The position numbers and the translations under genes are program-made. A model generated the notes under the pieces. It did no database searches. It was not told where the DNA came from and saw only the letters and a program-made list of their open reading frames with translations. Source: Bacteroidota bacterium (GTDB lineage Bacteria > Bacteroidota > Bacteroidia > Chitinophagales > Saprospiraceae). Taken from it: 33,018 nt of DNA. The stretch lies in assembly GCA_011321935.1 (NCBI GenBank), contig DROJ01000248.1:1-33018 (forward strand), given 5' to 3'. Below are positions 1 to 33,018 of the stretch, piece by piece. The first letter of the stretch is position 1. Each line of letters starts with the position of its first letter.

Positions 1-160
1 GGGGACGATGGGGCCAAGCGGAAGAAAGGCCGAAGTTTTGAAATGCGCCCCTCCCGTTGGGCGTATTTCAAAATTTCGGTGCGGGGTGGCCTCCCCCACT
101 GGGGACGATGGGGCCGAGCGGAAGAAAGGCCGAAGTTTTGAAATGCGCCCCTCCCGTTGG
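1..160. repeat. 100-bp-spaced direct repeat with internal hairpin
   Basis: Bases 1-60 recur at 101-160 with a single visible change (position 16 against 116, A to G), so the period is 100 bp. The first copy also contains an inverted repeat: the arm at about 36-50 pairs with 59-73 (14 of 15 positions), and pairing continues weakly outward. The second copy keeps only the left arm before the sequence diverges at 161. The repeat begins at the first base of the window, so more copies may lie to the left. No credible protein is encoded here. Confidence 0.85.
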
Positions 161-220
161 CCGCAGCCCCCAAAAAGTTGGCGAGCCCAGCAGTCCCCTC
201 CCAAATATGCCGTGACATTG

Positions 221-228
221 TACTTTTG
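221..228 (+). promoter_or_regulatory. Probable Bacteroidota -7 element for the M14 gene
   Basis: TACTTTTG matches the Bacteroidota TAnnTTTG -7 consensus and lies 24 nt before the ATG at 253. I see no good -33 TTTG at normal spacing, so this rests on one hexamer-like match and position. No Shine-Dalgarno sequence is visible before the ATG. Confidence 0.4.
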
Positions 229-252
229 TATTTTTATAAAAATACACCGGCC

Positions 253-1983
253 ATGTCAAAAATCACCATCCTCCTCCTTTTCTTTTTTTCCACAAATTTA
301 GCGGCGCAGCCCGCCCCTTTTTTAACGCCTTTTGAAAAAGACAACAGCACGACGGCCACCTATCAGGAGGCCATTTCTTTTTATAAAAAACTCGCCGAAA
401 GCTACGAAGCGCTCCAATTAAAAGAATGGGGAACGACCGACTCCGGCCACCCCCTCCACGTCGCCGTTTTGTCGAAAAACAAAAACTTCGATGCCGCCAG
501 TTTGCGCCGTCAAAACAAGTGCATCCTGCTCATCAACAATGCCATCCACCCCGGCGAACCGGAAGGCGTGGACGCTACCATGATGCTGGTCAGGGACTAT
601 CTGCAAAAGCCCGGACTGCAATCTTTCTTGGAGAAAATGGTAATTGTTGTGGTCCCCTTTTACAACATCGGCGGCGGCCTGAACAGGGGCGCTTACAGCC
701 GCGCCAACCAGAACGGCCCTGATTTCTACGGCTTCCGCGGCAATGCCAAAAACCTCGACCTGAACCGCGATTTCATCAAATGCGACTCGAAAAATGCGCA
801 GACATTCAACCAGCTTTTCAACCATTGGCAGCCCGATATTTTCATTGACAACCACACCAGCAACGGCGCCGATTACCAATACACCATCTCCATGCTCACC
901 ACGCAGGAGGACAAACTCGGGCCAGTGCTCGGCAAGTATGTCCGCAACGAACTGCTGCCCGTGCTCTACCAAAAAATGGCCGACAAGGACTGGGAAATGA
1001 CGCCTTATGTCAATGTGTGGGGCAGCACCCCCGACGAGGGCATCCCCGGTTTCAACGACTCGCCGCGCTATGGTTCTGGCTTTGGCGCCCTCCACCACTG
1101 CATCTCCTTTGTGGCCGAAACGCACATGCTCAAGCCCTACCCCGACCGCCTGCGCGCCACCTATGCCTTCATGGACGTGGTGATAAAAGAGGCCAGCCAA
1201 CGGGCGGACGAGATCAGGCAGGCGAGAGAAAAGGAAATCGAAAATTGCATGAAAAAAACAGCCCTCCCCATTGATTGGGAAATTGACAAAACGAGAAGCG
1301 ACACCATCCTTTTCAAAGGTTTTGAGGCCAAATACAAACCCAGCGAAGTGACCGGACTCGACCGACTTTGGTACGACCGAAACGCCCCTTTTGAAAAAGA
1401 AATCCCCTATTGGAACCACTTCGTGCCGAGCATCGAAACCGAAAAACCCGTGGCCTATATCATCCCGCAAGCCTACTCCAAAGTCATCGAGCGGCTGCGC
1501 TGGAACGGGGTAAAAATGGAGCGCTTAAAAGAAGATGCCCGAAAGGAAGTCGAGATGTACTACATCAAAGATTACAAAGACCGCCCTGCTTACGAAGGCC
1601 ACTACCTGCACCACGGCACAGAGGTGGAAAAAACAAAAATGGAATGGCCCTTCCACAAGGGCGACTACCTCGTGCCGACCGACCAACCTGCCGTGCGCTA
1701 CATCATGGAAACACTTGAACCGCAAGGACCGGACAGCTTTTTTGCCTGGAATTTTTTCGATGCCATTTTAGGTCAAAAAGAATATTTCTCGCCCTATGTT
1801 TTTGAAGATATTGCGGCCGCATTTTTAAGGGAAAACCCCACCGTGAGGGAGGAACTGGAAGCCAAGAAAAAAGCAGATCCCGAATTTGCGAAAAGCAGTT
1901 GGATGCAGTTGGGTTTTGTTTATCAAAAAACGCAGTATTATGAAAAGACGCACAGGCTGTACCCTGTGGCAAGGCTCCGGTAG
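253..1983 (+). CDS. Secreted M14 zinc carboxypeptidase
   Basis: A 576-residue protein of the M14 metallocarboxypeptidase family, expected to hydrolyse C-terminal residues of peptides outside the cytoplasm. The reading frame is open from 157, but the ATG at 253 gives an immediate signal peptide (MSKIT, then a Leu/Phe-rich core, cut near Ala18-Gln19). Zinc ligands are visible as HPGE (His99, Glu102) and the His of DNHTSN (His201); NRDF at 171-174 supplies the substrate-binding Arg; FVAETHM carries the likely catalytic Glu289. All key residues are present and the length is normal for Bacteroidota M14 enzymes. There is no T9SS sorting domain, so it probably stays periplasmic or surface-associated. 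Its TAG stop (1981-1983) lies inside a nested-palindrome repeat starting at 1979, yet the C-terminus looks complete. Confidence 0.93.
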   Translation: MSKITILLLFFFSTNLAAQPAPFLTPFEKDNSTTATYQEAISFYKKLAESYEALQLKEWGTTDSGHPLHVAVLSKNKNFDAASLRRQNKCILLINNAIHPGEPEGVDATMMLVRDYLQKPGLQSFLEKMVIVVVPFYNIGGGLNRGAYSRANQNGPDFYGFRGNAKNLDLNRDFIKCDSKNAQTFNQLFNHWQPDIFIDNHTSNGADYQYTISMLTTQEDKLGPVLGKYVRNELLPVLYQKMADKDWEMTPYVNVWGSTPDEGIPGFNDSPRYGSGFGALHHCISFVAETHMLKPYPDRLRATYAFMDVVIKEASQRADEIRQAREKEIENCMKKTALPIDWEIDKTRSDTILFKGFEAKYKPSEVTGLDRLWYDRNAPFEKEIPYWNHFVPSIETEKPVAYIIPQAYSKVIERLRWNGVKMERLKEDARKEVEMYYIKDYKDRPAYEGHYLHHGTEVEKTKMEWPFHKGDYLVPTDQPAVRYIMETLEPQGPDSFFAWNFFDAILGQKEYFSPYVFEDIAAAFLRENPTVREELEAKKKADPEFAKSSWMQLGFVYQKTQYYEKTHRLYPVARLR

Positions 1984-2093
1984 CACAGCGTTTACGCTGT
2001 CCCGGAAAACGGCGTTTACGCCGTTGGCAACTGCCAAATTACATGCACAGGCGTAAACGCCTGTGACCGGGACAGCGTAAACGCTGTGCTACC
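1979..2093. repeat. Nested-palindrome element, copy 1
   Basis: A 115-bp element whose ends are inverted copies of each other (GGTAGCACAGCG at 1979, CGCTGTGCTACC ending at 2093). It contains four palindromes in a row: ACAGCGTTTACGCTGT, AACGGCGTTTACGCCGTT, ACAGGCGTAAACGCCTGT and ACAGCGTAAACGCTGT. The outer two also pair with each other across the element. A second copy at 22414-22517 has the two inner palindromes in reverse order, as expected for the opposite orientation. It supplies the stop codon of the M14 gene. The form resembles REP/BIME elements, but I do not recognise the family. Confidence 0.85.
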
Positions 2094-2162
2094 AAATGCC
2101 GCCGGAGCACTGTTCTCCGTTCATTTGATAACACAAAAAACACGAGCATGTACATCTTATAA

Positions 2163-2366
2163 TCCGCTGAAAATAACAAAGCAGTCACCGGACTGGTAGC
2201 AAAATCCAAGGAGCTGTCCCTCGCTTTCAAAACAGAAATCGGCGCTGCTTTCAAAGGGCTTGTTTTGCAGGAAGGCAAGACCACCATACCCGGCAAAAAA
2301 GCCATCGCCGAACACCTCGACAAATTGGGCGGCGAACCCGACCAGTGGTACCACTGCAATTGCTGA
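2163..2366 (+). pseudogene. Headless open frame, probable gene remnant
   Basis: Just after an in-frame TAA (2160-2162), 67 codons stay open to a TGA at 2364-2366. The product would read SAENNKAVTG at the start and end in DQWYHCNC, with a Lys/Glu-rich helical composition and codon use like the neighbours. No ATG or convincing alternative start exists in this frame. An ATG at 2148 in another frame stops after four codons. I read it as the C-terminal remnant of a small gene that lost its 5' end, perhaps when the palindromic element at 1979-2093 arrived. It could also be a chance frame. I do not recognise the family. Confidence 0.35.
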
Positions 2367-2506
2367 TGCGGCCATCTAAACGCTAAGCCTCCTTTCTGTG
2401 AACAACTTCTCCCCATTTCGTTTCCCTGCCCTCCGCTTGGAATGTATTTTGCATTACTGCTCTCACCTGTCCCCCTTATTCCTTTACCTTCTCATTTTAA
2501 CATACC

Positions 2507-3409
2507 ATGAAAAATTACCTTGCCTTAACGGCCCTGTCCCTGCTTGTTTTTTCCCCGGGCAACTTCCTCTTCGCCGGCCAGCACCAACCATCCAATTTCA
2601 ATGTGCCAGCAGCCGGCAAGGGCATTTACCTAAAAATAAAAGTCTTCCTGCAAGGCGCACTGATCGAAGGAGACGAATACGCAACATTGATGCGCGACGA
2701 CCTTCGCAAAATGGGGCTGCTCCCTGAAAACACACCCTATTCTGCTCCGCAAAAAACCCCGTACAAAGGACAAAGCAATAAGGCCCGAACCATTCAAAAA
2801 GGGGTTTTCAAAACCAATGGCCCAGACGCTATCGTAGATTGGGTCTTCATTGAACTGAGAGATAAAAACAACCCGGCAAAGGTCACCGCTGCCCGGTCGG
2901 CACTGCTGCAAAGAGACGGGGACGTGGTGGACATGGACGGCATCTCTGACCTGTTTTTTGAAAAAACCCCAAAAGGGAAATATTACGTGGCAGTGAAGCA
3001 CCGCAACCATTTGGGCATCATGACGGCGGAAAGCATAGAACTCGGTGAACTGCCCAAACCGATAGATTTTACCGACCCCAGTTTTGATGTTTTCGGGAAC
3101 AACCCGCGCATTGTTTTGGGCGGCACAGCGGCAATGTATGCTGGAGACCTGAACGGAGACGGCAAGTGCATTTTTATGGGAAAGGACAATGACCTGTCAG
3201 TTGTTTATTCAACCATTATTTCAGACCCAGAAAACACTTTGGCCGACCCTTCTTTTATCAAAAAAGGCTATCGAAATACCGACCTGAACTTAGATGGACA
3301 GACTGTTTACCAGGGGCCAAACAATGAACGCTCCCTCTTTTTTGTCCATGTTTACGGCAACAAGCAGGCGCCGTCCAACCAAGTATTAACGGAGCAGTTG
3401 CCGAGGTGA
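2507..3409 (+). CDS. Secreted protein with tandem dockerin-like Asp/Asn repeats
   Basis: A 300-residue exported protein of unknown function. The signal peptide is clear (MKNYLALTALSLLVFSPGNFLFA). The middle (about 40-185) is a compact domain I associate with C-terminal modules of large Bacteroidota adhesin-like proteins (segments such as LQGALI, MRDDLR, DAIVDWVFIELRD and HRNHLGIMTA); here it stands alone. Residues of about 213-235 and 262-280 form two related loops, GDLNGDGKCIF and DLNLDGQTVY, each a DxNxDG calcium-binding motif like dockerins or EF-hands. It ends with VLTEQLPR and has no canonical T9SS sorting domain. It stands as a single gene ended by the terminator at 3474. A role in surface or extracellular interactions is inference. 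Confidence 0.75.
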   Translation: MKNYLALTALSLLVFSPGNFLFAGQHQPSNFNVPAAGKGIYLKIKVFLQGALIEGDEYATLMRDDLRKMGLLPENTPYSAPQKTPYKGQSNKARTIQKGVFKTNGPDAIVDWVFIELRDKNNPAKVTAARSALLQRDGDVVDMDGISDLFFEKTPKGKYYVAVKHRNHLGIMTAESIELGELPKPIDFTDPSFDVFGNNPRIVLGGTAAMYAGDLNGDGKCIFMGKDNDLSVVYSTIISDPENTLADPSFIKKGYRNTDLNLDGQTVYQGPNNERSLFFVHVYGNKQAPSNQVLTEQLPR

Positions 3410-3473
3410 AGATTGCCCGTTATTACGCTGCCTTTATAAGGTTCGGATTGGCCTCAAGATTGGTTTTTTACAT

Positions 3474-3516
3474 AAAAAAACAGGTTTTCCCGAACACTGG
3501 GAAAACCTGTTTTTTT
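3474..3516. terminator. Bidirectional intrinsic terminator
   Basis: A run of A leads into the arm CAGGTTTTCCC, a 7-nt loop (3492-3498), then GGGAAAACCTG and a run of seven T. It reads as a terminator on both strands and separates the convergent genes ending at 3409 (+) and 3551 (-). Confidence 0.9.
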
Positions 3517-3550
3517 ATGCGCTTCATCCAGCGCCTCTATTTCATGGCCA

Positions 3551-5329
3551 TCACTTCTTCTTTGCCATAGCTACCAAATGGATGAGGTAAGCCAATGCAG
3601 GCCCGGCCAAGAGGCTGCCCGGCACGTCTGCATTTGTCATTTCATAACCAAAGGCGGAGATGGCAACCGCAAAAACCAGCGCAAGGCCAAGCATCACGTA
3701 AGCCAGTATTTTTCCAAAAATAGATTTATCGAACGGAATTCCACTGCTAAAGCTGGAAGCAGCATTGCCCATACCTGCGACTGCTACCTGTTGGCGCATC
3801 ACGAACACCACCCCAAAGGACAGCATGATGAGGGCAAACAAGATGGTCGCCCATTGCCCCATGGTAGGCACAACCGCACCTGCAACGCAAGCAGTGCCAT
3901 CGCAAACACCTCCCGTATTCAGTGGGGTGGCAAGAGGGCTTCCTGCCCGGTTGAAATCAGCATCGAAACCAACATTGCTCGGATGCCAGAGGTCTATGCG
4001 GTAAACCCCCGGAGAGACTTCTGGAAGAGTGGTGCCGATTGGCAGTGGCGCCAGTGCAGCATCCAGTACAGCCCCAGAGTTGAGAGCCGTCAGCTCCCAA
4101 GTTTCGCCAGGGGCCGATGTAATGGTCACAAAGTCATGGAAGTAGGTCACCTCACCGGAGCCGAGGGCCACATTGTCGGGGTCGGTACAAGAACAAGGGT
4201 CGGTGATATCGGGAAAGCCATCGCCGTCGAAATCCCGAAGGCTGATACTAGGGATGAACTGCCCTTCTCCTTCAAAAATAAGTTCCACAAACTCTAAGGT
4301 TCCCACATCCCCGAAGGCATTGTCGCAAATGATGAGCTGCCAAGTGCCATTAGGGTTGGTGCCGTCGAAAAAATCGGCAAAGTCCCCTTCTGGAAGGAAA
4401 GAACCAATAAAAGGAGCTTCAGAAAAGAAGATGTTATCGGCAGCGCTCATCGTGAAATTGGTCACAGCAGAGCAAGTGGGGTCGTTCGGGTCTCCATAGT
4501 TTTCTCCTTCGTCTCCATTTCCCAAAGTAAGGTCTATCACCACGCCGCTCGGCGAGGCCAATTGGATCTGCAAGTCAGAAACCCAAGTATGCTCCACAAT
4601 TATGTTCACGTCTGTCAGGATGACGTCACCGCCCAAGGCTAAGCCCGGCGCTGTGTCCACGTCAATATCATAAACTACATTGTCAGGGCAAGTATCATCA
4701 GGGATCGGAAAATTAAGCCCACAGTTTCCTGTATTAACAGCAGGTGCCGAAACGAGGGCCGTCCAGCCTCCTTCGTCAATACTGCCATCCGATTGGAAAT
4801 TGACGGTTATACACCCAGAAGGATCGGTAGAAGTGAAAATGTTATTGGCCGGATTGGCACTGTTGCTGCCGTTCATGTCATTGACGCCGCCTTCTATTTG
4901 GAAGCCGTCGCCTTCATCGCCAGGCTCACCGGCACAGTTAGGAAAACCGTCTTCTCCGCAGCCAGCGAACAGTTCTGGGGCCGCAGTTGACTGTCCGTCA
5001 TAAATGCGGATGTAGTCCCAACAAGGCTGGGTCAAACGGGTTTCGATGTCCACTTCCAGAAACTCGATGGTAACCGGCTGACCAGCCACATCAGGGCAAA
5101 AGGTAGTAGTCAGGTCAGCGTCAAGTGAATAACCGCCGTCAGATGGGCCGCCGGACGGGTCTTCATCGCACTCCGCACCGCCGTCATCATAATAATTGCG
5201 GGCAGCCGCACCGGCAACTATGGTTTCCATTGCGTTGGCGCCATGGATAATGTCTTGGGCCGTAGTGTCCTGCCAGCCGGTAAGCAGAAGGCAGAGGAGG
5301 CCGATAAGCGTAATATTTATTTTTTTCAT
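3551..5329 (-). CDS. CUB-like and P-domain surface protein with internal IPTL-like motif
   Basis: A 592-residue exported protein. After a signal peptide (MKKINITLIGLLCLLLTGW) comes an acidic CUB-like region (about 30-200, with WDYIRIYDG and GCITVNFQSDGS). A proprotein-convertase P-domain-like sandwich follows (about 215-365, with HTWVSDLQIQLASPSG and NPNGTWQLIICDNAFGD), then an Asp-rich DFDGDGFPD loop. At residue 487 the motif VPTMGQW is followed directly by a hydrophobic segment, like the IPTL-CTERM or VPTLSEW sorting signals. Unlike those, it is not terminal: about 80 more residues carry two further membrane segments (about 536-556 and 570-588) and a MAKKK tail. It probably forms an operon with the small gene ending at 5355, 25 bp upstream. 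Adhesion or display at the surface is inference. Confidence 0.8.
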   Translation of the reverse strand: MKKINITLIGLLCLLLTGWQDTTAQDIIHGANAMETIVAGAAARNYYDDGGAECDEDPSGGPSDGGYSLDADLTTTFCPDVAGQPVTIEFLEVDIETRLTQPCWDYIRIYDGQSTAAPELFAGCGEDGFPNCAGEPGDEGDGFQIEGGVNDMNGSNSANPANNIFTSTDPSGCITVNFQSDGSIDEGGWTALVSAPAVNTGNCGLNFPIPDDTCPDNVVYDIDVDTAPGLALGGDVILTDVNIIVEHTWVSDLQIQLASPSGVVIDLTLGNGDEGENYGDPNDPTCSAVTNFTMSAADNIFFSEAPFIGSFLPEGDFADFFDGTNPNGTWQLIICDNAFGDVGTLEFVELIFEGEGQFIPSISLRDFDGDGFPDITDPCSCTDPDNVALGSGEVTYFHDFVTITSAPGETWELTALNSGAVLDAALAPLPIGTTLPEVSPGVYRIDLWHPSNVGFDADFNRAGSPLATPLNTGGVCDGTACVAGAVVPTMGQWATILFALIMLSFGVVFVMRQQVAVAGMGNAASSFSSGIPFDKSIFGKILAYVMLGLALVFAVAISAFGYEMTNADVPGSLLAGPALAYLIHLVAMAKKK

Positions 5330-5354
5330 TTTAAAGAGGTTTGATTCGTGAACG

Positions 5355-5738
5355 TTATTGATCGGATGAGTTGTCCAATTGCAACTGGAGCTTGCCCATT
5401 TGCGCTTTCATTTCTTGGATTCTTTTGGAAATAGCGGTGTTGGCAGGGTTGGCCTTTTTGCGCTGCTCCAAATATTCCAATTTGGTTTGGTAGCCTTGAA
5501 TGGACTGTTTTAATTTTTGTGCGCTCGGTGCTGTTGCGGGCTGCTTTGCTTCCTGCAGCTTAAGCTCAAGAGTAGCCAATTGCGGAGAATCCGGGTTGTC
5601 GGCCTTCAGGTCATCCACTAGTTGCTGGAGCTCCTGGACAGGTTGTTTTGCTTCCTGTCGGCTTTGGCCAAATGCGCTGCTGCTCAAAAACAGAAGCACC
5701 GCAAAAACCCAAAAGGTGGGAATACGATTCATTTTCAT
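5355..5738 (-). CDS. Small periplasmic coiled-coil protein
   Basis: A 127-residue protein with a signal peptide (MKMNRIPTFWVFAVLLFLSS, cut near AFG-QS). The mature part is almost all charged helix, rich in Lys, Glu, Gln and Leu, consistent with a coiled coil from about residue 30 to 120. A second ATG at codon 3 could also be the start. It lies 25 bp upstream of the CUB/P-domain gene on the same strand, so co-transcription is likely. No family is recognised; a structural or scaffold role in the periplasm is only a guess from composition. Confidence 0.7.
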   Translation of the reverse strand: MKMNRIPTFWVFAVLLFLSSSAFGQSRQEAKQPVQELQQLVDDLKADNPDSPQLATLELKLQEAKQPATAPSAQKLKQSIQGYQTKLEYLEQRKKANPANTAISKRIQEMKAQMGKLQLQLDNSSDQ

Positions 5739-6339
5739 GAGATTTGAATTTGTTAGTAAAATGATTGGTTGAAACTATATTTCGATTGAAAACCAATTAA
5801 ACCGGAACATCAATTTGTATGAAAAATCGGTTGGCCCCGTTTATCCATTTTCAATAATTTCCAATTATTGACAGAACTAAAATAGTGTTTGACAGTAGTT
5901 TCCGATGATTTCCCAACCTACTTTTGTTGTTGGAAAAATACAATTTGAGAAAAGAACACAATCGGTTTGGGCAAGTAAAAAAGTGCAGCTAAAGCAAGAA
6001 CATTCAATGGGAACCCGATCCTACTTTTTTTTACTGAACACTGTTAAGGGAAAGGTTTGTCACAATTGTTTTCTATAAGTAGAAAGTAGGGACAAAGGTA
6101 AGTTTTGAACGGAACAAGAACAAATTTTCAGCAAAAAAACAAAACTGTTTTCCAAGTCCTGCATAAGGGGAGTTTATAAAAAAGGCATTTCTGCCATAAA
6201 TCATGAATAAGCAAATCCGTGTTTCAACTTGGGAAATTCGTCATATCCCAAATCACTTGTTACATTTGCCCGCAACGGGGTTTACACTTCCGGCTGAACA
6301 TTACTGGAAAACACCCCTTCCAAGCATTCATTTCAAAAC
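5739..6339. other. 601-bp intergenic region between divergent genes
   Basis: An AT-rich stretch between divergently transcribed genes, without a credible coding frame. It should contain the promoters for both sides. The only good match to a Bacteroidota -7 element is TACATTTG at 6261-6268 facing the RNase H gene. I see no long repeat, in contrast to most other gaps in the window. Confidence 0.6.
6261..6268 (+). promoter_or_regulatory. Possible -7 element for rnhA
   Basis: TACATTTG fits TAnnTTTG, 71 nt before the ATG at 6340. No convincing -33 TTTG at normal spacing was found, so support is modest. Confidence 0.35.
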
Positions 6340-7002
6340 ATGGCAAAAAAGAAAAAATATTACGTCGTCTGGCAGGGGGTAACGCCCGGCATTTACGAAA
6401 CATGGGCCGGTTGCCAATTGCAGATAAAAGGCTATCCCGGCGCCCGCTACAAAAGTTTCAAAACAAAAGAAGAGGCAGAGGCCGCCTACTTGGGCACTGC
6501 CTCCGACCACATGGACACAAGGATATTGGCCAAGGGCCATTCCCCTGAAAGCCAGTCGGTTAAGCCCTCAAAAGCCGACCTCTCGCAATTTGAAAAAGAC
6601 ATCGTTTGGGACAGCATCAGCGTGGATGCAGCCTGCAGCGGCAACCCCGGCCTGATGGAATACCAGGGGGTGGACACCAAAAGCAGGTACCAGTTTTTTC
6701 ACCAAAAATTTGAACTGGGAACGAACAACATCGGCGAATTCCTGGCCATCGTGCACGCGCTGGCCATGTTCAAAAAAGAGGGCAAAAACACCCCCATTTA
6801 CACCGACTCCCGCAACGCCATCATCTGGGTGAACAAGAAAAAATGCAAGACCACGCTGGTCAGGAATGCCCGGACAGAAAAACTGCACCAAGTCATCCAA
6901 CGGGCAGAGACTTGGCTCAAAAACAACTCTTGGAACAACCCCATCCTGAAATGGGAAACCAAAAAATGGGGCGAAATACCCGCTGACTTTGGGAGAAAGT
7001 GA
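6340..7002 (+). CDS. rnhA: Ribonuclease HI with N-terminal viroplasmin domain
   Basis: A 220-residue RNase H1-type enzyme that degrades the RNA strand of RNA-DNA hybrids in the cytoplasm. Residues 1-55 form the viroplasmin/hybrid-binding domain (YYVVWQGVTPGIYETWAGCQ and YKSFKTKEEAEAAY). The catalytic domain from about 90 has the four acidic residues in order: Asp96 (SVDAACSGNPG), Glu133 (NNIGEFLAIVHAL), Asp156 (YTDSRNA) and Asp216 (PADFGRK). The ATG at 6340 starts the viroplasmin domain at its usual place (MAKKKKYYVVW). It stands alone; an unusual tandem-repeat hairpin begins directly after its TGA. Confidence 0.95.
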   Translation: MAKKKKYYVVWQGVTPGIYETWAGCQLQIKGYPGARYKSFKTKEEAEAAYLGTASDHMDTRILAKGHSPESQSVKPSKADLSQFEKDIVWDSISVDAACSGNPGLMEYQGVDTKSRYQFFHQKFELGTNNIGEFLAIVHALAMFKKEGKNTPIYTDSRNAIIWVNKKKCKTTLVRNARTEKLHQVIQRAETWLKNNSWNNPILKWETKKWGEIPADFGRK

Positions 7003-7268
7003 TCAGTCCGTCAGTCCGGCAGTCTTCAGTCCACAGTCCGGCAGTCTTCAGTCCACAGTCCGGCAGTCTTCAGTCCACAGTCCGGCAGTCCACAGTCCGC
7101 AGTCTGGTTGGAGATGGTGTTTTTAAAGTGGAGGTTTCTCTCTGAAAATCAGTTTTGTTAAAAAAAAACGCACATCAAGTCCACCGTCTCCAACCAGACT
7201 GAAGACTGTGGACTGCCGGACTGAAGACTGTGGACTGAAGACTGCGGACTGCCAGACTGAAGACTGAA
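7003..7268. repeat. Long imperfect hairpin with CAGTC-type tandem-repeat arms
   Basis: The left arm (about 7003-7115) is made of 7-8-bp units of the form CAGTCCG, CAGTCTT and CAGTCCA repeated many times. The right arm (about 7195-7268) holds the same units inverted (GACTGTGGACTGCCGGACTG and similar). At the inner edge a non-repeat stem pairs too: CAGTCTGGTTGGAGATGGTG near 7101 with its complement ending near 7200. The arms differ in unit number. The repeat starts at the base after the rnhA stop and ends just before the acetyltransferase start at 7277. Confidence 0.85.
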
Positions 7269-7276
7269 ACTAGGCA

Positions 7277-7792
7277 ATGAGAACAATCGAATCAAAACGG
7301 CTCATACTCCGGCCATTCACATTGGCCGATGCTCCTTTTTTATTGGAGCTTTTGAACAGCCCGCCGTGGCTAAAATATATTGGGGACAGGGGCGTGCGCA
7401 CAGTGGCCGATGCGGAGGAATATTTGCGCAGCAGGATCATAAAAAGTTATGGGGAGCATGGTTTTGGGATGTTTGTGGTGATCTTGAAAAGCATGGACAA
7501 ACCGATAGGTTCTTGCGGATTGGTAAAACGGGAAACGCTGCCCGATGCGGATTTGGGCTTTGCCTTCTTGCCGGGCTTTGAAGGCAGGGGCTACGGATTT
7601 GAAGCAGCCACTTCGGTTTTGGATTTTACAAAAAAAACACTGCGCAAGGAGCGCTTGCTGGCTATTACTTTGCCCAGCAATACTGCCTCTGTTGGCTTGC
7701 TGAAAAAGCTGGGTTTTATTTTTGAAAAAACAATGTTGCTGAAGGGGGACGAGGAAGAACTACAATTGTTTAGCATTGCATTGAAAGATTGA
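7277..7792 (+). CDS. GNAT-family N-acetyltransferase (RimJ/RimL type)
   Basis: A 171-residue acetyltransferase. It opens with the typical RimJ/RimL sequence MRTIESKRLILRPFTLADA, followed by helices binding the acceptor. The acetyl-CoA pyrophosphate loop is seen as FEGRGYGFEA (about 100-109), then LPSNTASVGLLKKLGFIFE (about 134-152), the conserved end of the fold. The reaction is transfer of acetyl from acetyl-CoA to an amino group; the substrate could be a ribosomal protein, an amino acid or a small molecule and cannot be told from sequence. It sits between two inverted-repeat structures and does not appear to be in an operon. Confidence 0.9.
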   Translation: MRTIESKRLILRPFTLADAPFLLELLNSPPWLKYIGDRGVRTVADAEEYLRSRIIKSYGEHGFGMFVVILKSMDKPIGSCGLVKRETLPDADLGFAFLPGFEGRGYGFEAATSVLDFTKKTLRKERLLAITLPSNTASVGLLKKLGFIFEKTMLLKGDEEELQLFSIALKD

Positions 7793-7839
7793 TTTGCAAT
7801 AAAATAGAGCGACAGGTTGAAAACCGATCATCTGTCCCG

Positions 7840-7894
7840 AGGCTTTGCAAGTTTTCTCCACAGGAGTCCCTTCGGGAGGAAACTTGCAAAGCCT
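7840..7894. repeat. Perfect-armed hairpin just upstream of the 7907 gene
   Basis: The arm AGGCTTTGCAAGTTT (7840-7854) pairs with AAACTTGCAAAGCCT (7880-7894). Pairing continues inward with CTCC against GGAG, after one extra base on the left, and the centre holds CCCTTCGGG, a smaller palindrome. The structure ends 12 bp before the ATG at 7907, so it would lie in the 5' leader of that gene or act as terminator for the acetyltransferase gene. There is no T-run. Confidence 0.8.
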
Positions 7895-7906
7895 AAACCA
7901 TAAAAA

Positions 7907-9223
7907 ATGAATTTTTTTGAAAAAATATTTGGCGGAAGCGAGTTGCCCAAGCAGCCCGATATCCGCTTCGGGCGCTACTCCGACATCTACCACACTGCCA
8001 GCCAGGACGAGGCATTTGACCGGGCAGTGCGCGACTTTGAGGACGAGAAATACCTTTCGGCCTACCGCGCATTTTTTTATTATCTGCAAAATGAGGAAGA
8101 AGGCAACGTGCGGGTGTGGGACGAAGGTGGAGAGGTAAGGTTCGAGCTGTTGCAAGGGTCGAAAAAAGTGGTGGGCTACGGCAATGAAAAAAAACTGCAC
8201 GCCGAGGCCAAAGTGGCCCGGGCGAACAAACTAAAAGCAAGTTTCATGCGGCGGCTGCTCGACGAAAACCACGAACTAAAATACAGCCGGTTCACCCTCA
8301 ATGACGACGATGAAATCACCATCGTTTTTGATACTTACACCATTGACGGCTCCCCTTTCAAACTCTACGCTGCCCTCAAAGAACTGGCCACCCATGCCGA
8401 CAAGCAGGACGACATCCTGATAGACGAGTTTAAGCCCTTGAAGCAGATCGAACGCAACGTGAAAAGGGAGATACCGGAGCAAGAAAAAGAGATCAAATAC
8501 AGGTACATCGTTTCACAAATCCAGGCCGCTTTTGATGAAATAGACAAGGGCAAGCTCAACATCGCAAAATACCCCGTTGCCATCACCTACCTGCTGCTCT
8601 ACCTCTGTTACAAACTCGATTACCTCACCAAACCGGAGGGCTACATGATGGAGGCTTTGGAGCGGATCCACCGCCTCGCATTTGCCCAAGACGGCAAAAA
8701 CGCTGCGCAAAAAAACCAGGTTTTACGGAAAGAATTCCAAAAGCTGCTGGACCGGCCAAAGGAGAAATTTTTTGCGGAAATGTACGAGGTCAGGGCTACC
8801 TTCGGCATCACCGCACCCATTGACCACCAAAAGGTCGGCCTCATCATCGAGCAAGAACTGGCCAACATGAAATGGTACCAGGAACAAGGCCACAAAACCA
8901 TCGCCCTTGCCATTCCGGGATTCATTGCCGGCCGCTGCCTCTTCTATTTTGCTGTGCCAAAACCCGACAAAGAACTTTTCCACTTCCTGCTGGAAATTCT
9001 CGAAGCCGATTATTTCCGCCAACTCGGTTTCCACGTTTACAACAACAACGGAAAACTGGACCAACGGGGCATCAAAAGGCGTATCCGCGAAATCGCCGAC
9101 CGCTGCGAAACCTGCCACCCCAACCTCTCCCCCAACCTTAAAAAATTGAATTTCAACTCCCTCCCAGAATTTGCCGAATCCTACTGCTGGATGATAAAAG
9201 AACTGGACTTGACGGGGAATTGA
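7907..9223 (+). CDS. Conserved protein of unknown function, YbjN-like N-terminus possible
   Basis: A 438-residue soluble protein without signal peptide or membrane segments. I do not recognise it with certainty. Residues of about 30-165 (DEAFDRAVRDFEDEKYLSAY and later DEITIVFDTYTIDGSPFKLYAALKELA) look like the alternating helix/strand fold of YbjN or type III-chaperone-like domains; this is a weak inference. The rest (about 190-430) is helical, with CETCHPNL near 400 as the only Cys pair. Normal codon use argues for a real gene. It is convergent with the response-regulator gene, and its TGA stop (9221-9223) is the first unit of the repeat hairpin that separates them. Confidence 0.8.
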   Translation: MNFFEKIFGGSELPKQPDIRFGRYSDIYHTASQDEAFDRAVRDFEDEKYLSAYRAFFYYLQNEEEGNVRVWDEGGEVRFELLQGSKKVVGYGNEKKLHAEAKVARANKLKASFMRRLLDENHELKYSRFTLNDDDEITIVFDTYTIDGSPFKLYAALKELATHADKQDDILIDEFKPLKQIERNVKREIPEQEKEIKYRYIVSQIQAAFDEIDKGKLNIAKYPVAITYLLLYLCYKLDYLTKPEGYMMEALERIHRLAFAQDGKNAAQKNQVLRKEFQKLLDRPKEKFFAEMYEVRATFGITAPIDHQKVGLIIEQELANMKWYQEQGHKTIALAIPGFIAGRCLFYFAVPKPDKELFHFLLEILEADYFRQLGFHVYNNNGKLDQRGIKRRIREIADRCETCHPNLSPNLKKLNFNSLPEFAESYCWMIKELDLTGN

Positions 9224-9399
9224 ATGGTTGAATGGTTGAATGGTTGAATGGTTAAATGGCTGAATGGCTGAATGGCTGAATGGTTGACAAAAGACCCGAT
9301 GGATTCATTCCATCGGGTCTTTTGTCAACCATTCAGCCATTCAGCCATTCAGCCATTCAGCCATTTAACCATTTAACCATTCAACCATTCAACCATTCA
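9222..9399. repeat. Hairpin with 8-bp tandem-repeat arms between convergent genes
   Basis: The centre is a perfect inverted repeat with 49-bp arms (9255-9303 and 9309-9357) around a 5-nt loop. The outer arms are 8-bp units: GGTTGAAT and GGCTGAAT variants on the left, their complements on the right. From the loop outward the left has three ATTCAGCC-type units, one ATTTAACC and then ATTCAACC units; the right has four, two and two. The arms therefore mirror each other in sequence and order but differ in copy number, as after slippage. The TGA stops of both flanking genes (9221-9223 and 9397-9399) belong to the terminal units. Confidence 0.92.
9284..9328. terminator. Probable bidirectional terminator at the hairpin core
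   Basis: TTGACAAAAGACCCGATGGA pairs perfectly with the inverted sequence at 9309-9328, giving a GC-rich inner stem with A-tract and T-tract (AAAAGACCC and GGGTCTTTT) on either side. It is placed to end transcripts from both the 7907 gene and the 9397-10077 gene. Confidence 0.7.
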
Positions 9400-10077
9400 G
9401 CCCACAAACTTATACCCCACCCCTCTTACCGAGTGGAAATACTTTGGTTTGCGCTGGTCTTCCTCAAAATATTTACGGAAGGAAAGGATAAAATTATCAA
9501 TGGTGCGGGTAGAGGGGAACACGTCGTAGCCCCAAACGGATTGCAGTATTTGGTGCCGGGAGACCACTTCGTTTTTCCGGTCAATGAGCAGTTTCAAAAG
9601 CATTGCCTCTTTTTTGGTAAGCAGGAAATCCCCTTTCACCCCTGTCGCCTCGAAAGTCAGGAAATTGACTTTGTTGCCTCCAAATTCATAGATTTCCGGC
9701 GTGTTTTCCGGTGCCTTGCTGGTACGGCGGATGAGGTTTTTTACCCGCAGCAAAAGCTCTTCGAGGTGGAAGGGCTTGGTCAGGTAATCGTCTGCGCCTT
9801 TTTTCAGGCCGGCTATTTTGTCCAAAGCAGTGTCTTTGGCAGTGAGAAAAATGATGGGCACGTCCATGTTGGTCAGGCGCACCTGTTCGCATATTTGGAA
9901 GCCGTCCATTTCGGGGAGCATGACATCGAGCAGGAGGAGGTCGAAATGCTGCGCTCCAAAATACTTTACCGCATCTCTGCCATTGCCCGTGGCAACCACT
10001 TCGTAACCTTCCAGTTCGAGGTTCATTTTCACCACGTCCCGGATATTTTCTTCATCTTCAACCAGCAAGATTCTCAT
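9397..10077 (-). CDS. OmpR/PhoB-family response regulator
   Basis: A 226-residue two-component response regulator. The receiver domain (1-120) has the acidic pocket (Glu7, Asp8), the phosphoacceptor Asp51 (LLLLDVMLPEMDG), Thr79 and Lys101 (YLTKPF). The C-terminal winged helix (about 130-226) ends with TRTIDNFILSFRKYFEED and FHSVRGVGYKFVG, diagnostic of OmpR/PhoB DNA-binding domains. It is encoded 71 bp downstream of the histidine kinase on the same strand, so the two should form one system. Target genes are unknown. The stop codon falls in the outermost unit of the tandem-repeat hairpin. Confidence 0.95.
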   Translation of the reverse strand: MRILLVEDEENIRDVVKMNLELEGYEVVATGNGRDAVKYFGAQHFDLLLLDVMLPEMDGFQICEQVRLTNMDVPIIFLTAKDTALDKIAGLKKGADDYLTKPFHLEELLLRVKNLIRRTSKAPENTPEIYEFGGNKVNFLTFEATGVKGDFLLTKKEAMLLKLLIDRKNEVVSRHQILQSVWGYDVFPSTRTIDNFILSFRKYFEEDQRKPKYFHSVRGVGYKFVG

Positions 10078-10148
10078 TGTTTTGAATTTTGAGTTTAGAG
10101 TTTTGAGTTTCTGGGACAGACCTGAAAACTGGAGGGAAAATACGGCCC

Positions 10149-11138
10149 CTACATCGGCAGTTCGATCTTGAAAACCGTTCCCTTTGGTTGGTTGTCCAAA
10201 ACCTGTATGCGGCCTTTGTGGGCTTTTACGATCTGGTTCACAATAAACAAACCAAGCCCGGTGCCTTTTGTTTTGCGGGTTTCTTCGTTGCCGATGCGGT
10301 AAAATTTATTGAATATGTTTTTCTTTTCCGCATCCGGCACCCCTATCCCCCGGTCTGCAATGGTCAATACGGCAAAAGAAGGCCGGGCGTCTAACCGGAC
10401 ATCAATTTCCGGCTTGCCGTCCGAGTATTTTACGGCATTGTCCACAAGGTTGTTGACGAGCAAAGCCATGCTGGAAGGGTCAACTTTTATCAACGGAAAA
10501 TTGTCCGCAGCCTCATAATTAAGCACGGCCTGAGGGTGGCGGTTCGCTGCTTTGGCAAGCAGGTCTTGCAGCATTTCGTCGAGGTTAACTTCCTCAAAAT
10601 GAGGCCGGTAGGCCGTTTCCAACTTGGCAGAAAGCAAAAGGTTTTCCACCAAACGGTGCAGGCGTTCATTCTCTTTCAAAGCAGTTTTTGCCAAATGGTC
10701 GGCCTTGTCTTTTGGCAGGTCGCGTTTCAGGAAAGTCTCCAATACCAACTGGATCGAGGCGATGGGCGATTTCAGTTCATGGGTGATGGCCAGCAAAAAA
10801 TTCCGCTGCTGTTGGCTGGCCGAAACCTCGCGGTGATAGCTTCCGTGAATGAACCACATGCCCGCTACCAAGGTCAAAACAAAAACGCTCGCCTCTCCAA
10901 AAACCATCCTTTCCTGCCTTTGGTATTCCCTTAAAAGGGCTTGGTATTGCCCTGTTTTTTCAAATTCGCCCTGCGGTATGATATGCCCTGCGGCAAGCAT
11001 TTCCGATTTCAGCAAATCTGCTTTTGCACGCAAGATCTCCTTGTTCTTCGACAGCAGCAACAAGGCCCACCAAGTGAAAGCCAACAGCATGTACACCATC
11101 ACGATGTAAGAAAAAAGCCGGAGTTTTTGCTTGTGCAT
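10149..11138 (-). CDS. Membrane sensor histidine kinase
   Basis: A 329-residue HisKA-type sensor kinase of the inner membrane. Two membrane segments (about 10-29 and 82-99) enclose a short periplasmic helix-rich loop of about 50 residues, too small for a classical ligand domain. The H-box is THELKSP (His120). The ATPase domain shows the N-box NNLVDNAVKYS (229-239), G1 DRGIGVP (262-268), the F-box NKFYR and G2 GTGLGL (292-297). It autophosphorylates His120 and should pass the phosphate to the regulator at 9397-10077. Similar two-TM kinases with a minimal sensor loop are common in Bacteroidota. The signal is unknown. Confidence 0.95.
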   Translation of the reverse strand: MHKQKLRLFSYIVMVYMLLAFTWWALLLLSKNKEILRAKADLLKSEMLAAGHIIPQGEFEKTGQYQALLREYQRQERMVFGEASVFVLTLVAGMWFIHGSYHREVSASQQQRNFLLAITHELKSPIASIQLVLETFLKRDLPKDKADHLAKTALKENERLHRLVENLLLSAKLETAYRPHFEEVNLDEMLQDLLAKAANRHPQAVLNYEAADNFPLIKVDPSSMALLVNNLVDNAVKYSDGKPEIDVRLDARPSFAVLTIADRGIGVPDAEKKNIFNKFYRIGNEETRKTKGTGLGLFIVNQIVKAHKGRIQVLDNQPKGTVFKIELPM

Positions 11139-11142
11139 TTTT

Positions 11143-11275
11143 TAAATTGAGAAATTGAGAAATTGGAAATTGGGAAATTGGGAAATTGAGAAATTGAGAA
11201 ATTGGAAATTGAGAAATTATCAAAACTGATTTTCAAGGTTCTCCAATTTCTAATTTTTCAATTTCTCAATTTCAT
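11143..11275. repeat. Tandem AAATTGAG-type repeat with inverted counterpart
   Basis: Upstream of the kinase start, 7-8-bp units such as AAATTGAG, AAATTGGA and AAATTGGG repeat about ten times (11147-11218). After a spacer near 11219-11240 the inverse motif follows (CAATTTCT, CAATTTCTCAATTTC at 11244-11275). The right arm is much shorter. The design matches the other tandem-repeat hairpins in this window with a different motif. It lies where the kinase promoter would be expected. Confidence 0.8.
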
Positions 11276-11302
11276 AAAATCTACTTCCCTTTTTTAAAAG
11301 GA

Positions 11303-11333
11303 AAAAGCCTTGAGGGGCGGCCTCAAGGCTTTT
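11303..11333 (-). terminator. Intrinsic terminator for the zinc-ribbon gene
   Basis: AAAAGCCTTGAGG pairs perfectly (13 bp) with CCTCAAGGCTTTT around a 5-nt loop at 11316-11320. On the minus strand the stem is followed by a T-tract. It lies 43 bp after the stop of the gene at 11377-12138. Confidence 0.9.
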
Positions 11334-11376
11334 ACAGACACCTCATCGAGGTCATCTTAACAAGGCTGCAATAAAA

Positions 11377-12138
11377 TTACGCCGCTTCTGCGGGTTCTTC
11401 CACCTTCTTTTCCAAGATAGTAGAATCCACCAATATCCGTCCGCAGTGTTCGCAAACGAGTACCTTTTTGCGCATCGTGGTCTCCAACTGAAGCTGCGGG
11501 GGCACCTTATTGTAACAGCCTCCGCAGGAACTTCTGTTCACCGTGACCACGGCCAATCCATTGCGGTACGACTTCCTTATTTTATCGTAAGCCTTGAGCA
11601 GGCGGGCATCAATTTTTTTCCGGGTACGGTCGCTTTTCCTGCGGAGTTTTTCTTCTGCTTTGGCCGTCTTTTCCTGTATCTTTTCCAGCTCTATTTTTTT
11701 GGCGGCCAAGTTTTCCTTTTTAGCGTTGAGACGTTCTTCGGTCGCATTGAAGGTCTCTTTTTTGGCCTCAAGCCCAACGGTCGCTTCCCTGATTTTTTTC
11801 TCAAAAAGCTGGATGTCCAGTTTTTGCATCTCCAGTTCCTTGGTCAGCGCCTCAAATTCCCGGTTGTTCTTTACGTTGTCCGACTGCTTGGTATAGCGCT
11901 CGATGAGCGCAGTCGCTTCTTGGATGTTGGACTGGTAGCGGCTGATTTCGATTTCAATGTCTTCCACCTGCTCGTGCATACGGCGGCGGCGGGTTTCCAA
12001 CCCGGCTATTTCGTCTTCCAGGTCACGCACTTCCATGGGGAGTTCGCCTTGAAGAATCCCCAGTTCATCTAGCTGGGAATCAACGAGTTGAAGTTGATAA
12101 AGGCCCTTGAGTTTTTCTTCAACAGTCAGTTCTGCCAT
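11377..12138 (-). CDS. Coiled-coil protein with C4 zinc ribbon (DUF164 family)
   Basis: A 253-residue cytosolic protein. Residues 5-185 are a long, highly charged antiparallel coiled coil (many Glu, Lys, Arg, with leucine heptads). Residues 200-235 form a zinc ribbon with Cys205 and Cys208 (CGGC) and Cys229 and Cys232 (CEHC), and the family motif NNREFEAL occurs at 91-98. This is the DUF164/CT398-like zinc-ribbon family, whose proposed partners are sigma-54 and secretion proteins in Chlamydia; its role in Bacteroidota is not settled. It follows the Nif3 gene on the same strand, a pairing common in this phylum. Confidence 0.88.
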   Translation of the reverse strand: MAELTVEEKLKGLYQLQLVDSQLDELGILQGELPMEVRDLEDEIAGLETRRRRMHEQVEDIEIEISRYQSNIQEATALIERYTKQSDNVKNNREFEALTKELEMQKLDIQLFEKKIREATVGLEAKKETFNATEERLNAKKENLAAKKIELEKIQEKTAKAEEKLRRKSDRTRKKIDARLLKAYDKIRKSYRNGLAVVTVNRSSCGGCYNKVPPQLQLETTMRKKVLVCEHCGRILVDSTILEKKVEEPAEAA

Positions 12139-12142
12139 TTCT

Positions 12143-12268
12143 TAATTGTTGATTGATGGTTGCTGGTTGTTGGTTGTTGGTTGTTAATTGTTGGTTGCCA
12201 ATAGCCCACATATCTGATAGCAACCAAGAACAAACAACCAACAATAAACAATTAACAACCAACAATAA
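12143..12268. repeat. Hairpin with GGTTGTT-type tandem-repeat arms
   Basis: The left arm (about 12143-12198) repeats TTGTTGGTTGTT-like units; the right arm (12221-12268) holds the inverse (CAACCAACAATAA, CAATTAACAACC). A 20-bp spacer near 12200-12220 forms the loop. The complement of the right arm follows the left arm in order (ATTGTTGGTT, GTTAATTGTT), with small insertions. The right arm ends next to the Nif3 TAA (12270-12272), and the left arm begins 4 bp before the zinc-ribbon ATG. Confidence 0.85.
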
Positions 12269-12269
12269 A

Positions 12270-13319
12270 TTATAAATAATTTACTGGGTTAGTGGTCGTT
12301 TTTGTAAAATGGAGCGCAAAAGTAGGAAATTTTCCGCTGATAATTTCACCTAAAAGTTCGATGGTAAATTGCTCGCTTTCGAAGTGGCCGATGTCGGCAA
12401 TCACAAGCTGCCCGTCGGCATCAAAAAACTCGTGGTATTTGAAATCCCCGCTCACAAAAACGTCGGCTTTTTGGCGCAGGGCATGGGGCAATAAAAAACT
12501 GCCCGCCCCACCGCAGACGGCCACTGTTTTCACAGGTTTGCCCAACAGGCGGGTATGCCGCACACAGCCCGTTTTCATTACTTTTTTCAGGTTTTGCAAA
12601 AAGCCTTTTTCTTCCATCGCCTCCGGCAAATCACCGATCAATCCCGAACCAATATCGGCGCAGGTATTCTCCAATTGTTGCACTTCCAGATAGGCATCCG
12701 GCGCATGTTGTTTTACCAAAGAAACAATCAGCGGCTGCAGCCCGGCAGCGAAGGTGACTTCCAGTTTTTTGCCTTCGTGGATGGTCTCGTTTTTATCAAT
12801 AAAAACCTGGTTTTCGCTGCTGTAATTGACGTTGGTGGCCCCAGCTTTCGGGAGGGCGGTCAACAGCCCGTTCACCGCTGCTGCGGGGATGTAGGCGTTC
12901 AGTTTTTTCGCCAGTTTTTTGGGTGCCAGAATGCGGGTGTTTTCCAGCGCCAAAGTCTCGGCAATTTTGGAATTTACCCCCCGGTGATACACGTTGTCGA
13001 GGTTGGTGTGGATGGCATAGATGGCCACGTCGTTTTTGATGGCTTTTATCACTGCCCGCTCCACGTAGTTCTTGCCGTTCAGTTTTTTCAAGCCCCTGAA
13101 AACGATGGGATGATGGGCAATGACCATGTTGCAGCCCAAGCTGATTGCTTCATCAATGACCTCCTCCGTGGCGTCGAGGCAGATGACCGCAGCTTTGGCC
13201 TCCCACGCAGGGTCGCCCGTGATGAGGCCCGCGTTGTCGTAGCTTTCTTGGTAGGAGGTAGGGGCAATGGATTCGAGGTGGGCGGTTATCTGTTTGATGG
13301 TTGGCATAGGCGTATTCAA
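12270..13319 (-). CDS. Nif3-like dinuclear metal-centre protein
   Basis: A 349-residue member of the Nif3/YbgI/YqfO family (annotated in some databases as GTP cyclohydrolase 1 type 2). The N-terminal half shows SYDNAGLITGD and the metal ligands in IAHHPIVF (His69, His70) and HTNLDNV (His104, Asp108). The C-terminal half shows CGGAGSFL and the ligands in IGHFESEQ (His312 and a nearby Glu). Between them (about 135-255) is the YqfO-type inserted PII-like domain, so this is the long form. An ATG five codons in (MPTIKQ) is an equally good start. Function is still debated: metal-dependent hydrolase or chaperone-like roles have been suggested. It sits upstream of the zinc-ribbon gene, probably co-transcribed across the repeat. 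Confidence 0.92.
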   Translation of the reverse strand: MNTPMPTIKQITAHLESIAPTSYQESYDNAGLITGDPAWEAKAAVICLDATEEVIDEAISLGCNMVIAHHPIVFRGLKKLNGKNYVERAVIKAIKNDVAIYAIHTNLDNVYHRGVNSKIAETLALENTRILAPKKLAKKLNAYIPAAAVNGLLTALPKAGATNVNYSSENQVFIDKNETIHEGKKLEVTFAAGLQPLIVSLVKQHAPDAYLEVQQLENTCADIGSGLIGDLPEAMEEKGFLQNLKKVMKTGCVRHTRLLGKPVKTVAVCGGAGSFLLPHALRQKADVFVSGDFKYHEFFDADGQLVIADIGHFESEQFTIELLGEIISGKFPTFALHFTKTTTNPVNYL

Positions 13320-13351
13320 ATATTAGTTCAGGTTCAAAAAAAACACAAAAA

Positions 13352-13489
13352 ACTTCCAGCATTTAGAGGCGATGCCTTTGCGTTGGGGGAGTGGGGGGAA
13401 AGGCGTTGACTCGGAAAAAATATCTACGAGTCAACGCCTTTCCGCCCGCTGCCCCAACGCAAAGGCATCGCCTCTTAGGCGCTGGAAGT
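13352..13489. repeat. Very long hairpin with 62-bp arms
   Basis: Arms at 13352-13413 and 13427-13489 pair almost completely around a 13-nt AT-rich loop. Differences are a three-base block plus one insertion near the outer end (positions about 13361-13363) and three single substitutions in the G-rich middle. Unlike the neighbouring hairpins, the arms are not tandem repeats. It occupies most of the gap between the SOD stop (13509) and the Nif3 start (13319), both on the minus strand. There is no T-run next to the stem. Confidence 0.92.
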
Positions 13490-13508
13490 TCTCCTTATTA
13501 ATCATTAA

Positions 13509-14138
13509 TCATTGCATCGCGCCCGGGTTGGCGTCGTTGTAGCGCTTGGTCACTTCCTTCCAATTGATAACGTTGAAGAAGGCAGACACATAGTCGGGGC
13601 GGCGGTTCTGATAGTTCAGGTAGTAGGCATGTTCCCACACATCAACACCGAGGATGGGCGTGCCCTTCTTCTCGGCCAAGTCCATCAGCGGGTTGTCCTG
13701 ATTGGGCGTGGAAGTGATGAACAGCTTGTCTTTGCTGTCGGTGCAGAGCCATGCCCAGCCAGAACCAAAACGGGTGGCCGCAGCAGTGGAAAACTCTTTT
13801 TTGAAATTTTCAAAAGAGCCAAAATCCCGCTCGATGGCCTTGCTGATGTTCATCTGTGCAGAAGGCTCGCCGCCGCCGTCGGGCGACATCACCGTCCAGA
13901 ACAGGGAGTGGTTGTAAAACCCGCCGCCGTTGTTGCGCACGGCAGTGCTGTATTTGGACACATTGGCCAAAATGTCTTCGATGGACTGGTCTTCGAGTTC
14001 AGTGCCAGCGATGGCTGCGTTGAGTTTGTTGGTATAGCCAGCATGGTGTTTCCCGTGGTGGATTTCCATGGTGCGGGCGTCAATGTGCGGCTCTAAAGCG
14101 GCAAAAGCATAGGGGAGGTCAGGAAGTTTAAATGCCAT
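13509..14138 (-). CDS. sodA: Superoxide dismutase, Fe/Mn family
   Basis: A 209-residue superoxide dismutase converting superoxide to oxygen and hydrogen peroxide, cytosolic (no signal peptide). The frame is open upstream to 14372, but the family start [11 protein letters not shown] is the ATG at 14138, preceded by AT-rich DNA. The four metal ligands are His27 (MEIHHGKHH), His77 (YNHSLFW), Asp166 and His170 ([13 protein letters not shown]). [10 protein letters not shown] resembles the NQDSPLM of manganese enzymes rather than the NAATP-type of iron enzymes, so manganese or cambialistic use is likely; the symbol is given on that basis. It stands alone between a long hairpin and the repeat island. 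Confidence 0.93.
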
Positions 14139-14340
14139 GTTTTTTATGAAATTTTTGAGGCAGTCCGGCTGGCAGTTTGCGTTTTTTTTCATAAAACCAC
14201 TTGCCTGCAAACAGCGGAACTGCGGAAGTTTTTTAAAAAGACTGCGCAAGATAGGCAGCTTGTGAATTATTTTGGAAACGTTGGGAAAGGTATTTTGTTC
14301 GGGGCTGCGAATCGAGGTTTTTTTAGAGGAAAACAGGCTC

Positions 14341-14660
14341 CAGTTGACCCTTTCAGCAGGCTGCCTTGTCATCCGCTTTAGCGGAACTGCGGCGTCTGAT
14401 GTGCGGAAAACACAAAACCCCAGTTTCCCTTTTCAGCAGGCTGCCTTGTCATCCGCTTCAGCGGAACTGCGGCGTCTGGTGTGCGGAAAACTCAAAACTC
14501 CAGTTTCTCTTTTCAGCAGGCTGCCTTGTCATCCGCTTTAGCGGAACTGCGGCGTCTGGTGTGCGGAAAACTCAAAACTCCAGTTTCTCTTTTCAGCAAG
14601 CTGCCTTGTCATCCGCTTCAGCGGAACTGCGGTGTCTGGTGGGCGGCCAAGCATGGCTTC
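14341..14660 (+). repeat. 80-bp tandem repeat array, left block (4 units)
   Basis: Units start at 14341, 14421, 14501 and 14581, exactly 80 bp apart, with a few substitutions each; the fourth diverges after about 14646. Each unit contains TTTTCAGCAGGCTGCC, then the palindrome CCGCTTTAGCGG (or CCGCTTCAGCGG), then AACTGCGGCGTCTGG and GTGCGGAAAAC. A short remnant, AGCGGAACTGCGG, lies at 14213-14225. Because 80 is not a multiple of 3 and stops are rare, long spurious open frames cross the array. Confidence 0.95.
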
Positions 14661-14667
14661 ACAAATG

Positions 14668-14715
14668 ACGTTGCGGTTCCGCTAAAGCGGATGACAAGGC
14701 AGCCTGCTAAAAGGC
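14668..14715 (-). repeat. Inverted partial copy of the 80-bp unit
   Basis: This stretch is the reverse complement of the unit core: GGTTCCGCTAAAGCGG then ATGACAAGGCAGCCTGCT. Together with the left block it makes a large inverted repeat whose right arm ends about 90 bp before the GIY-YIG start. Confidence 0.88.
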
Positions 14716-14805
14716 AAGATCGGAATTTTGTGTTTCCCGAAGGGGAAATTCGTATTTAACTACTATTTTTACACGAAATTATTTTCTCCACAAAAAACAA
14801 TTACT

Positions 14806-15180
14806 ATGAAAAAGGCTTACTCCTTCTACGTTTACATCACCACCAATCCAAGAAAAAGCACTCTGTACACCGGCATGACCAACAACCTCATGCGGAGAAC
14901 GATTGAACATTTCCTCAACAGGGGCGACAAAGAATCCTTCGCAGGAAGATATTATTGCTACAACGTTGTCTGGTTCGAGTGGCATCAGTACGTGTTCAAC
15001 GCTATCGCCAGAGAAAAGCAAATCAAAAAAATGCCCCGTCCGGAGAAAGAGGCACTGATCTCGAAAATGAATCCCAAATGGGGATTTTACAACTGTGAAA
15101 TATGCGGCATGTGGCCGCCGAACGAGGAATTATTGGCTGCTATAAAAAAAGCTAAAAACGATGGAGCGGGCAATAAATAA
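14806..15180 (+). CDS. Single-domain GIY-YIG nuclease inside the repeat array
   Basis: A 124-residue protein of the GIY-YIG superfamily (UvrC N-terminal/YhbQ-like). The two halves of the motif are YVYI (8-11) and LYTGMT (20-25), followed by Arg30/Arg31, EHF (34-36) and the probable metal-binding Glu70 in AREKQIKK, so the catalytic set appears intact. NPKW (89-92) ends the core. A short tail holds CEIC (97-100), a Cys pair, and a Lys-rich end. The ATG at 14806 matches the family start (MKKAYSFYVYI) better than the in-frame ATG at 14728. No specific target domain is fused. 80-bp repeat units lie on both sides, the next one starting 9 bp after the stop. Single-domain GIY-YIG genes are frequent in Bacteroidota, but their roles are mostly unknown. 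Confidence 0.88.
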   Translation: MKKAYSFYVYITTNPRKSTLYTGMTNNLMRRTIEHFLNRGDKESFAGRYYCYNVVWFEWHQYVFNAIAREKQIKKMPRPEKEALISKMNPKWGFYNCEICGMWPPNEELLAAIKKAKNDGAGNK

Positions 15181-15188
15181 CAAAACCC

Positions 15189-16144
15189 CAACTCTCCCTT
15201 TCAGCAGGCTGCCTTGTCATCCGCTTTAGCGGAACTGCGGCGTCTGGTGGGCGGAAAACTCAAAACTCCAGTTTCTCTTTTCAGCAGGCTGCCTTGTCAT
15301 CCGCTTCAGCGGAACTGCGGCGTCTGGTGGGCGGAAAACTCAAAACTCCAATACCACCTTCCAGCAGGCCGCCTTGTCATCCGCTTTAAAGGAACTGTGG
15401 TGTAGCGGGAGAGGTAAACATCTTTGCAGGCCAGACGCCGCAGTTCCGCTAAAGCGGATAGCCTGTCCCGAAAATCGGGAACAAAACACAGTGGAGGCAG
15501 CTTTGCGCAGTTGATCCCCTTTCGGAAAACTCAAAACTCCAATGCCCCTTTTTGCAAGCTCCCTTGTCATCCGCTTTAGCGGAACTGCGGCGTCTGGTGT
15601 GCGGAAGTTTTTGCCCCCCGATATAACGCAGTTCCGCTGAAGCGGATGGCCTGTCCCGAAAATCGGGAACAAAACACAGTGGAGGCAGCTTTGGGCAGTT
15701 CATCCCCTTTCGGGAAAAGCAGGCTCCAGTTTCTCTTTTCAGCAAGCTGCCTTGTCATCCGCTTTAGCAGAACTGCGGCGTCTGGTGTGCGGAAAACACA
15801 AAACTCCAGTTTCTCTTTTCAGCAGGCTGCCTTGTCATCCGCTTTAGCGGAACTGCGGCGTCTGATGTGCGGAAAACACAAAACCCCAGTTTCTCTTTTC
15901 AGCAGGCTGCCTTGTCATCCGCTTTAGTGGAACTGCGGTGTCTGGTGTGCGGAAAACACAAAACTCCAGTTTCTCTTTTCAGCAGGCTGCCTTGTCATCC
16001 GCTTTAGCGGAACTGCGGCGTCTGGCGGGCGGAAAACTCAAAACTCCAATGCCCCTTTTTGCAAACTGCCTTGTCATCTGCTTTAGCGGAACTGCGGCGT
16101 CTGGTGGAGGCAGCTCCGGGCAATTGCTTCCCCTTTCGGGAAAT
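15189..16144. repeat. 80-bp repeat array, right block, with inverted and composite units
   Basis: Forward units start at 15189, 15269, 15349 (partial), 15539 (partial), 15727, 15807, 15887, 15967 and 16047 (partial). Inverted half-units lie at about 15430-15463 and 15627-15650 and pair with the preceding forward units (for example CCGCTTTAGCGGAACTGCG at 15581 with its complement near 15627-15646). Each inverted half-unit is followed by a second shared module of about 60 bp (CCTGTCCCGAAAATCGGG, then ACAGTGGAGGCAGCTTTG) at 15464-15525 and 15650-15712; its tail recurs at 16105-16140. The block thus mixes tandem and inverted copies of two modules. Confidence 0.95.
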
Positions 16145-16205
16145 ACCGGCCCCTGCAAATGACAAAAGACACCTTTTCCCAAATCCCCAATACCCGCCCA
16201 AACCT

Positions 16206-16213
16206 TACCTTTG
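16206..16213 (+). promoter_or_regulatory. Probable -7 element for fumC
   Basis: TACCTTTG fits TAnnTTTG and lies 35 nt before the ATG at 16249, outside the repeat array. It supports the internal start and argues against the upstream in-frame ATG at 16159, which would place the promoter inside the gene. A -33 element is not clear. Confidence 0.45.
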
Positions 16214-16248
16214 CCGCTCCTTATCCAATTATCACAAACCACCTACAA

Positions 16249-17658
16249 ATGACATTCAGAAAAGAAAAAGACTCGCTCGGCATTGTCAAAGTACCTGCCG
16301 AAAAATATTGGGCAGCGCAGACGCAGCGCTCCAAAGAAAATTTTAAAATCGGTGGGCAGCGCATCCCTATCGAGGTGATCCGCGCTTTTGCCATCCTCAA
16401 AAAAGCGGCGGCCCAGACCAACGCCGAGCTTGGTGTTTTGCCGAAGGCGAAAGCAAAATTGATCGGAAAAGTATGCGATGAAATTTTGAAAGGGAAGCTC
16501 GACGACCAGTTCCCCCTCGTGGTGTGGCAGACGGGCAGCGGCACGCAGTCAAACATGAACGCCAACGAGGTGATTGCCAACCGGGGCCACGTCATGAAAG
16601 GCGGCAAACTGACCGACGTAAAAAAATACCTCCACCCCAACGACGACGTGAACAAATCGCAGTCCTCCAACGACACCTTCCCGACGGCCATGCACATCGC
16701 CGCCTACACCATATTAATGGACACCACCCTGCCCGGCCTCGAAAAGCTGCGGGACACACTGAAAGCCAAGTCCAAAAAATTCATGAAAACAGTGAAAATT
16801 GGCCGCACCCACCTCATGGACGCCACGCCGCTGACCCTCGGCCAAGAAATCTCCGGCTACGCCGCCCAACTCGATCAAGGCATCAAAGCCATCCGCAATA
16901 CGCTGAAGCACCTCTCGCAACTCGCCCTCGGCGGAACAGCGGTCGGTACCGGCCTGAACACCCCTCCCGGCTACGCCAAAAACGTGGCCACTAAAATTGC
17001 TAAACTGACGGGGCTGCCCTTCGTTACTGCGCCCAACAAATTTGAGGCGCTCGCCTCGCACGACGCCATCGTGGAGGCGCACGGGGCGCTCAAAACAGTG
17101 GCCTGTTCCCTTTTTAAAATAGCCAACGACATCCGCCTTTTGGCCAGCGGCCCGCGCTGCGGCATCGGCGAAATATCCATCCCCGCCAACGAACCCGGCT
17201 CGTCCATCATGCCGGGCAAGGTGAACCCCACCCAATCGGAGGCCATGACAATGGCGATGGCGCAGGTGATCGGCAACGACGTGGCCATCAACGTGGGCGG
17301 CATGAACGGCCATTTTGAACTCAATGTTTTCAAGCCGATGATGATCTATAATTTCCTGATGTCTGCCCGGCTGATCGGCGATGCCTGCGTGAGCTTCAAC
17401 GACAACTGCGCCGCCGGACTCGAACCGAACCTGCCGCGCATCAAGCAAAACCTCGACAATTCGCTGATGCTGGTGACGGCGCTCAATACCCACATCGGCT
17501 ACGACAAGGCTTCGGTCATTGCCAAAAAGGCACACAAGGAAGGCACGACGCTGAAACAGGCGGCGCTGAAACTTGGCTATTTGACGGAGGAGGAATTTGA
17601 TAAATGGGTAAGGCCGGAGGACATGATCGGAGGATTGAAAGGGAAAAAGAAAAAATGA
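16249..17658 (+). CDS. fumC: Fumarate hydratase class II
   Basis: A 469-residue class II fumarase, the oxygen-stable, iron-free enzyme interconverting fumarate and malate in the TCA cycle. The start at 16249 ([11 protein letters not shown]) matches the family N-terminus. Active-site segments are all present: [12 protein letters not shown] (93-104), [17 protein letters not shown] (129-145), [10 protein letters not shown] (185-194, with the catalytic His188) and the fumarase/aspartase signature [11 protein letters not shown] (317-327). Close relatives (aspartase, argininosuccinate lyase) are excluded by the strongly fumarase-like context of these motifs. It is monocistronic, between the repeat island and a hairpin terminator. 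Confidence 0.97.
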
Positions 17659-17671
17659 TTTTTGAAAATAG

Positions 17672-17700
17672 TGGGGTTAGCGCTCGGAGTGCTAACCCCA
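17672..17700 (+). terminator. Hairpin after fumC
   Basis: TGGGGTTAGC (17672-17681) pairs perfectly with GCTAACCCCA (17691-17700) around a 9-nt loop, 13 bp after the fumC stop. The T-tract after it is short (TTT), so termination may be partial; on the opposite strand it is followed by CTATTTTC. Confidence 0.65.
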
Positions 17701-17711
17701 TTTAAATCAGC

Positions 17712-18476
17712 ATGAAAAAATACCATCCAATACAACTAAATGGAAATATTGAATACCAAGAGGTTCAACCTTGCGATGTATTAAAAAACAAGATTGCATG
17801 TTTTTGGCAAATCAATAGCCGCCGTTCTAATTTTGATTATTTAGTAATTCCAGATGGCTGTGTTGATATAATAATTAATTGCTCCAATAAAGAGGAAATA
17901 TATTTATCCCCGACATTAATTAAACCGGATTCTTTTGCATTGCAAAAAAACGAAACGTGGTTCGGGATTAGGTTTTACCCAGCTATCGCTCCCTGCCTTT
18001 TTAATATCCATATTTCCGAATTAAAACATAATACAATTGACCTTAAAGACATCAATAAAAAATGGGGGAATTTATTGACGGAGCAATTATATAAAGCCGA
18101 TAATTTTATTGAAAGAACTAAACAGGCAAACCTTTTCTTTTTAAAAAAACAATTATTCGATATAAAAAATCCAGATTACCGTTTAGCAGAAATGATAAAT
18201 AATATTTACGAATCAAATGGTAACATAAGAGTCGAAAAAAAAGGCAGCATCAACCTCACCCCGAGACATATTCGAAGATTATTCCACCAATACATAGGTA
18301 TCCCTCCAAAGAAGTTTTCCAGGATTGTCCGCAGCCAAAATTTTTTACGTGAATTAAAAATGGATAATAATACAAATTCACTTTACGATACTTATTTTGA
18401 CCAAGCGCATATGATCCGGGAAATAAAAGAAATGACGGGGTTTACACCGACGCAGCTTGTTCGGATTTTTGAATAG
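17712..18476 (+). CDS. AraC-family transcriptional regulator
   Basis: A 254-residue regulator. The N-terminal half resembles the cupin-like DUF6597 sensor found in many AraC proteins (PDGCVDIIIN, then WFGIRFYPA). The C-terminal AraC DNA-binding domain spans about 160-254, with LTPRHIRRLFHQYIGIPPKKFSRIVR as recognition helix region and GFTPTQLVRIF at the end; the usual AD..GFYDQSHF segment is represented by YDTYFDQAHMIREIKEMTG. The gene is clearly more AT-rich than fumC upstream, suggesting acquired DNA. Two VOC genes follow on the same strand after a palindromic element; control of these is a reasonable guess, ligand unknown. Confidence 0.9.
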   Translation: MKKYHPIQLNGNIEYQEVQPCDVLKNKIACFWQINSRRSNFDYLVIPDGCVDIIINCSNKEEIYLSPTLIKPDSFALQKNETWFGIRFYPAIAPCLFNIHISELKHNTIDLKDINKKWGNLLTEQLYKADNFIERTKQANLFFLKKQLFDIKNPDYRLAEMINNIYESNGNIRVEKKGSINLTPRHIRRLFHQYIGIPPKKFSRIVRSQNFLRELKMDNNTNSLYDTYFDQAHMIREIKEMTGFTPTQLVRIFE

Positions 18477-18507
18477 ATAAAATAAGTAACCTATTCAGCA
18501 CTTCATA

Positions 18508-18690
18508 AAATCCCGAAGGGATTGAATTTGAATAACCCCGGATGGAATCCGGGGGAAGAAGTGGTACTGCGTGACAACCCTGAAAGGGTTGAACTATGGC
18601 AGACATTCAACCCCTCTGGGGTTGCAGTCCAATTTTACTTATGCCCCGGATTTCATCCGGGGTTATTCATATTCAATCCTTTCAGGATTT
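18508..18690. repeat. Nested six-palindrome element
   Basis: Six small palindromes are arranged as a mirror: AATCCCGAAGGGATT, CCCCGGATGGAATCCGGGG, AACCCTGAAAGGGTT, then AACCCCTCTGGGGTT, CCCCGGATTTCATCCGGGG, AATCCTTTCAGGATT. The first pairs with the last, the second with the fifth, the third with the fourth, so the outer arms (about 18508-18558 and 18643-18690) form a larger inverted repeat. Differences inside a palindrome are compensated on its other side (CCC...GGG against CCT...AGG), which suggests selection for folding. Same architecture as the elements at 1979 and 22414 but unrelated in sequence. Confidence 0.88.
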
Positions 18691-18934
18691 CGAGGGGGAA
18701 TAAAATAAATAGCCTGTTCGCGGAAGTTTTTCCAAAATATAGACAGCCAATACTTCAATGTCCGTTTTGTACAATACGCAGGCAAACAACGGGGGTAACT
18801 TTGCAGCATTAAGTAATGTCGAAAAAATAATTTCACTGCCTTGAAGCACATGTTTACTATACTTCAAAAGTTTTAGTAAACGTAAACCGGAAAATTGTTT
18901 TTAGCATTGCTAAATAATAAAAACACATTTTATC
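18691..18934 (+). promoter_or_regulatory. Leader region of the VOC pair with a possible -7 element
   Basis: A 244-bp AT-rich gap without a gene. TAACTTTG at 18796-18803 fits TAnnTTTG; a TTTG lies upstream at 18766-18769, but the 26-bp spacing is longer than usual. If used, the leader would be over 110 nt. Nothing else is evident. Confidence 0.3.
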
Positions 18935-19324
18935 ATGAAATTAAATGCTGGAATTATCACCTCTAAACTGGCCGCTACCAAATCATTTTACGTTGACCAA
19001 CTTGGTTTTGGTGTCGCCTTCGAAAACGAATGGTATTTGCTGCTGCACACCCCGGACGGCAGTTCCCAAATATCTTTTCTCCTCCCCAACCTCGAATCTC
19101 AAAAAAGTATTTTCCAGCCTGAATTTAATGGGCGGGGAGTTTACCTGACAATAGAGGTAGAAGATGTGGACGAGGTTTATCAAACCATCAAAAACAAAGG
19201 CATTCCGATAGAAATAGCCATCCGGGACGAACCCTGGGGAGACCGTCATTTTGCAGTAGTTGACCCAAATGGGATAGGGATAGATTTTGTGCATTATCAG
19301 CAACCAGAAAACGACGGACAATGA
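18935..19324 (+). CDS. VOC-family (glyoxalase/bleomycin-resistance fold) protein 1
   Basis: A 129-residue single VOC module: MKLNAGIITSKLAATKSFYVDQLGF is the typical first strand-helix, VYLTIEVEDVDEVYQTIKNKGI the second repeat, and DPNGIGIDFVHY the end with the residues that usually carry metal or substrate contacts. Members include glyoxalase I, dioxygenases and antibiotic-binding proteins; the substrate cannot be inferred here. The FVHY end lacks the usual metal-binding Glu of glyoxalases (typically x-E-x), so a non-metal binding role is possible. The stop overlaps the start of the next VOC gene (ATGA at 19321-19324), so the two are translationally coupled. Confidence 0.88.
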   Translation: MKLNAGIITSKLAATKSFYVDQLGFGVAFENEWYLLLHTPDGSSQISFLLPNLESQKSIFQPEFNGRGVYLTIEVEDVDEVYQTIKNKGIPIEIAIRDEPWGDRHFAVVDPNGIGIDFVHYQQPENDGQ

Positions 19325-19704
19325 AATGGAGCACGGAGATTTATACGCGCCACGTACAGGAATCAAAAGACTTTTACTGCAAATATTTTGATTTCAAAAT
19401 AAAATTGGAAATAGACGGATTTGTTGTTTTACAGCATAAAAAGAAAACGGAATATGAACTGCTGTTTTGTGTGCCAAATTCCCCGTTCGTAAATAAACTT
19501 TTCCATCCCGAATTTGAGGGCAAAGGGATATTGTTCCAAATGGAAGTTGACGATGTTGAAAAAGAATACCGACGATTAAAAAGACTTGGAATTAAAATTA
19601 AATTACCTTTGGTAAACGAGCCTGTAAACGGAAAACATTTTACGGTAATTGATCCGAACAATATCCCGATTGATATTGTGCAATTAGACTTTCCAAGTTC
19701 TTGA
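19321..19704 (+). CDS. VOC-family protein 2, paralogue of the preceding gene
   Basis: A 127-residue VOC module with the same layout as the preceding protein: MKWSTEIYTRHVQESKDFYCKYFDF, LFQMEVDDVEKEYRRLKRLGI and DPNNIPIDIVQL. Shared segments such as the FHPEFEGKGILF/FQPEFNGRGVYL pair show that the two arose by duplication. VOC modules act as dimers, so the products may form a heterodimer; this is inference from coupling and paralogy. It is more AT-rich than the first copy. A perfect 10-bp-arm hairpin overlaps its stop codon. Confidence 0.87.
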   Translation: MKWSTEIYTRHVQESKDFYCKYFDFKIKLEIDGFVVLQHKKKTEYELLFCVPNSPFVNKLFHPEFEGKGILFQMEVDDVEKEYRRLKRLGIKIKLPLVNEPVNGKHFTVIDPNNIPIDIVQLDFPSS

Positions 19705-19717
19705 AATTTGGAAAGTC
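19687..19717 (+). terminator. Hairpin over the VOC2 stop codon
   Basis: GACTTTCCAA (19687-19696) pairs perfectly with TTGGAAAGTC (19708-19717). The TGA at 19702-19704 lies in the loop. There is no T-run, so it may stabilise the mRNA end rather than terminate. Confidence 0.5.
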
Positions 19718-19859
19718 CCCGGCCTAACCAATCGCCTCGGCACCTGCCCTCCAGAACTCCCTTTCCCGGTTTCAAGAAGGGCATTTTTCACGGGGCTGCC
19801 CAATCCCGGCACCGAAGTAAAATCGGGACGGGCGGGTAGCTACGCAGCCATTTCCCACC

Positions 19860-19867
19860 TATCTTTG
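19860..19867 (+). promoter_or_regulatory. Possible -7 element for the ECF sigma operon
   Basis: TATCTTTG matches TAnnTTTG 28 nt before the ATG at 19896. ECF operons are often autoregulated through a different promoter type, so both may exist; no -33 TTTG is seen. Confidence 0.4.
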
Positions 19868-19895
19868 TACTGGGTAAAAAATACAAACCAGATTC

Positions 19896-20453
19896 ATGCA
19901 CCGAAGTACCGAAGCCGAATTTCACGAGGTCGTCCGGGGCTGTTGCAAACGTGACCGCAGCAGCCAGAATGCCCTGTACCGGCTGTTCTACCCGTATGGG
20001 ATGAGCATCTGCATCCGGTATGTGAACAATGAGGCCGATGCCGTTTCGGTGCTGAACGAGGGTTTTTTGAAGGTATTCCGGAACATCAAAAAATTTGATG
20101 CGGAACAGCCTTTCAAGCCGTGGTTTCGTAAAATAGTGGTCAACACCGCCATCAACCACGTCAAAAAGCAAAAGAAATTTATACTGGAAACTACAATGGA
20201 AGAAGCTAAAAACATACCGGCCAGCGAGGACATCCTGAGCCGCATCAATTACAAAGAACTGATGGCCATGGTACAGTCATTGTCGGCGTCCTACCGCACT
20301 GTGTTCAACATGTACGTCATTGACGGGTTCAAGCACCGGGAAATTGCTGCGGAACTGGGCATCACCGTCAGCACTTCCAAATCGAACTTGGCGAGGGCGC
20401 GGGTAAAGCTGCAAGAACTGGTCAACACAAAATTGAGTCAACCTTATGTCTGA
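19896..20453 (+). CDS. ECF-type RNA polymerase sigma factor
   Basis: A 185-residue sigma-70 family protein with only regions 2 and 4. Region 2 (about 23-85) includes ALYRLFYPYGMSICIRYVNN, GFLKVFRNIKKFD and PFKPWFRKIVVNTAINHVKK; region 4 (about 120-180) has LSASYRTVFNMYVIDGFKHREIAAELGITVSTSKSNLARA, the helix-turn-helix for the -35 box. It directs RNA polymerase to a small regulon and should be held inactive by an anti-sigma factor. The next gene overlaps by 8 bp (ATGTCTGA) and encodes a protein with a cytosolic N-terminus, TM segment and outer-membrane barrel, its probable anti-sigma partner. Confidence 0.94.
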   Translation: MHRSTEAEFHEVVRGCCKRDRSSQNALYRLFYPYGMSICIRYVNNEADAVSVLNEGFLKVFRNIKKFDAEQPFKPWFRKIVVNTAINHVKKQKKFILETTMEEAKNIPASEDILSRINYKELMAMVQSLSASYRTVFNMYVIDGFKHREIAAELGITVSTSKSNLARARVKLQELVNTKLSQPYV

Positions 20454-21801
20454 CGAGTCGCCAAAAAAATTGGACAATTTGTTCCGGCAAGGTTCGGAAC
20501 GATATGACTTCGAGTACAATGCCGAGGCATGGGCAGCTATGGAAACCCTGCTCGACAAGGACGCGCGCCGCCGTTTTTTCTGGTGGTGGCTGGGCGGCTT
20601 TGGCATCTTATTATTAGCTGGCTTTGTTTTGTTTTTGGGAAATGACCAAGCTGGTTCCATAGCCGCCGATCAGGAACAGGACATTATTGAAAACTCAAAA
20701 CCAAATGAAAAAGGGACATTAAAAACGGATATAGAAAATAAAGGAGAAACATATATCCCTGAAAATAAAAACGAAATATTTGCGGAGCAAAAAACAAACG
20801 GCGAAAATAATTTAAGCAATAAAAAAGAATTGCCCCTTAATTCTAATAATATTAAAAACCAGCCACAAAAAAATAATATACCGAACGGCCATTTTCCGAA
20901 AGGAGAAAAAAACAACGCAGAAAAAACAACGCCGCAGCCAACCAACAATACTCCGGTAAAAAACATTAAAAAAGAAATATACGCTGATATAAAAACCGGT
21001 CAAACAATTTCTCAAAACAACGCCGCCCCCGACACTTTTTCTATTTTTGAAAAAAATAAAACCGCCCATAAAACCAATTTAAATAAAATTCCTTTTTTGC
21101 CTTTGGCAATAATAAAATACAATCCTAAAAACGGACTGCCCCCCTACCCTCCTACAATAAAAGAAAATGCAAATAAAGACAAAAAAGACAGCCCAAAAGA
21201 TAACAGCAAAAAGCAGGCTTGGATATTCGGACTGACCGCTGCCACAGAAACAACATCGGTCGGCACTGCCGATTATTCCGACTTTAGCTGGAAATTGGGC
21301 GGACATATAGAATACCGTTTTTTAAATAAATACAGCGCCAGCCTCGGCGCCAATTATATCCGCAAAAAATACGACGTTGGTGCGGGGGAATATATCCCGC
21401 CAAAAGGTTTCTGGACAAACGGCATCGCCCCTGTTTCTACCGATGCCCGCTGCAATGTCCTGGAACTGCCCCTGCTGTTGAGCTACTATCCGAAAGGATA
21501 TTCCAATCCCGGCTTTTTTGGAAATATAGGCATGGTTTCCTACCTGATGTTGCGGGAGCGATATACTTATACTTATGCCGACCCCGCCCCTGATTCTATC
21601 ATTGCTTGGGGCACCGACAATGAGTACCAAACTTGGTTCGGCATCGCGCAAATTGCCTTTGGCTACAACCATATTTTAAGTGAAAAAACCTCGCTGCAAT
21701 ATTTGCCTTATCTGCAAATCCCGTTGGCAGGCGTCGGGCATGGAAACGTAAAATTGTGGAGTATAGGGATGAGCATGAAATTTAATTTTAAAGTAAAATA
21801 A
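20446..21801 (+). CDS. Probable dual-membrane-spanning anti-sigma factor with C-terminal outer-membrane barrel
   Basis: A 451-residue protein with three parts. Residues 1-43 are a charged cytosolic segment (FRQGSERYDFEYNAEAWAAMETLLDKD) fit to bind the sigma factor. Residues 44-65 are one membrane helix (RRFFWWWLGGFGILLLAGFVLFLG). Residues 66-256 are a low-complexity Asn/Lys/Glu/Pro-rich linker, encoded by markedly AT-rich DNA and long enough to cross the periplasm. Residues 257-451 alternate like an eight-stranded outer-membrane barrel (KLGGHIEYRF, SASLGANYIRKKY, LELPLLLSYYP, FGYNHILSEKT, SIGMSMKFNF). This architecture matches the dual-membrane anti-sigma factors (Dma) reported in Bacteroides, which let the outer membrane signal to a cytosolic ECF sigma factor. 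Assignment is by layout and coupling; no sequence comparison was possible. Confidence 0.78.
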   Translation: MSDESPKKLDNLFRQGSERYDFEYNAEAWAAMETLLDKDARRRFFWWWLGGFGILLLAGFVLFLGNDQAGSIAADQEQDIIENSKPNEKGTLKTDIENKGETYIPENKNEIFAEQKTNGENNLSNKKELPLNSNNIKNQPQKNNIPNGHFPKGEKNNAEKTTPQPTNNTPVKNIKKEIYADIKTGQTISQNNAAPDTFSIFEKNKTAHKTNLNKIPFLPLAIIKYNPKNGLPPYPPTIKENANKDKKDSPKDNSKKQAWIFGLTAATETTSVGTADYSDFSWKLGGHIEYRFLNKYSASLGANYIRKKYDVGAGEYIPPKGFWTNGIAPVSTDARCNVLELPLLLSYYPKGYSNPGFFGNIGMVSYLMLRERYTYTYADPAPDSIIAWGTDNEYQTWFGIAQIAFGYNHILSEKTSLQYLPYLQIPLAGVGHGNVKLWSIGMSMKFNFKVK

Positions 21802-21942
21802 AATCAATTATGGTCGAGTATAGAACCATTTAAACCAAAACAATACGACTGTTGAAACGGCGTGTTTCCTAAAATGGGAGCGCGCTTTTTTTTAGAGCTT
21901 GTTGCGGACAAAAAAAATTCCCTCCAACAAATAAGTAGTCAC

Positions 21943-22374
21943 CTAAAACCGGTACCCCAAATGCAATTTAAAATAGGGCACGACATCTATTTCACCGCCT
22001 CCGCCGCGGCCGACACCGAGTGCCGTTTCAAAAACCAGGTTCTTTTGGGAAACAACTTTATATCCGAAAAAAAATCCGACCGCGCCTTCTCCTGAGCCGC
22101 TGCCGTCGCCGTACAAGCCCAAAAAAGCCCCGACGTTGAACCCATCGCAAATGTCTTTTGGATTAAAATAATGCTTGCCACTGAGATAGGCAAAAGCCAA
22201 GTCGCCGCCTGCGGCAAGGTCTGCTTCCAAGCCCCAGTTGGGTTTTAGGTCATATTCAAAAGAACCCTGTAACACGCCAAACAAAAGGGCCACGGGGTTG
22301 GCTTTTAACTCGACCTGCGAAAATGCAGAGGCCGCAAAAGCGCAAAAGAAAAATGGGAGGAGGATCTTTTTCAT
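21943..22374 (-). CDS. Small outer-membrane beta-barrel protein
   Basis: A 143-residue protein with a signal peptide (MKKILLPFFFCAFAASAFS). The mature part alternates hydrophobic and polar residues and ends in KLHLGYRF, an aromatic terminus typical of outer-membrane barrels recognised by Bam. ELKANPVALLFGVLQGSFEYDL resembles the start of DUF3575-type proteins, with strands such as GLEADLAAG and VGFFFGYKVV following. It is shorter than most members (about 190 residues), so an 8-strand barrel would be tight. It is convergent with the anti-sigma gene, 141 bp away, and its leader runs into the palindromic element at 22414. Confidence 0.75.
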   Translation of the reverse strand: MKKILLPFFFCAFAASAFSQVELKANPVALLFGVLQGSFEYDLKPNWGLEADLAAGGDLAFAYLSGKHYFNPKDICDGFNVGAFLGLYGDGSGSGEGAVGFFFGYKVVSQKNLVFETALGVGRGGGGEIDVVPYFKLHLGYRF

Positions 22375-22383
22375 AAATAAAAA

Positions 22384-22547
22384 TTTTTGTGCCTGCTCAG
22401 GTGCGTGTGCGTCGGTAGCACAGCGTTCACGCTGTCCCGGTCACAGGCGTTTACGTCTGTGCATAAATAAAACGACGTAAACGTCGTTTACCGGGACAGC
22501 GTGAACGCTGTGCTACCAATGCCCAAAAGACCTGAGCAGTCACAAAT
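22384..22547. repeat. Nested-palindrome element, copy 2, within a wider inverted repeat
   Basis: The core 22414-22517 shares its ends (GGTAGCACAGCG and CGCTGTGCTACC) with the element at 1979-2093. Its palindromes run ACAGCGTTCACGCTGT, ACAGGCGTTTACGTCTGT, AACGACGTAAACGTCGTT, ACAGCGTGAACGCTGT: the inner two are swapped relative to copy 1, as for the reverse orientation. The outer pair differs from copy 1 by a T-to-C change on the left and the matching A-to-G on the right. Outside the core, CTGCTCAGGT at 22393-22402 pairs with ACCTGAGCAG at 22530-22539, extending the structure. Confidence 0.85.
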
Positions 22548-22550
22548 TTT

Positions 22551-22599
22551 TGTATCCCTTCAAAGCAGTGCGGTGAACACGTTTTTTTGAGGGGATGCA
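22551..22599 (-). terminator. Probable hairpin after the GT117-type gene
   Basis: TGTATCCCTTCAAA (22551-22564) pairs with TTTGAGGGGATGCA (22586-22599) with two G-T or mismatched positions, 35 bp after the stop at 22635 in the minus direction. No strong T-run, so the assignment is tentative. Confidence 0.4.
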
Positions 22600-22634
22600 A
22601 TTTTTTTGAACAATTAGTGGCGGTACGCTGCCCG

Positions 22635-25600
22635 TCAATCCGGCATCCTCTGCGGCATCGGAAAGTCCTTGAACATCTCCTTCAACTGGTCATAAAACTC
22701 GGTGTCGCCCTGCTTTTTCACTGCCCGCATGATGGTCTCTTTGGTGTTCATGGCCAGTGCGTAGTCCTGCTCAAACTCCCCACCCTGATCGGTAAAATGC
22801 GCATCAATGGAATCAAAAAACTCCAACTGCTGCCGCATTTCCTCGGCCAGTGTTTCGAGGTGCGGCTTGGCCTTGTCGTAAGCCCCGGCCGCTATCATCA
22901 CGTTGAGCATCTGCATGGTGTTCCAGTCATAGGGGAAGTTGTAATGTGGGAAGGCCGACAGGTATTTTTCCATCAGCTTAGCTGCCTTTTCTTTTTGCCC
23001 TTTGTCAACCATGCGCCTTGCCGCCCGCAAAATGACCACCCGCATACTTTGGATGCTGGGCCCGTAGCTGCGGTCAATAAAAGTCTCGTGGGTATCGAAA
23101 TTGCCCCATTTCCATTTGTTCATCACCCGATCATACACCTTGTCGGTATCCACCCGGCCATAGCCGTAAACATAGAGGCCCTGCTCGCTTTTCGATTTTA
23201 CGGGAACGATGCGCAGCCCCAGCCCTTCCAGTTGCATGTAGTCGTTGAGGCCGAACATTTTTTCGGGGCGGCAGGTCACCGCAAAATAAACGGGGCGGTC
23301 GTTGATATTGGAAGCGATCACGTCCAGGATGGCCAGTTCGTCTTTGGAAATGTACTGGCGCCCCGGCATTTTGAGCGGTATCTGGAGCACAAACGGAAGG
23401 CTGTCGGCAGGGTCGTAGGCGCCCGTCTCAACGGCTTTCACGCTGTCCACTTCGATGTAAATATTCTTGGTCGGCAGGAAACTTTCCAGGGTACGCCCAC
23501 CCGCGCTCAGCTTATGGTCTTCGCCGATAAATTTCAGCACGCTGAGGGCATTGAGCCGCCGGTTCCTTTTATCGGGGTCATAATGGAAAACAGCGTTGCG
23601 CAGCTTGCCCCGGTAGCTGTCGGCCGGTACGGTCAGCTTGACCGGCGGGCTGTCGTTGACCTTGCGGCGCAACAGGTTGATGTACCAGTCCACTTGGATG
23701 AGCGAGAGGTTGACCACCCGCACGTCGGTACGGATGTTTTCCACCTCTTGGGCATACCAGAGCGGGTAGGTGTCGTTGTCGCCGTAAGTGAAGATGATGG
23801 CGTTTGGGTCGCAGCTTTCGAGGAAGTTGGAAGCATAGTCGCGGGCGCCAGTGTGGCCGGCGCGGCTGTGGTCGTCCCAGTTTTGTGCCCCCATGATGAG
23901 GGGGGCCGACAGCACCAATATAGAGGCCAGCCCGGCAGCCCCTGCACCGCCCATTTTTTCTTTTAAAAAACTAAAGACCGCAAGCACCCCAAAGCCGATC
24001 CAAATGCCAAAAGTAAAAAACGAACCGACCAGCACGTAGTCCCTTTCGCGCGGCTCGTTGGGCGGCTGGTTGGAGTAAATGATGATGCCGATGCCCGTGA
24101 TGATGAACAAGGCCATCAGGGCCATAAATTCTTTCGGGCGCCGCCGGTAATGGAACAGCAAACCGATAAGGCCAAAGATCAGCGGCAAGAAAAAATAGTG
24201 GTTGCGGGCGCGGTGCTTTTTCATGGTATCGGTCATCTTGTCCATGTTGTAGAGGCGGGCCTCGTCAATGAACTTGATGCCCGACTCCCAGTGGCCGCTC
24301 TTTTTGTTCCACGAATAATAGCCCTGCTCGCCGTTCTGCCGCCCGATGAAGTTCCAAGCAAAATAGCGCCAGTACATCCAGCCCAACTGGTAGCGGAACA
24401 AGTATTTTATATTGTCGAAAAAGTTGATCCTCCCTGATTTTTTGTTGATCCACAACTTGTATTTTTCGGGCCGGTTCTGGGTATCGTCGCCCATGCGGGG
24501 AAAAAACTGCTTGTCGCGGCTGTCGTAGATATAGGACAGCTTCTCGTCCGTGATCTCGTATTTTTCGACCTTCTTGCCGTTCACTATTTTGGTCACCTGC
24601 CCGTAGCGTTCTTCTATTTCATTGTTTTTCGGGCGTGCCTCAAAACTGGGGCCGTACAACAGCGGCCGCTCGCCGTACTGCTCGCGGTTGACATAAGAAA
24701 GCAGGCGGATGGGGTCGGAGGGGCGGTTCATGTTGACCACCGGGTCGGCATTGGCGCGCACCAGGATGACGCCGATGGTAGAGAAACCGACCACCGAAAG
24801 CATGGCCGAAACGAGTACCATCTGCGCCGCCCAGTTTTGTTTTTGGTGCGCCCAGCGCAATCCAAAATAAAATACGGCGGCTATAAAAGCGATGGTAGGT
24901 ACCAGCCCAGAGTGGAAGGGCAGGCCAAAGCCGTTCACCGTCATCAGTTCCATTTTGACCCAAAGCTCGGCGATGCCCGTAACGATGAGTTTTTGGATGG
25001 CAACGATCACGACAGCACCGACTGCACCTGCTGCCACCATGCCCCAAAAGGTGTGGTTTTTATATTTTTTAAAATAATAAAACAGCGCCAGCGCAGGGAA
25101 AGTGAGCAAGCTCAAAAGGTGGACCCCGATGGAAAGGGCAGCCGCATAGACCGTAAATACCAGCCAGCGGTCAGTGTCGGGGGTGTCGGGCAGGTAGTAC
25201 CATTTTACCGCTGACCACAAAGTGAGGCAAGTGAAAAACGTGGACATGGCATATACCTCGCCTTCCACTGCCGAAAACCAGACGGAAGTAGCAAAGATCA
25301 TGGTCAGGCCGGCCACTAGGCCTGCGCCGGCAAGGGCTATGTTCTCGGAGCTGTCAGTGGCATTGCCACGTCCGACCAAGGCCATTTTGCCCAGCATCAT
25401 GGTCACCCAACAGACCATCATCGCCCCCAGCGCAGTCACCACGCCCGACATCAGGTTGACGGCATAGGCTATGTTTTCGGGGTGCGCCTCTGTGTCTGTA
25501 AACAGTTCGGCCACCCAGATGAACATGCGCCCCACGATCATGAAAAGCGGCGCCCCCGGCGGGTGCACTACTTCCATTTTATATGCGCCGAGGATGAACT

Positions 25601-25712
25601 CCCCGCAGTCCCAAAGGCTGCCGGTGCTTTCGGCGGTGAGCATGTAAACGATGGCACCGATGGCAAAAACGAGCCATCCGGTTATGTTGGTCACTGATTT
25701 GAATGAAGACAT
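22635..25712 (-). CDS. DUF2723/TMEM260-like membrane glycosyltransferase (GT117 type)
   Basis: A 1025-residue integral inner-membrane protein. The family signature lies near the N-terminus: SLWDCGEFILGAYKMEVVHPPGAPLFMIVGR, with the acidic residues of the first loop expected at the active site of GT-C enzymes. About a dozen membrane segments fill residues 10-330 and 505-620; the last 400 residues form a soluble periplasmic domain (with FTYGDNDTYPLWYAQEVENIRTDVRVVNLSL) ending in helical repeats. Human TMEM260 is a protein O-mannosyltransferase, and Bacteroidota members probably glycosylate exported proteins with a lipid-linked sugar donor; the substrate here is unknown. The length is usual for the family in this phylum. 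It is probably monocistronic. Confidence 0.9.
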   Translation of the reverse strand: MSSFKSVTNITGWLVFAIGAIVYMLTAESTGSLWDCGEFILGAYKMEVVHPPGAPLFMIVGRMFIWVAELFTDTEAHPENIAYAVNLMSGVVTALGAMMVCWVTMMLGKMALVGRGNATDSSENIALAGAGLVAGLTMIFATSVWFSAVEGEVYAMSTFFTCLTLWSAVKWYYLPDTPDTDRWLVFTVYAAALSIGVHLLSLLTFPALALFYYFKKYKNHTFWGMVAAGAVGAVVIVAIQKLIVTGIAELWVKMELMTVNGFGLPFHSGLVPTIAFIAAVFYFGLRWAHQKQNWAAQMVLVSAMLSVVGFSTIGVILVRANADPVVNMNRPSDPIRLLSYVNREQYGERPLLYGPSFEARPKNNEIEERYGQVTKIVNGKKVEKYEITDEKLSYIYDSRDKQFFPRMGDDTQNRPEKYKLWINKKSGRINFFDNIKYLFRYQLGWMYWRYFAWNFIGRQNGEQGYYSWNKKSGHWESGIKFIDEARLYNMDKMTDTMKKHRARNHYFFLPLIFGLIGLLFHYRRRPKEFMALMALFIITGIGIIIYSNQPPNEPRERDYVLVGSFFTFGIWIGFGVLAVFSFLKEKMGGAGAAGLASILVLSAPLIMGAQNWDDHSRAGHTGARDYASNFLESCDPNAIIFTYGDNDTYPLWYAQEVENIRTDVRVVNLSLIQVDWYINLLRRKVNDSPPVKLTVPADSYRGKLRNAVFHYDPDKRNRRLNALSVLKFIGEDHKLSAGGRTLESFLPTKNIYIEVDSVKAVETGAYDPADSLPFVLQIPLKMPGRQYISKDELAILDVIASNINDRPVYFAVTCRPEKMFGLNDYMQLEGLGLRIVPVKSKSEQGLYVYGYGRVDTDKVYDRVMNKWKWGNFDTHETFIDRSYGPSIQSMRVVILRAARRMVDKGQKEKAAKLMEKYLSAFPHYNFPYDWNTMQMLNVMIAAGAYDKAKPHLETLAEEMRQQLEFFDSIDAHFTDQGGEFEQDYALAMNTKETIMRAVKKQGDTEFYDQLKEMFKDFPMPQRMPD

Positions 25713-26138
25713 TAAGCTAATGATGAATGATAAATGATGAATGATGAATTGCCGGACGCCATCAAAAACAACGTTTGGCCAACTTTGCTTCCCTCATTTA
25801 TTTTTTACTTTGACAATGAGCGAGGATTATTTTTTTGATAAACCCAAAAGGCGGGAAATGGACAGCTAAATGATTGATTTCCAAAAGGTTGAAATTGAGA
25901 TTAAGCAAATATCCGTCACCGCTTTTTTTGAGAAACGCAAATGTAAAAAAATAATCAGTAGGCGGGGTGGTTTGTGAACGCAGCCCCAAGTGCCCGGTGT
26001 TACGGGAATTGGTACACCGGGGGTTCGGGCGGGTTCAAGTTTGATGCTGGGTTTTGAAAAAGGAACTGAACGGAGGGGTGGTCGAAGTAAATGTATGGCT
26101 TACATTTTTGTCAATTCCGATAGCAGCATAGCGAAATT
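25713..26138. other. Intergenic region between divergent genes with a hairpin
   Basis: After the GT117-type start, 25713-25752 carries a short direct repeat (ATGATGAATGATAAATGATG), a one-armed version of the tandem repeats elsewhere. At 25993-26021 CCCGGTGT pairs with ACACCGGG around a 13-nt loop. A 63-codon minus-strand frame at 25798-25989 has no family features and is not called. No other gene is seen. Confidence 0.55.
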
Positions 26139-26208
26139 CATGTTAATAGCGCTAATTGATTAGCGGAATTAACGTTAATTTTGCTGCTTAACCAACGGAA
26201 TTAACATG
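26139..26208 (+). promoter_or_regulatory. Promoter and probable operator of the AAA/DUF4143 gene
   Basis: TTG at 26156-26158 and TAATTTTG at 26176-26183, 17 bp apart, fit a Bacteroidota promoter. A perfect 12-bp palindrome, ATTAACGTTAAT (26168-26179), overlaps the -7 box. The half-site ATTAAC recurs: CGGAATTAAC at 26164-26173 and again at 26196-26205, the latter running into the ATG, and inverted as CATGTTAAT at 26139-26147. A further imperfect palindrome, CGCTAATTGATTAGCG (26150-26165), covers the -33 region. The layout suggests repression by a dimeric regulator. Confidence 0.6.
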
Positions 26209-27345
26209 AAAGACCACATCAAGCGGCAAATCCAACCGGCCATAGAGAGCAGGCTTGGTTCTGGAAAAGCCATTATTATTACTGGCACCCGAAGGGTCGG
26301 AAAGACCTTTATGATCAAGGCGATCCAATCCAATTTCAACGGCAAGTCCATCTTAATGAACGGCGAAGACCTGCTAACCCAGGAATTGTTGTCCCGCAGA
26401 AGTGTTATCCACTATCGCCAGATATTGGGGGAGTATCAATTATTGTTATTGGACGAAGCCCAAGCCATTACTGATGTCGGGAAGATATTAAAATTGCTGG
26501 TGGATGAAATGCCAGCACTCAACATCATCGCCACAGGTTCCTCTTCTTTCGACCTTTCCAACCAAACGGGGGAACCGCTTACCGGCAGAAAAATCCATTT
26601 CGACTTGTTCCCGCTTTCCCAGTCCGAACTGAGCGATGGGTACGAAACAAGGATAGAGACCTATGCCCGCTTGGAAGAACGGCTTGTGTTCGGCACCTAC
26701 CCAGAAGTCGCACTGACTACAAAAACTGAAGACAAAACAGAATACCTCACCGAACTTGTCCGGTCTTACCTGCTCAAAGACATCCTTACTTTTGAACAAA
26801 TCAAAAATTCATCAAAACTATTGCAACTGTTGCAATTGCTGGCTTACCAAGTTGGCAACGAAGTCTCCCTCCAAGAATTGGGAAGGCAGCTTTCGCTCCA
26901 CCGCGGCACCGTTGAACGCTACCTCGACCTGCTGTCAAAAGTGTTCATTGTATTCAAGCTCGGAGGCTATAGTTCAAACTTGAGAAAGGAAGTTGTAAAA
27001 TCCTCGAAGTGGTATTTTCATGACAACGGGGTGCGAAATGCAGTCATCGGTGATTTTTCCCCAGTTCCGGTCAGGAAGGACATTGGCCAGCTTTGGGAAA
27101 ATTACCTGCTGTCCGAAAGGATAAAACGGAACAGCTACAAGCGGCTTCCCACGGATTATTTTTTCTGGCGAACCTATGACCAACAAGAAATTGACCTGAT
27201 CGAAAGACAAAACGGGCAGCTCGCAGCCTTCGAGTGCAAATGGAAAGAAAAGGCCATCAAACCTCCTGTTTTTTTTCAGAAAAACTATCCCGGCGTACCG
27301 TTCCAAGTGGTGCATAAAAACAACTATCTGGATTTTATTTTGTAG
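26206..27345 (+). CDS. AAA-family ATPase with DUF4143 domain
   Basis: A 379-residue protein of the AAA_14/DUF4143 family. Walker A is GTRRVGKT (27-34), Walker B LLLLDEAQ (79-86), and sensor 1 lies in NIIATGSSSFDL (106-117). A winged-helix-like part follows (about 205-250, SLQELGRQLSLHRGTVERYLDLL), then the DUF4143 part with a nuclease-like core: EIDLIERQNGQLAAFECKW (about 327-345) has the spacing of a PD-(D/E)xK fold (E-I-D and E-C-K). Such genes are widespread, mobile and often multicopy in Bacteroidota; function is unknown, though links to defence and mobile DNA have been proposed. It stands alone, is convergent with a pseudogene, and has a compact palindromic promoter. Confidence 0.9.
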   Translation: MKDHIKRQIQPAIESRLGSGKAIIITGTRRVGKTFMIKAIQSNFNGKSILMNGEDLLTQELLSRRSVIHYRQILGEYQLLLLDEAQAITDVGKILKLLVDEMPALNIIATGSSSFDLSNQTGEPLTGRKIHFDLFPLSQSELSDGYETRIETYARLEERLVFGTYPEVALTTKTEDKTEYLTELVRSYLLKDILTFEQIKNSSKLLQLLQLLAYQVGNEVSLQELGRQLSLHRGTVERYLDLLSKVFIVFKLGGYSSNLRKEVVKSSKWYFHDNGVRNAVIGDFSPVPVRKDIGQLWENYLLSERIKRNSYKRLPTDYFFWRTYDQQEIDLIERQNGQLAAFECKWKEKAIKPPVFFQKNYPGVPFQVVHKNNYLDFIL

Positions 27346-27355
27346 CCGCTTCTTT

Positions 27356-27762
27356 TCACCGCACCACTATTTTTACCGACCTTGTTTCCCTCCCGCCAAT
27401 CATTTGCAGGCTATAGACCCCACTTGCCAATTGGCCTTCCCCGCCAACTTCCCAACTGCCTTCCATCAACAAAGCTTCCCATACGACCCGCCCCTGTGAA
27501 TCAATGAGGCGGGCCGTGACGGGATGCTCGATAGTGTTGGATAGGCTCAGGGTAAAATGCCCATTGTTGGGATTCGGGTAAATAGCTGGCCAACCTTCAT
27601 TTGGCTTGAGGCCTAGGGATAAGTTGTGGCAAAGGCATTCAATTGGGATTGGTTGTTAAAAGTAATCCCACCTGACAGGCAAGTAGATTGCGAAATGCAA
27701 ATTAAACAATGGATCGAAAATAAAAGGCATAGCATAGCCTTCATCAAGTAAGTGTTCTTCAT
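27356..27762 (-). pseudogene. T9SS surface protein reduced to signal peptide plus sorting domain
   Basis: The ATG at 27762 starts a signal peptide (MKNTYLMKAMLCLLFSIHCLICISQ), then STCLSGGITFNNQSQLNAFATTYP, the start of the leucine-rich/receptor-L-like N-terminal domain of large Bacteroidota surface proteins. A TAG (27613-27615) follows at once. In another frame, from about 27614 to the TGA at 27356-27358, sits a complete type A T9SS sorting domain: YPNPNNGHFTLSL, RLIDSQGRVVWE, LASGVYSLQM and SVKIVVR. The frames differ, so the middle was lost by a deletion joining codon 49 to the C-terminal domain near TATCCC/TAGGCC. The product could not be exported and sorted as a whole; a peptide of 49 residues is all that could be made. 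Confidence 0.85.
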
Positions 27763-27804
27763 GGCAAACAGTGTTTTTCCAAAAATGATTATATGTGGAG
27801 CGCA

Positions 27805-27841
27805 GCGTAATTAGCGAGGCCTAATTGCCTCGCCAATACGC
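27805..27841 (-). terminator. Hairpin downstream of the 27855 gene
   Basis: GCGAGGC (27814-27820) pairs with GCCTCGC (27827-27833) around CTAATT; pairing extends outward to GCGTAATT and AATACGC with mismatches (27805 to 27841). It lies just after the stop of the minus-strand gene. No T-run. Confidence 0.5.
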
Positions 27842-27854
27842 ATTCTTGCAGAGG

Positions 27855-28229
27855 TCAGAATTGGTGCAGCAGCCTGGTATGTTTTTCCCGTGTCCATTTA
27901 TAAGTTATAGGGTCTTGCCACATGAACTTATATTTCACCGTCCGGCTGCCCGGAAAATAATAGAGCCGCAGCCCTTGGTACATTGCTTTGAGCTCGCCGA
28001 TGTAGCAACCTTTTTTACCCTTCCAACGAAAACCCACCATGCCGAGACGGTGGCCGGAATAGGTAAGTTCTGCGGTGAGGTTGGACCTGCCGGCGCTCCT
28101 ATGGCATTCTGTCATCCTGACCTCGAAATCGCCGACTGCATAACCGGCTTGGTTTTCATCAATACACTGGGCATTGACATTCGCCCAGCAAAAGAAGGCG
28201 AAGAGGGTATAAAAAATGTATTTTTTCAT
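27855..28229 (-). CDS. Small secreted protein of unknown function
   Basis: A 124-residue protein with a signal peptide (MKKYIFYTLFAFFCWANVNA, cut before QC). The mature part has three cysteines (QCIDEN, TECHRS and KGCYIG) and alternates short strands, suggesting a small beta fold with possible disulphide. No family recognised. Its ATG is 10 bp from a MITE (28239-28432) that has replaced the normal upstream region, so any promoter must now come from the element or beyond it. Confidence 0.68.
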   Translation of the reverse strand: MKKYIFYTLFAFFCWANVNAQCIDENQAGYAVGDFEVRMTECHRSAGRSNLTAELTYSGHRLGMVGFRWKGKKGCYIGELKAMYQGLRLYYFPGSRTVKYKFMWQDPITYKWTREKHTRLLHQF

Positions 28230-28238
28230 GATATCAAG

Positions 28239-28432
28239 GTTTTTTATGGGTGCAATCGGGTTTTGTCCCCTTTTTTATTTCATTATTCGTAAAAAGCTGA
28301 TTGTCAACTAAAAATAAAATTCAAATAGAACAATCTAAATTAGGTTAGTATTTTTTTCATTTTCATAAATAGCTGATAATCATTTTATTGAAAATTTTGG
28401 GGGGACAAAACCCGATTGCACCCGTTTTTTAT
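28239..28432. mobile_element. MITE with 23-bp terminal inverted repeats and 9-bp target duplication
   Basis: Perfect 23-bp inverted repeats lie at 28248-28270 (starting GGGTGCAATCGGGTTTTG) and 28401-28423, enclosing 130 bp of AT-rich DNA without a gene. Immediately outside both ends is the identical 9-mer GTTTTTTAT (28239-28247 and 28424-28432), a target-site duplication. The element is too small for a transposase, so it must be mobilised in trans by a transposase of an IS family making 9-bp duplications. Intact ends and duplication point to recent insertion. Confidence 0.88.
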
Positions 28433-28484
28433 AGTGAAATAATGATATTGGATTTCCTCCGTATATTCTGTTGACAGCCTGCCT

Positions 28485-30182
28485 TTAAGGTGAAAAATTA
28501 TAAGTAACCGAAAGCTGCCAATTAATGTCCGTCCTTTTTTTAATGGCCTTTTCCACCGGTACCGGATATCCTGTGTTTACGTCCAGGTTGTCGAGCAGTA
28601 CATCCCGCCTACCTACTGCTGCCCCGGCATTTATTGCCCACCTGTTGCGCTTGCCGAGAACCATGCTGCCCCCTCCCAATAACTGCAATGTGGGTTTGTC
28701 TTTGATAACCAAGCCTGCCCCGATATGTATGCCGAGTGCAAACCCGGGCGATATTTTATAGGCATAATGCGTCAGGGCATTAATGCCGACATCCCAGCTA
28801 TTGTTGCCTTCCGGCAACAATACATAAGTGGTGTCGCCGTTGGAAACATCCGTTGTTTGCACATATAATTCGTCCGTGACTTTGGAGAGAAAAAACCCGG
28901 AGCTGAAACTGGGCTGCCAATAGCCGCATACATCAACAGTACGTTCCAGGTCTATTGCCCGCAGGGCGGGATGGTTGGTGGAGTCGCGGGGTTTTATTTT
29001 TATATTGATTTTTACCTGGTCACCTTTTGCTTCCATAGGAATGGAAGAAAATGTAAAAAGGCTTTGGTGGTAATTCATTAACAGATGATGGAAATCACGG
29101 AATATTTTTTTCAGTTTCCCTTCATCTAGGTTTTTTTTGATGTTTTTTACTGCTTCGAGATATGGGGAATTGAGAGCTTTATGATCGTGGATATATCGGA
29201 TGCACAATAGGTTGAAGTTGTCCAGTTGTTGTAATTGGGTATTATATACTCCTCTTTTTATATCGTTGCCGTTTCGCAACCATGCCCCTGTTGTGCTACC
29301 GTGGCTTGTCATATCAATGTCGTTCAAGGACATGACCCTTTCCTCAAATATTGTAATTTCATCCATGACCGATTTATATGCCTGCCATATTTTTTGGGCG
29401 GACTTTATTTCATCAACATGAGCCGCCATTGTCGAAAAAGTTTTCGTTATTTCCCCTTCTTCCAGAGCTTTCAGGATTGCAGCCACTGCTGCAAGGTAAG
29501 AGTCTTTGTCGCCTTTATCTTTTTCAAGATATTCGAGGCAGCTTATTTTTAGGTTGTTGGTCTCCGCCAGCAAGACACCAACTTCTTTCTGCCATTTACA
29601 CTCATCATGTACCTCACAATCGCAGGCAGTATAATCAGGGCCAAGAATATATTTTAATACCCCCGGATATTCGCCTTGCAAGATGGAAGCCTTTTTCAAT
29701 ATTCCTGAATATTGGTTGGAGATGGTATTACCAAATAAACTTGTTTCAGGTCCATTCTTCTGTCGGGGTGATATTCCGGCATTGCCCGAGCCATATTCGG
29801 TTGGAATATTTTCTTCATTTTCTCCAGCGGCAGCACTTTTCAATATTACGCCTGGTATATTGAAAATACCTCCCGGCGCAGCAACAGGCAAGTCTTTCAG
29901 TCCAGTTATTGCCGCTAATATATTCTCTGGCAGGCTGGGTGCATTTTGCTCAAAATATTGTCCGTCCACATTTATTTCCGCATCAAAAAGGTAGGGGTTA
30001 ATATTTATTACTTGGACTGAAATATCCTTGCCCGATTTTACCCGCCATTTCGGGCTGATGAAAGTGCGGGTGTTTGCATCGAATACTAATACCAAATCAT
30101 TGTTTGGACAGCCTTGGCCATATAATAAATATGGCAAAACAATGACGATAAAAATTATCGGAAATTTTATAAAAGTTTTCAT
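28485..30182 (-). CDS. Exported protein with C-terminal outer-membrane barrel-like domain
   Basis: A 565-residue exported protein of unknown function. The signal peptide is MKTFIKFPIIFIVIVLPYLLYG. Residues of about 25-70 form a short beta module (VFDANTRTFISPKWRVKSGKDISVQV), followed by a low-complexity part, a Cys cluster (CDCEVHDECKW, about 193-203) and a helical middle (200-380). The last 140 residues alternate as barrel strands (WDVGINALTHYAYKI, ALGIHIGAGLVI, WAINAGAAVG, INWQLSVTYNF), ending with an aromatic-rich tail. The gene is AT-rich relative to the window average. Not recognised as a known family; similar single genes with helical and barrel parts occur in Saprospiraceae. A 10-bp inverted repeat lies 41 bp upstream of its start. 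Confidence 0.75.
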   Translation of the reverse strand: MKTFIKFPIIFIVIVLPYLLYGQGCPNNDLVLVFDANTRTFISPKWRVKSGKDISVQVININPYLFDAEINVDGQYFEQNAPSLPENILAAITGLKDLPVAAPGGIFNIPGVILKSAAAGENEENIPTEYGSGNAGISPRQKNGPETSLFGNTISNQYSGILKKASILQGEYPGVLKYILGPDYTACDCEVHDECKWQKEVGVLLAETNNLKISCLEYLEKDKGDKDSYLAAVAAILKALEEGEITKTFSTMAAHVDEIKSAQKIWQAYKSVMDEITIFEERVMSLNDIDMTSHGSTTGAWLRNGNDIKRGVYNTQLQQLDNFNLLCIRYIHDHKALNSPYLEAVKNIKKNLDEGKLKKIFRDFHHLLMNYHQSLFTFSSIPMEAKGDQVKINIKIKPRDSTNHPALRAIDLERTVDVCGYWQPSFSSGFFLSKVTDELYVQTTDVSNGDTTYVLLPEGNNSWDVGINALTHYAYKISPGFALGIHIGAGLVIKDKPTLQLLGGGSMVLGKRNRWAINAGAAVGRRDVLLDNLDVNTGYPVPVEKAIKKRTDINWQLSVTYNFSP

Positions 30183-30676
30183 GTCAAAAGGGTTTTAAAA
30201 ATTTTAGACAAAAGACCTTATTCGGATTTGTGGTTTGGCGCACACAAATCCGTCCAAATTCATTGTTTTTGAAAAGGCTTCGCACAAAAATTTTTAGAAT
30301 AAAGTCTAAAGAATTCTGGACAAGTTGAATTCAATTTACTATGAGTCGAATTATTCTAAGTTTTGGTGACATTAATGTTTTTAATTTTTTGCAATAAGGA
30401 AATCTAAATTATTCCTTAATTCAAGAAATTAGCTCAAAATATTAAATGCCATGCCCTTAGAAAAAATGAACAAACAGTACACGCAAAAAGGATAAGACTT
30501 TTCAGGACATTTACTCGCCATCCTCCCTTCCATCTCTCCTACAAACCTACACCTCCCACAAATAAAGACCAAAGACAAATTCCCCCCTTTGCCATAAAAA
30601 AAAATTACCGTACATTGGCGGCCATTAAAGACAACCCCCTGAACAATAGACGCCTACAAATGAAAATCGAACAAAC
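30183..30676. other. AT-rich intergenic region between divergent genes with inverted repeat
   Basis: CGGATTTGTG (30223-30232) pairs perfectly with CACAAATCCG (30243-30252), a possible operator or leader hairpin for the 30182 gene. The rest is AT-rich with no gene. Near the right end, ATG at 30660 starts an eight-codon frame (MKIEQTWP) whose stop lies at 30684-30686, overlapping the GTG start of the next gene in another frame. Confidence 0.5.
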
Positions 30677-32146
30677 GTGGCCATAAAAAACACCTACATC
30701 CGATCCAGCAAACTCGCCCAGGTTTTACAGTTATTGACTGCCAGCGAATATAAATCCTTTGGGAAATGGCTCCACTCCCCCTGGTGCAACAGCAATAAAA
30801 AACTGACGGAACTGTACCGCCTGCTCGAAAAAAAGCACCCCCTTTTCGATGCCATGCACCTCACCCGCGAATACCTTTTCAAAAAACTATATCCCGAAAA
30901 AACATACGACGACAAATGGATGCGCAACCTCAAATCGGCCATGGTCGCACAGGCAGAAAAATTCCTCGCCCACCAACGCCTGGAAAATGACAAACCAATG
31001 GCCAAGCGCCTGCTTGCCAAAGAATACCTCGAACGCCACCGGGACGACTGGTACGAAAAACAGGCCGGTGCCATCATCCGGGAACTGGAGAAAAAAGAAA
31101 CAAAAGAAACGGAGGATTACCTGCAATTGGCATTGATACACGAAGAACTATATTACCGGCCCGGCAGTCCGCAGCAGGCTCATGTGGGACACACCCCTTT
31201 ACAAATAGCCGGTATATATTTGGATACATTTTTCAGCATATCAAAATGGCGGCATATCACCGAGCTGAACGAAAGGCAGGTATTCCTTTCGGAAAAAAAC
31301 AATGTGGTCGAAAAAATAAAACTGATAAACAGCTTGGTCGAAAACATGGACATCCCCGTTATCGGGGTATATCAAGGCAGGCATGAACTGAGCAGGGCAT
31401 TGACCAAAAAAAATTATTTCCAATTTAAAGAAAAAGTATTTGCCCAATTTGAGAGTTTGCCAATTCAAGACCGGAAATTACTGCTTTTTTACCTAATCAA
31501 TTCATCTGTCAGGCTGTGGTTGAACGGGCATACGAATATGTTGCCGGAATTATTGGACATATATAAATTTGGACTAAAAAAAGGGTTGGTTGTCAATAAC
31601 GGGAGAATATCTGCCCGCACCTTTTCGAATATAGTAACCGCAGCCAACAGCCTTTCCGATTTTAATTTTAGCAATAAATTCATAAAAAAATATACACCCT
31701 GCCTTGCGCCCGGTCAACAAGGTGACGGAAAATCTTGGGCACTTTCCCATTCGTATTTCAAACAAGAGAATTATTCTGCTTGTATTGGTTTATTGGCCAA
31801 TTACAATTTTCAGGACAACTATTTCAACTCCATGGGCAGGGTGCTTTTGTTCCAGTGCCATTTTGAGCCATGCCTTAGAGATGGATCGGGCTATTTGTTT
31901 TTTTATGATTATAGCCTTGCCTTCGAGCGATTTATCAGAAGGTCTAAAATATATACTGAAAAAAGAAAAAAGGCTTATTTGAATTTGATTATATATTGCA
32001 GGAAATTGCTTTTGACAAAGAATGACAATACTTTATCAAAGCAATATTTAGAAAACATGCTGAAAAAAATTAATGCTGAAAATAATATACAGGCTAAAAA
32101 ATGGTTGGTCAATATGGCCGTAAAAATGAAAGAGGGGCTGCCATGA
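30677..32146 (+). CDS. Helical cytosolic protein of unknown function, GTG start
   Basis: A 489-residue protein, basic and rich in helices, without signal peptide or membrane segment. I do not recognise a named family; recurrent SYFKQENYSACIGLLANYN-type helices in the C-terminal half resemble TPR-like pairs. The frame begins at GTG 30677 (GTG-GCC-ATA-AAA), since no ATG occurs before codon 64 without losing the conserved-looking start NTYIRSSKLAQVLQLLTASEYKSFGKWL. An eight-codon frame from the ATG at 30660 overlaps this start and could couple translation. Codon use becomes AT-rich in the second half, from about 31560. It ends in a terminator hairpin holding its TGA in the loop. Confidence 0.78.
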   Translation: MAIKNTYIRSSKLAQVLQLLTASEYKSFGKWLHSPWCNSNKKLTELYRLLEKKHPLFDAMHLTREYLFKKLYPEKTYDDKWMRNLKSAMVAQAEKFLAHQRLENDKPMAKRLLAKEYLERHRDDWYEKQAGAIIRELEKKETKETEDYLQLALIHEELYYRPGSPQQAHVGHTPLQIAGIYLDTFFSISKWRHITELNERQVFLSEKNNVVEKIKLINSLVENMDIPVIGVYQGRHELSRALTKKNYFQFKEKVFAQFESLPIQDRKLLLFYLINSSVRLWLNGHTNMLPELLDIYKFGLKKGLVVNNGRISARTFSNIVTAANSLSDFNFSNKFIKKYTPCLAPGQQGDGKSWALSHSYFKQENYSACIGLLANYNFQDNYFNSMGRVLLFQCHFEPCLRDGSGYLFFYDYSLAFERFIRRSKIYTEKRKKAYLNLIIYCRKLLLTKNDNTLSKQYLENMLKKINAENNIQAKKWLVNMAVKMKEGLP

Positions 32147-32165
32147 ACAGCCCTTCCTTTTTTTT
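32131..32165 (+). terminator. Intrinsic terminator over the stop codon
   Basis: GGGCTG (32135-32140) pairs with CAGCCC (32148-32153) around a 7-nt loop holding the TGA; the flanking AGAG and CTTCC add weak pairs, then eight T follow. It ends the 30677 transcript two bases before the convergent gene. Confidence 0.8.
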
Positions 32166-32166
32166 G

Positions 32167-32517
32167 TCAATTCACGATATTTTCTTCAATAATTATCGCC
32201 GCGCTCGTTTGGCCTCCGCATAGTGTTGTAAAATAAAAATCATAAGTGCCTGCGGCAAGGTTGGAAAACGAAACAGTCGAGCCGCTGCCCGAACTCGATT
32301 CTCTGGCCTGGCCCTGCGATACATACCAGGTTTTGAACTCGGTACAATCGCCTTCGCATTTGTCCCAATCAAAAGAAATACTGCCTCCCGAATTGGAGGT
32401 TACAACCACATTGGCAGGGGCAGCACAAGCGCCTACCGGACTTGTTTTTTCGGGAGCGGTGGTGAAAGCGAAAAACAGGGCGCCGGATAGCGTCAACATT
32501 AAAAATATCTTTTTCAT
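32167..32517 (-). CDS. Small secreted fibronectin-III-like protein
   Basis: A 116-residue protein. The frame is open to an ATG at 32550, but the one at 32517 (MKKIFLMLTLSGALFFAFT) gives the signal peptide at the very start. The mature part is one beta-sandwich of fibronectin type III type: APANVVVTSNSGGSISFDWDKC, then TWYVSQGQARE and SFSNLAAGTYDFYFTTLCGG. Four Cys residues (CAAP, KCEGDC, LCGG) could form disulphides. Bacteroidota often use such modules in adhesins; a stand-alone module is unusual but not rare. It is convergent with the 30677 gene. Confidence 0.75.
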   Translation of the reverse strand: MKKIFLMLTLSGALFFAFTTAPEKTSPVGACAAPANVVVTSNSGGSISFDWDKCEGDCTEFKTWYVSQGQARESSSGSGSTVSFSNLAAGTYDFYFTTLCGGQTSAAIIIEENIVN

Positions 32518-32724
32518 AAGGCATAGAAATTTACATCCTGTGCCGGGCATTTTAGGCCCGGCCGGAAAGGGTTGGAGAAATAAAAAAAGAAATGGAAAAG
32601 GCTTTTAGCCTATTTGGATTTGACAAACATATGGTATAAAAATCCAAACAGCACAGACAAATGTATAAATACGGTTGTTCGGTGAACGAAGGAGTTGAAC
32701 AGGCAAACGGTTATTTAAAAAATA

Positions 32725-32762
32725 AAAAAGGCTGGGCAGATGTACTCCACCCAGCCCTTTTT
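32725..32762. terminator. Hairpin terminator
   Basis: AAAAAGGCTGGG pairs with CCCAGCC (one extra C) then TTTTT, with a 13-nt loop. It reads as terminator in both directions. No gene ends directly before it in the window on the plus strand, so it may serve a minus-strand gene further right or be a remnant. Confidence 0.6.
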
Positions 32763-33018
32763 AAGGCCAGTTAAATTGATTTGCAATTCCCTAATTCCCT
32801 TACCTGACGAAACCAGTACCATAAAAGTTATAAATTAGCCCCATGAAAAATAAGTTCATAAATAAATATCAACCTTAGGGGTCGGCGAATAATAACCTTC
32901 CGATTTAGGCGACGTTATTTTTGATGCAGGCGATGCAAAAAAATAGAGCATAGTGGTTCTATTTGACATTTTTTTAAAGAAGCCTGCATTAAAAAGAACA
33001 AGCATAAACGGAAGGTTA
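32763..33018. other. Right edge: unresolved sequence with inverted repeats
   Basis: No gene is supported. TAACCTTCCG (32891-32900) is inverted as CGGAAGGTTA (33009-33018) at the last bases of the window, and TGCAGGC near 32923 is inverted as GCCTGCA near 32983. This could be one end of a mobile element or another nested repeat cut by the window. A short frame from the ATG near 32843 (MKNKFINKYQP) ends after 11 codons. Confidence 0.4.

Follow-up and report, generated by a model that had tools for sequence, protein, structure and literature searches.

The window, a stretch of 33,018 bp from the draft genome of a Saprospiraceae bacterium, contains the gene of a single-domain GIY-YIG nuclease (P0001, 124 aa) surrounded by a 1.8-kb array of repeats, between two genes that, from a reading of their sequences, we take to be those of superoxide dismutase (SOD) and fumarase (Table 1). 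The layout described in the first-pass annotation, an intact gene with tandem and inverted units of ~80 bp on both sides and a repeat right behind the stop, is borne out. Searches with a core and with a longer pattern together yield 16 units, 13 forward and three inverted, the tandem runs are spaced 80, 80, 80, then 80, 80, then 80, 80, 80, 79 bp, and similarity between units restarts at the stop codon itself, with an arm from 15180.

The core CCGCTTTAGCGG is present in the window in eight exact and seven one-mismatch copies (0.23 expected by chance), and the longer pattern TTGTCATCCGCTTTAGCGGAACT matches 14 times at up to three mismatches (chance 0). In 14 of the 16 units the sequence is TTGTC-AT-CCGC-TTTA-GCGG-AA-CT or a close variant of it, and the TTGTCAT tag is likewise found in 14 units; the two without it are both inverted (core at 15446 and 15634) and both carry an additional palindromic module, CCTGTCCCGAAAATCGGGAA. 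The core, previously described only as palindromic, is indeed so and can be specified as a 4-bp stem-loop, CCGC-TTTA-GCGG; in the unit the stem is the 5-bp TCCGC/GCGGA, bordered on its outer side by an A-A mismatch. Taken alone, the window unit folds no better than its shuffles (z -0.36), and two other Bacteroidota units behave likewise, compared with a z of -5.5 for a gonococcal unit with an 8-bp stem. A search of the window against Rfam gave no matches, and an exact 24-mer of the repeat is absent from the viral contigs searched.

Table 1. Features of the locus (positions within the window)
Feature	Position	Strand	Remarks
SOD gene (presumed), left neighbour	13509..14138	-	in G410, G411 and G402, homologous sequence precedes fumarase
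Gene and array stretch without counterpart in congeners G410, G411, G402	14300..16248	.	
Left run, four 80-bp units	14325..14649	+	TTGTCAT tags at 14366, 14446, 14526, 14606
Inverted tagged unit, facing last forward unit of left run	14660..14739	-	tag-core 14675-14697
Single-domain GIY-YIG nuclease gene, P0001, 124 aa	14806..15180	+	intact ORF, Pfam, AlphaFold2, Foldseek
Three units immediately 3' of gene stop	15181..15409	+	tags at 15214, 15294, 15374
Inverted untagged unit with palindromic module	15439..15529	-	
Forward unit	15523..15599	+	tag at 15564
Second inverted untagged unit, same module	15627..15717	-	95% to 15439-15529
Right run, five units	15711..16106	+	tags at 15752, 15832, 15912, 15992, 16071
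Fumarase gene (presumed), right neighbour	16246..17658	+	

P0001 matches GIY-YIG (PF01541; 49.6 bits, cut-off 22.6) as its sole Pfam domain, so that no extra DNA-binding module is recognised in it, and its score against TIGR01453, the group I intron GIY-YIG homing endonuclease family, is 20.3 bits, below the cut-off of 56.05. Residues Y21, G23, R31 and E70 are invariant in 17 sequences. The AlphaFold2 model is confident (pLDDT 92.3, pTM 0.83), and Foldseek ranks UPF0213 protein BH0048 (1zg2, E 3.4e-3) first and Slx1 next, with no match at E 0.001. PHROGs and PADLOC hold no family for P0001, which is presumably of the COG2827/UPF0213-like kind. Its best match among the named genomes listed is in a Saprospirales MAG (65%), and a homologue in the same-genus genome G061 is 63% identical. 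The earlier impression that the enzyme is maintained holds for the family: dN/dS had a median of 0.194 over 59 pairs, none of them at or above 1, and the four pairs with dN ≤0.05 gave 0.017, 0.031, 0.023 and 0.038, all these ratios being rough because dS was ≥0.94 in the pairs listed. Judged by these ratios, the P0001 family is under purifying selection. By eye, four of 26 gene copies inspected are clearly truncated.

Stretches upstream of fumarase were compared in seven congeners, three of which (G410, G411 and G402) keep the SOD neighbour. Homology to G410, whose fumarase is 90% identical to that of the window, ends at 14299 and resumes at 16249, with a different gene in between; homology to G411 ends at 14169 and resumes at 16247, while the last piece shared with G402 ends at 14279 and homology resumes at 16261. 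Neither a P0001 relative nor the core was found at the SOD-fumarase loci of these three, a single 21-residue match to P0001 at the G410 locus (E 0.075) being taken as chance, and gene and core are absent too from the four other congener loci, in which SOD is not in the stretch examined. A copy of the gene at this locus without the array, which would have spoken against a link between them, was thus seen in none of the seven. Going by these alignments, gene and array were probably gained or lost as one block, and the absence of both from three syntenic congeners makes gain the simpler of the two. The sequence CAGCGGAACTGCGG, part of the repeat unit, is also found at 14212-14225 in the SOD upstream region and is partly present in G410 too; it may therefore have served the array as a native seed or target. 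A near-perfect inverted repeat with 49-bp arms (94%) lies shortly beyond the SOD 3' end, at 13365-13475. Further palindromic sequences of the window are a family, GGTAGCACAGCGTTTACGCTGTCCCGG, at 1979-2093 and again 20 kb away at 22406-22525, and a pair of 84-bp inverted arms of TTGAATGG-like short repeats at 9220-9402.

Repeats around homologous genes in other genomes

A gene was scored as having both-side repeats when its upstream and downstream flanks, 800 bp each, shared a repeat (blastn, E≤1e-4). In a named-genome set, made up of the best 80 of at least 566 relatives of P0001, this was so for 61 of the 73 testable relatives, compared with 24 of 426 other ORFs at the same loci (Fisher test, 5e-46); the remaining seven of the set were untestable, and nearby ORFs (22/166) were counted separately. 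The association persisted against a stricter control of ORFs flanked on each side by a gap of ≥150 bp (8/38; Fisher test against the relatives, 2e-10), and short control ORFs of 80-160 aa had both-side repeats in 14 of 129 cases. Among 150 genomes of the family, where relatives of P0001 are patchy (24/150), both-side repeats flank 14 of 24 gene copies including that of the window, versus 13 of 237 other ORFs, and 13 of 23 copies once the window is set aside (Fisher test, 2e-9). This family sample comprises 26 matches, window included, after two gene fragments in G091 were merged; two were untestable near contig ends, and ORFs less than 800 bp from the gene (8/45) were kept apart. In a class sample of 29 loci, the window (L177) left out and two loci skipped at contig ends, the figure was 22 of 27.

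The same holds further afield. Fourteen loci were picked for taxonomic spread from the 32 records found in a plasmid collection, representing Pseudomonadota and one cyanobacterium (Rhizobiaceae, Azospirillum, Sphingomonadaceae, Neisseria, Aeromonas, Photobacterium and Planktothrix), and 11 of them have both-side repeats. By eye, stem-loops tagged with CGTCAT or TGTCAT surround most of the 14, the homologue of N. gonorrhoeae, for example, being flanked by CGTCATTCCCGCGCAGGCGGGAATC; the tag is absent within 500 bp at L234 and L235, and at L237 and L238 the tags are unlike repeat units. Four plasmid-labelled records (NZ_CP119142.1, NZ_CP119140.1, NZ_AP026896.1 and NZ_CP069303.1) are 2.2-4.9 Mb long and chromosome-like. 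As these flank comparisons show, the same arrangement of gene and repeat, with other repeat sequences, recurs across Bacteroidota and is also found in Pseudomonadota and one cyanobacterium. Many relatives thus have repeats of their own around them, alike in design but different in sequence, and this suggests that enzyme and repeats work as a pair. Homologues in contexts free of repeats, named beforehand as evidence against such a system, do occur: 12 of the 73 testable relatives in the best 80 of at least 566 have no both-side repeats, and the flanks of the closest homologue found, in G061, share no repeat, one tagged hairpin being visible by eye downstream.

In genomes with several copies of the gene, a copy's own two flanks match each other in 27 of 36 cases, versus eight of 62 comparisons between flanks of different copies (Fisher test, 1e-9; 36 loci in 14 genomes, with regions of G313 and G150 and a two-copy region of G360 left out). 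In most cases tested, paralogues within one genome therefore carry different repeats, and this contrast between own and cross flanks means that general repeat richness is no explanation. Chance repeat richness was accordingly rejected on two grounds, the same-locus ORF controls and the paralogue comparison. At L278 (G150:C5) the GIY-YIG gene is itself tandemly duplicated, the unit being 599 bp, and in the genome of L269 (G313:C31) the gene has 18 matches, of which three lie on a single contig in a span of ~7 kb.

The repeats have a common design, namely a [C/T]GTCAT tag, a covarying short stem-loop and a CT tail. In the family sample, a comparison of 8-mers brought out words resembling GTCATTCC, and in the named-genome set TGTCAT was found in 71 of 80 loci versus 178 of 811 control segments. 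Up to 400 bp from the gene, [CT]GTCAT has a density of 5.60 per kb, compared with 0.78 per kb beyond 1.5 kb, and 73 of 81 loci, window included, have the motif near the gene. Hairpins with stems of ≥6 bp, tested first, showed no excess near the gene (11/356 tags near vs 19/500 far). An exploratory test, devised after that one and after inspection of the sequences, demanded the tag, a stem of ≥5 bp that opens with AT, and a CT tail; 145 of 355 near tags and 45 of 499 far ones qualified (shuffled, 0 and 1). The stems are short, and at the 4-bp setting they fall into nine different complementary types, which indicates that they covary. Edges of repeat blocks also tend to coincide with the tag: 69 of 122 lie within 12 nt of one, against a mean of 10.0 for random positions in the same flanks, and none of 500 randomisations reached as high a value.

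At the level of whole genomes the coupling is looser. A profile search found the gene in 165 of 247 class genomes, and a pattern with four stem types, which does not cover the window's own repeat, was found in 61 of the 247 (the reversed control gave one match overall); the gene is present in 54 of the 61 repeat-positive and 111 of the 186 repeat-negative genomes (odds ratio 5.2, p 2e-5). Seven of the 61 have no profile match for the gene at E≤1e-6, three of them in spite of 11-23 repeat copies, which makes for a loose coupling of gene and repeat. In six of these seven exceptions a GIY-YIG match lies in an ORF of 602-626 aa, presumably UvrC by its length, two have one in an ORF of 457-460 aa as well, and three have a GIY-YIG match below the Pfam cut-off. 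Such genomes suggest that the repeats may persist after loss of the gene, or manage without it. Repeats abundant in genomes lacking the gene, another finding named in advance as unfavourable, are thus seen in part: an exact 18-mer of the window repeat, CCGCTTTAGCGGAACTGC, is confined to the source genome (one of 150 family genomes) and is absent from G061, and the seven class genomes carry repeats of the kind without a gene match. A repeat dimer of Spirosoma is dispersed: three Spirosoma genomes have 80, 54 and 29 matches to it, five other genomes none (L163 left out; a palindrome can score on both strands).

Dispersed copies in the source genome

The core is present in 80 exact copies in the 6.74-Mb draft genome from which the window comes. 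Read by eye, the list resolves into 29 forward-reverse pairs 38-68 bp apart, eight copies in the array and 14 single ones. The dispersed dimers lie inside MITE-like palindromes (~200-270 bp) whose ends are GTATCATTTTAAT...ATTAAAATGATAC. Of the 29 pairs, 28 were surveyed: 22 have both MITE-like ends, five have one end and a contig end, and one has no left end. At L304-L306 the outer ends are present and the core is absent; overall, the MITE-like palindromes of this genome (G000) are ~150-270 bp long and are found with and without the REP core (e.g. L001, L003, L008, L304-L307). The MITE-like ends are absent from the array itself, and the genes flanking one dispersed dimer, L008, have no match in congeners. 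The location of the dimers within MITE-like ends means that dispersal in the source genome need not involve P0001, and an ordinary transposase could have spread them. This weakens one half of the nuclease-driven repeat system proposed at the outset, the spread by the nuclease in this genome; the other half, the association of nuclease and repeat, is general and far above controls.

A RAYT was also considered as driver of the window repeat in the source genome and was rejected, the four Y1_Tnp loci holding no core. Three of the four (L174-L176) have both-side repeats of their own, of another kind, so that the genome may have an arrangement of the RAYT kind in addition to the GIY-YIG one.

Known systems and explanations of the locus

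The Ssn family, reportedly described by Chenal and colleagues in 2025, is said to consist of site-specific GIY-YIG nucleases that cut single-stranded DNA at cognate sequences, the Neisseria Ssn reportedly acting on the repeated NTS. Ssn and its sites reportedly limit or steer DNA uptake and recombination in Neisseria. The N. gonorrhoeae homologue of P0001, which we assume to be Ssn, is 40% identical to it over 84 aa, with a profile match of 99.8% probability, and sits among CGTCATTCCCGC..GCGGGAATC repeats. P0001 is like Ssn in that it is a single-domain GIY-YIG protein with conserved catalytic residues, has a repeated candidate cognate sequence around its gene, and shares the genome with further copies of that repeat. 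It differs in belonging to a Bacteroidota subfamily with a C-terminal CGxWPP stretch, and the repeats differ in forming an 80-bp tandem array and in bearing the tag TGTCAT, not CGTCAT. If Ssn is as described, the pairing of enzyme and repeat is already known and the window holds a Bacteroidota variant of it. This analysis adds three things: a connection with the CGTC/TGTC REP class, the finding that paralogues have private repeats, and the block formed by gene and array.

Similar to what is seen with RAYT (TnpA_REP), REP and REPIN sequences, the enzyme gene is flanked by its own tagged palindromes and inverted pairs are dispersed; however, the fold of P0001 is GIY-YIG, PF01541 alone having matched, and not Y1/HUH, and the window tag is TTGTCAT (GTCAT) and not GTAG. 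With GIY-YIG homing endonucleases of the I-TevI type P0001 shares the catalytic domain and a patchy distribution, but its gene is surrounded by repeats and not by an intron-bearing gene, and TIGR01453 stays below cut-off.

The CGTC/TGTC-tagged REPs have a tag CGTC or TGTC, a stem opening with AT, a short loop, a tail and a tendency to form dimers, and are known from Neisseria (dRS3), Rickettsia, alphaproteobacteria and Bacteroidetes, among others; dRS3 repeats are classed there as CGTC-1 (Di Nocera 2013, PMC3733652). Judged by eye, CGTCATTCCCGCGCAGGCGGGAATC of N. gonorrhoeae resembles these dRS3 repeats. In the window, TGTC directly precedes AT in 14 of 16 units, and the core is dispersed mostly as inverted dimers as in that class, although inside a larger MITE-like element. 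The stem of the class is 8-9 bp long with complementary AT at positions 1-2, that of the window unit is 5 bp; the tail to be set beside that of the class is CT in the tag-stem units counted here. A GIY-YIG gene adjoins the repeats in our case, whereas PMC3733652 reports no dedicated transposase for these REPs. The design shared by the repeats agrees with the CGTC/TGTC REP class, and the window unit works like it, with no claim to strict membership. A literature search whose coverage excluded most subscription papers yielded, among the papers listed, no link between GIY-YIG enzymes and REPs, CGTC repeats or dRS3, and the passages of PMC1564403 consulted mention neither COG2827 nor UPF0213 nor YhbQ.

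The best reading of these data would be a nuclease similar to Ssn, together with its cognate REP, in an organisation reminiscent of the RAYT "REPtron". On balance, we favour the view that P0001 is a site-specific GIY-YIG nuclease targeting the [C/T]GTCAT stem-loop repeat around it and that the two form a REPtron-like unit. P0001 would recognise its hairpin when this is single-stranded, be it in replication, in transformation or in a cruciform, and cut at the tag or close to it; neighbouring copies would then serve as templates for recombination or repair, by which units would be duplicated, resulting in tandem arrays and inverted pairs. Such a unit would work like RAYT and REP, with a GIY-YIG enzyme in place of the usual one. 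Recognition and cutting are suggested by the private pairing, the position of the tag at block edges and the fold of the enzyme. That the enzyme also spreads repeats to new sites is a further step, which we regard as rather doubtful, and both-side repeats could also arise by local duplication around any small mobile gene, without recognition.

The private pairing also bears on the alternative that the GIY-YIG gene is a homing-endonuclease-like parasite, cutting solely for its own copying, with the REPs as a harmless landing site spread by other means. This would agree with the seven of 61 repeat-bearing genomes without a profile match for the gene, with the truncated copies, and with the lack of a counterpart of gene and array in three syntenic congeners; a shared landing site does not predict the mostly private repeats of paralogues, however, and the low dN/dS of close pairs also argues against it, making it unlikely overall. 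The MITE-like elements invite another explanation, by which an ordinary transposase spread the repeat as the centre of a MITE, the array being a by-product of recombination and the enzyme a bystander. Most dimers do lie between both ends, and some elements have the ends and no core, but the array has no such ends and the association of gene and repeat recurs in many other genomes with other repeats, so we give this explanation less credence still. Several other palindromes are present in the window; in view of the same-locus controls and the paralogue comparison, the idea of a small gene that happens to lie in a generally repeat-rich intergenic region is nevertheless extremely improbable.

It may also be that a host has domesticated the pair, enzyme and sites serving to limit or steer DNA uptake and recombination and the repeats being kept for use and not as selfish elements. 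N. gonorrhoeae, whose homologue sits among dRS3-type repeats, is naturally transformable, the family is under purifying selection, and relatives of the predicted fold include the structure-specific nuclease Slx1. At the same time, the gene is patchy in the family and the window repeat is absent from the congeners searched, though three Spirosoma species share theirs, and we hold domestication to be very unlikely here.

Returning to the reading of a nuclease with its cognate repeat, a wider form of it is conceivable, if somewhat short of an even prospect: single-domain GIY-YIG nucleases would be the missing dedicated partners, possibly the mobilisers, of CGTC/TGTC REPs, a second world of enzymes and REPs parallel to that of RAYTs and GTAG-REPs, in which each copy would read its own repeat through the shared GTCAT tag and a private stem-loop. 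REP-like palindromes are common among bacterial repeats. Those of the CGTC/TGTC class are left without an enzyme in PMC3733652, and the counts presented here offer a candidate partner. As most of the loci tested have their own version of the repeat adjoining the gene, many natural pairs exist on which the question can be tested, and if the proposal is true, they would be a natural set of enzymes and sites showing how a nuclease of ~100 residues reads a hairpin.

GIY-YIG domains were also noticed in other settings. At L088 (G120:C13) one lies near the start of a 640-aa ORF, by eye continuing into a helicase-like protein. The source genome has a second single-domain GIY-YIG gene, split over the overlapping contig ends C314:5369-5557 and C584:1-98 (L011, L013); it follows tRNA-Val, and behind it, by eye, tRNA and terminator recur as a degenerate copy.
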